NCBI RefSeq assembly: GCF_006874425.1
Contig: NZ_VIJZ01000005.1
Span: forward strand, 310,001-374,000
Direction: 5' to 3'
Length of the DNA: 64,000 nt
Source of the DNA: Paenibacillus ottowii
GTDB taxonomy: Bacteria > Bacillota > Bacilli > Paenibacillales > Paenibacillaceae
Part shown: piece after piece, positions 1-64,000 of the stretch
How the letters are laid out: the number at the start of each line of letters is the position of its first letter
How positions within the stretch are numbered: the stretch's first letter is position 1
Notes under the pieces: generated by a model
Databases searched by the model: none
The model's input: only the letters and a program-made list of their open reading frames with translations
What the model was told of the DNA's origin: nothing
Position numbers and translations under genes: made by a program

Positions 1-2005
1 GGCATCCTCCGCACAGTTCGATGCTGTAATCGCCAACTTTAACGACCCGTACGATATCACCATATTTTTCACCAAACAGCGCCATCGCTCCAAGAGCTTT
101 GGCTTCATCAATTGGCTTCAGTTCAATCGTCACATCCAGCTGGTTCCAGATGGCACGGTTAACCCGCAGTTCAATATCCGTCAGCTCTTCTGGAGTAATG
201 CTTCCAAAATGAGAGAAGTCAAAACGCAGACGCCCAGGTTCTACCAAGGAACCCGCCTGATTGACATGGTCACCCAGCACTTCTTTAAGCGCTTTGTGAA
301 GCAGATGCGTAGCCGTATGGTTTTTCTCAATTTCTCCACGTGAAGCCTGATCCACTTCAGCTTTTACCGTATCACCTACATTCAGCTCACCGGCTTCTAC
401 GACAACCTGATGCACATGCTGACCTTGCGGCGCCTTGAACAATCCTTCAACCTTCGCGGTTACCGTTCCGCCACGCAGTAAGCCATGGTCACTCACTTGC
501 CCGCCGCTTTCAGCATAGAAAGGAGTCACATCCAGCACAACCTGACAGGACTTTCCTTCACTAACACTGTTCACCAGCATATCATCATATACAATCGCCA
601 CAATTTTTGACTCAGTTACGAGGTCATTATATCCAACAAAATCACTTTTAACCGCTAGATCCGCCAAAGCTCCGCCCTGAATCTTCATGCTGGCATTGTC
701 TTGGTGAGCATCACGCGCACGTTGACGCTGTTCCTGCATCGCTTCATCAAAGCCTTCACGATCTACTTTCAAGCCCTGCTCGTCCGCATAATCCTCTGTG
801 AGGTCAAATGGGAACCCATACGTATCATACAGTTTGAAAGCATCGGCTCCGCTAATGACATTGCGGCCTTCGGCCTTTGCCTGAGCACTGATATCGGCCA
901 AAATAGCTAATCCGTCTGTCAGTGTTTCATGGAAACGCTCTTCTTCTGTTTTAATCACTTTGATGATGAAATCACGCTTGTCCACGACCTCAGGGTAGTA
1001 TACGCCCATGATATCCCCCACGGTTTCCACCAGTTCAAACATAAATGGACGGTTCATGCCCAACATTTTTCCATAACGAACAGCCCGGCGCAGCAAACGG
1101 CGAATGACGTAACCCCGTCCTTCATTGGAAGGAAGAACACCGTCACCAATCGCAAAAGTAACGGTACGAACATGATCGGCAATGACCTTGAGAGCCACAT
1201 CACTGTCTACATTGTCGTTATATTTAACGCCTGCCATCGCAGCCGTTTTCTGGATTAGTGGCTGGAAAATATCCGTATCAAAGTTGGAATCGACATTTTG
1301 CAAAATGGATGCAAACCGTTCCAAACCAGCCCCTGTATCTATATTTTTATTGGGAAGCGGCGTGTAGCTGCCATCTTTGTTATGGTTGAATTGTGAGAAT
1401 ACGAGGTTCCACACTTCCAGATAACGTTCATTTTCTCCCCCTGGATACATTTCAGGGTCTGTCATGTCGCTGCCATAGGCTTCGCCACGATCATAAAAGA
1501 TTTCCGTACAAGGTCCGCAAGGGCCTTCACCGATATCCCAGAAGTTGTCCTCCAGCTTGACGATACGTTCAGCCGGAAGTCCAACTTTTTCGTTCCACAG
1601 CTTGTACGCTTCTTCATCCTCAGGGTATACCGTTACAGCCAGACGTTCCGGATCAAAGCCGATCCATTTCGGGTCTGTCAGAAACTCCCATGCCCATGTG
1701 ATGACTTCTTCCTTAAAATAGTCGCCAATGGAAAAGTTACCGAGCATTTCGAAAAACGTATGGTGACGGCGCGTTTTACCAACATTTTCGATGTCGTTCG
1801 TCCGAATACATTTTTGCGAATTGGCGATACGTGGATTTTCTGGTTTTACACGTCCATCAAAATAAGGCTTAAGCGGCGCCATACCCGCATTAATCCACAG
1901 CAGGGAAGGATCTTTATGTGGAACAAGCGGTGCGCTTGGTTCAATCACATGCCCTTTGCTTTCAAAAAACTCCAGCCATTTGGAGCGGATTTCACTAGCT
2001 TTCAT
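1..2005 (-). CDS. alaS: Alanyl-tRNA synthetase, 3' end outside the window
   Basis: Charges tRNA-Ala with alanine in the cytoplasm. The gene starts at an ATG at 2005-2003 behind an AGGAGG-like site and reads open to the window edge, so about 668 of the usual 870-880 residues are present. Visible are the class II catalytic core (motif 2 region with [12 protein letters not shown]), the central tRNA-recognition domain, and the editing domain with the zinc motif HTATHLLH. The last residues in the window, SIELCGGC, are the second half of that zinc site. Only the C-terminal dimerisation (C-Ala) part is missing. A T-box leader sits directly upstream, so expression should rise when tRNA-Ala is uncharged. 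Identity is certain; the gene is partial only because of the window boundary. Confidence 0.98.
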
Positions 2006-2061
2006 ATAAGTAGCCTCCTAATTATGGTGTCACTGGTTTCTGGCACAGGCCATAAAAAATA

Positions 2062-2281
2062 GAAAAACGCCCCTGAACGGATCAGGGACGATTGTATCGC
2101 GGTACCACCCTGGTTATCGCCGTCCCTTCTGTACGAAATGCCACATGTGCAAGCGCACACCAACATCTGCTTAACGGACGATCGATCGCCTTGTTTTCAC
2201 TGGTAACGGGAGCATCCCGGCGGGTTCAGCCCGCACTCCGAAATGAGCTTTCCCTACTGGATAAACACATTTAAACATACT
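2062..2281 (-). promoter_or_regulatory. T-box riboswitch leader of alaS
   Basis: The minus strand carries the T-box core AGGGTGGTACCGCG at 2111-2098, the sequence that pairs with the uncharged tRNA acceptor end. It is followed by an intrinsic terminator with stem CCCTGA/TCAGGG and a T-run at 2090-2062. The core and terminator overlap in the usual antiterminator/terminator arrangement. Given its position before alaS the ligand should be tRNA-Ala, but I could not assign the specifier codon confidently. Confidence 0.9.
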
Positions 2282-2287
2282 CAATTC

Positions 2288-2316
2288 AGTATATCCGTGT
2301 CATTTAGCCGTGTCAA
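2288..2316 (-). promoter_or_regulatory. Sigma-A promoter of the alaS leader
   Basis: On the minus strand TTGACA (2316-2311) and TATACT (2293-2288) are separated by exactly 17 bp. Transcription would start near 2281, at the 5' end of the T-box leader. The 2006-2354 gap is therefore fully accounted for by promoter, leader and terminator. Confidence 0.85.
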
Positions 2317-2354
2317 CGCGATTCAGACAGCATGCATACGGGCTATAGACGAAA

Positions 2355-3422
2355 CTAGATCGTTTTTCGCTTCACATAATAGGCAAAAAAATGCTGCAGC
2401 CCTACCTTCAAAACCGCCATCACAGGAACTGCCAAGATCAAGCCAGTGACTCCTGCAATTTCCCCACCCACTAGCAGCGCGAAAATAATAGATAACGGAT
2501 GCAGATGCAGCGTGCGTCCCACCACTTGGGGAGATATCACATTACTTTCCAACACTTGAATACAGGCATTAACGACTACGACTAATAACACCATTTTTAA
2601 GGAAACCGTAGAAGCCATAATAACTGCCGGTGCAGCGCCCAAAAAGGGGCCTAAATAGGGAACAATATTAAAAAGAGCCACCACTCCGGCCAGCAGCAAT
2701 GCATAAGGCATGCCAATCAGCATATATCCGATATAAGCCATCACGCCAATAATGACACATACCAGCAATTGGCCCCTCACATAGTTGCCAAGCGCCTGAT
2801 CAATTTCTTTAAGCACCGATACAATCGCCTTACGACGAGACCGCGGGAGATAAGATACAATCGTCCGTTCAAATACGTCAAAATCCTTTAAAATATAAAA
2901 AATAAGAAAAGGAACAATGAACACATTGAACAGTATATTGATCATCCCACCGATGTTGTCCATAAAATTAGAAATCCCAGTAGCCATCCGGTTCTCCAGT
3001 TGAAAAAACCATTGGTTCATCCCGGTCCGTACTCCTTGAGGTAAAATACCGTTGTCTATATTGGTCATGAGTCCCTGTGCATGCATAGTCAATTCAGGCA
3101 GATGCTCGTTCAGCTCATCCAGTTGTTCAATGAACATTGGAATCAGATTCATCAGGATTACAATAAGACTGGTCAAAAACACAGCGTATATGAGCAGAAC
3201 AGCTACACTACGAGGCACCTTTCGCCCGCCCAGCATACTAACTACAGGATTAAGTACATAGGAGATGATCATCGCTACTGCAAATGGAGCAATGATTGTT
3301 TTCAGAAAATCATACAAATGCAAAAACAAAGGTCTCAGCAGCCAGATAAAATATAGAATGACAAGTCCCAGCAGCGTCCATATGCCGTACCGGAACAGTC
3401 TACTTTTCGTTAATTGGTCCAT
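2355..3422 (-). CDS. AI-2E family transporter (YrrI-like)
   Basis: A 355-residue polytopic membrane protein of the AI-2E transporter family. It shows an N-terminal pair of membrane segments, a central amphipathic region (about residues 90-160), and a C-terminal block of helices with the family pattern NIVPYLGPFLGA (about residue 247). Family members export small molecules or act as Na+/H+ antiporters, and the substrate here cannot be read from sequence. The ATG is preceded by AAGGGGG. It lies next to alaS, as yrrI does in Bacillus subtilis. It is read away from the chemoreceptor gene, with a short divergent spacer. Family is confident, function is not. Confidence 0.85.
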   Translation of the reverse strand: MDQLTKSRLFRYGIWTLLGLVILYFIWLLRPLFLHLYDFLKTIIAPFAVAMIISYVLNPVVSMLGGRKVPRSVAVLLIYAVFLTSLIVILMNLIPMFIEQLDELNEHLPELTMHAQGLMTNIDNGILPQGVRTGMNQWFFQLENRMATGISNFMDNIGGMINILFNVFIVPFLIFYILKDFDVFERTIVSYLPRSRRKAIVSVLKEIDQALGNYVRGQLLVCVIIGVMAYIGYMLIGMPYALLLAGVVALFNIVPYLGPFLGAAPAVIMASTVSLKMVLLVVVVNACIQVLESNVISPQVVGRTLHLHPLSIIFALLVGGEIAGVTGLILAVPVMAVLKVGLQHFFAYYVKRKTI

Positions 3423-3550
3423 TTTGTGCCCCCTTACTGGACTAGCCTCCTTTAAGTATATGCCTGTACCTCTACTTTAATCCTTCCCGCCAGTCCGAGA
3501 TATCCCATAAATAACCATTGTGAAAAATTGATGAAAATGGATGAAAACAA

Positions 3551-3578
3551 TAAACAAAGTTATACGATCTGACGATAT
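3551..3578 (+). promoter_or_regulatory. Probable Sigma-D promoter of chemoreceptor gene
   Basis: TAAA at 3551-3554, a 16-bp spacer, then GACGATAT at 3571-3578. The Bacillus Sigma-D consensus is TAAA, 14-16 bp, GCCGATAT, so the -10 matches at seven of eight positions. It is 57 bp upstream of the chemoreceptor start, and motility genes are the normal targets of this sigma factor. Confidence 0.7.
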
Positions 3579-3634
3579 AAGTACAAAGCACTATCCTAAG
3601 CTTTCACATTTTTGAAACATCGGGGGGTCGTTAC

Positions 3635-5608
3635 ATGAACTTAAAAATGAAGCTTATTCTTCTTTTCACTTGCATTGTAATCGTTGCAGCTGGGCCTTTA
3701 TCCGTCATTAGCATGACAAGTGTTAAAAATCAGGCCAATCACGATATCCAAGATCTTATGAACAGCAAGGCTTCCGAAACTGTTAATCAGCTTGATGGAT
3801 GGATAGGCGGCAAAGCCGCAATTATTGAAACATTAGCTGCGAGTCTGCAAACCAGCGATATTTCATCAGATGCCAAATTAGCATCTCTGAAAGCAGCTTT
3901 TCGGAACTATAAGGATCAAAATATTTCCAACGTCTATGCAGGCTTTGAAGATGGTTCTTACTGGGATGGATCTAGCTGGTTCGAAAAAGGTTATGATCCT
4001 CGCACTCGTCCGTGGTACAAGGACGCCAAAACTAAGGGAGAAATGTATTATTCCTCACCCTACGCTGATGCAGGCAGCAACGACTTCACCATTTCCATTG
4101 CCAAACCCCTTAAAGATTCCAACGGCTCAATCACCGGCGTAGTCAGCGAGGATATTATGCTCAACGACATGACCAAAATGATCAAAGGCATAGACCTGAA
4201 CGGATTGGGCTACGCATTTCTGATTGACCAAAAGGGAGTCGTAATCGCGCATCCAGACAGCAAGCTGGCTGGCCAAAACCTCAAGGAGACCCCGGAGTTA
4301 GGATCATCCACCGTGACCCTGCTTAGCACAGCCTCGGGAAAAACAGACTATAGCTACAACGGCAGTGACCGTCAGCTTTATTTTAAAAAAATGCCTAGCA
4401 CAGGCTGGATTGTAGGCCTGTCTATTTCTAAAGATACTGCTTTTCAGGAGTATTACTCCACTCGTAATCAGTTGATTATTACGGTTGCTATCATTTTAGT
4501 CGTTGCTATGCTGCTGGCGACCTGGGCGGCCAACAACTTTATCAAGCCGATTCGCAGACTCCAAGCCAATGTCAAACGGATAGCTGAAGGCGATATGACC
4601 GCTCGTGTGGATATTAAGGGTAAAGATGAAATTGCCAGCCTGGGGACAGATTTTAACCTCATGTCAGACAATCTCACTCACCTGTTGCGTAAGGTATCAG
4701 ATACAGCTAGCGATGTCAGTTCCGCTTCCCATGATATGCATCAACACGCCAAAGATACGGGAACCATTGCCTCACAAATTTCCAGTGCAGTTCAGGAGTT
4801 GGCTCAAGGAGCAAGCGACCAAGCTGAGGCCGTGTATTCCGGTTCTGAAAAGCTGACACACATGACAGGCTCCATCAACCAGATTGGCGAAAGTGTCAAA
4901 CGAACCCAAACTGCTGTATTCGAAACAGATTCTGCTGTGCTGGCCGGATATGAAACGGCAGAGCGTCAAGCGAAATTGGCAGCCGAGTCCAGACAAACCA
5001 CCACTGCGGCAGGAGAAGCGGTAGATTCACTCACGCTGAAAACTCAGGATATTGAGCGGCTGGCCGGAGCCATCCACGATATCGCTGCCCAAACAAATCT
5101 GCTGGCCCTCAATGCATCCATCGAAGCGGCACGGGCCGGGGAACACGGACGAGGTTTTGCCGTCGTCGCGGGAGAAGTGAGAAAGCTAGCCGAACAAGCG
5201 GGCAATTCCAGTGACAATATCATGAGTAAGCTGGAAGAAATTAAAATTGCGGGAGTACAAAGCGCAGAGGAAATGAAGAAGGCTCTTGCTGTTACTGTAG
5301 AACAGGAACATGCTGCTATCGCAACGAGACAGGCGTTTGAATCCATACGTGGGGCATCTCAGCATATGCTTGCCCAAATTGAGGACGTTTCTGCCGCTGC
5401 AGATCATCTCCGTGTGAATGCCGGGCATATTTCCGATGTCATCTCCAGCGTTGTCGCTGTCTCTGAGCAAAGCGCAGCCTCTACCGAGGAAGTAGCTTCC
5501 TCCGTGCAAGAACAAGGTCATGCCATGAACAAAATTGCCGACCTTTCTGCCAAACTTGATTCTCATGCAGACCTTCTATTAGAAGAGGTCAAACGTTTTA
5601 AATTGTAG
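3635..5608 (+). CDS. Methyl-accepting chemotaxis protein with dCache sensor
   Basis: A 657-residue transmembrane chemoreceptor that senses a ligand outside the cell and signals to CheA/CheW inside. Order of parts: membrane segment at about residues 8-28; extracellular double-Cache domain (about 35-275, with the [12 protein letters not shown] pattern); second membrane segment (about 280-300); HAMP domain (about 300-355); and the cytoplasmic coiled-coil signalling domain. The conserved hairpin tip [20 protein letters not shown] lies near residue 490. The ATG follows a GGGGGG ribosome site. A Sigma-D-type promoter lies upstream and a strong terminator downstream, so it is monocistronic. The ligand is unknown; dCache receptors often bind amino acids or organic acids. 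Confidence 0.95.
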
Positions 5609-5640
5609 AACTAGCCGTTTTTACAAAAAAGGATACACAA

Positions 5641-5690
5641 AAGAGGGTGTCCCTAGGCCAATAGGCCGTCGGGACACCCTCTTCATTCTT
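5641..5690 (+). terminator. Terminator between chemoreceptor and zinc-ribbon genes
   Basis: Perfect 11-bp stem GAGGGTGTCCC (5643-5653) with GGGACACCCTC (5671-5681). A T-rich tail follows on the plus strand. The minus strand also has a short T-run after the stem, so it probably serves both convergent genes. Confidence 0.8.
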
Positions 5691-5786
5691 TATCAAGCAT
5701 GATCCAATCCATTAAGCTCTATTTTTAAGCATTAGATGGTAGATCACACCTCTTCATAAGCAGCCTGTCCACTTCTTGTGTCAAGC

Positions 5787-5999
5787 TTAGGAAGAAGCGT
5801 GAATTTGCGGCAAGTCCTGTTGTGCCATCTCATCTCCAAAGAATAAGTCGTCCAGCGAACTAAGCGTTCCATCTTCTTCCACCTGGTAGACAGACATTTT
5901 TTCACCATTCACCTGAAGTTCGATAAAGCATCCCCAGCAATAAAATTGATGGGAACCAATTTTGCCAATATCTTTGGAATTACAATTCGGACATCTCAA
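5787..5999 (-). CDS. Small zinc-ribbon protein
   Basis: A protein of about 70 residues with two CxxC knuckles, Cys3/Cys6 and Cys21/Cys24, which should bind one zinc ion. The rest is acidic and has no recognisable domain. A reading frame opens at ATG 6017 without a ribosome site. The TTG at 5999, with AGGGTG six bases before it, begins the protein directly at MRCPNC and is the better start. It follows the PRC-barrel gene immediately (the genes would overlap if 6017 were used), so the two are probably co-transcribed. A small gene occupies a comparable place after yrrD in B. subtilis. Function unknown. Confidence 0.7.
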   Translation of the reverse strand: MRCPNCNSKDIGKIGSHQFYCWGCFIELQVNGEKMSVYQVEEDGTLSSLDDLFFGDEMAQQDLPQIHASS

Positions 6000-6009
6000 T
6001 AAACTCACC

Positions 6010-6531
6010 CTATCCATTAACAGAATATATGGCTTTTTCCAGACGCTGCTCGCTTAACGGGGGAACCATAACAGCATTTTCCCCGATGGACATATCTTCG
6101 GTGCAGGGCAGCCATTTCCGCCCTTCTATAATATCCGATACAAAACCATCGCTGATTTCCAAGCCTATTATGTTATTGCCCATTTCCTGGTCAAAATAAA
6201 CATCCGAGATGTGCCCGAGCATAAGCCCTTCCTCCGTTAGCACGGATAAATCCTTCAGTTTACCGGGTCCAAGCAAGTACGTATGTTGTATATCATGAGC
6301 CTCTGTTTTACGAACAGCCTGCTGATTGCGAATCATGATCGCATCCTCGCCATAAGCAACGATGTCATCCCAAGCCACCATTTTGACATGAGATGAAAAA
6401 AGTCCTTTACCTTCCAGCTCGATTCCTGTAATTCGCCAATCAGCTGTCAGCATAAAGTCATGTATTTTGCCAATCTGCTTTCCGTCCTCAACATCGAAAA
6501 CAGCAAGTCCAATCATATCTTGAAGCTTCAT
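6010..6531 (-). CDS. PRC-barrel domain protein (YrrD-like)
   Basis: A 173-residue protein with two PRC-barrel-like halves, about residues 1-80 and 90-170. Each begins with a pattern such as LAVFDVEDGKQIGKIHDF or GLMLGHISDVYFD. PRC barrels mediate protein or RNA binding in ribosome maturation and photosynthetic complexes; the role of this two-repeat family in Firmicutes is not established. It has no membrane segment. ATG preceded by AAGGAGGG. The placement beside iscS and the alaS region matches yrrD of B. subtilis. It is followed by the zinc-ribbon gene in the same transcript. Confidence 0.75.
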   Translation of the reverse strand: MKLQDMIGLAVFDVEDGKQIGKIHDFMLTADWRITGIELEGKGLFSSHVKMVAWDDIVAYGEDAIMIRNQQAVRKTEAHDIQHTYLLGPGKLKDLSVLTEEGLMLGHISDVYFDQEMGNNIIGLEISDGFVSDIIEGRKWLPCTEDMSIGENAVMVPPLSEQRLEKAIYSVNG

Positions 6532-6665
6532 ATATAGGGTCCCTCCTTACTCTGCAGTCCGAACGAAGGTGCGGTGCTTTTCCTACATGCCTGTCAATAC
6601 CTTGCTTCCGTTCATGCAATGAAATGGAAACCGCTCCTCCCTTCTTCTAAAATGCGGAGAAATCC

Positions 6666-7817
6666 CTAGTACCTAGTACGCAGCCGCTTCCATATGGTTT
6701 CAATTTTCTTGGCCGTGTATTCCATTTCTTCCGTAGTATTACCCAAACCGAAGCTAAATCGAATCGCCGAATTCAAAACATCTTCAGGGAGATCCATCGC
6801 CTGTAATACATGCGATAGTTCTAGAGATCCAGAAGTGCATGCGGAGCCGCTGGCTGCTGCGATTCCTTCCATATCGAGATTCATCAGCATGGTCTCTGTA
6901 CCAATGCCTGGAAAGCTAATATTTAGCACATTAGGCACAAAATATTCAGGATCGCCATTGATTATAAACTCATCGCTGCCCAGAGAGGTTTCCAACGCTT
7001 TGAGCAGCGTTTGACGAAGAGCGGTATCGTGCGCCCTACGCTCCCCAATGGAAGCATTGGCAAGAGATGCGGCTTTAGCCAGCCCAGTAATGCCAGCGAT
7101 ATTTTCCGTTCCGGCACGACGTTTCTTCTCTTGAAGGCCTCCATGCATTAGCGGCTGAATGCGTGTACCCTGACGGATATACAATGCACCCACCCCTTGC
7201 GGCCCGTTGATCTTATGGCCAGATACGCTAAGTAAGTCAATCGGGAGGTTCTCGCAGTCGATGGATATATGCCCGAAGGCTTGAACAGCATCAACATGAA
7301 ATATGATCCCATGTTCTCTCGCAATCTGTCCTACTTCTTGGACTGGCTGAATGACGCCCACCTCATTGTTGGCATACATCATGCTGATCAAAAAGGTATC
7401 TGGACGAATAGCTGCCTCAATATCCGCAGGGTTCACACGCCCAAAACCATTGACCGGGACATAGGTCACCTCGTATCCCGCTTTTTCCAGCTCATCGCAA
7501 GCATGAAGCACGGCGTGATGTTCAATCGCGGTTGTAATGATATGACCGGAAGTACGACCATCTGCCGTAGCCGTCCCAAACAAGGCCAGATTATCGCTCT
7601 CTGTCCCTCCGCTTGTAAATATAATTTCTTCAGGCTTGCAGCCCAAAGAGGCCGCAACGGCATCCCGCGCTGCGCTGACGGTGCGCTTGGCATCACGGCC
7701 AAAGGCATGGACGCTTGAAGCGTTGCCAAATTGACCGGTCATGATGTCCATCATAGTCTGCGCAACCTCAGGATGCATAGGAGTCGATGCGGCATGATCC
7801 AGATAAATTCTGTTCAT
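6666..7817 (-). CDS. iscS: Cysteine desulfurase (IscS/NifS family, YrvO-like)
   Basis: A PLP enzyme of 383 residues that removes sulfur from cysteine as an enzyme-bound persulfide. The PLP lysine is Lys202 in SGHK; His101 is the usual PLP-stacking residue; and the catalytic Cys327 sits in the loop GSACTSGS. The start chosen is the ATG at 7817 with AGGTGG seven bases upstream, giving the standard N-terminus MNRIYLDHAAST; an upstream in-frame ATG at 7862 lies inside cymR. It follows cymR by 10 bp. MnmA, encoded divergently next door, is the expected sulfur acceptor for tRNA 2-thiolation. Confidence 0.96.
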   Translation of the reverse strand: MNRIYLDHAASTPMHPEVAQTMMDIMTGQFGNASSVHAFGRDAKRTVSAARDAVAASLGCKPEEIIFTSGGTESDNLALFGTATADGRTSGHIITTAIEHHAVLHACDELEKAGYEVTYVPVNGFGRVNPADIEAAIRPDTFLISMMYANNEVGVIQPVQEVGQIAREHGIIFHVDAVQAFGHISIDCENLPIDLLSVSGHKINGPQGVGALYIRQGTRIQPLMHGGLQEKKRRAGTENIAGITGLAKAASLANASIGERRAHDTALRQTLLKALETSLGSDEFIINGDPEYFVPNVLNISFPGIGTETMLMNLDMEGIAAASGSACTSGSLELSHVLQAMDLPEDVLNSAIRFSFGLGNTTEEMEYTAKKIETIWKRLRTRY

Positions 7818-7827
7818 GTTATCCACC

Positions 7828-8247
7828 TCAAATATAGAACATGTAATTATCCAATTCATCATGTTCTTGGTATGTGATCAAGTCCTTAAGTGTAGTAGAA
7901 TCCAGCACTTCAGCAATGCTGTCACGAATTCGCAGCCAGAGCTGGCGTTTAGCTGGATCGTCTTCTTCCGTAAAATCGACCGGAGAAATCGGACCTTCCA
8001 GTACACGAATGATGTCTCCCGCTGTTACCCCAGACGGTTCATTCGCCAAAATATAACCGCCGTAAGCACCACGGATACTTTTTACCAAACCTGCATTACG
8101 CAATGGCGCAATGAGCTGTTCCAAATAATGCTCTGATAGCTGATTTTTTTCGGCAATACTTTTCAAAGAAGTTGGACCTTCGCCAAACCTGGCTGCAAGC
8201 TCCATCATAATGGTCAGGCCGTAACGGCCTTTCGTTGATATTTTCAA
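7828..8247 (-). CDS. cymR: Rrf2-family regulator, probable CymR
   Basis: A 139-residue winged-helix repressor of the Rrf2 family. It begins MKISTKGRYGLTIMMELA, with the recognition region SEHYLEQLIAPLRNAGLV and the wing RGAYGGY near residues 40-70. It contains no cysteine, unlike the iron-sulfur members IscR and NsrR. This fits CymR, the regulator of cysteine metabolism that acts with CysK in Bacillus. The start is TTG at 8247 with GAGGTG seven bases upstream; the longer frame to 8286 adds residues not typical of the family. It lies 10 bp before iscS as in B. subtilis, so the two probably form one operon. Confidence 0.88.
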   Translation of the reverse strand: MKISTKGRYGLTIMMELAARFGEGPTSLKSIAEKNQLSEHYLEQLIAPLRNAGLVKSIRGAYGGYILANEPSGVTAGDIIRVLEGPISPVDFTEEDDPAKRQLWLRIRDSIAEVLDSTTLKDLITYQEHDELDNYMFYI

Positions 8248-9673
<1,426 letters not shown>

Positions 9674-9705
9674 ATGAATGGCTATTAACATTGAATAGCC
9701 ATAAT

Positions 9706-9746
9706 TAAAAAGTCGTCTCTCCAGTTTTGGGAGAGGCGACTTTTTC
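9706..9746 (+). terminator. Bidirectional terminator after mnmA
   Basis: Stem GTCGTCTCTC (9712-9721) with GAGAGGCGAC (9731-9740), flanked by A-run and T-run on the two sides. It can end mnmA on the plus strand and the DinB-like gene on the minus strand. Confidence 0.9.
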
Positions 9747-9755
9747 TGTTAGACG

Positions 9756-10223
9756 TTAATAGTCCATGCTTTGGAGAGAATTAACGATCTGCTCTTTATG
9801 ATGTCTGTCATGCTGGACAAACATTTCATGTAAAAAGGTTTCCAAAGTGTATATGCTATTAGGAACTGGACGCATAAAATCTGATTCTGATACCATTTGG
9901 AGTTTGACAATCATTTGCTTATGCTGAGCAATAGCTTCATTTAGCAAATCATGTGGTTTCATAGTTCTACTGAGCGCTACAGATGAATCACTGAATGCCT
10001 GTACATCGGGATCCTCCTTGAGCATGACTTGTCCCTTATCGATAATCTGTATAAGCGCCTTAGTGAAGTTTTTATCCCAGCCCATAACATGACTGACCAC
10101 ATCTTGAATCGACCATTTACCTGCTATAGGTTCACAAAGTAACTCATCTGAGTACGGAGATAAAGCAGCAAGAAATGCAATCCATCCTTCTAAATTTTCA
10201 GAAATCTTAGCTATCGTAGCCAA
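9756..10223 (-). CDS. DinB/YfiT-type four-helix protein
   Basis: A protein of about 155 residues resembling the DinB superfamily of metal-binding four-helix bundles. The family's three histidines are visible as one in the SHVMGWD segment (about residue 45) and two in HDRHHKEQI near the C-terminus. Some relatives are thiol-dependent transferases using bacillithiol, but the substrate here is unknown. A TTG at 10223 has GGGAGA seven bases upstream and is preferred; the ATG at 10238 lacks a ribosome site. It lies in the accessory stretch between mnmA and rarA. Family assignment is good, function unassigned. Confidence 0.75.
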   Translation of the reverse strand: MATIAKISENLEGWIAFLAALSPYSDELLCEPIAGKWSIQDVVSHVMGWDKNFTKALIQIIDKGQVMLKEDPDVQAFSDSSVALSRTMKPHDLLNEAIAQHKQMIVKLQMVSESDFMRPVPNSIYTLETFLHEMFVQHDRHHKEQIVNSLQSMDY

Positions 10224-10378
10224 GTGAATTTCTCCCATCTGATAGGATTAGCATGGATACTTAAGTACTACCAACACTTCTTTTTAACTTCATGCAAATA
10301 GTAGCTTCATTAGATACAGCAATCAATAGCTCTTTTATTTCATCATTTATTTTCCATTATCAAGTAGAACTCCTCATA

Positions 10379-10402
10379 CAAAAAAAGCCTAACTATGGAC
10401 TT
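10379..10402 (-). terminator. Terminator of toxin-immunity pair
   Basis: On the minus strand a short stem AAGTC/GGCTT (10402-10398 with 10389-10385, one G-U pair) is followed by seven T residues. It lies 14 bp after the immunity-like gene. Confidence 0.5.
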
Positions 10403-10415
10403 CAAAAAATGAACA

Positions 10416-10766
10416 CTAACTTATTCCCTCTGTAATTCTTTCAACTATTCCTTTATCAAAATCGTCGAGTTCAGACATTAACAGCTCGTACTGTTTTATA
10501 GATTCAGAAGTGTTCAATACTCGAAGCACAGCAATACTATAGTGTCCAAGCGTATCAATACCAAAAAGCTTATTTACCTTAGGGTCTCTGAACTGGCTAA
10601 TATGTTTCAATTTTTTGATTATTTTCTCATTGCATAGTTTCTTTTTAGCGATCTGACTCATTGCATTCAACTGTACCTGATTATGTTGGATATCCAAACA
10701 CTCGACCAATTGATCGTCGCCTATTTTTCCCTCTCGTATTTCCTTTGATAAAGTAAGTAGCTTCAT
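10416..10766 (-). CDS. Putative immunity protein of the adjacent toxin
   Basis: A 116-residue, charged, apparently all-helical cytoplasmic protein without signal peptide or membrane segment. No family recognised with certainty. Repeated short helices such as QVQLNAMSQIAKKKL and NKLFGIDTLGHYSIAVLRVL suggest a HEAT-like fold (inference). The best start is ATG 10766 behind GGGAGA; an ATG at 10781 overlapping the toxin stop codon by one base is possible but has no ribosome site. The placement directly behind a polymorphic toxin gene, with overlapping or nearly overlapping ends, is the classic position of an immunity gene. That context is the main evidence for the role. Confidence 0.65.
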   Translation of the reverse strand: MKLLTLSKEIREGKIGDDQLVECLDIQHNQVQLNAMSQIAKKKLCNEKIIKKLKHISQFRDPKVNKLFGIDTLGHYSIAVLRVLNTSESIKQYELLMSELDDFDKGIVERITEGIS

Positions 10767-10780
10767 TTTGTTATCTCCCA

Positions 10781-11986
10781 TCAATCTAGTTTAACTGGCC
10801 CATAATTCTCTAAAAGATACTGCCGTTCATCTCTGTAATTGTTCCAAAGGTGTTCTGCAAGGTCCTTATTTCCAATCCTCTCTGCTTCTTTTATCTCGAC
10901 CATATAGGCTCTAAGTTCCATGATAATCCTATTTTTGAATTCATATGTTACATCCAAACTAGGAAAACCTTTAGCTTTATCATCAAGAAAATGTTGATAC
11001 TCATGCCGCAGTGCACTAATTGAAGCATCCTCATATATATTCAATTGCCCAGGCTTTCCTGATCCTTTGGGTGCATACGCCATAATATCTCTATCTAGAA
11101 TTCTAACTTCTACCCCAGCTTCTTGCGTATTCTTAATAATGGTGCTCCACTCTTCTGGATGAGAAAGTCGTCCAGGACCATATATATCCCTAAATGGATC
11201 AGCATCATTCTTACCTAACATCGTATCAGATAATCGATTCGAAGTCCCTTTAACTTCAAGACTAGCCCCAGATTTCACCCCATATTTCATTGACGAGCCC
11301 AATCCAATCTTAGGCTTAATTACTGAACTGACTCCCCCAAATATTCCCGCTGTACCGATCATGTTAGCCCAATGTTCCTTTGACCATGCATTTGTAGGAA
11401 ACATTGCTTCTCTGATTGTTCCATGTACACCAAAAGTCCAAAAGTTTAAAAAATCATTCCCTGAATCAAACTGCTTGGATGCACGCTCTGCATATCCTTG
11501 ATACAAACCTTTCGGAATTCCAAACGTCCAATAGTCTAAAAATCCGCCTACAGAGTCATAGCGTTTTTCGTACCTGTCCTCCGCAGCAGACATAAAATCC
11601 CCACCAAGTTCTACCAAACTATCTGCTGATTTTTCCAAAGCATTTCTAGTATCTGGAGCAGGGGGAGCACATGAATTAGGTGGAGGTGGTAAGCAGCTTG
11701 AATCAATATTACCTGCTTCCAGCAAATCAGCTAACCTGAATTTATCCGCATGACGACGCAATTCTTTTGCAACAGAATCTGTCAGTGTAACAAAGCCATT
11801 CATATTCTTCTGAGATGTTTGGAAACTATAATAGAACTGCTCTTTGGTCACTCCATCCCAGAATCGTTCCATAGATGAAATTTGTTGTATTAAATTTCTG
11901 TTCATTTGGGTCACTTTTTGCTGTGCAAGTTCAAATTGCTTGGAGATAGTCATAAGCTGCTCAGGTGTTACTTTAATAGTTGTCAT
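10781..11986 (-). CDS. WXG100/LXG-type polymorphic toxin with HExxH metallopeptidase domain
   Basis: A 401-residue protein that looks like a secreted toxin. Residues 1-95 form a WXG100-like helical hairpin with the turn FWDGVTKEQF (Trp43, Gly45), the signal for export by the ESX/type VII system. A proline-rich linker follows (about 100-112), then two repeats around DYWTFGIPKGLYQGYAERA and NFWTFGVHGTIREAMF (about 150-195). The C-terminal domain contains His328-Glu329-x-x-His332 (RHEYQHFLDD) and a downstream ELRAY with Glu357 as possible third zinc ligand. It therefore resembles the zincin-like metallopeptidase toxin domains. The ATG at 11986 follows AGAGGT. The region is visibly AT-richer than its neighbours, which suggests acquisition by transfer. 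Confidence 0.8.
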   Translation of the reverse strand: MTTIKVTPEQLMTISKQFELAQQKVTQMNRNLIQQISSMERFWDGVTKEQFYYSFQTSQKNMNGFVTLTDSVAKELRRHADKFRLADLLEAGNIDSSCLPPPPNSCAPPAPDTRNALEKSADSLVELGGDFMSAAEDRYEKRYDSVGGFLDYWTFGIPKGLYQGYAERASKQFDSGNDFLNFWTFGVHGTIREAMFPTNAWSKEHWANMIGTAGIFGGVSSVIKPKIGLGSSMKYGVKSGASLEVKGTSNRLSDTMLGKNDADPFRDIYGPGRLSHPEEWSTIIKNTQEAGVEVRILDRDIMAYAPKGSGKPGQLNIYEDASISALRHEYQHFLDDKAKGFPSLDVTYEFKNRIIMELRAYMVEIKEAERIGNKDLAEHLWNNYRDERQYLLENYGPVKLD

Positions 11987-12200
11987 ATTATACCTCTGTT
12001 GAGAGTTCGTCATGACATAATAACACTCTTCAACTTTATGGAGAACCTTCTTAATTCCTAATTGTTATAAGAAATATTAACCTTACTGCCTATGTCTAAA
12101 GACTTAAAACTTAACTTTTTAATTGTTGAACCTGAAAATTTCGTGACCAGAGGCCTCACCAGTAGAAAAATCGCTAATAAAGACCATACATACGAAATTT

Positions 12201-12229
12201 TTGATAACGCCCCCATTTGGGTATATGAT
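12201..12229 (+). promoter_or_regulatory. Promoter of the PPK2 gene
   Basis: TTGATA (12201-12206), 17 bp, TATGAT (12224-12229), 43 bp before the proposed start codon. It lies inside an in-frame upstream extension of the reading frame, which argues against a start at 12092. Confidence 0.6.
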
Positions 12230-12271
12230 GTAGACAGAATCATTACTTCAATTGAAAAGGAGCGTGCCTTT

Positions 12272-13102
12272 ATGTCTGATTCACTAGGAATGTTGACACC
12301 GGGTAAAAAAGTTTCTTTGAAAGAATGGGACCCCAAGGATACGGAGAATATAAAAAATAAAGAAGAAATCCGACAGGAAACAGATCAATTGAAGGAACGC
12401 TTCGCGGAATTACAAAGTAAATTATTTACAGAGAAAAAACAAGCTGTTTTGTTTGTATTCCAGGGTATGGATTGCAGCGGAAAAGATGGCGTGATCAAGC
12501 AGGTGTTTTCCAACCTTAACCCTGCTGGGGTGACTGTACACAGCTTTAAGTCACCTACAACTGAGGAATTAAGCCATGATTTTCTATGGCGTGCGCATAG
12601 CGTAACTCCAGGACGAGGATATATCGCAGCATTCAATCGTTCTTACTACGAGGATGTGCTAATCACACGTGTTCACGGGCAGGTATCCGATAAGCAGGCC
12701 AAGCGGAATATAAAGCACATCAAGCATTTTGAACAGTTGCTGCTGGATAGTGGTGTAAAGGTGGTTAAAATCTTTTTACATATTTCAAAGCAATTCCAGC
12801 TGGAAAAGCTGATTGACCGGATTGAGAAGCCCCACAAAAACTGGAAGCTCGACCCGAGTGATTTGCAGGAACGGAAATTTTGGAAGCAATATACCCAATA
12901 CTATGAGGATGTGCTAGAGCTGAGCGCAACCAAGCAAGCTCCTTGGTATGTTGTTCCCTCAGACAATCGTTGGTACAGAGATTATACTGTACTGCGAATT
13001 GCCGTTCAAACGCTAGAGGAAATGAAACTGTCTGACCCTGATCCAAGACCTGAACTCAAAGCCCTTTTACCTGAATTATACAAAGAACGAGATAAAAAAT
13101 AG
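12272..13102 (+). CDS. Polyphosphate kinase 2 family protein
   Basis: Transfers phosphate between polyphosphate and nucleotides. The 276-residue protein has the PPK2 Walker A motif QGMDCSGKDGVIK near residue 71, the conserved RAHSVTPGRGYIAAFNRSYYEDVL lid and Walker B region (about 115-140), and the C-terminal YYVVP-like ending APWYVVPSDNRWYRD. The length fits a single-domain PPK2. Nucleoside mono- versus diphosphate preference cannot be told reliably from sequence. ATG 12272 follows AAAGGAG and gives the usual N-terminus; 60 more codons are open upstream but contain a promoter. It is monocistronic, with a terminator after it. Confidence 0.9.
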   Translation: MSDSLGMLTPGKKVSLKEWDPKDTENIKNKEEIRQETDQLKERFAELQSKLFTEKKQAVLFVFQGMDCSGKDGVIKQVFSNLNPAGVTVHSFKSPTTEELSHDFLWRAHSVTPGRGYIAAFNRSYYEDVLITRVHGQVSDKQAKRNIKHIKHFEQLLLDSGVKVVKIFLHISKQFQLEKLIDRIEKPHKNWKLDPSDLQERKFWKQYTQYYEDVLELSATKQAPWYVVPSDNRWYRDYTVLRIAVQTLEEMKLSDPDPRPELKALLPELYKERDKK

Positions 13103-13120
13103 TTAAATAGGCACAGCACT

Positions 13121-13183
13121 AAGCTTCCAAACTTCCTATTGCCAGCTGACAACGCGCTGATTGAGGGTTTGGAAGCTTTTATT
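13121..13183 (+). terminator. Terminator after PPK2 gene
   Basis: AAGCTTCCAAAC at 13121-13132 pairs with GTTTGGAAGCTT at 13167-13178, followed by TTTATT. The loop is long (about 34 nt) but may fold further. Confidence 0.6.
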
Positions 13184-13208
13184 GTGTGCTTACATGCCAC
13201 TTCGAAAT

Positions 13209-13574
13209 TTATAAGGTATAACTTACATTGTACCCGATGGCCGCAGCTATAACTCCTACTATTACAGAAGAAAGTAAATACATAACCATACGTCGGTATT
13301 TTTTATGTTCCATCAGTTGAATAGATTCATAGCCAAATGTGGAAAAGGTGGTGTAGCCGCCACAAAAACCCGTTCCTAGCAGCATCCAGAGTGCAGGAGA
13401 CAGATGATGTTGTGTAAACTCACCATACAGCCAGCCGAGCAACAATGAACCGCTAATATTAATAATCCAGGTCCCCCACGGAAATACAGTACCCAACCTT
13501 TTTCCAGCCCACATGCCAAGCCCGTATCTCGCTATTGTACCTACCATTCCGCCCGCTGCCGCCCACCAGATCAT
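13209..13574 (-). CDS. crcB: Fluoride ion exporter CrcB/Fluc, second subunit
   Basis: A 121-residue membrane protein with four predicted helices of the Fluc family, which forms dual-topology channels that expel fluoride. The signature GTGFCGGYTTFSTFGYE (about residues 70-86) and the N-terminal GGMVGTIARYGLG are both present. The start ATG at 13574 overlaps the stop of the preceding crcB by four bases (ATGA) and has AAGGAG eight bases upstream; a longer frame to 13634 is not needed. Tandem crcB genes usually encode two oppositely oriented subunits of a heterodimer. The copy is complete. Confidence 0.92.
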   Translation of the reverse strand: MIWWAAAGGMVGTIARYGLGMWAGKRLGTVFPWGTWIINISGSLLLGWLYGEFTQHHLSPALWMLLGTGFCGGYTTFSTFGYESIQLMEHKKYRRMVMYLLSSVIVGVIAAAIGYNVSYTL

Positions 13575-13972
13575 AAGCGTTTCTCCTTGGGGGCAGTCTG
13601 CGTCATCTGTGTGCCTAAACGGATACCTGCCCACGTGAAAAACAAACCCACGCCTACGCTCAGCAGCAGGTACAACACTGCCGTCAACATACGATCATGA
13701 ACCGTGAGGCGTACAGCATCCACCGCAAAGGTGGAAAAGGTGGTAAATCCTCCTGTAAAGCCTGTTCCGATGGCAAGTCGCCAGCGTGGGTTGATCCGCC
13801 ATGATCGCAAGGTTACCGTAAAGAACCAGCCGAGAAACAGGCAGCCGAGCCAATTTATTAGCAACACACCAAGCGGAAAATCTGCCCCAGCCGCAGGCAA
13901 TAGTACTTGCAGGCTATAGCGAGCAGAGGTTCCGATCGCTCCACCTGCGGCGACGAATAGTACGTCTTTCAT
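13571..13972 (-). CDS. crcB: Fluoride ion exporter CrcB/Fluc, first subunit
   Basis: A 133-residue Fluc protein with four predicted membrane helices. It has GGAIGTSARYSLQ near the N-terminus and the phenylalanine-box signature GTGFTGGFTTFSTFAVD (about residues 72-88). Its charged loops differ from those of the second copy, as expected for a partner inserted with opposite topology. It lies 39 bp after rarA on the same strand and may be read from the rarA transcript. I found no fluoride riboswitch in the short spacer. The ATG follows GAAGGGAA. It is translationally coupled to the next crcB. Confidence 0.92.
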   Translation of the reverse strand: MKDVLFVAAGGAIGTSARYSLQVLLPAAGADFPLGVLLINWLGCLFLGWFFTVTLRSWRINPRWRLAIGTGFTGGFTTFSTFAVDAVRLTVHDRMLTAVLYLLLSVGVGLFFTWAGIRLGTQMTQTAPKEKRL

Positions 13973-14011
13973 TTTTTTATTCCCTTCTTCGCTATATTAA
14001 AGTCACTGATA

Positions 14012-15322
14012 TTAAGACTGTGAATCCCGCCAACGCTGGTTTTGCCTGATTTTAGACTCATTTCCCTGCTCAGTGGCCTGGTAAAAGGTCTGATCTGCTA
14101 TCGAATCGGGCAAATATTGCTGCCTTACATAGTGATTCGGAAAATTATGCGGATATTGATAGCCAACATGGCCGAGTTTTTCCGAGCCTTTGTAGTGTGC
14201 ATCACGCAGATGCAGCGGCACCTCGGCCGATTTCATATCGTCCATGGCCGACATGGCCCGTGAAATCGCCGTGTATACGGCATTCGACTTGGGACTTTCC
14301 ACAGCGAACAAAATGGCTTGTGCAATGTTCAGTTTGGCCTCGGGCCAGCCGTTATTGCGGTAGGCTTCAAGCGCGCTCACTGCTTGGACCATCGCCTGCG
14401 GATTCGCCAGGCCAATGTCCTCACTGCTGGCTGCGATGAGGCGTCGAATAAAGGTCATCGGGTCCATGCCGAGCTTTTCTACGGCATACAGGAACCAGAA
14501 CAACGCTGCGTCACTGGAACCGCGAATGCTTTTGTGAAAGGCGGACAGTACGTCATACTGTGTAGACTCGTCTGCCTTGACGATCGGGCGGCGGATGGAT
14601 TCCTCTGCCACTTCCAGCGTCACATGAACTGTGCCGTCTGCCAGTGGAGGTGTCGTGAGCGCCGCCAGTTCCAGCGCGTTCAAAGCACGGCGGATATCAC
14701 CGTTCGCCATCGACGCGATGTGATCCAGCGCAGCTTCGTCTACCCGAAGCTGCATATAACCGAGGCCCTTGTCCGCATCGCTCAGGGCACGGCGCATAGC
14801 AGCCAGCGAATGCTCCTGGGTTAGCGCTTCAAGCTGAAATAACGTAGAACGACTCATTAAAGCGCCGTTGACGTAGTGAAAGGGGTTTTCCGTCGTGGCG
14901 CCAATAAACACGATTGTTCCCTTTTCCACCGCAGGCAGCAATGCATCCTGGCGCGAACTGTTGAAACGATGTACCTCGTCAAGAAACAGAATGGTCTTTT
15001 TGCCATACATCGATTTATTCGTCTGTGCAAGGTCAATCACTTCCCTTACATCCTTTACAGAGGCTTCTACTGCATTTAGGCGGACGAAATCGCCTTGTGT
15101 GTGTTGAGAAATGATATGTGCCAGTGTCGTTTTGCCGCACCCGGGTGGTCCGTATAGCAATATAGAAGAGACCTGATCTGCCTCTATAGCTCTTCGCAGC
15201 AGCTTGCCTGGACCTACAACATGCTCTTGTCCAATATATTCATCCAGCGAAGTCGGACGCAGACGATCTGCAAGCAATCGATTGTTGGGCGTTGACTCCT
15301 GGGAATATGAAAATAAGTCCAT
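14012..15322 (-). CDS. rarA: Replication-associated recombination protein A (RarA/MgsA)
   Basis: A clamp-loader-like AAA+ ATPase that acts at stalled replication forks with SSB and RecA. The 436-residue protein has Walker A GPPGCGKTT at residues 58-66, Walker B LFLDEVHRF (about 108-116), sensor 1 IGATTENP, and the C-terminal tetramerisation domain with AVYTAISRAM and the ending GYQYPHNF. ATG 15322 is preferred, since the GTG at 15331 touches the ribosome site AAGGAA. In B. subtilis rarA (yrvN) sits beside cymR; here it is separated from cymR by the accessory genes of 9.7-14 kb. Cytoplasmic. Identity is secure. Confidence 0.96.
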   Translation of the reverse strand: MDLFSYSQESTPNNRLLADRLRPTSLDEYIGQEHVVGPGKLLRRAIEADQVSSILLYGPPGCGKTTLAHIISQHTQGDFVRLNAVEASVKDVREVIDLAQTNKSMYGKKTILFLDEVHRFNSSRQDALLPAVEKGTIVFIGATTENPFHYVNGALMSRSTLFQLEALTQEHSLAAMRRALSDADKGLGYMQLRVDEAALDHIASMANGDIRRALNALELAALTTPPLADGTVHVTLEVAEESIRRPIVKADESTQYDVLSAFHKSIRGSSDAALFWFLYAVEKLGMDPMTFIRRLIAASSEDIGLANPQAMVQAVSALEAYRNNGWPEAKLNIAQAILFAVESPKSNAVYTAISRAMSAMDDMKSAEVPLHLRDAHYKGSEKLGHVGYQYPHNFPNHYVRQQYLPDSIADQTFYQATEQGNESKIRQNQRWRDSQS

Positions 15323-15520
15323 TCCATTCACTTCCTTATCATTTATGAACGAACACGTTCTTTTTCATTAAAAACCTATCCGTCCATACCGTTAAAAGTA
15401 TCAAAATTCAAGTCATCTACTACAGTAAAATGATCATAAACCGCTTCTTATTCTACCATATCGGTTAACAGGTTGCAGATAGCCTGGTCACGGTATAACT
15501 GTTGCCTTACATGTGATTCA

Positions 15521-15575
15521 TCCTAAAAAAGAAAGAACAGCCTGGGACGAAAAGTGAATTTCGTGGCTGTTCTTT
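15521..15575 (-). terminator. Terminator of helD
   Basis: AAAGAACAGCC (15532-15542) and GGCTGTTCTTT (15565-15575) form a perfect 11-bp stem. On the minus strand it is followed by CTTTTTTAGG. It lies 27 bp after the helD stop codon. Confidence 0.85.
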
Positions 15576-15601
15576 GGTTGGCATGACATACAGCGTTTTA
15601 T

Positions 15602-17743
15602 TTACTCCGTTTGCGCCTGTACGTAACTTGGAAGTGGACCATCATGCAAGAGCCACAGCTCATGCAGCGCACGCGTACATCCTACATACAACAGCTTGGC
15701 ATCCCATGTCCGTTCTCCATAATGACCCTGGTCGGCATCGGCTACAATAACTGCATCGAACTCCAGACCTTTGGACAAGTATACAGGCAGTACAGATAAG
15801 CCGCCTTCATATTGCTTTTTACCACCGTCAATCAAATGGACATCCAACCCCGCACTTGTGAAAATCTCATGCAGCTCCGCAGCTTCTTTTAAGGTACGTG
15901 TCAGCACAGAAACCGTACGATACTCCTTGGAGGAAAGCTCTTTTAGAGCGGTAAGCAAGCTCTGCTCACGTACGGACGAGTCGTAAGACACAGTACGCAC
16001 CGGATCACCACTACGAAATACCGGAACTGCTGTAATACCGCCACGCACTCCCTGCTCCAAAATCGTATTTGCAAATTCTATAATTTCCAAAGTTGATCTA
16101 TAACTCCGTGTAAGTGCAAAATACCCCGTTTGTTCAGACGCAAAAAGAGAACTCATTTCCTCCCATGCATGTACACCACGATATTCATGAATTCCCTGCG
16201 ATAGATCACCCAATATGGTAAAGGAATGCCCTTTTACAAACAAATCCAGCAAGGCGATATGGAATGGTGAGAAATCCTGCGCTTCATCAATGACCACATG
16301 GTCAAAACGCTGTGATGGATCTACCTCATGAACCAGCACGTGAAGATATACCAATGCAGTCAGATCCTCTTCACGGATGATCTGATTTCGTAAGTCCGAT
16401 TGTGTAGCCTTAAAAATAGTCCCCGGCAGAGAAGCTTTCATCTCCGCAGCAGTATCCGCGGGTAACCCTTTAGCTGCCTGAAAAAGCTGCTTGTAAAGCG
16501 TCAACGCGTCGTATTGAGGCCATTTTTTAGCATACGCCTTTTCACGAGTTCCTGCTTTTTTCTTCCGATCCTTGAGCGCAGCCGCCGAAGGTGACTTTTT
16601 CAATTCCATTTCGATCCAGCGATGGACTCTTGCCAGCACACGCTCCTTCCGTTTTGCGAGCGGATAGGGCTTATATTCCTCATTGAACCAATTCAAAATC
16701 TCAGCTCGTGGCAGCACCGCCCCATCCCAAGGTGAAAAGTCGCCTTCAGGCACCGAGATAGGCTCTAGCCGTTCTACGAAAGCTTGCAGCAGCTTCATAA
16801 AGTGAATCGAACCCTTAAATCGACCCGGTGCCTCATCCATGGATTCCGTTCTCAAGTCGCCACTCTCAAACCAATAAGCTAACGTTTCGGCAGGGTCTGC
16901 CAGCGTTAAATCCAGCCCCAACAAACCCAGCGCCCAGTCTGCAAATGTACTTTGCTGAATATTTCCGACCCCCAGCTCTGGAAGCACATCTGAAATATAA
17001 TCGAGAAACATATGGTTGGGTGCAAAAATAACCATTTTGTCTGCTGAAACCTGCTCCTTGTATTGATACAGCAAAAATGCGAGTCGATGCAGCGCTACTG
17101 TCGTCTTGCCACTCCCCGCTACCCCCTGAATAACAAGGGCAGTATTTTTAGCCGCGCGGATGATCTGATCCTGCTCCGCCTGAATGGTAGATACGATATC
17201 CCGTAAACGGTTGTCCTTGTTTTCTCCCAAACGATAAACGAGAAACTCATCGGAAACGGCTGGCTCGTCGCTTTCACGGTTGTATGTATCCGCTACCCGT
17301 TCCAGAATTCTTTTACGGATGACCACGTTGCGCTTCAGATACACCAAGCCCTCAATCGTTCCCTCAGGGGCTTCATACGAAGCGGTTTCTTCTCCGCCAG
17401 TAAAGGAGTAAAACAAGCTGGCAATCGGTGCACGCCAATCAATCACAAGTGGGTACGCTGATGTTTCTTCCCGCTCTACCCCGACTTTACCGATATAAAG
17501 CTGTTTGCGCTGCCCTCTACCGCGTTCGTCAAAATCCATACGTCCAAAATAAGGCTCCTGCGAGCTTTTGGCCAAAGCCTGGCGTTTTTCCTCCCGTGCG
17601 GATTCCAGTACTTGCTCCGTAAAATCATGCCCAGTGTACACTGGCGTATTGCGAAGCCGTTCCAATCTCCGATCAATTTCCTCCATAGCAAGCGACAGCC
17701 TGTGCTGTTCTTCTTGATAGGCACTTTGAAACTCATTCTCCAT
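15602..17743 (-). CDS. helD: HelD-type RNA polymerase recycling helicase
   Basis: A 713-residue superfamily 1 (UvrD-like) ATPase. HelD proteins bind stalled or post-termination RNA polymerase and pry it off nucleic acid. The N-terminal region (1-65) is a charged antiparallel coiled coil, the arm that enters the secondary channel. Walker A GVAGSGKTT is at 207-215, Walker B DEAQD at 486-490, followed by GDLSQGIHEYRG and the motif SYRSTLEI. The C-terminal helicase motif GLEFDAVIVADADQG lies near 664. Length matches the Bacillus class. The ATG follows TTAGGAGG. It stands alone, with terminators on both sides. Confidence 0.9.
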   Translation of the reverse strand: MENEFQSAYQEEQHRLSLAMEEIDRRLERLRNTPVYTGHDFTEQVLESAREEKRQALAKSSQEPYFGRMDFDERGRGQRKQLYIGKVGVEREETSAYPLVIDWRAPIASLFYSFTGGEETASYEAPEGTIEGLVYLKRNVVIRKRILERVADTYNRESDEPAVSDEFLVYRLGENKDNRLRDIVSTIQAEQDQIIRAAKNTALVIQGVAGSGKTTVALHRLAFLLYQYKEQVSADKMVIFAPNHMFLDYISDVLPELGVGNIQQSTFADWALGLLGLDLTLADPAETLAYWFESGDLRTESMDEAPGRFKGSIHFMKLLQAFVERLEPISVPEGDFSPWDGAVLPRAEILNWFNEEYKPYPLAKRKERVLARVHRWIEMELKKSPSAAALKDRKKKAGTREKAYAKKWPQYDALTLYKQLFQAAKGLPADTAAEMKASLPGTIFKATQSDLRNQIIREEDLTALVYLHVLVHEVDPSQRFDHVVIDEAQDFSPFHIALLDLFVKGHSFTILGDLSQGIHEYRGVHAWEEMSSLFASEQTGYFALTRSYRSTLEIIEFANTILEQGVRGGITAVPVFRSGDPVRTVSYDSSVREQSLLTALKELSSKEYRTVSVLTRTLKEAAELHEIFTSAGLDVHLIDGGKKQYEGGLSVLPVYLSKGLEFDAVIVADADQGHYGERTWDAKLLYVGCTRALHELWLLHDGPLPSYVQAQTE

Positions 17744-17920
17744 TTCAGTTACCTCCTAAGAATATCAAGTCTCGATTTCTGCATCTTATTCACTTGCTCC
17801 GACACAAAAAAAGGAAAGTAAGCGTAACACATTTAGCCATAAAAATCCAATCTTATTTTCTTTATACGCCTGTTTTCTTATATGAAAGACCTCTAACTAA
17901 AACACAAACGAATAGTTTAC

Positions 17921-17979
17921 ATAAAAAAGTCCCCCTTACAGCAGCAGGTTTTACAAAAAACCTTTCTGGTGTAAAGGGA
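17921..17979 (-). terminator. Terminator of the citrate lyase operon
   Basis: On the minus strand CCCTTTACA (17978-17970) pairs with TGTAAGGGGG (17940-17931), with an inner AGGTTTT/AAAACCT stem, and is followed by ACTTTTTTATG. It begins about six bases after the citG stop codon. The rest of 17744-17984 holds only the upstream region of helD. Confidence 0.88.
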
Positions 17980-17984
17980 ACCTT

Positions 17985-18872
17985 TCACTTTGGGGAAGAC
18001 AGCCCTTTTAAACTCTCCAACATGATTGTGACTGCCAGTAAATCAGCGGAGCCACCAGGACTAACATTTTGCTGCACAAAATCATCGTTCATCTGATGAA
18101 TCATGGCGACACCTCTTTCAGACAAGATACCGCCCGCCTCTAGCACCTGCTTGGCATATTGCTGGACATAGGCTAGCATCTCCCGGTCGTGTCTGCCAAC
18201 AATATTCGTATCTTCGTTGACAACCATCAGTTGTAAGAGTGTTTGAACACAGATATCATTCACGTGGTAACATTGTGATGAATTCAACTTACGATAGATG
18301 GGCAGAGCATACGCTCGCACGGTAGGAAAGCCTGCTTCCACCTCGCCACGTATGCCCATCATCCCCCACTCCTTATACAACCGTTCGCCGACCGTTAAGC
18401 CTGTTGATTTTTTTAGGGATGCAAGCTCTCTCGCACATAAACCTTTGGTCATCTGAGCAATGGTCTTACAAATGACTTGTTCATCCAGCCTGCTAACAAT
18501 TGCTCGTGTCGTACAACAATACGCGGCGGCGGCACAAATAATACCTAGCGAAAAAATAAGACCTTTATGTGTGTTTACCCCACCAGTTGCGGCAAACATA
18601 GCCCGTTCCGCTTCCTGTCCCAAAGGGCGCAGGTTCTCAAATAGTATACGGAGATCCTGTCCATGAAAGGAATCTCCCGCCTTTGCACATCTTTCAAAAT
18701 AGCCGGAAAGTGAGGCCGCACTAGACATAAACGTAAAGAAGTCCATATCCTTGTGGGCACCACGATCCAATCGGTCTACCAGTCCCGGTTTTGGGCTGGC
18801 AGAGACTTCTGTTAGCAGCGCAAGGACAGCCTGTTGAGCAAGGCTTTCACTTAATAGGCTTGTTGGCATCAT
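17985..18872 (-). CDS. citG: Triphosphoribosyl-dephospho-CoA synthase CitG
   Basis: Makes 2'-(5''-triphosphoribosyl)-3'-dephospho-CoA from ATP and dephospho-CoA, the precursor of the citrate lyase prosthetic group. The 295-residue protein has the family pattern ASPKPGLVDRLDRGAHKDMDFFTFM (about residues 23-47) and the GVNTHKGLIFSLG motif (about 98-110). The start chosen is ATG 18872 with GAGGAG upstream; the open frame runs further up into citX but that part is unrelated. It is a separate gene, not fused to CitX as in some lactic acid bacteria. It is last in the operon, directly before a strong terminator. Confidence 0.94.
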   Translation of the reverse strand: MMPTSLLSESLAQQAVLALLTEVSASPKPGLVDRLDRGAHKDMDFFTFMSSAASLSGYFERCAKAGDSFHGQDLRILFENLRPLGQEAERAMFAATGGVNTHKGLIFSLGIICAAAAYCCTTRAIVSRLDEQVICKTIAQMTKGLCARELASLKKSTGLTVGERLYKEWGMMGIRGEVEAGFPTVRAYALPIYRKLNSSQCYHVNDICVQTLLQLMVVNEDTNIVGRHDREMLAYVQQYAKQVLEAGGILSERGVAMIHQMNDDFVQQNVSPGGSADLLAVTIMLESLKGLSSPK

Positions 18873-18888
18873 AGTTGCTCCTCGCCGT

Positions 18889-19431
18889 TCATACTCGTTT
18901 GACCACTTGACGGTTTCGCATATAACTGTCCACCAGTGCTTTGATAGCTTCCAGTAATTTGGGAAGTTCGTGCGCTCTACTCCGTCCACATATATGCGCA
19001 GCTTGCCCGCACATGAGGCATTTTCGCTTGTCCAGGCCAAGCTCATCTCTGGAGATTGCCCTTCCATTGGGTCCAATCACATCCAGATCCAGTAATCTTC
19101 CTAGTGGATGTTCATTTTCAATCGCAATGGCCCACTTTTTCAATATTTGTGTGTCTGCCTGAACGGCAATATATGCTTCTGGACCTGTCGGCAGATGATA
19201 CGCTTCACGGTGCAGCGGTGTCATTTGGTTCACTGCCAGTTGACACATCAAGATACGGTAGCCTTCATGAAAAACGTATTTACTAGTTGGAGAGGACTTC
19301 TGTGGTCCTGGGATATTGATCGTCATGCTGAGCAAAGGTACCGCGTACCTGCTGATCAGCTGTCTTTGTCTGTTTGCCCGGTTTTCGCGTGCCTGTAGCA
19401 TTTCCTCAAGGGTAACCTCATACGAATACAT
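18889..19431 (-). CDS. citX: Holo-citrate lyase synthase CitX
   Basis: Transfers the phosphoribosyl-dephospho-CoA group made by CitG onto a serine of the acyl carrier subunit CitD. The 180-residue protein shows the conserved ENRANRQRQLI near residue 14, the GP..K/Y region, and the signature LGLDKRKCLMCGQAAHICGRSRAH (about 130-153) with its clustered cysteines. The start ATG 19431 lies one base after the citC stop codon and uses AAGGATG inside the end of citC, so it is translationally coupled. Cytoplasmic. The order citC-citX-citG supports the assignment. Confidence 0.93.
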   Translation of the reverse strand: MYSYEVTLEEMLQARENRANRQRQLISRYAVPLLSMTINIPGPQKSSPTSKYVFHEGYRILMCQLAVNQMTPLHREAYHLPTGPEAYIAVQADTQILKKWAIAIENEHPLGRLLDLDVIGPNGRAISRDELGLDKRKCLMCGQAAHICGRSRAHELPKLLEAIKALVDSYMRNRQVVKRV

Positions 19432-19432
19432 G

Positions 19433-20479
19433 TTATGACATCCTTCTAATACGCCTGATGATTTCTCCAGCTTCCCCTGACAATAAAAACCGATAGGTTG
19501 TGTCCGGTACAAGCTGCTTCACTTTTTCCATGTGACCCAGACGAATATATTTACGAACTGCAGAGGCGCTAATGGCCTCCCCTTCCCGTAGCAATCGCGG
19601 TATTTCCTCTACGTCGATTCCAGTGGAAGGCAGTAATTTTTTCATGATCGTGTTGTACCTTCGGGTCAAGACACAGTTTGGCTCCTGACCAATATACCGT
19701 TTTTTAATATTTAGCAATGGAGCCATATACTGGATAAAAATTTTTAAATCAAGTGATATATGCGTGCTTGCCGCGTCTTCATCATTTTTAAAGAAGTAAG
19801 AAGGAAACGTTGCGCCGGAGATGATATAGTCTTTGCCTTTGTGCAGGACCACATTGTCCAAATGCCTCACGCCTTCTTCAACTAGTCTGTATCTAACAGC
19901 TGATGGAAAAATGGATCGATCCTCCCAGACTACAAACAGATGTACCTTTTCCCAAACCGCTGCTGCATACTCGACTAAGTGCAAATGTCCCAATGTGAAT
20001 GGATTACAGTTCATGACAATCGTAGCCGAAGGCACGAGATCGCCCGATTCCTGCAAAAGCTCTTGCTGATACTGCCTGACACCATCCCAACGGTTTTCCA
20101 ACAGGACAGCCTTGAAGGATTCCTCCACGATTGGATAAAAGCCAAGATCCTTGAAAATTTGTTTATTTAGTGGCTTTGTATAAATAAACAGGTGATCCCT
20201 TCCCCGCCTATATTCTTCATTTACTAAATGGCTAACAATTTGTGCAGATAGCCCCTGATTTTTATAAGCTTCATCCACAGCAATACACTTCAGTACACTG
20301 CCTGAAAAGGAACCCGTAGCGGCAATGTCGCCGCCATCTACAATTTCCATCGTATATTCAATTGGATGGTCTATTCTAAGACCTTGGCGCTTAAGGAAAT
20401 CGCGAAGCTTTCTTTGAGCGTCTTCAGAGGCTGGATTTATAATCTCTTCACGCAAATGTTCCATCCACATAGCCATCAT
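19433..20479 (-). CDS. citC: [Citrate (pro-3S)-lyase] ligase CitC
   Basis: Acetylates the thiol of the citrate lyase prosthetic group with acetate and ATP, activating the enzyme. The protein of about 348 residues has an N-terminal GNAT-like domain (about 30-125, with VDEAYKNQGLSAQIV). A nucleotidyltransferase domain follows with MNCNPFTLGHLHLVEYA (about 155-172; the T-x-GH adenylate site) and the C-terminal REGEAISASAVRKYI. Several starts are possible between 20485 and 20464; ATG 20479 behind CGGTGAT is chosen without strong preference. It lies 24 bp after the malic-enzyme-family gene. Confidence 0.92.
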   Translation of the reverse strand: MMAMWMEHLREEIINPASEDAQRKLRDFLKRQGLRIDHPIEYTMEIVDGGDIAATGSFSGSVLKCIAVDEAYKNQGLSAQIVSHLVNEEYRRGRDHLFIYTKPLNKQIFKDLGFYPIVEESFKAVLLENRWDGVRQYQQELLQESGDLVPSATIVMNCNPFTLGHLHLVEYAAAVWEKVHLFVVWEDRSIFPSAVRYRLVEEGVRHLDNVVLHKGKDYIISGATFPSYFFKNDEDAASTHISLDLKIFIQYMAPLLNIKKRYIGQEPNCVLTRRYNTIMKKLLPSTGIDVEEIPRLLREGEAISASAVRKYIRLGHMEKVKQLVPDTTYRFLLSGEAGEIIRRIRRMS

Positions 20480-20503
20480 GATCACCGTTTTTTCTCGATG
20501 GTT

Positions 20504-21676
20504 TTATTTTCTTACGACACCGCTTTGTTCTGCGACGATTTTTACTGCTTTACTAACCGCAGCACTTACTCTTTTGTCAATCGCATCTGGAACGATATAG
20601 GTATCGTCAAGTTCCTCATCTGTTACCAGAGCTGCGATGCTTCTGGCCGCCGCTAATTTCATTTCCAGCGTGATGTCCGTAGCTTTGGCATCAAACGCGC
20701 CTCTGAAAATACCGGGGAATGCCAGCAGGTTATTGATTTGGTTGTGAAAATCCGATCTGCCGGTCGCAACAATTCGTGCTCCGCCTTTGTATGCTTCCTC
20801 CGGCAAAATTTCTGGAATCGGATTGGCAAGGGCAAAAATGATGCTTTCATTGCTCATGGTTTGCACCATTTCTTTGGTCATCACATCTGCAACCGATAAT
20901 CCAATAAAGATGTCCTTGTCCTTGATGACTTCTGCAAGGCTGCCGGTTTCTTTATCACGATTCGTCAGCTTGGCAATTTGCTGCTGAGGCTTATTGAGAG
21001 AGGTGTCTCCTTCGACCAGGGCACCATTTATATCGCAGAGAACCATATGCTTTGCTCCTGCAGCGAGCAATAGCTTGGCGGTGGCGATCCCCGAAGCTCC
21101 CGCTCCATTGATGAGAATTCGCACATCCTCCACTTTTTTGCCCACAAGTTTCAAGGCGTTCAATAACCCTGCAAGCACAGCAACTGCCGTTCCATGTTGA
21201 TCATCATGATAAATCGGAATGTTCAGTTTTTCTTTTAATTTGTCTTCAATATAAAAGCATTCCGGGGCCTTGATGTCTTCAAGATGAATGCCTCCAAAAC
21301 CTGGGGCAATTACTTCAACCGTGCGCACAAACTCGTCTGGATCAGTGGTGTCGATACAAATAGGGAACGCATTCACCCCACCAAATTCTTTGAGCAACAA
21401 GGCCTTGCCCTCTATGACAGGCAGCCCTGCCTCGGGGCCAATATCCCCCAGGCCCAGCACTGCTGTCCCATTCGTCACAATCGCTACGCTGCTCCCTTTA
21501 ATCGTGTATTCATAGGCTTTGCTCTTATCTTTGGCGATTTCCTTGCATGGTTCGGCAACACCAGGTGTATAGGCTATCGCTAAGTCCTGTTTACTTACAA
21601 CCGGTACTGTTCCTGTAATCTCCAGTTTACCGTTTCTAAGGCGGTGTGCCTGTAAGGCGGCTTCTTTTATACTCAT
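20504..21676 (-). CDS. Malic-enzyme-family protein, probable oxaloacetate decarboxylase of citrate pathway (CitM/MaeA-like)
   Basis: A 390-residue member of the short bacterial malic enzyme family. Catalytic and metal residues are present: Tyr36 (AIAYTPG), the lysine pair in EGKALLLKEFGG (about 91-96), and HDDQHGT (157-163). The nucleotide-binding GAGASG lies at 191-196. Family enzymes decarboxylate malate with NAD(P), and the CitM branch in lactic acid bacteria decarboxylates the oxaloacetate released by citrate lyase. The position between citF and citC points to the latter role, but sequence alone does not decide. ATG 21676 has no ribosome site; GGGGAGG lies at 21717-21711, about 35 bases upstream (see findings). 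Confidence 0.88.
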   Translation of the reverse strand: MSIKEAALQAHRLRNGKLEITGTVPVVSKQDLAIAYTPGVAEPCKEIAKDKSKAYEYTIKGSSVAIVTNGTAVLGLGDIGPEAGLPVIEGKALLLKEFGGVNAFPICIDTTDPDEFVRTVEVIAPGFGGIHLEDIKAPECFYIEDKLKEKLNIPIYHDDQHGTAVAVLAGLLNALKLVGKKVEDVRILINGAGASGIATAKLLLAAGAKHMVLCDINGALVEGDTSLNKPQQQIAKLTNRDKETGSLAEVIKDKDIFIGLSVADVMTKEMVQTMSNESIIFALANPIPEILPEEAYKGGARIVATGRSDFHNQINNLLAFPGIFRGAFDAKATDITLEMKLAAARSIAALVTDEELDDTYIVPDAIDKRVSAAVSKAVKIVAEQSGVVRK

Positions 21677-21730
21677 AAGTTTGTTCGTACTGAGCAGTTG
21701 CTCAATACTTCCTCCCCTTGGTTTATAATT

Positions 21731-23290
21731 TTAGCGTCCTTGTTTCACTTGACGAATGACATCAATTACAGAACCATCACGATATTTAACAACACCTACA
21801 ATTTTATCTTCCCATTGTATCGGCTCCGGTTTGCCGACAATCCATGTTGCCTTCTCTTGCATCTCTTCGATCGTGAAGACAGGGAGCTTGGCTGCTTTTA
21901 AGTTAGCCAGGAGATCTTGGCGGGTAGGGTTCACAGCGATGCCTTGATCCGTAACAAGTACGTCAACCGTATGGCCTGGTGTGATAATGGTATTGACACG
22001 ATCAAGAATAGCAGGCATTCTTCCGCGAATCAGCGGAGCGACGATGATCGATACTGCAGCACCTGCGGCAGTGTCGCAGTGTCCGCCGGAAGCTCCCCGG
22101 ATGATCCCATCAGACCCGGTAATTACATTCACATTAAAATTCAAATCAATCTCCAGCGCACTCAGCACAACAACATCCAGTTGGTGAGCAGCACAGCCTA
22201 TATTTTCAGGGCTTGCATAATATTCCGCACAAATTTGTTGATGGAATTTATTCTTTCTCAGCGATTCTACAGCACGCAGGTCAAAGCTCTGCACGTCCAA
22301 AAGCTTTTCAATCAATCCTTCTTCATGCAGGTCAACGATTTGTTGGGTAATCCCCCCCAGGGCAAAGCCTGCTTTGATATTGGCGGCAAGCATTTTTTCC
22401 CGCAGAAATCTGGTTGTTGCAAGCGAAGCCCCCCCGGACCCGGTTTGCAATGAGAAACCATCCGTGAAATATCCGGATGCTTCAATCACATCTGCCGCGT
22501 TTTTAGCAATTAACAGTTCCTTCGGATTCTTGGTGTAACGGGTAGCCCCTGAGACAATCCCCTTCTGATCACCGATGCGATCCACGACGACCACATAATC
22601 CACCAGAGTTTCAGGAATGGCGAATGGAGTGTTCGGATAAGGGACCAAATGGTCAGTAATCATCACAACATTGCGCGCATACTGTGCATCTACCATGGCA
22701 TATCCCATGGAGCCGCATGCCGATGGAGCTTCGTTTATGCTGCAAGTTCCGTTTGCATTGCCGTATGCATCGCAAGAAGGAGCGCCCAAAAAGGCGACGT
22801 CAATCGGGCATTCTCCTGATGCAATCGCTCTTGCGCGGCCACCGTGAGAGTTAATCGTCACCGGAATATCAAACCATCCATAGGAGTATGCCTGAGCCAG
22901 CTCACCTCTGAGGCCACTGGTCTCAATTCTGCGGATGACACCGTTTCGCACGTGCTCTATCAATGGGGCATGGATATCTGTCAAGGAGCTAGCTGCCAGG
23001 ACAAGATCACGAATCCCCATTTTGGCGATTTTATCCATGACCCTATTCACGATAAAATCCCCATTGCGAAAATGGTGGTGGAAGGAGATCGTCATCCCAC
23101 TGCGCAAGCCAGTAGCTTCAATGGCCTTCTCTATCGAATCAATGATTTTATTTTGGGCAGGATTTTGCTGGCGGTCTTTTAACCGCTCTGTATTTTTAAA
23201 TTGCCCGTAAGTCGATTTGCGATCAAAGGGAGTTACCGCATCAAGTCCTTCAATAGCTAAAGGAATTTCTCTCCCAGCACCGTTTAGCAT
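21731..23290 (-). CDS. citF: Citrate lyase alpha subunit (citrate CoA-transferase)
   Basis: Exchanges acetate for citrate on the acyl carrier subunit, forming citryl-ACP. The 519-residue protein contains TISFHHHFRNGDFIVN (about 70-86), the repeated CoA-transferase glycine-rich segments such as AFLGAPSCDAYGN, and GSDGIIRGASGGHCDTAAGA (about 393-412). Length matches CitF of other bacteria (about 505-520). ATG 23290, five bases after AAGGTGA, is chosen; GTG 23299 is the alternative. It follows citE by about 10 bp. With CitD and CitE it forms the citrate lyase complex, which splits citrate to acetate and oxaloacetate. Confidence 0.96.
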   Translation of the reverse strand: MLNGAGREIPLAIEGLDAVTPFDRKSTYGQFKNTERLKDRQQNPAQNKIIDSIEKAIEATGLRSGMTISFHHHFRNGDFIVNRVMDKIAKMGIRDLVLAASSLTDIHAPLIEHVRNGVIRRIETSGLRGELAQAYSYGWFDIPVTINSHGGRARAIASGECPIDVAFLGAPSCDAYGNANGTCSINEAPSACGSMGYAMVDAQYARNVVMITDHLVPYPNTPFAIPETLVDYVVVVDRIGDQKGIVSGATRYTKNPKELLIAKNAADVIEASGYFTDGFSLQTGSGGASLATTRFLREKMLAANIKAGFALGGITQQIVDLHEEGLIEKLLDVQSFDLRAVESLRKNKFHQQICAEYYASPENIGCAAHQLDVVVLSALEIDLNFNVNVITGSDGIIRGASGGHCDTAAGAAVSIIVAPLIRGRMPAILDRVNTIITPGHTVDVLVTDQGIAVNPTRQDLLANLKAAKLPVFTIEEMQEKATWIVGKPEPIQWEDKIVGVVKYRDGSVIDVIRQVKQGR

Positions 23291-23300
23291 AACACTCACC

Positions 23301-24182
23301 TTACTCTACGTTTATTTTTGCCGCTTCCGCCAGATCAAGTACTCTGCGTGCACGTTCTACAATCGGACGGTCAATCATTTTACCGTCGAGACTGATCACA
23401 CCTGAGCCATTTGCCTCCGCTTCGAGGCTGGCCTCAATGATCCGCTTTGATTTTTGGATCTCTGTTTTTGTCGGCGTATAGATGCGGTTTACAATCTCGA
23501 TCTGACGTGGGTTAATAATGGATTTGCCGTCAAAGCCCAGCTGTTTGATCAACTTCACCTCGTTAGCAAAGCCCTCCTCATTATTTACATCTGAGTAGAC
23601 TGTATCGACAGCAGCAATGCCAGCAGCTCTTGCCGCAAATAGTATAAGGCTTCGTGCTGTCAATAGCTCAATGCCTTCTGGCGAGCGCGTTGTCTTCAAG
23701 TCTGTGACGAAATCCTCCGCTCCAATGGCGATGCCGATTAGTCGCTTGCTGGCAACCGCAATTTGCGCTGCATTCAATGCGCCCTTACCACTCTCAACCG
23801 CTGCAAAAAGCTTGATCGTCCCAAGCTCCATGCCGATCTTTTGTTCAATTCCGGTAATCAATTCATCCGCCTCCATCACATCATCGGCGGTCTCTGTTTT
23901 CGGTAATCGAATAGCAGTTGGCTTCGCTCGTACAATCGCTTCAAAATCGTCTCTGCCGTATGGCGTATTGAGCGGGTTGACCCTGACCAGCACCTCGATG
24001 CCTCCGAAATCAAAGGTTTTCAAAGCCTGGTAAACCAGCAAACGTGCTGCATCTTTTTCGTATAGGGAAACGGAATCCTCAAGGTCGATCATAATCGAAT
24101 CTGCCCCATAGATATGGGCGTCCCGGATCATCCCTGGGTTATTCCCGGGTACATACAACATGGTCCTTCTCAGTTTCTGCAT
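23301..24182 (-). CDS. citE: Citrate lyase beta subunit (citryl-ACP lyase)
   Basis: Cleaves citryl-ACP to acetyl-ACP and oxaloacetate in a Mg-dependent reaction. The 293-residue TIM-barrel protein begins with the family signature RRTMLYVPGNNPGMI and has DSIMIDLEDSV (about 28-38; acidic metal site), VRVNPLNTPYG (about 67-77) and IGIAIGAEDFVTDL (about 149-162). It is full length. Its ATG follows the citD stop codon directly, with GGAGGCG at the end of citD as ribosome site. This tight coupling suits a fixed subunit ratio. Confidence 0.96.
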   Translation of the reverse strand: MQKLRRTMLYVPGNNPGMIRDAHIYGADSIMIDLEDSVSLYEKDAARLLVYQALKTFDFGGIEVLVRVNPLNTPYGRDDFEAIVRAKPTAIRLPKTETADDVMEADELITGIEQKIGMELGTIKLFAAVESGKGALNAAQIAVASKRLIGIAIGAEDFVTDLKTTRSPEGIELLTARSLILFAARAAGIAAVDTVYSDVNNEEGFANEVKLIKQLGFDGKSIINPRQIEIVNRIYTPTKTEIQKSKRIIEASLEAEANGSGVISLDGKMIDRPIVERARRVLDLAEAAKINVE

Positions 24183-24476
24183 CTATTCCGCCTCCCATGG
24201 TCGGCAGCCACCCTCGACCACTCTGTTTACGGCTGTCATGACTCTAGCTTTAATGGCACAATCTAGTGCCCCTTTATCATTCGCTTGGACATATGCGTGT
24301 TCAATGCCCATTTCTTGTAATGTTTCGAGAATCACTTTGCGAATCTGGTTCCCAAACTGGTTCTCTACCGTACTTTTTAACTCGATTTCAATCCCCTTCG
24401 TGCCGTTCGGCTCAATGGAAATCATAATATCGCTTGATTCCAGTGTGCCGGCCATGCCTACTTGCTGAATAATCAA
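24183..24476 (-). CDS. citD: Citrate lyase gamma subunit (acyl carrier protein)
   Basis: A 97-residue carrier protein holding the phosphoribosyl-dephospho-CoA prosthetic group on which acetyl and citryl groups are exchanged. The attachment region AGTLESSDIMI is intact, with Ser14 (or Ser15) as the modified serine by analogy with Klebsiella CitD. The C-terminal ALDCAIKARVMTAVNR is also typical. Translation starts at TTG 24476, eight bases after AGAGGTG. It lies 45 bp after the sensor kinase gene and directly before citE, so kinase and lyase genes appear to share a transcript. Confidence 0.94.
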   Translation of the reverse strand: MIIQQVGMAGTLESSDIMISIEPNGTKGIEIELKSTVENQFGNQIRKVILETLQEMGIEHAYVQANDKGALDCAIKARVMTAVNRVVEGGCRPWEAE

Positions 24477-24521
24477 TGTCTACACCTCTTTTTCCAATTG
24501 GATGGTAGATACTCTCCATCT

Positions 24522-26765
24522 TCAGGATTGCAGAACCTTATAAATCATTTGTGCCATATCTGAACCTGCTGCAGGCTTACACATATATTCATCAATGATC
24601 AATCTCTCCTTGTATGCCACCACATGATCCTCGACGTAACCGGTAATCAGGATAATCTTCATACTTGGATTGATTACCTTGATACGTTCAGCCAATTCCG
24701 TACCCGTCAGATAAGGCATAGCCTGATCCGTAATGACCAGATCGTAGTGGTTTGGAGACTTTTCAAACCGCTGTAATGCTGCCATGCTGTCTACTTCTGT
24801 CTCAACCTGGAAACCATACAATTCCAGCCCTTTTCTCATCGCTTTCAACACACGCTGTTTATCATCGACCAGAAGGATGCGCTTTTGTTCAGTAAACACA
24901 GGGCTCTTATCGATCTCTGTATCTTTGGCTACAAACTCCGTTTTCGGCAGATATACCGTAAAGGTACTACCCTTGCCCAGCTCTGAATCCACGGCAATAA
25001 ATCCTTGATGTTTTTCGAGAATGCTTTGAACGATATACAATCCAAGCCCCGTACCCTCTCCTGCCGGTTTGGTTGTGAAAAAAGGATCAAAGATTTTCTG
25101 CAAGGTTTCGTCACTCATCCCTTTGCCCGTATCGGAAACAGATAAAGTAACGTAATCGCTGACTTCCAGAACGCTCTCCCGGATTTTTTTCACTTCTTTC
25201 AGGGGCATGGTATCCAATATAATTTTTAGTTCGCCCCCGGTTGTTTTCATAGCTTGATAGGCATTGTTGCACAGGTTCATAATGATTTGATGAATCTGTA
25301 CTTTATTTGCAAAGATAACGGCTGACTCTACCTGTTTTTTGAACACAGCTTTCACGCTGGGCGAGAGAAAGGATTTTATGAGTCCCAGCGCTTCTTCGAC
25401 CTGCTCTTCTACTTTGACCGGAGCGTTTTTCTTGACCTTCCCACTCTCCAGCCTGCTCAATAGCAGGATTTCCTCGATTATTAATCTTGCATTCTCGGAA
25501 GCATCATAAATCTCACTGACGTAATCATAAATTTCTTCAGTAGGTTCTATACTGCTGAGCATAATTTCTGCATAACCTTTGATAGGAGTCAAAAAATTAT
25601 TGAAATCATGAGCAATTTCCCCTGATAGCGTGCCGATTAACTGTAGCTTTTGCGAGTGCTGCAATTGAAGGTCCTTTTTCCGGAGCAGCTCGTTTTTGTT
25701 ATTCAGTTCCCGCAAATATCTTGTCTCATATTCCAAAGCCTCTTTATTTTTCTTCGTCTTCATGATGATATAAACGGCACAAGCCAACGTCAGGACGATC
25801 ATAGAAAAGATTTCAATGGTTTTAGTTCGATTTCGTGCAATCGGTTCTCTCACATCTTCGTAGTTCATGGCCGCGGCCACCACCCAAAACGAGTCACCCA
25901 GATGAACACGGGAAAAGGCCTCAATCTTTTTCGTCTTGGTATAGCATTCGTCCCCCCACCAATACGAATGGTAGAAAGCTGAGCCTTGTTCCTGGGTAAG
26001 CTGCATTTTGAACAGTTTTTCCAGATCGCCGTAATCAAGCCCCGGGTGTTTGTCCTTCATCGCTGATAGCGATAGCCCGATATTTTCTTCGCTTGGGTGC
26101 ATGAGATAGTGGCCTTGCTGATCCTTGACATGAATATAACCCTTGCTCCCAACACGAATCGGCTTCAACAGCTTCTCATACACCGCGTTTAGATTTACCA
26201 CACTGATCAGCGCACCTTGAAATTTCCCATCAAGATAAACAGGCTGAAACAGATGCACAATATAATTGCCTCGCCTCTCCAGCTTGGCCCTTGCGATGAA
26301 CGGTTTTTTTTCTCGCAGCATCCTTTGAATATCATCCTTGATAAATTCATAGGCTTTAATCGCATCTGTACGATTGCGCTTCGGAAAAGTGTGTACTACT
26401 CTTCCTTCCAGGTTCACCTGGCTAATCTGATAAATGCTATCTTTTTTGGCGGTATAATAAGCAGATAGGTTTTCGTCAATCACAGTTTCATTTTTATTGG
26501 ATATGGCGAGCGACATCTGCTGGTTTCCTGCTAATATTTGCAGGGAGTGCATTTGTTCGTCGAAAAAGGACTCAATAGACATGCTGTTTAACTTGGCAAT
26601 CGTCAGCAATTGCTGCTGCTGTTGTTCAATTACGGTACGTTCTCCGTCCATATACGAGCCATAGGCCATCCATAGAAGAACTAGAAAAGAAATCGGAAGC
26701 ACTAGCATAGTGAGAAATGAAAAATGGCTTCGATAATGAAATAGTATCTCTCGTGAACATCTCAT
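24522..26765 (-). CDS. Cache-domain hybrid histidine kinase with C-terminal receiver
   Basis: A 747-residue membrane sensor. Parts in order: membrane helix about 16-36; extracellular double-Cache domain about 45-310; second helix about 318-337; short coiled coil; HisKA with phospho-accepting His386 in GEIAHDFNN; and HATPase with N-box [10 protein letters not shown] (497-506), DTGKGM (545-550) and GEGTGLGL (569-576). A receiver domain follows with Asp634/635, acceptor Asp680, Thr708 and Lys730, all present. The AHDFNN type and attached receiver resemble proteobacterial hybrid kinases rather than CitA. It precedes citD in the same operon, so citrate or a related acid is the likely signal (inference). 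No HPt domain is seen. Confidence 0.92.
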
Positions 26766-26838
26766 CCTGTTTTACCTTCTCCATCGAGCTAGTAGCCCAT
26801 CAGTCCCTAACCCTAGTACTAGGGCCAGTTCGCTTCCG

Positions 26839-26847
26839 AGTATATCA
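26839..26847 (-). promoter_or_regulatory. Candidate extended -10 of kinase-citrate lyase operon
   Basis: TGATATACT on the minus strand is a TGn extended -10. No good -35 is present. It lies 37 bp downstream of the conserved 64-bp element, as expected for a promoter needing an activator, and 73 bp before the kinase start codon. Confidence 0.5.
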
Positions 26848-26883
26848 GTTATTCACGTTCGCCTACTAAATGGTGTCTCAAGA

Positions 26884-26947
26884 CAACTTCATTGTAATAA
26901 CAAGATCTTAAAGTACCCTGTAAAATTATTAATTTTTTTTAAGATTT
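26884..26947 (-). repeat. Conserved 64-bp element, copy B (upstream of kinase-lyase operon)
   Basis: Nearly the same sequence as 28411-28474. Key parts are ATTGTAA (26891-26897), ATCTTAAAG (26905-26913), CCCTG (26916-26920) and TTAAGA (26939-26944). TCTTAA and TTAAGA form inverted arms 33 bp apart. CTTAAA at 26907 is followed 21 bp later by ATTAAT. Probably the binding site of the cluster's response regulator (inference). Confidence 0.7.
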
Positions 26948-26954
26948 CACCACT

Positions 26955-28304
26955 TTAGTGTGTAAGGTATCGCAGCAGGAAAATAGCAAGTGTTACCGTT
27001 GCTGCTCCCCCGAGACGGGTGGATACCTGGGCAAATGGCATGAGTACCATTCTATCGGCTGCAGAAAGAATCGCAACATCCCCTGTTCCACCTTGGCTGC
27101 ATCGAGTAGAAGTTATAATCGCGGCTTCAACTGGGTACATTTTCATCCACTTGCCAGCAAAATATCCACCCACAACCACAGCTAATACAGTTACTAAAAT
27201 GGTGATGAAATAAGCAGGGCTAATTACAGAAATCAGTGCCTCCCATGGTGTTTTGGCTACACCTACGGCAAGCAGAAGCGGGTACGTTACAGCGATAACA
27301 AAGAAACGTTGCATTTGTTGCGCTCCATCTTCAAGGAATTTTGGCAACCAGCCAAAATATTTTGCCAAAAATGCCGCAAAAAGCATTACAATCGGACCAG
27401 GTAGACCAACAAACTCAGCGGTTAAGGTACCTAACATGAAGAACCCGAAAGCTAAAATTGCTCCAGCGGCCATTTGGTAAAGATCAAGCGGCTTTTTATT
27501 TTTATCCTCTGCAAGTCCCAAAACATCGCTATCCCCTGTTTTGAGTAGCGTGCCGTTACCAGTAAGCTCCGGTCTTCTATCTCCCAGTTGTTTCAACAAG
27601 CCGGACAAAATAATAGCACACAAGCTACCCAGCATGACCGCAGGAATAACCATGGCAAATTGCTCACCTTGAGTCGAACCCAAAATTTGGCTGTAGCCGA
27701 TAGAGAGTGGAATTGCACCTTCACCAACGCCTCCAGCCATGATAGGAACAAGAATGTAAAACAAGGTATCATACGCTGAGATTCCTAAAGCCACACCTGT
27801 AAGCAATCCGACGCCTGTTCCGACAATAGATCCGACCGCCAAAGGGACTGCCAATCTAACGACCGCTTTGATCATGAGTTCCCGGTTCATGCCAAGGATA
27901 CTGCCAGCGATAACAATTGCGATGTACACATACAGAAAATTGGTATTATCCATAAAAACAGTAACAGAATCAATGGCTGACTGCGGGAGAAGATGAGCAT
28001 ACACCATGTATGAAGGTACAAACGTTGCCATAATTGCAGCGCCGCCGATATCCTTTAGAATAGGGATGCGCTTTCCGATTTCCGCCAGAATAAAGCCATA
28101 TAAGACCATGACAGATACAGCCCCAGGCATATCACTAGCGAGCTTTCCAGTGTTCATCAGCATGTAGACAACAGCCATAAACGGGATATAAAGGCCTACA
28201 GGAATGACTCCTCCAATCTTGTAATTCAACACCTTTTGCCATTTGGACTCTGTTGGCGGCTGTAGCTTAAGTTCTGCGGCTTCTTGTAGATTATTAGTGA
28301 CCAC
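26955..28304 (-). CDS. 2-hydroxycarboxylate transporter (CitS/CimH-type citrate or malate symporter)
   Basis: A 449-residue secondary transporter of the 2HCT family, which takes up citrate or malate with Na+ or H+, or exchanges it for lactate. Both reentrant-loop GG motifs are present: AGGVGEGAIPLS (about 190-201) and QGGTGDVAILSAADRM (about 405-420), the second followed by PFAQVSTRLGG with the substrate-binding arginine. About 11 membrane helices fit the sequence. It starts at GTG 28304, eight bases after AGGAGG. The citrate lyase genes downstream make citrate the likely substrate; coupling ion and exchange mode cannot be told from sequence. Confidence 0.93.
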   Translation of the reverse strand: MVTNNLQEAAELKLQPPTESKWQKVLNYKIGGVIPVGLYIPFMAVVYMLMNTGKLASDMPGAVSVMVLYGFILAEIGKRIPILKDIGGAAIMATFVPSYMVYAHLLPQSAIDSVTVFMDNTNFLYVYIAIVIAGSILGMNRELMIKAVVRLAVPLAVGSIVGTGVGLLTGVALGISAYDTLFYILVPIMAGGVGEGAIPLSIGYSQILGSTQGEQFAMVIPAVMLGSLCAIILSGLLKQLGDRRPELTGNGTLLKTGDSDVLGLAEDKNKKPLDLYQMAAGAILAFGFFMLGTLTAEFVGLPGPIVMLFAAFLAKYFGWLPKFLEDGAQQMQRFFVIAVTYPLLLAVGVAKTPWEALISVISPAYFITILVTVLAVVVGGYFAGKWMKMYPVEAAIITSTRCSQGGTGDVAILSAADRMVLMPFAQVSTRLGGAATVTLAIFLLRYLTH

Positions 28305-28410
28305 TTCATCGCCTCCTAGATAATCAATCTGCTTTTATCCTCGAATCAATCGCTCGCCCGGGTTTTTACAAGATTTTCAGTAACGCTCTCGCTCATTGGA
28401 TGATTCGAGA

Positions 28411-28474
28411 TAACTAAATTGTAAAAAGTAAATCTTAAAGTATTCTGAGTAATCCTTAAATGTTTTTAAGAATC
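28411..28474 (-). repeat. Conserved 64-bp element, copy A (upstream of transporter gene)
   Basis: Matches 26884-26947 at 28 of the first 37 positions, and the rest is also alike. ATTGTAA (28418-28424), ATCTTAAAG (28432-28440), TTCTG (28443-28447), a second CTTAAA 21 bp on (28455), and TTAAGA (28466-28471) occur at the same offsets. It lies about 107 bp before the transporter start, close to the 119 bp of copy B before the kinase gene. Confidence 0.7.
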
Positions 28475-28487
28475 CTGTGACAAAAAT

Positions 28488-28503
28488 ATGTCAGCGCTTT
28501 CAA
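28488..28503 (+). promoter_or_regulatory. Catabolite-responsive element (cre) for CcpA
   Basis: ATGTCAGCGCTTTCAA fits the consensus WTGNNARCGNWWWCAW at every position. It sits 14 bp beyond copy A of the 64-bp element, upstream of the transporter gene. Catabolite repression of citrate uptake by preferred sugars is the expected effect. Binding itself is inferred. Confidence 0.65.
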
Positions 28504-28601
28504 AAACAAAAAGTCATGATTTGTGTGAGGGTGATGCCACGCCCCAAAGTTATGTATCCCCTTTTATACCTAAAATAGAGATGGTGTTAAAAATCATCAC
28601 C

Positions 28602-28632
28602 TATAAAAAAAGCTCCCCGAACCATCGGGGTG
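28602..28632 (-). terminator. Terminator of the response regulator gene
   Basis: On the minus strand CCCCGA/TCGGGG with loop TGGT and an outer GC pair, followed by TTTTTTT. It separates the regulator gene from the transporter gene. The 28305-28676 gap thus holds terminator, cre, element A and transporter leader. Confidence 0.85.
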
Positions 28633-28676
28633 CCTTCGAGAGAGCGTATACAATTAGACAGAAGTATAGAGTTAAT

Positions 28677-29375
28677 CTATCTTTCAACGGAAAAACGATA
28701 TCCGATTCCCCAAACGGTTTTGATATATTTCGGATTCGTGGGATTTTCCTCAATTTTGGTGCGCAGGTGCCTGATATAAACCATAATCGTATTATTATCG
28801 ACAACCGTATCATTCCAGATGTTTTGATATAGCTGTTCTTTCGAGAAAACCTGATTGGGGTGTTCCATAAAAAATTTCATAAGTTGTAATTCTTTTGATG
28901 ACAACGCGATTTCTTGATTATTTTTTTGAAACGTAAAGGTATGATGATTGAATAGAAATGGTCCCAACGCAATGCGCGAAGCTTGTTGTTTTGATTCCTG
29001 AAGCTGGCGATATCTTTTAATCTGGTTCTTTACCTGAGCACAAAGCACAGGAGGACTAAACGGCTTGGTAATATAGGCATCTGCCCCAAGTCCAAGTCCA
29101 ATGATCTGATCTGTGTCTTCTTTTTTCCCGCTCAGAAAAATGATTGGCGTATGGATGCCCATATTACGTGATTGACCTAGCACATCATAGCCATCCATAT
29201 CTTCCATCATAATGTCCAAGAGGACGAGATCGAATGGTTCCTCGCTAATCATCCGCATCGCTTCCGTGCCATTTTCAGCCTGAAGCACAACCATCCCATC
29301 GGCTTCAAGAACTGTTTTAATCAATTTTCTAACAGCCCTTTCGTCATCAACGACCAATACTCTCGGTTTGCTCAT
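28677..29375 (-). CDS. OmpR/PhoB-type response regulator of the citrate cluster
   Basis: A 232-residue two-domain regulator. The receiver (1-120) has Asp10/Asp11, phosphoacceptor Asp54 (LLDIMM), Ser82 and Lys104. The DNA-binding winged helix (about 130-230) shows LSSKELQLMKFFMEHPNQVFS, the recognition helix VDNNTIMVYIRHLRTKI, and the closing VWGIGYRF. Complete and typical in length. It is the first gene of the citrate region and likely controls the transporter and lyase operons through the repeated 64-bp element (inference from position and from the TTAAA half-sites). Known citrate regulators of Klebsiella are of a different class (CitB, DpiA-like). Confidence 0.9.
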   Translation of the reverse strand: MSKPRVLVVDDERAVRKLIKTVLEADGMVVLQAENGTEAMRMISEEPFDLVLLDIMMEDMDGYDVLGQSRNMGIHTPIIFLSGKKEDTDQIIGLGLGADAYITKPFSPPVLCAQVKNQIKRYRQLQESKQQASRIALGPFLFNHHTFTFQKNNQEIALSSKELQLMKFFMEHPNQVFSKEQLYQNIWNDTVVDNNTIMVYIRHLRTKIEENPTNPKYIKTVWGIGYRFSVER

Positions 29376-29734
29376 TCTTCTTAGCCCATTCCTTTCTAAA
29401 AAGTCCTCCTACGAAAACCCTTTATATCAACACAAAAAACATAGCTTTACTATTTATAACCAACATTTTTCAGATATTTGCTATATAAATGAGTTTATTC
29501 TCGCTTCTCATGTTCACCTTTTAGTCTAGCATCATTTTAACTAATCCTATATGTTGTATGTCATACAAGTTAAAAAAACTAAATCCTTGTCAAATATCTT
29601 TGTAAATCCTTTTCATTAATATTTTGGAAAAAATTTTTATCTCACTTGTTGTTGTGAGTGAACATCTACCTCATGGTTCAGTGAAATTGATCTTCCCTGC
29701 CCTTTCATGAGGCAACAGCGATCGGAGGATCATA
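29376..29734 (-). promoter_or_regulatory. Upstream region of response regulator gene with palindrome
   Basis: This AT-rich spacer holds a perfect interrupted palindrome TTGTATG-T-CATACAA at 29554-29568. It also has a direct repeat of AAATCCTT at 29581 and 29604, each followed by similar bases. A TTGACA lies between them on the minus strand without a well-spaced -10. The left end also contains the regulator's ribosome site. No gene is seen. Confidence 0.45.
29628..29658 (-). terminator. Weak terminator after ABC exporter gene
   Basis: CTCAC (29641) and GTGAG (29654) form a short stem with an 8-nt loop, followed on the minus strand by ATAAAAATTTTTT. It is about 80 bp after the ABC gene. Confidence 0.45.
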
Positions 29735-31570
29735 TCACTCGCGCGGAGAAGCCTCTAAAGCTCCCACTTTTTCTCCGATCTCCACAAACTGCTTTTGAGC
29801 TAGCTCGCGGTACACCTGATGGGTCTCTAATAACTCGGTATGGGTTCCTGCACCAGTGACATTGCCCTTGTCCAACACAATAATTTGATCAGAGTGGACC
29901 ACCGTAGACAAACGGTGAGCAATGACAATTGTCGTGCGTCCTTCCATCAAGTTCGCCAGGGCCTTCTGCACCTCATGCTCGGATGAGCTGTCCAGGCTAG
30001 AGGTAGCCTCATCCAGCATGAGGATGTCAGGGCTGCGGAGAAGCGCACGCGCAATGGCGATCCGTTGACGCTGGCCGCCGGACAGTTTCATTCCCCGCTC
30101 CCCTACCTCCGTATCGTAACCTTGAGGCAGATCCATAATAAATGTATCCGCATACGCCATCATGGCGGCTCGTCTCACTTCGTCCAGATCGGCTTCGCGC
30201 CCCAAGCCATACGTAATATTATCTCTGACCGTTCCGGTCATCATTGAGCTTTCTTGCGATACATACCCAATTTTGGAGCGCCAGGAGGAAAGTGTATATG
30301 ATGATATCAGTTCGTCTCCATAACGAATTTCACCTGTATCTGGCACATAAAAGCGCTCCAACAATGAAAATAAGGTAGATTTCCCACTCCCACTCGGTCC
30401 CACGAAGGCTGTCGTTTGATTAGCTGGGATGACCAGGTTTGCCTGATGAAGAACCTCTTCACCTTCAGTATAGGAAAAAGCAACGTCATGAAACACAATA
30501 TCTCTGCTCTCTTTTGCCGCTTCCTGCTTCAACTCTAGCGGTTCCTCTTCATGGTCTAAAATAGTCTGAATCCGTTCCGTGGCTCCAACCACCTTTTGCA
30601 GACGTGAATACAAGGTCGTGAATTGGGCCATCGGTGTAATCACCTGAAATAGGAGTAGAATAAAAGCCACCAAGTCTCCCGCGGTCAGTACACCCGATGC
30701 GACGCGAACACCGCCAACACCCAATATAATAACCAGCACTGCAGTCAGCAAAAAGGTAGAAATCGGACCTACCAGAGCCAAAATACGTGACTCTTGCAAC
30801 CCGAAGCGGAACATACGGTAAATGCGATCTTCCCCAGCCTGTGCCTCTCTGCTTTCTGTTCCGTAGGCCTTAACCAGTCTGATTTCGCCGATCACCTGAC
30901 TCAATACTGAGGTCAGATCTGCCATCTCATCCTGCTGTTTTTTGGAGATACGATACATTTTTCTGCCTACCGGAAATAAAATTAGTGCTGTTAGCGGAAC
31001 AATGGTCAGAATAATGAGCGTCATCACCCAATCCAGATAAAATAACAACGCAATCCCACCAATAATCGCGATCACATTAGAGATCAGATTGACAAGATAT
31101 TCGGTAATTAAGTTCATAATCAGGCTTGTATCATTCGTGACGCGGCTCATCGTATCTCCTGATCGATTCCGGTCAAAGTATGGAATGGGTAGAGATAAAA
31201 TTTTATGCCATAAGCGTTTGCGCATATTAGCCACTATTTTATGCCCAGCGTAGTTCAACATATAGATGGAAACTGCCGAAGCCACCGCTTGAAGAACAAA
31301 AGCACCGATTAGACCGATAATGACCATACGATTTAGAGAAGAAAAGGTCAAACCATCGATCAACCCTTTGGTCATCATCGGTACGATTAAACCAGCGATC
31401 GTCTGAATCAGGGTCAGAATCAGGGCGATGATCAAAATGGCCTTGGGCGGATGCGCACTCGCAATTAATTTGATAAACCGACCCATACCAGCTTTATCCG
31501 GTATTTTACCCGACTTTTCCTTCATTTGGTCCTTCTGCTCATCTTGCTGCATATGTTGTTCTTTTTCCAT
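29735..31570 (-). CDS. ABC exporter, fused membrane and ATPase domains
   Basis: A 611-residue half-transporter of the type found in multidrug and lipid exporters (BmrA/LmrA-like). After a charged N-terminal stretch come six membrane helices (about 40-330). The nucleotide-binding domain follows with Walker A GPSGSGKST (about 395), Q-loop VSQESSMM, signature LSGGQRQRIA (about 497) and Walker B ILMLDEATSSLDS. All catalytic residues are present, so a homodimer is likely. The substrate is unknown. The ATG follows GAGGT. It has its own transcription unit between the citrate cluster and the purine permease gene, and nothing links it functionally to either. Confidence 0.92.
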   Translation of the reverse strand: MEKEQHMQQDEQKDQMKEKSGKIPDKAGMGRFIKLIASAHPPKAILIIALILTLIQTIAGLIVPMMTKGLIDGLTFSSLNRMVIIGLIGAFVLQAVASAVSIYMLNYAGHKIVANMRKRLWHKILSLPIPYFDRNRSGDTMSRVTNDTSLIMNLITEYLVNLISNVIAIIGGIALLFYLDWVMTLIILTIVPLTALILFPVGRKMYRISKKQQDEMADLTSVLSQVIGEIRLVKAYGTESREAQAGEDRIYRMFRFGLQESRILALVGPISTFLLTAVLVIILGVGGVRVASGVLTAGDLVAFILLLFQVITPMAQFTTLYSRLQKVVGATERIQTILDHEEEPLELKQEAAKESRDIVFHDVAFSYTEGEEVLHQANLVIPANQTTAFVGPSGSGKSTLFSLLERFYVPDTGEIRYGDELISSYTLSSWRSKIGYVSQESSMMTGTVRDNITYGLGREADLDEVRRAAMMAYADTFIMDLPQGYDTEVGERGMKLSGGQRQRIAIARALLRSPDILMLDEATSSLDSSSEHEVQKALANLMEGRTTIVIAHRLSTVVHSDQIIVLDKGNVTGAGTHTELLETHQVYRELAQKQFVEIGEKVGALEASPRE

Positions 31571-31607
31571 AAACCATCAACCTCGCTTCCTGTCTGACCA
31601 TTCTTGT

Positions 31608-31639
31608 TCAAACAACAACACCCGCGCTCAAGCGCGGGT
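31608..31639 (-). terminator. Terminator of purine permease gene
   Basis: ACCCGCGCT/AGCGCGGGT forms a 9-bp GC-rich hairpin (31620-31639). The minus strand continues GTTGTTGTTTG, a moderate T-rich tail. Confidence 0.65.
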
Positions 31640-31668
31640 ATGAACAGTACAATCTATCTTCGAGTTTA

Positions 31669-32967
31669 CTACACCAGGGAATGAAGCACAAAGTTAGCCA
31701 CAAACAGCACTGAAATGATATATAATGCGACTGGCACTTCCCTGCCCCGTCCTGCTGCCAGCTTGGCTACGGGGTATGCAATAAAACCAAATGCCATTCC
31801 ATCTACAATACTGTAAGTAAAGGGCATCATCACCATGATCAAAAACGCAGGAAACGATTCGGTAAAATCACTGAAATCCATTTCTCGCACATTTTGTACC
31901 ATTAAGCCCCCGATAATGATTAATACAGGCGCAATGGCACTGTCAGGAATATAAGCCAACAGTGGAATAAAGAAAAATGTCGCACCGAATAAAATTGCAG
32001 TTACCAGCGGTGTCATTCCCGAGCGTCCCCCTGCGGCAATACCAGCCGTCGATTCCGCAGCGGCTACTGCGGGACTGCTGCCCAGAATACCAGCAAAGAT
32101 ATTGGTGACAGCCAATACACGCAAACTGTTCTTAAAAGTATCCGGTCTTCCAATCATGTTGGTCTGTGCAGTAATCATTCCAACATTCTCGAACAACACA
32201 ATTAATAACAGCAAAAAAACAGCGATCCAAAAGGCTACCGAAACGATGCCTGAAAAGGAAAGCTCCCCAAACAATTGCCCGTATTGACGTACTGTTTCAG
32301 AGGTTCGCACCGCGCTTACTGGCTCTACAGCTCCCAGTATGTATGCAAGCCCGGTTCCTACCAAGATACTGATAAGCAAACCTCCCTGAACGTTGCGCAC
32401 AAATAATACAATCGCGAGCAACAATGTTACACAGGCTGTAATCACCTTGGGATCATTAAAATGACCAATAGCCACAAAAGTGGTTTGATGTGCAATCACA
32501 ATCCCGCTTTTTTGCAAGCCTATGAAGGTTAAAAACAGACCAATGCCGACCGTAATTCCATGCTGCAGATTGTGGGGAATCGCCTGACTTATTAGCTTGT
32601 ACAATGATGTAAATGCCACAATGGCGAATATCATCCCTGTGACAGCAACCACCATCAACGCTTCCTGCCAGCTCAGCTTCATGGAATGTACGAGCGTGTA
32701 CGTAAAAAAGGCATTAATCCCCATCCCTGGTACAACAACCATGGGAGACTTTCCGCCAAAAGCCATCAGCAGACAGCCGATAATGGACGTGAGCAGTGTC
32801 CCTAGCATCGCTCCTTGCAGCGGAATCCCTGCATCCGCCAAAATAGTTGCATTAACCATCACAATATATACAACAGAAAAATAAGAAATGGCACCCGCGG
32901 CCAATTCCTTTTTCCAATAGTGCTCAGGCTTAAAACCGAGACTTCTGGACCATAGTCCATCCTTCAT
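31669..32967 (-). CDS. AzgA-family purine permease (hypoxanthine/guanine type)
   Basis: A 432-residue transporter with about 12-14 membrane segments, of the AzgA branch of the nucleobase permeases (PbuG/PbuO in Bacillus). Typical features are SYFSVVYIVMVNATILADAG (about 32-51), VVPGMGINAFFTY (about 78-90) and the central AAAESTAGIAAGGRSGMTPL. ATG 32967 with GGAGG seven bases upstream is preferred. The open frame continues to TTG 33021, but that start has no ribosome site and lies against a terminator. Bacillus pbuG is controlled by a purine riboswitch; I could not find one here. Confidence 0.88.
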   Translation of the reverse strand: MKDGLWSRSLGFKPEHYWKKELAAGAISYFSVVYIVMVNATILADAGIPLQGAMLGTLLTSIIGCLLMAFGGKSPMVVVPGMGINAFFTYTLVHSMKLSWQEALMVVAVTGMIFAIVAFTSLYKLISQAIPHNLQHGITVGIGLFLTFIGLQKSGIVIAHQTTFVAIGHFNDPKVITACVTLLLAIVLFVRNVQGGLLISILVGTGLAYILGAVEPVSAVRTSETVRQYGQLFGELSFSGIVSVAFWIAVFLLLLIVLFENVGMITAQTNMIGRPDTFKNSLRVLAVTNIFAGILGSSPAVAAAESTAGIAAGGRSGMTPLVTAILFGATFFFIPLLAYIPDSAIAPVLIIIGGLMVQNVREMDFSDFTESFPAFLIMVMMPFTYSIVDGMAFGFIAYPVAKLAAGRGREVPVALYIISVLFVANFVLHSLV

Positions 32968-33021
32968 ACCAAAACCTCCAGCAAGTTGTTCAATCTGTTG
33001 CAGTAAGCTGCGTTTTTTCAA

Positions 33022-33078
33022 AACAAAAAGAGCTGTAGTCTACTGTGACACCAAGTGAAGTGATGCACAGAACTACAG
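33022..33078 (-). terminator. Terminator after tcdA, upstream of purine permease
   Basis: CTGTAGT (33078-33072) pairs with ACTACAG (33039-33033), with inner CTGTG/CACAG pairing. On the minus strand CTCTTTTTG follows. It ends the tcdA transcript or acts as a leader hairpin of the permease gene. Confidence 0.65.
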
Positions 33079-33139
33079 GTCTTAAAGGGAACACACACTA
33101 CTGTAATCTATGGGTGTACTGTCATGCTATTTTTCCAGC

Positions 33140-33889
33140 TTACACACCAGCGCGCTCTAACAAATCCTTCACGGCCACACTCACCATGATCAAGCCTACT
33201 ACCGGAGGTACATAAGCATTGCTTGCAGGCGGCTGCTTTGCTTTCCGAATTTCAGGCGCGTTGGCAGGTACAATTTTTTTGGTAATGTCTTCGCGCGGCT
33301 TCATTGGCTCCTCATCAGAGAATACAACCTTGACGCCTTTGGTAATCCCTTCCTTGCGTAGCTTGGTACGGATGACACGGGCAATCGGGTCCATTCTTGT
33401 CTGGGAAATATCAGCAACTTGAAAACGACTTGGGTCCATTTTGTTCGCAGCGCCCATGCTGGAAATCATCGGAATTCCCCGTTTCAAGCATTCCTTAATC
33501 AAATGGATTTTGTAAATAATCGTATCCGAAGCATCCAGCACATAATCCAGGTCGTACTTGAATAGCTCCTCATATGTTTCTTCTGTATAAAACATGTTCA
33601 GTGCAATCGCTTCACATTCAGGATTAATCAGCTTCACGCGCTCAACCATCAGATCAGCCTTTTTTTGCCCTACGGTCGTCGTCAGCGCATGAATTTGGCG
33701 ATTAATATTGGTAATGTCTACGACGTCCTTATCAATCAAGATAATACGTCCAACACCGGTCCGCGCCAGCGCTTCCACTGCAATCGAGCCGACACCGCCG
33801 ATACCCAATACAGCTACCGTGCTATTTTTCATAACCTCCAGACCTTCCGTCCCGATGGCCAGTTCCGTGCGTGAAAATTGATGCAGCAT
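33140..33889 (-). CDS. tcdA: tRNA threonylcarbamoyladenosine dehydratase TcdA (YrvM)
   Basis: An E1-like (ThiF/MoeB family) enzyme that uses ATP to cyclise t6A to ct6A at position 37 of ANN-decoding tRNAs. The 249-residue protein has GIGGVGSIAVEALARTGVG (about 29-47; ATP site), IDKDVVDITNINRQ (about 53-66) and the family-specific SSMGAANKMDP. The start ATG 33889 follows GGGAGGA. In B. subtilis yrvM lies beside aspS and hisS as it does here. It is separated from aspS by a long inverted repeat. Cytoplasmic. Confidence 0.93.
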   Translation of the reverse strand: MLHQFSRTELAIGTEGLEVMKNSTVAVLGIGGVGSIAVEALARTGVGRIILIDKDVVDITNINRQIHALTTTVGQKKADLMVERVKLINPECEAIALNMFYTEETYEELFKYDLDYVLDASDTIIYKIHLIKECLKRGIPMISSMGAANKMDPSRFQVADISQTRMDPIARVIRTKLRKEGITKGVKVVFSDEEPMKPREDITKKIVPANAPEIRKAKQPPASNAYVPPVVGLIMVSVAVKDLLERAGV

Positions 33890-33947
33890 ATGGTAATCCT
33901 CCCTTACTGGTTTAAACTCTATACTTGAATTCCACCGTACAAACCAC

Positions 33948-33978
33948 GAACCCATTACCCATAAAGGGTAACGGGTTC
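33948..33978 (-). terminator. Long hairpin between aspS and tcdA
   Basis: GAACCCATTACCC (33948-33960) pairs with GGGTAACGGGTTC (33966-33978), with one G-T mismatch and a 5-nt loop. The flanking T content is modest in both directions. It is either a weak terminator or an RNA-stability hairpin. Confidence 0.5.
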
Positions 33979-34040
33979 ACGGCATTTTATAATCTATTTA
34001 CATGCCAATAGAATGGCACCTGCAAGGTCCAACGTTTGTT

Positions 34041-35819
34041 TTAAGCTTTAGGCGCAACAGGCTTCGGTGCAAGACGAATATGAAGCTGGTCCAACTGAGC
34101 TTGATCCACTTCGGCTGGTGCATCCATAAGCAGGTCGGTTGCGCTGGCTGTTTTCGGGAATGCAATGGTTTCACGAAGATTTGTACGACCTGCAAGCAGC
34201 ATGACCAGACGGTCAAATCCGAAGGCAATACCGCCATGTGGAGGCGTACCATATTCGAAAGCATCCAGCAGATAGCCGAATTTATCCTTCACTTCTTCCG
34301 GCGGCAGGTTGAGCGCTTTGAACATTTTCTCCTGCACTTCACGTTTGAAAATACGCATCGAGCCGCCACCCACTTCGTAGCCGTTCAGCACGATATCGTA
34401 GGCCTGAGCACGAACTTGACCTGGATCTGTGTCCAAGAGGGCCAGATCTTCTTCCTTCGGACGAGTGAACGGATGGTGCTCCGCTACATAACGTTTTTGC
34501 TCTTCGTCATAGCCCAGAAGCGGGAAGTCTACGACCCAGGCAAATTTGAATTGGTTATCGTCGATGAGCCCCAAATGACGGCCAATTTTCAAACGAAGCG
34601 CGCCCAAAACATCGGCAACTACTTTTTTATTATCTGCAGAGAACAGCAATAGGTCGCCCTCTTCGGCTCCCGTACGCTCTTTAAGTGCCTCGATTTCTTC
34701 TGGGGTGAAGAATTTAACGATAGGCCCCTTGAATTCGCCTTCTTTCACTTGAATCCAAGCCAAGCCTTTAGCTCCATAACGTGCTGCAAAAGGACCCAGA
34801 TCGTCAATGTCCTTACGGCTCCATGTACCGCATCCTTTGGCATTAAGGACTTTAACTTCGCCACCCTTTTCAATTACGGAAGCAAATACTTTTACCCCAC
34901 TGGTTGCCACGATATCATTGACATTGATCAACTCCAGACCAAAACGCAGGTCAGGCTTGTCAGAACCATACTTGTCCATTGCCTCGGCATGTGTGATCCG
35001 TTGGAATGGGGTTTCCAGTTCTACCCCAATTGTTTCTTTGAACAACTTCACCATCAGACGCTCCATCATAGGCAGCAAGTCATCCTGTTGCATGAAGGAA
35101 GTCTCAATGTCGATCTGCGTAAATTCAGGCTGGCGGTCAGCACGCAAATCTTCATCACGGAAACAACGTGCAACTTGGTAGTAGCGCTCCAGGCCGCCCA
35201 CCATCAGCAATTGCTTGTACAATTGTGGCGATTGCGGCAAGGCAAAAAATTCGCCTTCATGCACTCGGCTAGGAACCAGATAGTCACGTGCGCCCTCTGG
35301 GGAACTTTTCGTCAAAATCGGTGTTTCCACTTCAATAAAATCTTCGCCGTCGAGGAAGTCGCGGAATACTTTTGCTGCTTTGGAACGCAGCTTCAATGTC
35401 TGATGCATTTCCGGACGACGCAGGTCCAGATAACGGTATTTCAAACGCAACGACTCGTCTACTTCTACGCCATCTTCAATGAAGAATGGAGGTGTTTTGG
35501 ATGCATTCAATACTTCGATTTCAGTAACACGTACTTCAATTTCACCTGTAGGCAGATTTGTATTGATTGTCTCTGCATCACGTTTGACAACGGTGCCAGT
35601 AACCTCAAGCACATATTCACTGCGGACACGGTCTGCAATTTGCAGTGCTTCACCGGAATAGGCCGGATTAAACACAATTTGTACAATTCCACTACGGTCA
35701 CGCAGGTCTATAAAAAGTACGCCCCCCAAATCACGACGGGTCTGTACCCAACCGTTCAATGTAACTGTTTCTCCGATATGCGCATGAGTCAATGCGCCGC
35801 ATTGATGACTCCTTTTCAT
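34041..35819 (-). CDS. aspS: Aspartyl-tRNA synthetase
   Basis: Charges tRNA-Asp. The 592-residue class II enzyme has the N-terminal OB anticodon-binding fold (about 15-110, with [18 protein letters not shown]), motif 2 with [16 protein letters not shown] (about 215-230) and the bacterial GAD insertion (about 300-420). Motif 3 is [12 protein letters not shown] (about 530-541). The start is ATG 35819 with AGGAG eight bases before. It lies 86 bp after hisS and is probably read from the hisS T-box promoter. Whether it charges Asn as well was not judged. Confidence 0.97.
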
Positions 35820-35905
35820 AATACACACTCCTGTTTATGTTTAGTAGTTAATGCTATATGACAGCCAGAGGGAAGCTCCCCCTGACTGATGTTACATCCT
35901 GTTAT

Positions 35906-37150
35906 TTAACCTAGTTCTTCTACCAGCTGATCCAGCTTAATGGTACGTTGCTCACCGGTTTCCATGTTTTTCAGTGCAATTTCACCTTTAACAAGCTCAT
36001 CGTCACCCAGAATCGCTGTATATCTTGCTTTAAAGCGATCTGCCGATTTCATCTGCGCCTTCATTTTACGTCCCAGATAATCTCGCTCTGCGGAAAATCC
36101 AGCTTGCCGCAACTTGAACAGTTGCTTGGTTACTTCCGTTTCTGCTGCCTCACCCAACGCCACCATATAGATATCTAGCGGCTTGGCTTCGTTCAAGTTG
36201 ACTCCCTGATGCTCCAAGATCAGCTGAATTCGCTCCAGCCCGATACCAAAACCAATCCCCGGCTGGTCGGGTCCGCCCAGATCGCCAACCAATCCATTGT
36301 AGCGTCCGCCTCCACCAATCGTGTCAATAGCCCCAATTCCTTCGGCTTTGAATTCGAATGCTGTCAGCGTATAATAATCCAGCCCCCGTACCAAGCGGGG
36401 GTTCACTGTATATTCCACGCCCATCGCATCCAAATTTTGCTTTACTTTCTCAAAGTGCGTGCGGGATTCCTCATCCAAACTATCCAGAATGGAAGGTGCC
36501 CCGCCAAATTTGTCCTGATCATCTTTGCTATCCAGCACTCGCAGCGGATTACGCTCGATACGTGCTTGGCTTTCCTTGGTCAACGTATCCTTGATGGGCA
36601 TCAGGAAATCCACCAAATGCTGCCGATAAGCAGCACGGCTGGCAGCATTACCGACAGAGTTAATTTCTACCTGTACACCTTTCAAGCCCAGCTCACGGCA
36701 GAACTGGTACCCGAAAGCAATAACTTCTGCATCCAGCGCCGGGTCCATCGCCCCGAATGCTTCAATGCCAAATTGGTGAAACTGGCGCTGACGCCCAGCC
36801 TGTGGACGCTCATACCGGAACATCGGACCAATATAATACAGCTTGGTCACATCCGGCTCACCGTACAGCTTGTTCTCCACATAAGAGCGGACAACCCCTG
36901 CCGTTCCTTCCGGACGCAGCGTCATGCTCCGTTTGCCTTTATCCTCAAAAGTATACATTTCCTTTTCCACCACATCGGTCGTTTCACCCACACCCCGAAT
37001 GAACAAATTCGTTTGTTCAAACATCGGTGTACGGATCTCACGATAATTAAAGCGGCGGCTAATTTCGCGGGCTTTTTCCTCGACCACTTGCCATTTTTCA
37101 ACACTGCCTGGCAGCAAATCCTGTGTTCCCGTCGGTTTTTGAAAGGCCAT
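35906..37150 (-). CDS. hisS: Histidyl-tRNA synthetase
   Basis: Charges tRNA-His. The 414-residue class II enzyme has motif 1 (GETTDVVEKEMYTF region), motif 2 FRYERPQAGRQRQFHQFGIE (about 112-131), the histidine-specific signature LVRGLDYYTLTAFEF (about 258-272), and a C-terminal anticodon domain. ATG 37150 follows GGGGGG. It is first in the hisS-aspS operon, preceded by a T-box leader and a consensus promoter. Full length; sequence standard throughout. Confidence 0.97.
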   Translation of the reverse strand: MAFQKPTGTQDLLPGSVEKWQVVEEKAREISRRFNYREIRTPMFEQTNLFIRGVGETTDVVEKEMYTFEDKGKRSMTLRPEGTAGVVRSYVENKLYGEPDVTKLYYIGPMFRYERPQAGRQRQFHQFGIEAFGAMDPALDAEVIAFGYQFCRELGLKGVQVEINSVGNAASRAAYRQHLVDFLMPIKDTLTKESQARIERNPLRVLDSKDDQDKFGGAPSILDSLDEESRTHFEKVKQNLDAMGVEYTVNPRLVRGLDYYTLTAFEFKAEGIGAIDTIGGGGRYNGLVGDLGGPDQPGIGFGIGLERIQLILEHQGVNLNEAKPLDIYMVALGEAAETEVTKQLFKLRQAGFSAERDYLGRKMKAQMKSADRFKARYTAILGDDELVKGEIALKNMETGEQRTIKLDQLVEELG

Positions 37151-37218
37151 TAACGTATCCCCCCGTCGTTGTAGTTCTTATTGTGCGCTTTTCTACTTAC
37201 TCCAATTTCAATATAAAA

Positions 37219-37584
37219 CAAAAAATCCCTCGCCCTGTTAACATCAACAGGGACGAGGGATTGTCGTTTACAAACCACCCGTGGTACCACCCACATTCCG
37301 GAGTTACCCAGACACCCGCATAAGAATGACTTCGTGTCCGTCAGCATTGCGCTGACTCCGCTCATACGTATAACGCCCGTAACGCGCAGTACGGCTATTA
37401 TGCAGGGTAGTCTGCTGTTGGGCATATGTTATGCATTGCTCAGCAGAAATTCCTCATTGTTCGCCGCCTGTTCTCGGGGAGGTCATTCGTCCGCTCATCA
37501 AGGGAATTTTTACAGCCTGGAAATTCCTCTCTGCGCTTGTGGGTTCGGAGTACTTGGTCCCGTCATCAAATCATTTTTCATTAT
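37219..37584 (-). promoter_or_regulatory. T-box riboswitch leader of hisS-aspS
   Basis: On the minus strand the T-box core TGGGTGGTACCACG lies at 37293-37280. A strong terminator follows, pairing TCCCTCGTCCCTGTT with AACAGGGCGAGGGA (about 37262-37225) before TTTTTT. About 290 nt of folded leader precede the core, fitting the Stem I to III region. A CAC triplet near 37535 could be the His specifier, but the fold was not computed. Confidence 0.9.
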
Positions 37585-37590
37585 TTTATG

Positions 37591-37619
37591 ATTTTAATGA
37601 ACTGCTTCGACAAAGTCAA
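37591..37619 (-). promoter_or_regulatory. Promoter of hisS leader
   Basis: TTGACT (37619-37614), 17 bp, TAAAAT (37596-37591) on the minus strand. Transcription would start near 37584. Together with the leader and the next terminator this explains the 37151-37835 gap. Confidence 0.8.
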
Positions 37620-37650
37620 GAGATTCCTCCTAGAATCAGACAAATAAGTC

Positions 37651-37690
37651 TTATAAAAAGAAAATAACCTGCGGAAACGGTCCGCAGGTT
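37651..37690 (-). terminator. Terminator of stress-protein gene
   Basis: AACCTGCGGA (37666-37675) and TCCGCAGGTT (37681-37690) form a perfect 10-bp stem with a 5-nt loop. The minus strand continues ATTTTCTTTTTATAAG. Confidence 0.85.
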
Positions 37691-37835
37691 TAAAAAGATA
37701 TATCAAAAGGGGGTCATGCTGTTATTATAAACAACGAATATTAAGGAATGATGTTTCGAATATTACAATTATATTACAGTCATGCTAGTGGACAATTTCC
37801 TCGGGTATCGACAATCTTGTGCCACTCGCTCGTCT

Positions 37836-38306
37836 TTAATCTAGCTGCGCCACATAGGCGCGATTGGAACGAAGCTTATAGATGATCTCTTCATAATCGG
37901 CCTCATTCACCTTGGCAGACAATACATACCGCAATTCATTATGATCACCGTTAATATACACATCTGTTGCCCGAAGCAAGCCTCCGTCATGATCTGTTGT
38001 TCCGCTCCGATCTTCATTGAGATCCCTTTGGGCAGCACCAGAATTAACCTCGTCATACTTCGCACCTGGTAGAATATTCTCCCCATAGGCCCCTGCGGCT
38101 GGGATTGCCGCATCAGCAGAACCTCCTGTGCTCACAGAACCAGTATTGTTATAGGGAATAAGCGGAATTAATACCCTCGTCTCGCGACCGAGTGCCTCAT
38201 CCAGAGCACCTACTTCCAAATGTTCAGTTCTATAAGCTTGAAGCGAAGCTCTGGCACCCTCAGCTTCATCTTCTGTGCGGAAATAAGCCTGAATCTGTTT
38301 AGCCAT
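37836..38306 (-). CDS. YflT/GSP17M-type general stress protein
   Basis: A 156-residue soluble protein resembling the heat-induced stress protein YflT (general stress protein 17M domain). The N-terminus IQAYFRTEDEAEGARASLQAYRTEHLEVGAL is a ferredoxin-like repeat, and the C-terminus RYVLSAKVNEADYEEIIYKLRSNRAYV has the matching second half. The middle (about 55-100) is low-complexity and rich in Gly, Ala and Ser. Molecular function is unknown. ATG follows GAGGAGG. A perfect terminator lies downstream. It is not present at this place in B. subtilis, so it belongs to the local accessory set with the next gene. Confidence 0.7.
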   Translation of the reverse strand: MAKQIQAYFRTEDEAEGARASLQAYRTEHLEVGALDEALGRETRVLIPLIPYNNTGSVSTGGSADAAIPAAGAYGENILPGAKYDEVNSGAAQRDLNEDRSGTTDHDGGLLRATDVYINGDHNELRYVLSAKVNEADYEEIIYKLRSNRAYVAQLD

Positions 38307-38368
38307 CTCAAATCCTCCTCGTATGGGAATTGTACTGGCATAAATCTACAGAAGCATTCACGGTCAAA

Positions 38369-38875
38369 TTACAATGCCTTTAACAACTCACGTACAAAGG
38401 CTGGCTCATCCTTAGGCGTCCGAGAGGTAATAAAGTTGCCGTCCACGACCGCCTCTCGATCCTCAAAATGAGCACCCGCATTAATCAAGTCATCTTTTAA
38501 TGGAGGGTAAGCTGTGATCGTTCGGCCTTGTAACAAATCGACGCTCGCCAAAATTTGCGGTCCGTGGCAGATAGCTCCAATCGTTTTTTTGGACTCGTTC
38601 ATTTCAGTTACAAATTTCAGGATATTCGCATCCAGACGCAGATTTTCCGGAGATGATCCACCAGGAATAACCACTGCATCGTAGTCACTTGATTTCACAT
38701 CAGCAATGGATTTCTCAATGGTGTAGCTTACTTTGCCTTGTTTGCCGTTCACTTTTTCACCTTGTTTTAGCCCAATAATATCTGCCTCGTGTCCAGCCTT
38801 TTTCAGTTCATCATAGGGGACCTTCATTTCGGAATCCTCGAATTGGTCAGCTAACAAGAATGCAATTTTACTCAT
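38369..38875 (-). CDS. DJ-1/PfpI family protein (YraA/YfkM-like)
   Basis: A 168-residue class I glutamine-amidotransferase-like protein of the PfpI/DJ-1 superfamily. The nucleophile elbow GAICHGPQ carries the reactive cysteine (about residue 105) with the adjacent His. The conserved acidic residue near the N-terminus is in FEDSEMK. Relatives are called intracellular proteases, chaperones or glyoxal/methylglyoxal deglycases; the true activity is disputed for the family. ATG follows AAAGGAG. It sits 62 bp before the YflT-like gene on the same strand, so both could be stress-induced together (inference). Confidence 0.88.
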   Translation of the reverse strand: MSKIAFLLADQFEDSEMKVPYDELKKAGHEADIIGLKQGEKVNGKQGKVSYTIEKSIADVKSSDYDAVVIPGGSSPENLRLDANILKFVTEMNESKKTIGAICHGPQILASVDLLQGRTITAYPPLKDDLINAGAHFEDREAVVDGNFITSRTPKDEPAFVRELLKAL

Positions 38876-38989
38876 TATCGTTCAGATCTCCTTTCCGATT
38901 ATCCTCAGAGCGAGCTTAAAGTTAGGTTTGTTTACCACGCTTTGTTATTACCCGCATGATCTGTGTTTATAACAATTCTCAGCAGTGAA

Positions 38990-39015
38990 AATAAAAAAGG
39001 AGCCCTTTTGGCTCC
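38990..39015 (-). terminator. Terminator downstream of small hypothetical gene
   Basis: GGAGCC/GGCTCC stem (38999-39004 with 39010-39015), loop of five. On the minus strand TTTTTTATTTT follows. It lies between the 74-residue gene and the DJ-1 gene. Confidence 0.8.
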
Positions 39016-39121
39016 CCTCTGATTTACTGCCACATATTTTATTTTCGACCTCTTTATAAATGCTTAAGACAACACGTTGTTAAGACTTTAAGGCTACGTC
39101 TACCACAATTGATTCTTGTTG

Positions 39122-39346
39122 TTACCTACGTGGCAGGGCACCGCGTCCTGGCTTGTCCACAGCTGTAGCAACATGCTGTAATAACGCATCAGCATTACGA
39201 GTAAGGCTGATTGCCTCCCGTATACTGCCAGGATACAGCAGCACCGAGCTTCGAAATCCGTCCATTTTTGGGGTCTGACGCATCACTTCGTCTCTCCTGT
39301 CACCCTTAAAGCTTACCAGATGGCTTGCCACCAACCGGGATGACAT
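39122..39346 (-). CDS. Small hypothetical protein
   Basis: A 74-residue basic protein that I do not recognise. It has no signal peptide, membrane segment or metal motif; the middle SSVLLYPGSIREAISLTRNADALLQHVATAV may form helices, and the end GRGALPRR is Arg-rich. Support for a real gene is a good ribosome site (AGAGGG six bases before ATG 39346), a free-standing position on the same strand as its neighbours, and a clear terminator about 110 bp downstream. A near-palindrome CTTAAGACAAC/GTTGTTAAG at 39063-39084 lies just after it. It could still be a chance frame. Confidence 0.4.
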   Translation of the reverse strand: MSSRLVASHLVSFKGDRRDEVMRQTPKMDGFRSSVLLYPGSIREAISLTRNADALLQHVATAVDKPGRGALPRR

Positions 39347-39420
39347 TAGGTTCCCTCTAAACGGTTATTTTATTCTTTTCTTCTGCTCAGGTGCTCAGAT
39401 CATACCTAATCAATGTTGAA

Positions 39421-39867
39421 CTACGAACGTTCGCTATCCAAAATCAACGTCACTGGGCCCCAGTTGGTCAGTGAAACATCCATCATAGCCCCAAAAATTC
39501 CTGTCTCGACCTCCAGGCCTTTGGCTCGAAGCTGGCTGTTGAAGAAATCATACAGCTTCTCCGCTTCCTCAGGTTTGGCCGCTCCCATAAAGTTGGGTCT
39601 TCTCCCTTTACGGCAGTCACCGTACAATGTAAATTGAGAGACTGACAAAATAGCTCCACCGACGTCCAACACGCTATCGTTCATTTTGCCTTCAGCATCT
39701 TCAAATATACGCAATCCTGCTGTTTTATCCGCCAAATAAACGGCATCGGCTGCCGTATCTCCCTGACCAATACCAACCAGCAGCATTAATCCGGTTCCGA
39801 TCTTGCCGACCACCTTTTGATTCACCGTTACCTGAGCGTCTTTACAGCGCTGAATTATGATCTTCAT
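39421..39867 (-). CDS. dtd: D-aminoacyl-tRNA deacylase Dtd
   Basis: Hydrolyses D-amino acids (and glycine mischarged on tRNA-Ala) from tRNAs, a proofreading step. The 148-residue protein has both active-site motifs: [19 protein letters not shown] (about 77-95, the SQFTL motif) and the C-terminal [11 protein letters not shown] (about 136-146, the G-cisPro-type motif). Full length. ATG follows GGAGAGG. It lies 140 bp after rel on the same strand, as in B. subtilis, and is probably co-transcribed with it. Confidence 0.95.
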
Positions 39868-40007
39868 CGCCTCTCCGCTGCCCCTTTACTTTTCCCCTTA
39901 AAAGGTGTTCATAGCCGTATCACAGCTCTTTTAAGTCCTCTGCGAGCCTTGAACTCAAGCTGTATTACAAACACTATATAACCTACATGTACGCTTAAAA
40001 AGTTAAG

Positions 40008-42185
40008 TTATTGCATAATCCGATGCACGGTGTATACATCCTTCACCCGTTTGATCCGTTCGACAACGGAATGCAAATGATCCGTGTTACGAATGAGAAT
40101 TGTAATGTGAATCATTGCCATTTTATTTTTATCTGTACGTCCTGTCACAGCCGAAAAGCTGGTTTTGTTCTCAGAAATGGCTTGAAGCACCTCGTTCAAC
40201 AAACCGTTGCGGTCATGGCCTGTAATCTCAATATCGACGCTATAATTAACCTCGGCTGCTTCTTCCCACTCGACTTCAATCACGCGCGCCTGATCTTCAC
40301 CCATACCCGAAGGAATATTCGGGCAATCCGTACGGTGAACAGATACGCCGCGCCCACGCGTTACGTAGCCGATGATATCGTCACCTGGTACAGGGTTACA
40401 ACATCGTGCAAAACGAACGAGCAAATTGTCGACGCCTCTAACGCTGACACCGTTGGTCGGTGCTTTTTTTCGTTCAGCCTGTGGTTTGTACTCCTTGACC
40501 TCGGTCGTTAGTTCGATCAGCCGAGCCTCTTCTTGTTCCTTGCGCAGCTTCTCTGTCAGACGTGTACAGACCTGCGCTGCGGTTATACCGCCGAACCCAA
40601 TCGCTGACAGCATATCTTCAGAATCATTGAAAGAGAACTTTTGCGCCACTTCCTGAAGTTTGTCCTCGCTCATCCACACCGACGGCTCAATATCACGCTT
40701 CCTTAGCTCACGTTCCAGACTTTCGCGGCCTTTTTCGACATTCTCTTCACGTTTTTCTTTCTTGAACCACTGCTTGATTTTACTGCGCGCGTGAGAGGAC
40801 TGAGCAATTTTAAGCCAGTCCTGACTAGGTCCATATGAATGCTTGGACGTCATAATTTCCACGATATCGCCAGTTTTCAGACGATAATCCAAAGGAACAA
40901 TTCTTCCATTTACCTTAGAGCCAATTGTCCGATTTCCAACTTCGGTATGGATACGGAAAGCAAAGTCCAGCGGAACCGATCCAGCCGGCAACTCAATAAC
41001 CTCTCCCTTAGGCGTAAAAACAAACACAAGGTCTGAGAAAAAGTCCATTTTGAGTGATTCCACAAATTCCGACGCATCCTTCGCCTCGTTTTGCAGCTCC
41101 AGAATTTCTCGGAAAAAGGTGATCTTATCCTCAAAGTTCGTGTTATTTGCCCCGTTGTTTTCTTTATAAGCCCAATGGGCGGCAATCCCGAATTCAGCGG
41201 TGCGGTGCATATCCACTGTACGAATTTGTACTTCTGTAGGCTCTCCATTGGGACCCACTACGGTCGTATGGAGAGACTGATACATATTAGCCTTAGGCAT
41301 GGCGATATAATCCTTAAACCGCCCCGGCATCGGTTTCCACAACGTATGGATAATCCCCAATGTGGCATAACAGTCTTTAATGTTATCTACAATAATTCGA
41401 ATAGCCAGCAAATCATATATTTCATTGAATTGCTTGTTTTTCGTTGTCATCTTTTTAAAAACACTGTAAATATGTTTAGGACGTCCGGACAAATCAGCCT
41501 GAATGCCCATCTCTTCCAGCTTTTCTCTGATACGCTGTATGACATTATCAATAAATTGCTCGCGCTCTGCCCGCTTCTTATGCATCAAATTAGCGATGCG
41601 ATAATACTGCTGAGGATTCAGATAACGCAAAGCAATATCTTCCATTTCCCATTTAATTGCTGAAATACCCAATCGGTTTGCAACCGGACAGAAAATCTCC
41701 AACGTTTCATAAGCAATTCGACGCTGGCTTTCTTCCGATTGATATTTCAGGGTACGCATATTGTGCAGACGATCTGCCAACTTAATGACGATGACACGAA
41801 TGTCCTGCGCCATCGCAATAAACATTTTTCGATAATTTTCGTTCTGCTGTTCTTCCTTGGATCGGAACTGGATACGCTCCAGCTTCGTTAGACCATCGAC
41901 AAGCATCGCACATGTATCGCCAAAATGCTCGCGAATCTGCGCTAAAGACACTGTCGTATCCTCCACAACGTCATGTAAAAGAGCGGCGATAATGGAGATG
42001 GTATCCATCTGCATATTAACGACGATATCAGCAACCGCAAGCGGATGCAGAATATAAGGTTCACCGGACTTACGAGTCTGGCCGGAATGGGCCTGCTCGG
42101 CAAAATCATAGGCGTCCCTGATGCGGATAAGATCTGCTTCTCTGGTATAAGCCCCGGCCTTTTTAAGTAATTGCTCTATCCCCAT
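40008..42185 (-). CDS. relA: Bifunctional (p)ppGpp synthetase/hydrolase Rel
   Basis: Makes and degrades the alarmone (p)ppGpp in response to uncharged tRNA on the ribosome. The 725-residue protein has the HD hydrolase domain with His33, His47 and His71-Asp72 (LLHDVVEDT). The synthetase domain has GRFKDYIAMPKANMYQSLHT (about 288-307). The TGS domain starts near 393 (DLVFVFTPKGE), followed by a zinc-finger region with CCNPVPGDDI and a C-terminal ACT domain (about 650-725). Both catalytic halves look intact. A consensus-type promoter lies upstream (42275-42303). It is separated from apt-recJ by inserted permease and chemoreceptor genes. Confidence 0.97.
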   Translation of the reverse strand: MGIEQLLKKAGAYTREADLIRIRDAYDFAEQAHSGQTRKSGEPYILHPLAVADIVVNMQMDTISIIAALLHDVVEDTTVSLAQIREHFGDTCAMLVDGLTKLERIQFRSKEEQQNENYRKMFIAMAQDIRVIVIKLADRLHNMRTLKYQSEESQRRIAYETLEIFCPVANRLGISAIKWEMEDIALRYLNPQQYYRIANLMHKKRAEREQFIDNVIQRIREKLEEMGIQADLSGRPKHIYSVFKKMTTKNKQFNEIYDLLAIRIIVDNIKDCYATLGIIHTLWKPMPGRFKDYIAMPKANMYQSLHTTVVGPNGEPTEVQIRTVDMHRTAEFGIAAHWAYKENNGANNTNFEDKITFFREILELQNEAKDASEFVESLKMDFFSDLVFVFTPKGEVIELPAGSVPLDFAFRIHTEVGNRTIGSKVNGRIVPLDYRLKTGDIVEIMTSKHSYGPSQDWLKIAQSSHARSKIKQWFKKEKREENVEKGRESLERELRKRDIEPSVWMSEDKLQEVAQKFSFNDSEDMLSAIGFGGITAAQVCTRLTEKLRKEQEEARLIELTTEVKEYKPQAERKKAPTNGVSVRGVDNLLVRFARCCNPVPGDDIIGYVTRGRGVSVHRTDCPNIPSGMGEDQARVIEVEWEEAAEVNYSVDIEITGHDRNGLLNEVLQAISENKTSFSAVTGRTDKNKMAMIHITILIRNTDHLHSVVERIKRVKDVYTVHRIMQ

Positions 42186-42274
42186 TCTGCTCTATTCCGT
42201 GTCCTTTCTATGCAAAATGGAACCCGCCGATCAATGTCGCGCAAAGGTTCCCTTTTTAAAAGTGATTTCCTACA

Positions 42275-42303
42275 ATTATGACGCTTAGCACGCCACACGT
42301 CAA
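42275..42303 (-). promoter_or_regulatory. Promoter of rel, with leader hairpin
   Basis: TTGACG (42303-42298), 17 bp, CATAAT (42280-42275) on the minus strand. The leader then contains GGAACC and GGTTCC arms (about 42252 and 42220) that could fold before the start codon. Confidence 0.65.
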
Positions 42304-42455
42304 CTATTACAGGTTTGGCACTGTCGCATTATTTTGTCACACATGGATAAGTAAAATCACGATTATTGGCGAAATGGAACGAATTATATTGAAAAAATTA
42401 CGAAAAGTAATTAATGTATATAAGAATAATTGAAAGAACTAAGGAGTGAACTGCG

Positions 42456-43766
42456 TTGCAACGCGAAATTCAAGTTAATGAAAAGCTTCCAGCAGGGCCT
42501 GGGTTCCTGCTCAGCGTACAGCATTTGTTTGCCATGTTTGGCAGCACCGTGCTGGTGCCCAATATTTTCGGCGTCGATCCCGGCATGATTTTGCTCATGA
42601 ACGGTATTGGAACATTGTTGTACATATGGATTTGCCGTGGCAAAATTCCTGCGTATCTCGGCTCCAGCTTCGCTTTTATCGCTCCCGTCAGTCTTGTGCT
42701 TAAAAGTAACCCTGGCAGCAGTGGCTATGCAATGGCCTTGGGTGCTTTCATTGCTACAGGTATTATTTTCTGCCTCGTCGCCCTGATAATCAAATATGCT
42801 GGGACACGTTGGCTGGACATCGTTTTTCCACCGGCTGTCATGGGCTCCATCGTAGCTTTAATCGGTCTGGAGCTTGTACCGGTTGCAGCAGGCATGGCAG
42901 GCATTATCAATGCCGATCCGACTAAAGCCTGGACACCTGATCCCAAAACGATCACCCTTTCCCTCGTTACACTGGGTGTTACGGTTCTAGGAGCGGTATT
43001 GTTTCGTGGGTTCGCCAAAATTATTCACATTTTGATCGGTATCGTGGTAGGCTATGTGCTTGCTTATTTTATGGGAATGGTCAATACACAGGCCATTGCG
43101 GATGCTCCTTTGTTCGGTCATCCCACAATTACTACTCCAACCTTTGATGCCTCGGCTATGCTGACGATTCTTCCTGTTGCTCTGGTGGTCATTGTAGAGC
43201 ATATTGGTCACCTGCTTGTTACTAGCAACATCGTCGGACGCGAGCTGTCCAAGGATCCTGGTCTCCATCGTTCTCTGCTGGGTAACGGGATTTCTACCAT
43301 CATTTCCGGCTTTGTAGGTTCTACACCTAATACGACTTATGGTGAAAATATCGGTGTTATGGCATTAACGAAAGTGTACTCTGTATGGGTTATTGGGGGG
43401 GCGGCTATCATTGCCATCCTGTTGTCCTTCTCGGGTACGTTCTCCGCGATTGTTTCTAATATTCCGTCCCCAGTTATGGGTGGCGTATCCTTGTTATTAT
43501 TCGGTGTGATCGCTGCCTCTGGTCTTAGAATCTTCGTTGAGCAAAAGGTTGATTTCGCTAAGCCAACCAATATGCTGCTCGCTACCATTGTGTTGGTTGT
43601 CGGAATCAGCGGTACTACGTTCACTTGGGGTGCTGTTACCCTGAAAGGTATGGCACTGGCTACAATCATTGGGATTATTCTGAGTCTGTTCTTCAAGCTG
43701 ATTGATGTGCTCGGCTGGTCGAACGATAAAACGCAGGAACCTTTAACTGAAAAAACACCAGATTGA
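42456..43766 (+). CDS. Uracil permease (UraA/PyrP family)
   Basis: A 436-residue uracil:proton symporter of the NCS2 family with about 14 membrane segments. Seen are QHLFAMFGSTVLVPNIFG (about 22-39), AYLGSSFAFIAPV (about 66-78), the substrate site EHIGHLLVTSNIVGREL (about 247-263) and GSTPNTTYGENIGVMALT (about 287-304). The start is TTG 42456, nine bases after AAGGAG. No PyrR-type attenuator is evident in the 270-bp upstream region, so it is probably not under the usual pyrimidine attenuation. It is the only plus-strand gene in this neighbourhood. Confidence 0.92.
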   Translation: MQREIQVNEKLPAGPGFLLSVQHLFAMFGSTVLVPNIFGVDPGMILLMNGIGTLLYIWICRGKIPAYLGSSFAFIAPVSLVLKSNPGSSGYAMALGAFIATGIIFCLVALIIKYAGTRWLDIVFPPAVMGSIVALIGLELVPVAAGMAGIINADPTKAWTPDPKTITLSLVTLGVTVLGAVLFRGFAKIIHILIGIVVGYVLAYFMGMVNTQAIADAPLFGHPTITTPTFDASAMLTILPVALVVIVEHIGHLLVTSNIVGRELSKDPGLHRSLLGNGISTIISGFVGSTPNTTYGENIGVMALTKVYSVWVIGGAAIIAILLSFSGTFSAIVSNIPSPVMGGVSLLLFGVIAASGLRIFVEQKVDFAKPTNMLLATIVLVVGISGTTFTWGAVTLKGMALATIIGIILSLFFKLIDVLGWSNDKTQEPLTEKTPD

Positions 43767-43785
43767 TATCTGTCTTCAATTTAAA

Positions 43786-43875
43786 AAACGCCGCTCCATG
43801 TAGGTTAGAATCAACACGCTCAGGCTGTGTAGGCAAGCGTGTAAGTATCCTTCTTACATGGAACGGCGTCTTTTT
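43786..43875 (+). terminator. Large bidirectional hairpin between uracil permease and chemoreceptor
   Basis: Outer stem ACGCCGCTCCATGTA (43788-43802) with TACATGGAACGGCGT (43855-43869), one mismatch. An inner ACACGCT/AGCGTGT stem lies in the 52-nt loop. It is flanked by A-run and T-run, so it can terminate both convergent genes. Confidence 0.85.
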
Positions 43876-43899
43876 ATGCATTTTATTTATTTGGCAATA

Positions 43900-45948
43900 T
43901 CACACTTGAAAACGGGATACGACCTGACTAAGGGTATCAGAGACACCTGTAAGCGACTTGGCGGAGCTATTCAGACCTTCCAGGTTCTTTAGCTGCCGTT
44001 CGGATCGTTCCGAAGCTTGCCCTGCACGTTCAGTTGAAGCTTTCGCAATATCTGCAAGATAACCAATAGATGCCGCAACTTCTTCCGAGCCTGCCGACAT
44101 TTCTTCAGAGGCAGAAGAAACCTCCTGTACCTCTGTCGCTACCTGCTGAATATCCTGATTCATCGCTATAAAACGTTCTTCCACCTCACGTAAAATAGAC
44201 ACTCCCTCATCCATCTCCAGAGCCCCCTGCTGCATTCCTTCCAAGGCTAATTTGGTTTCTTCCTGCATGGCTCGGATTCGACTCGTAATTTGCTCCGCAG
44301 ACTCGCTTACATTAACGGCCAGCTTGCCGATTTCTGAAGCCACCACAGCGAACCCTCGGCCATGCTCCCCGGCACGGGCGGCTTCAATGGAAGCATTCAA
44401 CGACAGCAACTTGGTCTGTCCACTAATTTCCTGAATCATTCCAATAATACTACCAATTTGGGCGGACCGTTCATTTAACGAACTTACTACTCTGCCCGCC
44501 TCATCCATAGACAGTTTCGCTTTATACATTCCTTGGTTGACCACGTTCAACCGTTCATTTCCTTGTTGTGCTTTATGTTCAATCTCGGTGGTTGACTCGG
44601 ATACATGCTGTATAGATTCAGCAATGCGCTGTATGCCAACAGCCATTTGTTCCATCGCAGTCGCACTCTCTGCTGCGGCAGCCAATTGAAGCTCGGCTCC
44701 TTCCTTCACCTGTGCTAATTCTTCTGCATTATGGTGCGCATCTATAGCAGCCCCGGAAATCTCTTGGGACATTTTTGAAGATACGCCTGAGATCACGTTC
44801 GACTCTTCATTCAAGCGCAATGCCATCCCTCTAGTTACACCTATCACCTTATTGATCCCGTCAGCCATTTGACCAAACTCATCCTTACGTCGGTGTGCTA
44901 GTTCAACGGTGTAATCCCCAAGAGCCATGCGATTGGTCATCTGCATTATTTTTTTAATCTCTTTGATCATACCTGAATTGTTAATCAATACCGCTCCTAT
45001 AATTAGTAAAATGCCTATAACACTCACCATTAATAGAAGTTTAAGCATTTCATTCGCAGAGCGATTCAAATCCGATTCTGGCAGTAATACACCGATTTTC
45101 CATCCGGTTTGTGGAAGTGTTTCGTACATTATCCGGTAATCCTTATTATCAAGGGGTACGGATAGTTGTCCAGACATACCACTTTGAATAGATTGTGCTG
45201 CTTCTGCATTCATCGTGTTTGTTAACGGCTCGCCTGCTTTTAAGGATGGGAGGCCGGATGACAGAATAGCTCCGTTCTTATCCAACAAGATTGCACTACC
45301 TTGAGTACCAAACTTCATTTTTTCAATATACGTCTGGATACTTGACATATTTAGGTCGCCTGTAATGACACCTAACAATTTTCCCTGTCTGTCATAAAAT
45401 GCTTTCCCTGCAGTAATCATATTGATGTTCAGCTTGCTATCGTAAAAAGGCTCTGTGAAATTTATATCTTTACCACGTTCTACAGCTTCTGTATACCAAG
45501 GCTGCGTTAAATAATCATATTGCGGATCGTCATATTCAGTCGTTTGCTTGACCAGCTCGCCATCTCTGTGCACATATATTGAACGGTAAGTCACTCCCGG
45601 ATCATATGCACCCTTAGCAAAATAAATACCTAACCCGTATGACATATCATTTAAAGCCAGCTCTTGTTCAAAAAAACGTCCATAGCCCTCAATGTTCATT
45701 CCTGTTCCCAGTTGTTCCGCACTCTTAGTCAGCATCGAAACAAGTAAAGCATGGCGATCTACATTTGCCGCAATATCAACTTTAGCCCTTGTCAAAGAAT
45801 GAACAGCATTTTGGCTTATTTCCGTATCTAGCTTCTGCCTGGCAAAAAAATAAGACAAAAAACTGATTAAAATCAGTGTTATAAGTACGATTGGAACCAA
45901 GGTAGAAAATGTACGTGCTTGTAAGCTCTTAAATTGAAATATACCCAA
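43900..45948 (-). CDS. Methyl-accepting chemotaxis protein with dCache sensor
   Basis: A 682-residue chemoreceptor. Membrane segment about 13-35; extracellular double-Cache domain about 40-295 (with [17 protein letters not shown] and [20 protein letters not shown]); second membrane segment about 302-322; HAMP domain about 325-378. The methylation helices and the signalling tip [20 protein letters not shown] (near 517) follow. It begins with TTG 45948 after AGGTGG. It differs from the first receptor of the window throughout the sensor, so ligands should differ. A Sigma-D-type promoter lies upstream. It ends at the shared large hairpin. Confidence 0.95.
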
Positions 45949-45979
45949 TATATATCCACCTCTGTTTCTTTTTTAATCT

Positions 45980-46005
45980 TTATCGACATTTATTTTATTT
46001 TTTTA
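45980..46005 (-). promoter_or_regulatory. Probable Sigma-D promoter of second chemoreceptor
   Basis: On the minus strand TAAA (46005-46002), 14 bp, GTCGATAA (45987-45980). The -10 matches the GCCGATAA form of the consensus at seven of eight positions. It lies about 32 bp before the TTG start. Confidence 0.7.
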
Positions 46006-46070
46006 TAACTCTTTTCCAATAAAACCCGTGGTAATTTGTTACAATAAGGAAATTCAATTTAATTACAATC

Positions 46071-46128
46071 AAAAAATAGCCCGATGGACCAACTCTTTAG
46101 ATAAAGAGATGTTCCATCAGGCTATTTA
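46071..46128 (-). terminator. Terminator of apt
   Basis: Long hairpin pairing AAATAGCC and GATGGA with TCCATC and GGCTATTT, with an inner CTCTTT/AAAGAG stem. The minus strand ends in TTTTTTG. Confidence 0.85.
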
Positions 46129-46177
46129 AACAATCTATACATAAAATATTTCCCGGGAAACCCCGGTTCCGAAATAC

Positions 46178-46690
46178 TTAATACTTAATCAGGGTGAATA
46201 CATCTACGTCAGGTAGCTTCGCCCGTCCGTTGAGATCAGACAGCTCGATCAGAAAAGCAGCTCCTGCCACATTACCACCAAGTTGGCGTACCAAGTTCAC
46301 GGATGTAGCGATGGTTCCACCTGTAGCAAGCAAATCATCGGCAATCAGAACATTTTGCCCCGGCTCAATCGCATCCTTATGCATAGCCAGAGTATCCTTA
46401 CCATATTCCAAACCGTATGCTTCCTCAATGGTTTCTCCAGGCAACTTGCCACTTTTACGGATAGGAATAAAACCAACCCCCAATGCATAAGCCAGAGGTG
46501 CACCCACAACGAATCCACGTGCTTCCGGACCTGCAATCAAATCAATTTTCAAATCAGATACCAGTTCCTTCATATCGTTGATAGCCTTGCGGTACAGTTC
46601 ACCATTTTTCATTAGGGTTGTAATGTCCTTAAAACTAATCCCTGGTTGTGGAAAATCGTTAATCACCCGAATATATTCTTTGTAGTCCAA
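46178..46690 (-). CDS. apt: Adenine phosphoribosyltransferase
   Basis: Salvages adenine to AMP using PRPP. The 170-residue protein has the PRPP-binding motif [13 protein letters not shown] at 114-126, the flexible-loop region [23 protein letters not shown] (about 76-98) and the adenine-site motif GPEARGF (about 54-60). It starts with TTG 46690, seven bases after AGGAGG. It follows recJ by about 65 bp on the same strand; recJ-apt-rel is the standard Firmicute order, here interrupted by two inserted genes before rel. Confidence 0.96.
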
Positions 46691-46755
46691 CTTAGTTCCT
46701 CCTACTGTAAACTTCTAATTAGTATATACATTTTACAAAACTGCAAGGTAGTATC

Positions 46756-49152
46756 TCAAGACGCACCCTTCATAAGCGACATAATCCAGCTTGTCATTTG
46801 GGTGGTGTCTGCGTCCAGTAAATAGCGCTCCATCTCAGCCATATTATACAATTCCTGATAGCGCGGAGAAGCAGTTAAATCCCGCTTGGGCGGATTGGAT
46901 ACAAAACGAAATTGACCCTCTGTACGCGTCAAAAACTCAAGATCCTCGAAGATGTCCAATACTTTGGATAACATACGGACTGAACAGGAGCACTGCCGGC
47001 TAAGGGCAGGCAGCATTGCTTTTTCATCAATTAGCTGTGTTCCCATTCGGGAAAGCACAATGTAAATACGCTTAAACAGCTCCCTATCGGGACTTACGAG
47101 CCGGCCGCCACGCTCACTGGGCGAATGAAGAAGAAAAACGTTCTCTACATTCTCAAAGGTAGACCATAAAGCATGAAACTGCTCAGGGGTATCTGGCGGC
47201 TCCAGTACGAACAATGACTTCACAGAGTGCTGTGTATTTTTTTGACCATCACTGGGAGTAACGCAGCCATTTTTATCGTATAACCATAAGGATTCAGCAT
47301 CCACAGCGCTCGATGGACGAAGCCGAGATGAGGGATGGATCAACACTGCTACATCGTTCTTTCTATCCTCTAAGCTTGGATGAAAGATCTTTAGCCCTCG
47401 CTCCAGTTCGGCAAGAGGGTCCGATACTCCACGGTAATCAAAAATTTGCGGAGCCTGCACACGAATATCCTGCAACATCAGCTGAAGGGATCGTTTACCG
47501 TTCCACTCGTTAATTGATAATTCACCCAACAGATCTATGTCCGTATCCTGCTGTAAAAAATCAGCCAAATCGCCACGTCGGAAGGCAACTGCTTCCAGCG
47601 ATAAACCGTTCTGCTCCAGTACTAGCTTCACATGGTTTTTCTCACGTCCCATTTTACGAGCCTCACGCAATTGAAGCCCCTGTAATACGAATCGTGGCGA
47701 GGGATTTCCCATACCAAAAGGCTGGAGCAATTCGAGTTCTTCAACTACTTGTAAAGATACCTCATCCAGACGACAGACCATATCAGCCTCAGCTACAGGA
47801 ATAAAATCTTCTGGTGTGAGAATGGAAGCTGCATAGCGGTTTAGCCGTTCTTCAAATAATTGAAGATTGTCACAGGACAATGTCATTCCCGCCGCCGAAG
47901 GATGTCCACCAAAATGCTCCATGAGCTCATGGCAATCTGTGAGAGCACTGTAGATATCCAATGCAGGAATAGAGCGAGCAGAACCCTTGCACATGCCTGT
48001 CTCCGCATCTATGCCTAGAATAATAGTTGGCCGATAATAGCGATCCAACAGCTTGGATGCCACAATCCCGACGACACCAACATTCCAGCCTTCACCAGCC
48101 AAAACAATAACGGATGGAAGCTTGCCTCCATTGATTTTGGATGCTAGTTGCTGCTCGGCTTGCTCCACAATGCGTTCGACCACTTGTTGACGCTCACGAT
48201 TGAGCAGATCCAGCGCATGCGCAAGTTGGTCTGCTTCCTCCTCTTTTTCTGTCGTTAGCAGGGAGACAGCTCGTCCCGCATGATCCAGTCGCCCGCTCGC
48301 ATTAATCCGCGGAGCCAATGCAAACGCGATGTTGACCGAAGTCACTGTGGATATCTCCACACCCGCTAGATGAAGTAGCGCCCGAATCCCTGGGAATGCA
48401 GAGTTTCTCATGGATTGAATCCCTCGGCGTACTATCGTCCGGTTCTCACCATGTAGTGGCATCAAATCAGCTACTGTACCAATAGCGGCAATTTCAAACC
48501 ATTCCTCGGGTACTTCACTCAACAACGCCTGAGCCAGCTTCAGAGCAACACCAACGCCTGCAAGGCCTTTAAATGGGTAGGGACAAGCCGGCAGCTTCGG
48601 ATTGATCAATGTATAAGCCTCAGGAAGTACAGCAGGCGGTTCATGATGATCAGTCACAATTACATCGATCCCTAAGGAAGTCGCATAAGCAACTTGCTCT
48701 ACTGCACTAATTCCCGTATCCACCGTAATAACCAGCGTAACTCCTTGCTGATGTGCCCAATCCAGAGCATGGTTGTGCAGACCATATCCCTCATTCGAAC
48801 GATGAGGAATGTAAATATCATAAGATGCCTTCAGAAAACGCATAAGCTGAATCATCAATGATGTACTGGATACGCCATCCGCGTCATAGTCACCATAGAT
48901 TAGTATATGCTCGCCACGCTCCAGGGCCTGGCGAATTCTCGGCACAGCCTCTTTCATCCCAAGAAGCAGATATGGGTCGTGTACATCGTCCACACTTCCG
49001 TACAAAAAGCGGTTTGCTTCCCCGGCTGTAGTGACGCCCCGGTTTACTAAAAGCCGGGACAACAATGGTGAAATCCCCAGCTCTTCTGTTAACGGCTGAG
49101 CCGCTTCCAGGTTAACCTCCGGGGTCTTCCATCTGTACTGCGAATGAAGCAA
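46756..49152 (-). CDS. recJ: Single-stranded-DNA-specific exonuclease RecJ
   Basis: A 5'-3' exonuclease in recombination and mismatch repair. The 798-residue protein carries the DHH phosphoesterase motifs: YGDYDADG at 86-93, the aspartate of TVDTGIS (about 145), and TDHHEPP at 167-173. The DHHA1 domain follows with AFALAPRINASGRLDHAG and GHPSAAGM, then an OB domain. The extra C-terminal domain (about 560-798) is typical of the long Firmicute RecJ. It starts with TTG 49152 behind AAGGTGA. The CDF transporter gene lies just upstream on the same strand. Confidence 0.96.
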   Translation of the reverse strand: MLHSQYRWKTPEVNLEAAQPLTEELGISPLLSRLLVNRGVTTAGEANRFLYGSVDDVHDPYLLLGMKEAVPRIRQALERGEHILIYGDYDADGVSSTSLMIQLMRFLKASYDIYIPHRSNEGYGLHNHALDWAHQQGVTLVITVDTGISAVEQVAYATSLGIDVIVTDHHEPPAVLPEAYTLINPKLPACPYPFKGLAGVGVALKLAQALLSEVPEEWFEIAAIGTVADLMPLHGENRTIVRRGIQSMRNSAFPGIRALLHLAGVEISTVTSVNIAFALAPRINASGRLDHAGRAVSLLTTEKEEEADQLAHALDLLNRERQQVVERIVEQAEQQLASKINGGKLPSVIVLAGEGWNVGVVGIVASKLLDRYYRPTIILGIDAETGMCKGSARSIPALDIYSALTDCHELMEHFGGHPSAAGMTLSCDNLQLFEERLNRYAASILTPEDFIPVAEADMVCRLDEVSLQVVEELELLQPFGMGNPSPRFVLQGLQLREARKMGREKNHVKLVLEQNGLSLEAVAFRRGDLADFLQQDTDIDLLGELSINEWNGKRSLQLMLQDIRVQAPQIFDYRGVSDPLAELERGLKIFHPSLEDRKNDVAVLIHPSSRLRPSSAVDAESLWLYDKNGCVTPSDGQKNTQHSVKSLFVLEPPDTPEQFHALWSTFENVENVFLLHSPSERGGRLVSPDRELFKRIYIVLSRMGTQLIDEKAMLPALSRQCSCSVRMLSKVLDIFEDLEFLTRTEGQFRFVSNPPKRDLTASPRYQELYNMAEMERYLLDADTTQMTSWIMSLMKGAS

Positions 49153-49185
49153 TCCTATTCACCTTTCTTTCATAGTCGGCCTGCC

Positions 49186-50142
49186 TCATTGAAGCAAGGA
49201 CGACGCATCATTATCAGGCAGTTCATGATTGGATTTATAAGGATACCCGGCTTGGTAAGAAATGAACTGCATTTGTACATGAGTCACCTGTGGAAAACGG
49301 GCTAATAGCAAATTTTTAGCTCGATCGGCAATTTCCTGTGCTTCCTGCACCGTAATCCGCGGGTTAACACTTATCGTAACATCCACTGTTATGAAATGGC
49401 CCGTTTCCTGAGCATGTAAGTGTTCCACCGTTACAATACCATATACTCGTTGAATCGTCTCCATAAAGCGCTGGGAGTCTTCCTCCCGCAAGGGCTGTGC
49501 AGGAGCTTGGTACACGGTATTCATCACCATCAGATATCCTTTACGCAACACCAGACAGGCTACCAGCAAAGCTGCAGTTGGATCAAGATACAATAGTGCA
49601 GGCCATTCCATTGCTTCGCCAGTCATTGCACCGATCATGCCGATCAATGCAATCAAAGATGAATACAGCGAGTACCGTTCATGGTTAGCATACCGGTCTG
49701 CTTCCGCTTTAAGGCCATGTTTTATCGAGTAGCGATATTGAAACTGAAATAATGCTTCTCTCAACACCAAAGCAATTAACACGGTAATTAAAGCATACAG
49801 ACCGGGAGCCTGCGGCTCCGAACTACTTAATGAACGAACAGCAGAAATACCTAGCTGAAGCCCGCTCATCAGCACTAGGATAGCCAGCACCACAGATATG
49901 ACCGTCCGAACTTTTTCACCGTTCCGCAACCGCGCCAGCACTCCGTGATCTGTACTTGCCTTGGAAAACAACAGCTCTTGCAAACGGGAAGCACTATCCG
50001 CAGCCGTGTGCAGTGCATCCCCCAACAACGCTTTGCTGTTTGCCGCATAACCGACGGTTCCCTTAAGAACAGCCAACACGAGATTACCTACAATCCCGCT
50101 CAACGCCGCAGTTTCTAGTGATCGGCTGCGTTCGCTACTCAC
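49186..50142 (-). CDS. Cation diffusion facilitator family transporter
   Basis: A 318-residue metal/proton antiporter of the CDF family. It has membrane helices in the first 210 residues and a cytoplasmic C-terminal domain (about 215-300, with VEHLHAQETGHFITVDVTISVNP). The first metal site is ALLGDALHTAADS (about 38-50, HxxxD); the second is in ANHERYSLYSSLIAL, where the usual HxxxD reads as H..YS, so binding there may differ. Substrate (Zn, Mn, Fe or Co) cannot be given. Start GTG 50142 behind GGGGGAAA. It is probably in the transcript with recJ. Confidence 0.88.
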   Translation of the reverse strand: MSSERSRSLETAALSGIVGNLVLAVLKGTVGYAANSKALLGDALHTAADSASRLQELLFSKASTDHGVLARLRNGEKVRTVISVVLAILVLMSGLQLGISAVRSLSSSEPQAPGLYALITVLIALVLREALFQFQYRYSIKHGLKAEADRYANHERYSLYSSLIALIGMIGAMTGEAMEWPALLYLDPTAALLVACLVLRKGYLMVMNTVYQAPAQPLREEDSQRFMETIQRVYGIVTVEHLHAQETGHFITVDVTISVNPRITVQEAQEIADRAKNLLLARFPQVTHVQMQFISYQAGYPYKSNHELPDNDASSLLQ

Positions 50143-50275
50143 AACGTTTCCCCCTCAATCCTGAACTAACCCTTTCCCGATAAAGCTCCATTCCAATTAA
50201 CCGGATTTCTTCAAATAAAACTTTTTATGAACGCCGTGTCTCACTATTAACCCCAAACATAAGGTAAATATTAAA

Positions 50276-50312
50276 ACCTTAGAAAACCGCGCCTAAGCAG
50301 ACGCGGCTTTCT
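50276..50312 (-). terminator. Terminator of secD-secF
   Basis: AACCGCG (50285-50291) and CGCGGCTT (50302-50309) form a GC-rich stem. The minus strand continues TTTTCTAAGGTTTT. It lies about 35 bp after the secF stop codon. Confidence 0.7.
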
Positions 50313-50344
50313 CTTTAATTTTATACTACTGGTATTTGCGTAAC

Positions 50345-51259
50345 TTAAGACTTTGCAGTTTTGGCTGCTCCACCAGCTGTCGGCGTCTTTTGTTTTCCCT
50401 TCAGAGCTACCCACAACGGGCTGGCAATAAAGATGGAAGAGTAAGCACCAAACAGCAAACCGATCACCATCGCAAGCGAGAACATCCGAATCGATTCGCC
50501 GCCAAATATGAATAGACAAACGGACGCAATAAACACTGTAAACACAGTTGCGAGTGAACGCGTCATCGTTTGTGCAATACTGTGATCGACTACTTGCTCC
50601 AAATCAGCTCTGGACTTTTTCTTTGCAAATCGTAGATTTTCCCGAATACGGTCAAAAATAACGACGGTATCGTTAATGGAGAAACCGACAATTGTCAAAA
50701 TGGCCGTAATAAAGGTCAAATCGACCTCAAGTCGGAAAATCGAGAAAATACTGATGACAAGAAACGCATCATGCAGCAACGAAACAATCGCAGCAACCGC
50801 AAAACGCCATTCAAACCGAATCGAAATGTAGATAGCAATGGCCACAGAGGCTAGCAAAACCGCCCAAATTGCATTTCGCTCCAGCTCTTGCGCCATTTCC
50901 GTATCCACCGTATTGACCTCAAATGATGCCTTTGGATCAAGCTCTTTGTTAAAAGAGGTTTTGAAATCATTCACTTGCTGATCCGTCAACACTTGTGAAA
51001 AACGAATGCCGAATCGCTCTTTACCTGGTGTATAATCTACCTCTTTGCCGATCCCGTTCTTGTCCAGCAAAGTTTGAATCTGTTTTTGTGTAACTACCTT
51101 GGTCAAATTAACATCCACGTTGGAACCGGAACGGAAATCAACCCCGTAATTCAAACCGAATATCGACAAGCTCAAAATACCAAGCAACGTGACAATAATC
51201 GAGAATGTATAAAACCACTTGCTCATCTTGACATATTTGTAGTCCCAATTAAAGCGCAC
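50345..51259 (-). CDS. secF: Protein translocase subunit SecF
   Basis: Part of the SecDF membrane complex that uses the proton gradient to pull exported proteins out of SecYEG. The 304-residue protein has six membrane segments and one outer loop. The first helix ends in LNYGVDFRSGSNVDV (compare GxDFxGG), and the RND-type motifs TIVGFSINDTVVIFDRIREN (about 187-206) and RSLATVFTVFIASVCLFIFGG are clear. GTG 51259 gives MRFNWDYKYVK and has AAGGAG ten bases upstream; GTG 51268 is too close to it. It overlaps the end of secD by 11 bp. In B. subtilis the two are fused, here they are separate. Confidence 0.95.
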   Translation of the reverse strand: MRFNWDYKYVKMSKWFYTFSIIVTLLGILSLSIFGLNYGVDFRSGSNVDVNLTKVVTQKQIQTLLDKNGIGKEVDYTPGKERFGIRFSQVLTDQQVNDFKTSFNKELDPKASFEVNTVDTEMAQELERNAIWAVLLASVAIAIYISIRFEWRFAVAAIVSLLHDAFLVISIFSIFRLEVDLTFITAILTIVGFSINDTVVIFDRIRENLRFAKKKSRADLEQVVDHSIAQTMTRSLATVFTVFIASVCLFIFGGESIRMFSLAMVIGLLFGAYSSIFIASPLWVALKGKQKTPTAGGAAKTAKS

Positions 51260-52505
51260 TAATATCACTCTCCTTCACACCAAAATACTTGGCCTTCTTC
51301 ACAGCATCCGCTTTAACCAGCAGATTGAGCAAGAAGCGCGAGAAGAAGATATTTGTCAAAATACTAACGACAATATCAACGATGAGCACGAGAGCAAATC
51401 CTCGAACGGAGCCTGTACCCAGACCAAACATGACGGCTGCCGCTATGATTGTTGTAATATTGGCATCCATAACTGTACGGAACGATGCCTTACTGCCTGC
51501 GATGACAGAAGAACGAATCGTTTTGCCTGACTTGATTTCTTCTTTAATCCGTTCATACGTAATAATGTTGGCATCCACCGCCATCCCGATCCCGAGCACG
51601 AAGGCTGCGATGCCCGGAAGTGTGAGCACAAAACCGCCCAAATAAAAGATCGCAAGCACCAACCAAGTATGAACAATGAGACAGAAGCTAGCGATCAGTC
51701 CCGGTACACGGAACATTGCAATCATAAAGATTAGAATGATGACCGAGCCGATCAGACCAGCACGGATTGTCTGATCCAATGACAATTGACCCAGTGTAGC
51801 CCCTACACTCTGAGAATATTTTTCCGTAAGTTTAAGCGGAAGAGCACCCAGGTTGATGGTATCTGCTAGCTTGTTCGCTTCATCACGTGTGTAGTTACCT
51901 GTAATCGAAGCACTGCCATCCGTCAATTCACTGCGGACTGTAGGTGCAGACAGTAATTCATCATCCAGGAAAATAGCCAACTCTTTATTCATAAGTCGCT
52001 TTGTGATTTCCGCGAATTTGGCTTTGTCCTTTACTTTAATACTAATCTCAGGTTTATTCAGCTGGTCATAGCCAACAACAGCGCCATTCTCCACAAAATC
52101 ATTACCACGGAGCTCAATTTTACTGTATTGACCCGGCTTTTTAGCATCTGCTGCCGTTGCACTACGGAAGGTTAACTCTGCGGGTTTTTTCAGCATGGAG
52201 CGGACTTCTGCCTCATTAGAGACACCAGCAAGCCGCACCCGAATCCGATTGCTCCCCTCTGTTGTTACCTCCGGCTCAGTCGTACCAAGCGCATTAATCC
52301 GTCTTTCCAGACTTTGTGCTGTTTGTATCAGAGACTGGCTGGTTACTTGCTGCCCGGCTTCCAAAGGCTGGGCTTCATATAAAATTTCAAAGCCTCCCTT
52401 TAAATCGAGGCCTAGTTTTAAACTTTTTAGTAGGCCCGGGCTTGTCCCGACCATAACACCAGTTGTTATGAGCACGACCACGATGAAACTTAGAATTCTC
52501 TTCAT
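51249..52505 (-). CDS. secD: Protein translocase subunit SecD
   Basis: Partner of SecF in protein export. The 418-residue protein has a first membrane helix (about 5-25), then GLDLKGGFEILYE (D1 motif), a periplasm-type P1 domain (about 45-230) and five further helices. The latter contain PGIAAFVLGIGMAVDANIITYERIKEE (about 297-323), where the conserved Asp lies in the membrane. ATG 52505 is chosen; the frame opens earlier at 52559 but the promoter lies there. A consensus promoter is just upstream. Full length. Confidence 0.95.
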   Translation of the reverse strand: MKRILSFIVVVLITTGVMVGTSPGLLKSLKLGLDLKGGFEILYEAQPLEAGQQVTSQSLIQTAQSLERRINALGTTEPEVTTEGSNRIRVRLAGVSNEAEVRSMLKKPAELTFRSATAADAKKPGQYSKIELRGNDFVENGAVVGYDQLNKPEISIKVKDKAKFAEITKRLMNKELAIFLDDELLSAPTVRSELTDGSASITGNYTRDEANKLADTINLGALPLKLTEKYSQSVGATLGQLSLDQTIRAGLIGSVIILIFMIAMFRVPGLIASFCLIVHTWLVLAIFYLGGFVLTLPGIAAFVLGIGMAVDANIITYERIKEEIKSGKTIRSSVIAGSKASFRTVMDANITTIIAAAVMFGLGTGSVRGFALVLIVDIVVSILTNIFFSRFLLNLLVKADAVKKAKYFGVKESDISAL

Positions 52506-52541
52506 TCCGTCCCATGTTCCCCTTTCATTCTCAATATTCCT

Positions 52542-52570
52542 ATTATAGCTACCCCTCAAAAAGCAGTCAA
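52542..52570 (-). promoter_or_regulatory. Promoter of secD-secF
   Basis: TTGACT (52570-52565), 17 bp, TATAAT (52547-52542) on the minus strand. It is the best-matching promoter in the window and lies 37 bp before the secD start codon. Confidence 0.85.
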
Positions 52571-52579
52571 TTTGAACGC

Positions 52580-52611
52580 AAAAAAAGACCCCCTTCTATT
52601 CGAAAGTGGAG
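52580..52611 (-). terminator. Terminator overlapping the end of the comN-like gene
   Basis: On the minus strand CTCC(A)CTT pairs with AAGGGGG around the loop TCGAATAG, followed by TCTTTTTTT. The stop codon TAG lies in the loop. This leaves only about 10 bp to the secD -35. Confidence 0.7.
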
Positions 52612-52853
52612 CCCCGTAATGCGGACATCGTCAAATAGTTCATAAAGCTCGTCGCTTTAAGGGAAAGTATATCGTTAACGAGCTTGTGCAGCGGAGGAAT
52701 ACCCTCCTTTTCATATTTATGGCTGACGCAATTCCACACGTCCTTACTGGTGACATGTTCATAGCCTACAAGAATCAGCTCATCCGCCTTACTTTGACAG
52801 AGTATCTCAATTGCGTCAACCCAATCCTGCTCATCCAGCTCTTCCATACCCAC
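52596..52853 (-). CDS. ComN-like post-transcriptional regulator
   Basis: An 85-residue protein of the small family that includes ComN (YrzD) of B. subtilis, which acts post-transcriptionally on comE mRNA and interacts with DivIVA. Supporting features are ADELILVGYEHVTSKDVWNCVSHKY (about 23-47), PPLHKLVNDILSL and SFMNYLTMSAL near the C-terminus. The gene lies between secD and spoVB exactly as comN does in Bacillus. The start is GTG 52853 with GGAGG ten bases before. It is soluble and acidic. Whether it controls competence genes in this organism is unknown. Confidence 0.75.
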   Translation of the reverse strand: MGMEELDEQDWVDAIEILCQSKADELILVGYEHVTSKDVWNCVSHKYEKEGIPPLHKLVNDILSLKATSFMNYLTMSALRGSTFE

Positions 52854-53159
52854 GATGGCCGTTCCTCCTCCCAGCGACTATCGGTTCCGCAGATCAGTAA
52901 TTAGCGGGGTTGTTGACTGCTTTATAGAACATTTCTGTCCTGATCTTGGAAAACCCTTCTTTTCGTCGAAAATAGCCGTAAATCAACAATATATGCATTC
53001 ATTTCGCTCGTCAATAGCAGAATTCCCCACTCTCCCTCTTGTAATCTGGATCACCTTATTTTCAAGCTGAAAAGCTTGTCATGAACATGGACAGGTCCGG
53101 CATATCTTCTAAGGAACATATAGATGCTGAATTACATTTTGGGGAAGAGGGAGTTGCGA
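52854..53159 (+). other. Spacer between comN-like gene and spoVB
   Basis: About 305 bp of divergent intergenic DNA. It holds the ribosome sites of both genes and a small hairpin CAAGCT-GAAA-AGCTTG at 53063-53078 without a T-run. I found no convincing Sigma-A promoter; a Sigma-E promoter for spoVB was looked for but not recognised. Confidence 0.4.
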
Positions 53160-54731
53160 TTGAAAAAGCAGACGTTCATTCATGGAGCAATTATTTTATT
53201 GGCAGCGGGAATCATCAATCGGCTACTGGGTTTTATTCCCCGAATCGCACTCCCGCGTATTATCGGTCCCGAAGGAGTAGGGCTCTACCAGCAGGGATAT
53301 CCCTTTTTTATCGTACTAGTGACTCTTATTACTGGGGGCATCCCTCTTGCGGTGGCCAAGCTTGTAGCTGAAGCTGAAACGGCAGGGCAACCCGAAATGT
53401 CACGGCGTATTTTGCACACAAGCTTGCGCTTCACCATTACACTCAGCCTGATTGCCATGGCAATCTGTCTTGTGTTTGCACCTTGGATCACAAGCCATCT
53501 CCTGACCGACAGCCGGGTATATTATACATTTGTGAGTATGAGCCCAATGATTGTCATTGTTGCTGTTTCCTCAGCTTATAGGGGCTATTTTCAAGGAAAA
53601 CAAAATATGATTCCGTCCGCGAGTTCCTCCATTGCGGAAACCGTCATGCGCATTTTTTGCGTCATTTGGTTTGCTTACTTGTTACTTCCCCATGGGATAG
53701 CCTACGCTGCTGCAGGTGCCATGCTCGGTGCTCTGGCGGGTGAATTCATTGGCATGGTTGTGCTGCTATGGCAATACGCCTGGAACCAGCGAAAGGATTA
53801 TACTCTTCAACCGAAGGCTCCTTTATCTTCAGAGGTCTATACCGAGCAATCATCTATTTTGTCACGTCTTATGTCTATATCCGTTCCCGTCACGGCTGGT
53901 AGGCTTGTTGGTTCCTTATCATATCTACTCGAATCGATCTTGTGTATGCGCAGCCTCGCCATAGCGGGCATTGCAACTGGTGTGGCAACCGCACAATATG
54001 GAGCCATGCAAGGAATGGTTATTCCTGTTTTATTACTACCGGGGGTCCTTACCAGCTCGTTGGCTGTTTCACTTGTGCCTTCGTTATCCGAAGCCGCAGC
54101 TAACGGACATATTACCGCCATTCACAAACGTTTGCATCAATCGCTTCGTCTTGCTCTAGTCGCAGGAGCCCCATTTGCCGTTATTATGTATGTATTGGCA
54201 GAACCGCTGTGTTTGTTGCTCTACAATAATGGCGATATTGCAAGCATGCTTAAACTTATGGCCCCATTTGCTCTTTTTATGTACATTCAGGCCCCGCTTC
54301 AGGCAGCACTTCAGGCATTAGACCGTCCTGGAAGTGCCTTATTGAATACCTTTATCGGAGCCATTATCAAAATTGGTCTGATTGTATGGCTTGCTTCCCA
54401 ACCTCAGTACGGTATTTACGGAGCTGTCATTGCCATCTGTATTAATAATGCTATCGTTACCCTCCTACATGGCTTCAGTGTCAGCAGACTGCTTCGTTTT
54501 CGTGTACGTTTACTTGACTTTTGGAAAACCGGGATGGGAATGATCATTATGGCGGCAGCGGTATTATATACCTACAGGCATTTAACGATTTTCAATCAAA
54601 TATGGCTCCAGTTTATTTTTGCCGCAGGAATAGGAATTATTCTCTACCTGTTCCTGATGACCATAATCAAAATGATCGATTGGGACAACCTCACCCGCAT
54701 TCCAATTCTTAGAAGGTGGTTTAAAGCATAA
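53160..54731 (+). CDS. spoVB: Stage V sporulation protein B-like lipid flippase (SpoVB/MurJ-type MOP family)
   Basis: A polytopic membrane protein of about 523 residues with some 14 helices, of the MOP superfamily branch containing SpoVB, involved in moving lipid-linked cortex or wall precursors across the membrane during sporulation. The N-terminus MKKQTFIHGAIILLAAGIIN and IIGPEGVGLYQQGYPFF match SpoVB. Two starts are credible: TTG 53160, six bases after GAGGGAG and aligned with SpoVB, and ATG 53124 behind AAGGA. The first is preferred. Gene order secD-comN-spoVB supports the name. It is read toward the convergent DUF421 gene with only five bases between stops. Confidence 0.9.
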   Translation: MKKQTFIHGAIILLAAGIINRLLGFIPRIALPRIIGPEGVGLYQQGYPFFIVLVTLITGGIPLAVAKLVAEAETAGQPEMSRRILHTSLRFTITLSLIAMAICLVFAPWITSHLLTDSRVYYTFVSMSPMIVIVAVSSAYRGYFQGKQNMIPSASSSIAETVMRIFCVIWFAYLLLPHGIAYAAAGAMLGALAGEFIGMVVLLWQYAWNQRKDYTLQPKAPLSSEVYTEQSSILSRLMSISVPVTAGRLVGSLSYLLESILCMRSLAIAGIATGVATAQYGAMQGMVIPVLLLPGVLTSSLAVSLVPSLSEAAANGHITAIHKRLHQSLRLALVAGAPFAVIMYVLAEPLCLLLYNNGDIASMLKLMAPFALFMYIQAPLQAALQALDRPGSALLNTFIGAIIKIGLIVWLASQPQYGIYGAVIAICINNAIVTLLHGFSVSRLLRFRVRLLDFWKTGMGMIIMAAAVLYTYRHLTIFNQIWLQFIFAAGIGIILYLFLMTIIKMIDWDNLTRIPILRRWFKA

Positions 54732-54736
54732 AGAAG

Positions 54737-55513
54737 CTATTCCAGAGATTCTCCATAGGCTGGCGGTGTAATGTACACATCCCCTCTATGGTTAACCGAG
54801 CATAAGAAAACATCCTTAAAATCTTTGTGTCCCTTCGCTTGAATCTGATTTTTAAGCCAAAAACGGTTCATATCCATCCGTTCCAAGTTTCGATCCAGCA
54901 CCTTTCCGTCCATAATTAATGGAATAGGCAGTCCCTCATATCTAAACTTTCCGCCAATTTGTGGAGAAGGATGAACTTTATTTTCCTGTTTCTCTTTGTT
55001 TATCAGTTCATTTTCTCTTTCATCCTGCTTATTTTTTTCGTGTTTAGCTTCATCGTAATTTTCCTTGCTAATAACCGTAAGTTTACCTGTTGTCTCCAAA
55101 ATAACATACTCAACTTCGTCCAAACTTTCTATATTTTGTTCACGAAGTTGTAACATCAAGTCGTCTAAGTTGTAACGTTGCTTCTTCATTTCGTCCTTGT
55201 ATAGTTGTCCATTTGAATACAAAACACTGGGCTTACCATCGAATAGTAAGCGCAAACGCCGACTTTTCAGACTGAAATAGGAAATTCCAACTTGCAAAAC
55301 CAACAGCACTCCTAAAGGAATCAACCCTTCATAAAGTGGACGTTTTATATCCTCCAGGCTGAATACAGCAATTTCGGCAATCATAATGGATATGACGAGA
55401 TCGAATACAGACAATTTTCCAATCTCCCTTTTACCCATCAAACGCATCACCAGATATACAATAAAATACATGAGCAGCGTCCGAAAAATATGAGCAAAAA
55501 TATCGTGACTCAA
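54737..55513 (-). CDS. DUF421 membrane protein (YrbG/YetF-like)
   Basis: A 258-residue protein with three N-terminal membrane helices (about 5-100), including VMRLMGKREIGKLSVFDLVISIMIAEIAVFSLED. A cytoplasmic part follows with the two family repeats around KPSVLYSNGQLYKDEMKKQRYNLDDLMLQLREQNI (about 100-135) and the C-terminal PLIMDGKVLDRNLERM. A lysine/glutamate-rich stretch (about 160-185) separates them. The family includes proteins needed for spore germination or resistance, but no biochemical role is known. TTG 55513 behind AGGAGG is preferred to the upstream TTG 55543. It stands beside spoVB as yrbG does in B. subtilis. Confidence 0.82.
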   Translation of the reverse strand: MSHDIFAHIFRTLLMYFIVYLVMRLMGKREIGKLSVFDLVISIMIAEIAVFSLEDIKRPLYEGLIPLGVLLVLQVGISYFSLKSRRLRLLFDGKPSVLYSNGQLYKDEMKKQRYNLDDLMLQLREQNIESLDEVEYVILETTGKLTVISKENYDEAKHEKNKQDERENELINKEKQENKVHPSPQIGGKFRYEGLPIPLIMDGKVLDRNLERMDMNRFWLKNQIQAKGHKDFKDVFLCSVNHRGDVYITPPAYGESLE

Positions 55514-55717
55514 TAGGCTCGCCTCCTCTCCTGTACTTGACAAGACATTAGCCGTTCATTGTACACGTATTCTGACCGTTCTTCACTTGGCTCATACAAA
55601 AAACAAAAGGCTAAATTATTGAAATAAAGAGAAAGACTGCTTACGACTTGGTACTAAGCTAGGAAGCTTGGCCATAGAATGATAATAGTTCAAACCTTGG
55701 TACAGGAGGAATTATCC

Positions 55718-56107
55718 ATGGAGCTCATTCGCCGCTGGTGTTCGTTTCGTCTGGCCCATCCCGTTTTATCCGGCTTATTTTATGCTTTTGCATGGATGCT
55801 GTTAGGCGCATTGATTCTCTCACTACTCTTGTGGATGACACAGATGCAAGAACAGGATTTATCATTGTATACGTACATCGTCCACGCATTCGCCATGCTA
55901 TCTGGCGGCTTCGTCGCCGGTAAAAGATCCACGAACAAAGGCTGGTATCAAGGCGGTATTACAGGCATCCTGTATGGGCTAATCATTCTTCTGGTCGGTT
56001 TTTTGGCATTGGATGCAGGCATGAACGGTAAGGACCTGATGCACTTAGGAATCGCGTTTGTCATAGGAGCAGGTGGGGGGATGTTTGGCATTAACTTCCG
56101 CAAGTAA
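55718..56107 (+). CDS. TIGR04086-type membrane protein (YrzE-like)
   Basis: A 129-residue protein with four predicted membrane helices: about 18-42, 52-72, 80-100 and 106-126. Glycine-rich features are GGFVAGKRSTNKGWYQGGITGILYG and the final GAGGGMFGINFRK. This matches the small Firmicute family of YrzE, whose role is unknown. The ATG at 55718 follows AGGAGG. An open frame extends to 55679 but has no ribosome site. Gene order yajC-yrzE-DUF421-spoVB matches B. subtilis. It ends at a strong terminator shared with convergent yajC. Confidence 0.78.
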   Translation: MELIRRWCSFRLAHPVLSGLFYAFAWMLLGALILSLLLWMTQMQEQDLSLYTYIVHAFAMLSGGFVAGKRSTNKGWYQGGITGILYGLIILLVGFLALDAGMNGKDLMHLGIAFVIGAGGGMFGINFRK

Positions 56108-56128
56108 ATCGACATGTATACCACACAC

Positions 56129-56164
56129 AAAAAAACCGAGCCTCCTCAAAGGCTCGGTTTTTGC
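56129..56164 (+). terminator. Bidirectional terminator between yrzE-like gene and yajC
   Basis: ACCGAGCC (56135-56142) and GGCTCGGT (56151-56158) with an 8-nt loop, flanked by an A-run and a T-run. It works for both converging genes. Confidence 0.9.
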
Positions 56165-56178
56165 ATAATAATCGCATA

Positions 56179-56514
56179 CTACGATTTAGAAACAACTTCC
56201 TCAGAAGCAGTGTCTTTTGCAATCGCATTACTGATCGCACTACGATCAAAGGTCAGCTTCGTTACATCATTCACACGCAAAACAACTACATCGTCTGTAA
56301 TCTCCACAATTGTACCGTGAAGACCTCCGATTGTAATCACTTTATCTCCCTTTTTCAAAGCTTGAAGCATCGATTGACGCTGCTTTTGTTTCTTCTGATT
56401 CGGACGAATCAGCAAGAAATAGAAGATTACAAACATCAGAGCCAGCGGCCAGATCATTTGAAAAAGTCCCCCAGCTCCACCAGGTGCAGCCGCAGCTGTA
56501 GCAAAATGAAACAC
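56179..56514 (-). CDS. yajC: Preprotein translocase subunit YajC
   Basis: A small accessory subunit of the SecDF-YajC complex. The 111-residue protein has an Ala/Gly-rich N-terminus, one membrane helix (about 20-40) ending in the signature FYFLLIRPNQKKQKQR, and a cytoplasmic domain with LKKGDKVITIGGLHGTIVEI (about 52-71). The start is GTG 56514, behind GGGGGA; an ATG overlapping it is out of frame. It lies after tgt on the same strand, the standard order, and ends at the shared terminator. Confidence 0.94.
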   Translation of the reverse strand: MFHFATAAAAPGGAGGLFQMIWPLALMFVIFYFLLIRPNQKKQKQRQSMLQALKKGDKVITIGGLHGTIVEITDDVVVLRVNDVTKLTFDRSAISNAIAKDTASEEVVSKS

Positions 56515-56549
56515 ATTAAATCCCCCTTTCGAATACTCTCCCCTAAAAC

Positions 56550-57707
<1,158 letters not shown>

Positions 57708-58736
57708 TTAATAAATGAACATTGCGTCCCCGAAGCTGAAGAACCGATATTTTTGGTCAATCGCTTCCTGGTAAGCATGCATAATATTCTCTCTGCCAGC
57801 TAGTGCGCTGACCAGCATAACCAAAGTGGATTTAGGCAAATGGAAATTCGTAATCATTGCATCCACCACACGGAATTGATAGCCTGGATAAATAAAAATC
57901 TGTGTCCAGCCACTGCTGGCCTGTAGCACACCATCTACGAGGTTATTGCCCACCGTCTCCAGCGTTCGGCAACTGGTTGTTCCCACGGCCACAACTCTAC
58001 CGCCACGCGCCTTAGTTGCATTGAGTATATCTGCCGTTTCCTGTGACAATGAATAGTATTCTTCATGCATAACATGCTCTTCAATCGTATCCACCGACAT
58101 CGGTCTAAACGTTCCTAAACCAACATGAAGTGTGATAAAGGCAACGGTAACGCCCTTCTCTTTAATTTGGTCCAATAGTTCTTCTGTAAAATGTAACCCT
58201 GCCGTCGGAGCCGCAGCAGAACCCTCGTGCCGAGCATAAACGGTCTGATACCGCTCACGATCATCCAGCTGTTCCTTAATATACGGAGGAAGCGGCATCT
58301 GCCCTAAGCGATCCAGGATCTCCTGAAAAATACCATCATATGAAAATGAAAGTACCCTTCCGCCCATATCTCCTTCTTCCTCAATAACTGCTTTCAGTTC
58401 ATCACCGAAAACGATAACAGCTCCCTTTTTCAGCTTTTTGCCGGGTTTCACCAATGCTTCCCATCGGTCTCCCTCCAGTTGTTTAAGCAGCAACACCTCG
58501 GCCTTAGCGCCAGTGTCTTGCTTGATGCCAAACAATCGTGCAGGAATTACTCGGGTATCATTCAAAACCAGCGTATCCCCTGGCTGAAGATACTGCACAA
58601 TATCCGAAAATGTATGATGTCCCACTTCACCGTTGTTTTTGTTTAACGTTAATAATCTAGAAGCGGTCCGCTCAAGCAAAGGCGTCTGTGCAATTAATGT
58701 TTCAGGTAGTTCAAAATCGTAGTCATTTACGTTCAT
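57708..58736 (-). CDS. queA: S-adenosylmethionine:tRNA ribosyltransferase-isomerase QueA
   Basis: Transfers and isomerises the ribosyl part of SAM onto preQ1-tRNA to make epoxyqueuosine. The 342-residue protein begins [17 protein letters not shown] and has [15 protein letters not shown] (about 56-70), the hallmark [14 protein letters not shown] (about 172-185), [10 protein letters not shown] and the C-terminal [18 protein letters not shown]. Full length. It lies 18 bp before tgt and just after the SpoIID-domain gene. Cytoplasmic. Identity secure. Confidence 0.97.
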
Positions 58737-58743
58737 ATATTGG

Positions 58744-60831
58744 TCAGTCCTTAACTATATCCACATTTTTATAATAGTGTTGCAAAATTTTCTTGTAATC
58801 ATACCCCTGCTCTGCCAAACCGTTGGCACCCCATTGGGATAAGCCCAAACCATGACCATTCCCTTTACCTGTAAAAATAAAGCTTTGCGTTTTGTCAATG
58901 ACTCGTGCATGGCGATCTTCATTCATGACGACCACCCCGTTACCACTTGAAGTGCTGGTGCCAGATGCCGACAGAATTTGGGTACCTTGTGTGCCACTTA
59001 CATGAGAAGTAGCTCCATCTGCGCCTAATACAGTATAACTGCCGGTACTCGCAATATCAAACAGTGTGCTCGGCAGTCCCCTCATCGCTGAGCGATACAT
59101 ATCCGGATATTTCACTTTTAAAGGGGCTCCATCTGCTTCAACCTCTAACACTCGCCCTGACGGTCCCCGTTTAGTGACATCGAGGTGATTAATAGAGGAT
59201 GGTACCGTCCCGGTTATTTTCCCTTGCAAGGACTTAGCAATTTCAGCTGCTGTAAAGGGCCCCCTAACCCATGCATAATCTCCGGATTGAGGCACCTTTT
59301 CCAAAACAATCATTTCTTCGCCCGGCTGTACCTTTGCTATGGGTGTAACCGTAGATTGAATTTGGGGAATAGGACGCACATTTGTATTTTCTGCTGTAAC
59401 AGTGATTTTGTCTAATCCTGCTTCTGTGACTCCCTCCAACTCCTTAGCATTATCCTCGCGAATATAACCTGTCTTGCCATTGGAGAGAAGCACATGATAC
59501 CACTCCTGTGCACCTTTTTGTGCTGAAGTATCTCCCGAGCTGTCTACGCTGGCAAACGCTTCGCCACCACTATTCCATACCTCGGAAGCATCTGCTGTCA
59601 CACCGCCTGCATTAGAGGAAAATACAGCTTCGACCACTTTGCCGCCATTCTTAATCACCTCACCAGCTGTTGCATCTACAGCCTCGTTGACATTCGCATG
59701 CTCCGAGCTTTTACCGTTGTAAGCCTGGCTTAGAGTGCCGTCTACTACATTGCCAATCTGAAACCGATTGCCTTGAGCAAGTGCATAACTACGAGCCGCT
59801 ACCGCTTGAGCTTTAAGTGCTTCAGCTGGCCATGAGGAATAGACCTCTGCTCCAACTACGGAATACAAATACTGTTCCAAAGGGACTTCATTTACAAGCG
59901 CCAGCTGTCCTGACGTCGTGCTAATTTCCATGTCACCGCGATATGTACGTTGTGATCTTTCGACCACTTGGATTCCATTATTACCGCCGTTGACAATTAC
60001 CTTACCATTATCAGACCCACTTAGCATGTAATGAGACATCACCTGTGAGCCTGTCGTTACTCCTGCTTCCTGCCTTATGATGAGACCGGTTTGGTTTACC
60101 TTGGAAAGGGTGAGTTTGGGTTGCTTGCTCTCTAGCTCTGTTTTCAAGGCTGACAGCTTGCTGTCATTGCTCTCTTCTCCAACCCATACAGCATACTGTC
60201 CCCTTGATTGAATCACAGTAAAAGCATCAAAACCTGCAGCAGCAATAGTTGTGCGAACAAGATTAGCCTCCTGCTCGGTTCCATAGCTTCCCGTCGACCA
60301 ATGCTTGTTACCCTTAACTTCGGCCTGAGCTCCGGTTACTGAAGAAATCCGCTGTACAGCAGCCTGCGCAGACTGTTCACTAGCATATATGCCCGCATAC
60401 ACTTGATAGACAGAACTACCGTTTTTTGAACCGATAAAAACGGTAGGCTTGTCATTTGTCTTTTGCAGGGCTTGAGCCGCTTTTATCGCAGCCGCTTCAT
60501 TTCCTTCAAGCACCTTCACCCGATAGCTGTCTACACTAAAACGAGCTGTACTGTCCGGCAGTCCCATCCAAGCCTGATAGCTGCCTCCACTATTCTGGCC
60601 GACACTCAGGCTCCCTGATGATTTCAAAGTTACAGCGGGGACTGTCGCTTTATATTTACTACCTAGATCCGCAAAGATCACTACGCGAATATCCTCTTGT
60701 GCGGCAGCAGCCTGAACACCTGAAGACCAGGGTATGCAAGCTGTAGCTAATACCATAATTAATGCCGCTCGTTTGACACGGCCTGTCCAAGCTTTGGACT
60801 TCTTATTTTGGTTCAATGTATATCTACTCAT
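58744..60831 (-). CDS. SpoIID/LytB-domain protein with N-terminal SPOR-like repeats
   Basis: A 695-residue secreted or membrane-tethered wall protein. It has an N-terminal signal segment (about 18-42, [22 protein letters not shown]). SPOR-like repeats follow (about 105-235, such as [22 protein letters not shown]), then a SpoIID catalytic domain (about 300 onward). The catalytic domain shows [29 protein letters not shown] and the closing [21 protein letters not shown]. SpoIID-type proteins are lytic transglycosylases acting on stem-stripped peptidoglycan during engulfment; this one is longer than B. subtilis SpoIID (about 343). ATG 60831 follows GGGGGAG. It is placed between ruvB and queA, where B. 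subtilis has no such gene. Confidence 0.85.
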
Positions 60832-61063
60832 TTCTAGCTCCCCCAATTCTAGCTGACTAGCACTTGTATTACGTGATTTATCGGGATCTTGACCCGCGTC
60901 TATCCCTTTAAATACATCGGCGGAATAAAACAAAATGTGAACCCGCTCGAATCGGGCTTCCACACTTTCTTACCTCAATTCATCTGCCTATCCATTTCAT
61001 TCATATCCCCTGCTTGCGAACAACCAGTCATTGATTTTTATGAGTACACCATGGTTTCCTTAG

Positions 61064-62071
61064 TTACCGTGGATCCGTTGGCATGGGAATTCCAAGGTGG
61101 GCATATGCCGCCGGGGTTACCGTTCGTCCCCGAGGTGTTCTTTGTAAAAGACCAATTTGCAACAAATAAGGCTCGTACACATCCTCAATCGTCTGGCTCT
61201 CTTCACCAATGGTCGCAGCGATGGTATCCAATCCTACAGGTCCGCCCCGGAATGAATGAATCATGGCTTTAAGCATTTTATGGTCAATTTCATCCAGCCC
61301 GAGTGGATCTATTTGAAGCCTCTTTAGTGCCTCTGTCGCCAATTCTGAATGAATAATACCGTCTCCAACAACTTGGGCAAAATCACGCACCCTTTTTAAC
61401 AGTCGGTTGGCAATCCGCGGTGTCCCCCGTGAACGCAATGCGATTTCCTCCGCTGCGTCCCCGACAATCTCCATTTCCATAATATCCGCACTTCTAGACA
61501 CGATGTAAGCCAGCTCGTCTTTCGTATAGAACTCTAATCGACTAATAACACCAAAGCGGTCACGTAATGGCGCAGAAAGCAATCCAGCGCGTGTAGTAGC
61601 ACCTATAAGGGTAAAGGGCGGCAAATCCAAACGCACCGAACGGGCACTTGGACCTTTGCCAATCATAATGTCCAGTGCAAAATCCTCCATCGCCGGATAC
61701 ATGACTTCTTCCACTGTACGATGAAGGCGATGAATCTCATCAATGAACAAAACATCCCCCTCTTGAAGATTGGTTAGCAATGCTGCCAAATCTCCCGGTC
61801 TTTCAATGGCAGGACCTGAAGTCGTACGTAAATTAACCCCCAGCTCATTGGCGATAATGTTAGCCAGAGTGGTTTTCCCCAATCCAGGTGGTCCGTACAA
61901 CAAAACGTGGTCCAATGCTTCTTTACGCATCTTGGCCGCTTCAATATATATTTTCAAATTTTCTTTAACCTGATTTTGCCCGATATATTCATTTAGATAA
62001 CGGGGGCGAAGGCTTAGCTCCGCCGTCTGGTCTTCCATCATCAAATTGGCGGAAATAATCCGGTCATCCAT
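61064..62071 (-). CDS. ruvB: Holliday junction branch migration helicase RuvB
   Basis: The hexameric AAA+ motor that drives branch migration of Holliday junctions with RuvA. The 335-residue protein has Walker [10 protein letters not shown] at 60-68, Walker B DEIH at 111-114, sensor 1 LIGATTRAG, the arginine finger in APLRDRFG, and the C-terminal winged helix with [13 protein letters not shown] 62071 follows AGAGGAG. It is 50 bp downstream of ruvA in the ruvC-ruvA-ruvB operon. Confidence 0.98.
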
Positions 62072-62121
62072 ATTCCATCGCTCCTCTTTTTACCAGACTT
62101 CTCATCACGGACAACAGCGTC

Positions 62122-62736
62122 CTATCCGGCAAACAACAGTTGCAAAGCCCGTTTCATCAATATGTCGGCAGAATCATCAGGTTTCGCATCTTTCTTCATT
62201 TTGCTCCACACCTTATCTAACTCAGCATCCGTGTAACCGAGAGCTTTAAGCGCCTCACGCGCCTCACTCCAATACGAACCTTCACCTTCTTCTACAACGG
62301 GCTCCGCAAACAATCCGGTAGCCATTCCCAACGATCCAATACCGTCCAACTTGTCTTTCAAATCTAGAATCATACGTTGTGCTGTCTTCTTACCAATCCC
62401 CGGTAATTTGGTGAGGAATGTGATATTCTCCTGATAAATCGCCGTCACCACATGCGCAGGCGTACCGCCTCCCAAAATACCAAGCGCCACACGCGGTCCA
62501 ATACCAGATACATCGATCAGTTTACGGAATAATTGCTGCTCCTCACGGGTTGCAAACCCAAACAGTAAAATAGCATCTTCCCTTACATGATGGTGAGTGT
62601 AAATAACCACCGGTCCTTCCGTTTTGGCGAACGCGTAAGGATTCGGACAAAATACCCGATACCCTACACCTTGCACATCCAAAACGACATATTCATTTTC
62701 CAAGTGAGCTACAGAACCACGCAAGAAATCTATCAT
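62122..62736 (-). CDS. ruvA: Holliday junction branch migration protein RuvA
   Basis: Binds the four-way junction as a tetramer and loads RuvB. The 204-residue protein has the N-terminal OB domain (1-64, MIDFLRGSVAHLENEYVVLDVQGVGYRV), two helix-hairpin-helix motifs (LIDVSGIGPRVALGIL and LTKLPGIGKKTAQRMILDLKDKL, about 71-135) and the C-terminal RuvB-binding domain with ALKALGYTDAELDK. It overlaps the ruvC stop by four bases (ATGA), so translation is coupled. Confidence 0.98.
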   Translation of the reverse strand: MIDFLRGSVAHLENEYVVLDVQGVGYRVFCPNPYAFAKTEGPVVIYTHHHVREDAILLFGFATREEQQLFRKLIDVSGIGPRVALGILGGGTPAHVVTAIYQENITFLTKLPGIGKKTAQRMILDLKDKLDGIGSLGMATGLFAEPVVEEGEGSYWSEAREALKALGYTDAELDKVWSKMKKDAKPDDSADILMKRALQLLFAG

Positions 62737-63236
62737 TTTCGCAATACCTCATTTAATTTTGAATTTAACCCATAGGAATGCGCATGACAAATAGCCACTG
62801 CCAAAGCATCCGCTACGTCATCCGGTTTGGGTACAGCCTGGAGCTTTAGAAACATTCTAACCATCTCCTGTACCTGCTTCTTCTCTGCCTTGCCATACCC
62901 TACAATAGCCTGCTTTACCTGCATCGGCGTGTATTCCCCTATAGGCAAATTACGTTGTTTGGCAGCCAACACCAGTACCCCACGTGCCTGACTTACGGAC
63001 ATAGCTGTTGTAACGTTGCGATTAAAAAAGAGCTTCTCCAAAGCTACTGCATCCGGCTTATACTTATCAATTAATTGCAACATGCCTTCATACACATGAA
63101 GTAGCCTGTCTTCTTCTGGTGTATGGGCTTCCGTCTGAATACAGCCATATTGCACTGGAACCACCTTACTGCCGATCTTGTCTACAAACCCGAAGCCCAC
63201 AATGGCTATACCCGGATCAATTCCTAGAAAACGCAA
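62733..63236 (-). CDS. ruvC: Crossover junction endodeoxyribonuclease RuvC
   Basis: The dimeric resolvase that cuts Holliday junctions. The 167-residue protein has RNase H-fold acidic residues at Asp7 (FLGIDPG), Glu about 66 (ALEKLFFNRN), and the C-terminal DDVADALAVAICHAH cluster (about 138-152). It starts with TTG 63236, seven bases after GGGGAGA; the frame to 63260 would add nonconserved residues. B. subtilis lacks RuvC and uses RecU, so its presence here is a useful marker of lineage. Confidence 0.95.
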   Translation of the reverse strand: MRFLGIDPGIAIVGFGFVDKIGSKVVPVQYGCIQTEAHTPEEDRLLHVYEGMLQLIDKYKPDAVALEKLFFNRNVTTAMSVSQARGVLVLAAKQRNLPIGEYTPMQVKQAIVGYGKAEKKQVQEMVRMFLKLQAVPKPDDVADALAVAICHAHSYGLNSKLNEVLRK

Positions 63237-63404
63237 GAAAATCTCTCCCCTATCGCTCAAACATGGCGCAACTAACCAACAGTCAGCACCATCGTCAATT
63301 TACATGACCTAATCCCATATAAAGCGAACATATGTGTCGTTCATTTCATTATAACAAAACTTTGTATCTAATAGAGGAAAAAGTTTAACCCATGAGTGAA
63401 AACA

Positions 63405-63452
63405 TAAAAAGAGACGCTACAACTTCACCCCGTGGCCAAAGTCTAACGTCTC
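63405..63452 (-). terminator. Terminator of bofC
   Basis: GAGACG and CGTCTC arms (about 63411-63416 and 63447-63452) enclose a 30-nt loop with further pairing. The minus strand ends in CTCTTTTTATG. It lies just after the bofC stop codon. Confidence 0.7.
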
Positions 63453-63463
63453 CGTACTTGTAA

Positions 63464-64000
63464 TCAATAATGCTGCTTTAATACTCTCTGTGTTCGCTCC
63501 ACTGCAAAGTCACTAAAAGTGGAGATTACACTGTTATACTCATTTATATCCTGTACACGGATTCCCTGCTGAAGTTGTTTATATACCCCTTCTGGCAAGG
63601 CTGTCTCCATGGAGCCTAAATCCAATTGAAAAAAGGTACGAATTACTTTCTCCTTTTTGGGCAGCCCCTCAAACAAAGTAAGCTGGCCATCAGTGCTCAA
63701 TCCCATGTATGCGCGCTCTTTGCATGACTCCGACAAATCTTCCACCTTGCGCTCCAGCCACACTTCTCCTTTAGTATTAAGCCTTCCCTTCCAGTCGGGA
63801 TGTTGTTCCAGTAAACTTTCCAGTTGCTGTGAACTTAATGTTCCCAAGGAAGTGGTCTCTGTACCACATACGTAGGTAGTTAACAAACGAGTCTTCCTGC
63901 TTATGCCAGAAGCACGAATACTTTGCAATAGCTGCATCTGCGAGGAACGATCTTCGGTAGAAGTATAATTTGATGACTCCCCCTCCACCTCTGCCATAAC
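63464..64000 (-). CDS. bofC: BofC-like sporulation protein, 5' end outside the window
   Basis: A homologue of BofC, the forespore protein that restrains SpoIVB and so times Sigma-K activation in the mother cell. The 178 residues in the window contain the N-terminal BofC domain (LTTYVCGTETTSLGTLSSQQLESLLEQHPDWKG, about 38-70) and the C-terminal domain (about 85-175). No signal peptide is visible, and the only ATG, at 63997, lies at the window edge. The true start is therefore probably outside and would add the expected export signal. The bofC-ruv order is that of B. subtilis. It has its own terminator. Confidence 0.82.
   Translation of the reverse strand, partial: VMAEVEGESSNYTSTEDRSSQMQLLQSIRASGISRKTRLLTTYVCGTETTSLGTLSSQQLESLLEQHPDWKGRLNTKGEVWLERKVEDLSESCKERAYMGLSTDGQLTLFEGLPKKEKVIRTFFQLDLGSMETALPEGVYKQLQQGIRVQDINEYNSVISTFSDFAVERTQRVLKQHY

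Follow-up and report, generated by a model that had tools for sequence, protein, structure and literature searches.

What is the role of a sequence of about 70 nucleotides that occurs twice among the citrate genes of Paenibacillus ottowii, and which protein recognizes it? In this soil bacterium, a control element of that size fronts both the citrate importer gene and the citrate-breakdown genes. The element was analyzed in a window of 64,000 nucleotides (the whole stretch of DNA under study) and was followed into related genomes.

The citrate gene cluster and its candidate regulator

The genes considered here are all encoded on the minus strand. The gene for an OmpR/PhoB-family response regulator, the presumed binder of the element (28677-29375), is followed by a gene for a 2HCT-family (citrate/2-hydroxycarboxylate) transporter (26955-28304; PF03390, E 6e-145), by the gene for a dCache hybrid histidine kinase (24522-26765; dCache_1, HisKA, HATPase_c, and Response_reg), and by citD, citE, citF, a malic-enzyme family gene, citC, citX, and citG (17985-24476; Pfam matches). 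The transporter gene is the putative target of one copy of the element (copy A) and the kinase gene, the first after the other copy (copy B), that of the second. The citrate:cation symporter model TIGR00783 also matches the transporter, below its cut-off, and the malic-enzyme family gene probably encodes an oxaloacetate decarboxylase. Between the regulator gene and the transporter gene, a terminator-like hairpin with a T run (28615-28630, minus strand) would act as a boundary, a signal that is weak alone (one found vs 2.1 expected in shuffles).

The regulator combines a PF00072 receiver with a PF00486 winged-helix Trans_reg_C domain, which places it in the OmpR/PhoB family; its best NCBIfam models are of VanR, PhoB, and YycF type, all below cut-off. 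The stretch NTIMVYIRHLR(T/M)KI, which we take to be the recognition helix from its position in the family, has a single variable residue in the 13 of 13 regulator orthologues, and the linker is 47-70% identical between clades. Such a conserved recognition helix fits a single conserved operator, yet it is usual for the family. Systems of the CitAB/CitST type have a kinase and a regulator of the citrate family, and the present pair is of another kind, with a dCache_1-HisKA-HATPase-receiver kinase and a regulator of OmpR/PhoB type. The kinase, regulator, and transporter found here are of other protein families than CitS, CitT, and CitM. No HPt domain was detected in the 10 cluster proteins scanned; the hybrid kinase has its own C-terminal receiver.

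A promoter module repeated before two genes

A sequence-only reading of this DNA had described a duplicated element of 64 bp. The duplication is real (28 of the 37 leading bases and 46 of all 64 are shared), and the motifs ATTGTAA, ATCTTAAAG, CTG, and TTAAGA recur at equal offsets in both copies, but the element is better bounded at 67 nt. A repeat search of the window aligned 28405-28471 (copy A, before the transporter gene) with 26878-26944 (copy B, before the hybrid kinase-citDEF operon), both on the minus strand, with 50 of 67 bases identical (75%). The best 67-nt match in 1000 dinucleotide-shuffled pairs of the two intergenic regions (372 and 189 nt) had 39 identities, with a mean of 32. 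The distances of 107 and 119 bp to the start codons, also given in that reading, agree with the ORF list.

In 5′ to 3′ order on the minus strand, the module consists of TCTTAAAA, TTTAAG (ATTAAT in copy B), CAG, TACTTTAAGAT, TACAAT, and a conserved start region. The distal half-site TCTTAAAA of copy A lies at 28464-28471 and, together with the middle half-site TTTAAG (28455-28460), corresponds to an 18-bp dyad whose symmetry is complete in the more distant genomes G146, G149, and G278; in the proximal half-site TACTTTAAGAT (28432-28442), TTAA is 21 bp away from the middle half-site, and the −10-like hexamer TACAAT is located at 28418-28423, a position kept in distant relatives. The corresponding features of copy B were read at 26937-26944 (distal, TCTTAAAA), 26928-26933 (middle, the weaker ATTAAT), 26905-26915 (proximal, TACTTTAAGAT), and 26891-26896 (TACAAT). 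Two points go beyond the earlier description: a third half-site lies between the two arms that it named, and ATTGTAA is the reverse complement of TTACAAT, the −10-like hexamer. The repeat continues past this hexamer to the presumed transcription start. Since it spans both the half-sites and a TACAAT at the −10 place, it reads as operator plus core promoter, with the whole module duplicated. The sequence TACTTTAAG was identical in all 23 element copies read, and the −10 position in distant relatives is occupied by TATGAT, TACACT/TACAAT, or TACGAT at a fixed distance from TACTTTAAG.

A promoter scan called no sigma-70-type promoter on the minus strand for either copy, indicating that neither has a good −35; on the plus strand the scan gave one match inside copy B, and its 9 matches in all were not above shuffles. 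If transcription starts 7 nt below TACAAT, the half-sites would span about −60 to −21. As in operators of the OmpR/PhoB type, the sites take the place of a poor −35 or overlap it, and the −10 is located downstream.

Arrangement of the half-sites

The recurrence of TTAA at 21 bp, which the sequence-only reading had observed in both copies, held on re-reading and was reinforced by a self-similarity analysis of five element-class representatives, one each, where the strongest peaks among 20 offsets were at 21 bp (z 3.4) and 10 bp (z 2.3). These peaks indicate that the half-sites share one helix face, and repeated half-sites with such helical phasing (10-11 or 21-22 bp) are characteristic of OmpR/PhoB operators. 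Because TTAA is self-complementary, half-site orientation is ambiguous; the middle and proximal half-sites form a direct repeat, and the distal one is inverted or ambiguous. The same reading had taken TCTTAA and TTAAGA as inverted arms 33 bp apart. Both are present at that distance, measured start to start, but as the main symmetry this arrangement was rejected in favor of a dyad in the distal part combined with a direct repeat at 21 bp. In G146, the dyad of the distal 18 bp is perfect (p 0.0008, 5000 mononucleotide shuffles), and the middle site recurs as a direct repeat in the proximal one. The best 18-bp distal dyad was no better than shuffles in copy A (p 0.66) or copy B (p 0.23).

Conservation of the module within Paenibacillus

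A kinase orthologue was present in 8 of 75 Paenibacillus genomes; the element (≤3 mismatches) was found exactly twice in each of these eight and was absent at that threshold from the other 67. Named contigs bearing the kinase belong to Paenibacillus terrae, P. maysiensis, P. brasilensis, P. farraposensis, and Paenibacillus sp. BJ-4. A scan of named genomes yielded 52 loci, 5 with full-length kinase orthologues and 47 that match the kinase core only. In a separate search, regulator matches of 95-100% identity were obtained in 4 of 59 relatives, all among the eight, the next best match being 44% identical. The kinase orthologue of the P. maysiensis contig (G069; loci L036/L041) carries one in-frame TAA, apparently near its very end.

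Comparison of 54 operator and −10 columns across the eight genomes showed 49 invariant columns in copy A and 50 in copy B, with mean pairwise divergence values of 4.2% and 1.9%, respectively. The remaining leaders below the elements diverge by 8.7% (A) and 8.6% (B), and the sequence just above them by 19.7% (A) and 13.4% (B). For comparison, third codon positions of the transporter gene diverge by 11.9% (six genomes), and first and second positions, at 3.3% and 1.1%, vary as little as the element does. The gap between the regulator and transporter genes ranges from 361 to 1964 bp across the eight genomes, and the element keeps a near-constant distance to the start codon. This gap (28305-28676 in the window; also L002, L003, and L039-L043) is poorly alignable, as if insertions or replacements had been frequent.

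Association of the element with the two-component system

Two models were used for searches in other genera, one made from the genus copies only (R1) and one from genus copies plus G146-type sequences (R2). R1 found one element before the transporter gene in each of G146, G149, and G278 (E 1.4e-9 to 8.7e-9), which carry a syntenic cluster with a regulator 68-70% and a kinase 52-53% identical to those of the window. No element was found before the kinase gene in these three genomes, in which the aligned start of the kinase lies 71 to 103 nt after the aligned end of the transporter. The distal half of their elements is a perfect 18-bp dyad, and their −10 is TATGAT. R2 found two copies in each of G281 and G287 (E 5.5e-10 to 5.2e-7), one before the transporter gene and one before the kinase gene. 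The regulator (71%), the kinase (54%), and the lyase genes of these two genomes are orthologous to those of the window, and the transporter is another 2HCT protein, 28-30% identical; this exchanged transporter is encoded in the citrate cluster at L168 8191-9543 and at the equivalent place in L169. Of the 13 genomes with elements, eleven either supplied sequences to R2 or closely match ones that did, and G281 and G287 did neither; independent finds are G146, G149, and G278 in the R1 search and only G281 and G287 in the R2 search.

Of the 394 family genomes, 13 have a kinase orthologue (E≤1e-120); in a scan whose filters can lose weak sites, the element (E<1e-6) occurred in these 13 and in none of the others at that threshold. 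Absence of the pattern before the orthologous genes of relatives, which would have spoken against the sequence-only reading, was not observed: the element precedes the transporter gene in 13 of 13 of these genomes and the kinase gene as well in 10. The next matches had E values of 3.5e-4 and worse; 60 of the 394 genomes had a match at E≤0.1, mostly partial and single, and among the three loci fetched for weaker matches only L172 had matches to cluster proteins (a regulator paralogue at 38.9% and a kinase fragment at 24%). The exact core CAGRNTACTTTAAG occurred 24 times in the 13 genomes, corresponding to the 23 cluster elements and one site inside an ORF (G149 contig 2). Its backward control occurred five times in the same genomes, so that one stray core match is to be expected.

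A generic feature of 2HCT promoters was rejected as an explanation, since no element was found at E≤5 at eight other 2HCT loci fetched out of many more (L140-L147, to which the window's genome contributed its second 2HCT gene and G063 its second copy). With the kinase as query, a class-wide sample of 398 genomes returned only the window's own genome, and viral contigs gave no match. The element of G281 and G287 has been kept with an orthologous regulator and kinase next to a different transporter, indicating that the operator stayed with the two-component system through an exchange of the transporter. Judged by these comparisons, the element tracks the two-component system, not the transporter.

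The promoter of the regulator gene itself has no element, as an R1 scan of the window (E≤5) gave only copies A and B. Upstream of that gene, two 22-nt direct repeats, 77% alike and 23 bp apart (29580-29624), hold AAGGATTTA on the minus strand and are possibly the regulator's own control site.

A predicted cre site and a dyad at the presumed start

The consensus of cre, the site bound by CcpA, is TGWAANCGNTNWCA. A predicted site with no mismatch to it, TGAAAGCGCTGACA, lies at 28489-28502 on the minus strand and starts 39 bp upstream of copy A. According to the alignment, 7 of the 8 genus genomes have retained it, and G063 has lost it. No cre (≤1 mismatch) was found near the three copy B sites checked of eight, nor near the three G146-type elements; in G281, one cre with a single mismatch occurs at 104 bp within the region of the transporter copy. 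A near-identical form of the consensus is given in PMC3198936. In the passages of PMC3463425 on Bacillus subtilis, cre sites above the −35 are taken to activate, but in the lev operon LevR, the activator, is blocked by CcpA bound upstream of the promoter. Blocking of the latter kind would suit an activator-dependent citrate promoter.

A short dyad was also read at the presumed transcription start. In copy A this is TATCTCGAATCA (28401-28412, minus strand), which is degenerate, with 6 of 12 positions palindromic; in copy B it is TGTCTTGAGACA (26874-26885, minus strand), with 10 of 12 palindromic and no variation in the eight genomes. Full symmetry (12/12) was found in TGTCTCGAGACA of G146, G149, and G278 and in TATCTCGAGATA before the G287 kinase gene; TATCTCGAGATC of G281 reaches 10/12, and the site before the G287 transporter gene only 2/12. 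The dyad lies around TCTCGAGA, with equivalents in L137-L139, L168, and L169; some relatives have it in perfect form, with a paired change. Judged by eye as an RNA hairpin, this dyad offers about four pairs.

Proposed regulation and alternative readings

The most probable reading, in which we have good though not full confidence, is that of a duplicated promoter module at which the adjacent OmpR/PhoB-type regulator binds the phased TTAA half-sites and activates transcription of both the transporter gene and the kinase-citrate lyase genes. The dCache hybrid kinase would sense external citrate or a related acid and phosphorylate the regulator. The phosphorylated regulator would then occupy the TTAA-cored half-sites (TCTTAAAA, TTTAAG, TACTTTAAG), phased at 10 and 21 bp upstream of the −10, as tandem dimers ending at the −35 region, and would recruit RNA polymerase in a class II-like activation. 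The transporter and the kinase-citrate lyase operon would be induced together, the former through copy A and the latter through copy B; with the kinase gene itself under copy B, a positive feedback is predicted. CcpA acting at the upstream cre may add carbon catabolite control to the transporter copy. The maintenance of the element next to a replacement transporter of only 28-30% identity indicates the adjacent regulator as the binder. On the other hand, the element always adjoins the regulator gene, so the co-occurrence is also compatible with another DNA-binding protein confined to these lineages. Overall, the comparative evidence lends good support to the regulatory reading, with a mechanism ordinary for its kind, and the element is most likely a docking site where the sensor-regulator pair turns citrate use on.

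A citrate promoter with two inputs is conceivable, and we hold it only tentatively: its operator would be mixed, with an inverted distal dyad and a half-site two turns away, and a second protein would act at the start-site dyad. Such an operator might differ from the usual all-tandem PhoB-type box and might belong to an undescribed two-component lineage, a proposal we regard as rather doubtful. Equally tentative is the view, part of the same reading, that the symmetry of the start-site dyad has been maintained through paired change (TGTCTCGAGACA vs TATCTCGAGATA).

The neighboring regulator might instead bind the element as a repressor that is released when citrate is present. There is a precedent in the relevant part of PMC4513871, where TctD counteracts PhoB-dependent activation at shared Pseudomonas promoters, and the half-sites come close to the −10. 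However, they stop above it, and the absence of both a good −35 and a called sigma-70-type minus-strand promoter is as expected for activator-dependent promoters, so that we consider repression unlikely.

A regulator of more general scope (e.g., for oxygen, phosphate, or nitrogen) could read the element in place of the neighbor. AT-rich sites are common for OmpR-family regulators, and the window's genome has other members of the family (9 matches to the regulator at E≤1e-40, itself included). Nevertheless, further sites would be expected for such a protein, and none outside the cluster reached E<1e-6 in the 394 family genomes, where weak ones were possibly filtered; the element is likewise missing (≤3 mismatches) from 67 of 75 genus genomes and, where the transporter has been exchanged, it has persisted with the orthologous regulator and kinase. 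In light of this distribution, a general regulator seems quite improbable.

Lastly, two similar copies 1.5 kb apart could stem from a repeat of mobile or structural nature, or from a segmental duplication of recent date that has no regulatory role, but this reading can be practically dismissed, given that each of eight genomes has exactly two matches (≤3 mismatches) at near-constant start-codon distances, that the copies change more slowly than their flanks, and that they recur at the same places in other genera.

The favored reading, activation by the adjacent regulator, provides a concrete predicted operator for a citrate-cluster regulator outside the CitAB/CitST type, and comparative genomics adds a case in which operator and two-component system stay together as the transporter is exchanged. 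Within this bacterial family the operator could be used to predict the regulon, and it could serve as a candidate promoter inducible by citrate; the general understanding of such regulators is unchanged. No description of this system or operator was found in the open-access literature searched, a coverage that leaves subscription journals mostly outside, and the earlier claim of an undescribed operator holds for that literature.

Comparison with known systems

A close parallel in design is offered by the Klebsiella citS/citC region with CitA-CitB, whose divergent promoters are bound by CitB, as presented in the sections of PMC2735749 that concern it. There, as proposed here, a two-component system encoded in the cluster switches transporter and lyase operons together, and a site for a catabolite regulator is present as well, CRP in Klebsiella and cre in the window. 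CitB also binds A+T-rich DNA, according to a title in the reference list of PMC2735749. Unlike the divergent citS/citC promoters, the cluster described here has its genes in one direction, with an OmpR/PhoB regulator, a dCache hybrid kinase, and a repeated operator at two separate promoters (PMC2735749). In Bacillus subtilis, the gene for the citrate transporter CitM is under two-component control by CitST, as is proposed for the transporter gene here (PMC11880625, in the portion dealing with this system). The citM promoter region carries a cre at +46 in the account of PMC3463425, whereas the cre described here is upstream of the presumed activator sites.

Pseudomonas offers a case of tricarboxylate transport tied to a regulator of the same family, TctD of the TctD-TctE pair. 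A DNA motif for TctD is present in promoter regions; the regulator acts on opdH-tctCBA as well as on its own gene and has promoters in common with PhoB (passages of PMC4513871). With respect to operator geometry, the tetrachloroethene regulator RR2 of Sulfurospirillum is similar: its site CTATW-N17-CTATW consists of direct repeats two turns apart with a third copy between them and overlaps the −35 (PMC7755780, in the part describing this site). Sequence and pathway are different, and binding was demonstrated there by gel shift, whereas the operator described here is predicted (PMC7755780). Another OmpR-family member, VicR, uses direct repeats with a 5-bp spacer, as described in the corresponding text of PMC4168254. 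Finally, the lyase and transporter operons of the Enterococcus faecalis cit genes, with CitO and CcpA, are activated by citrate and repressed through cre, in line with the regulation suggested here; their regulator CitO is GntR-like and no two-component system (PMC3198936), in contrast to the sensor-regulator pair that accompanies the module in the window.
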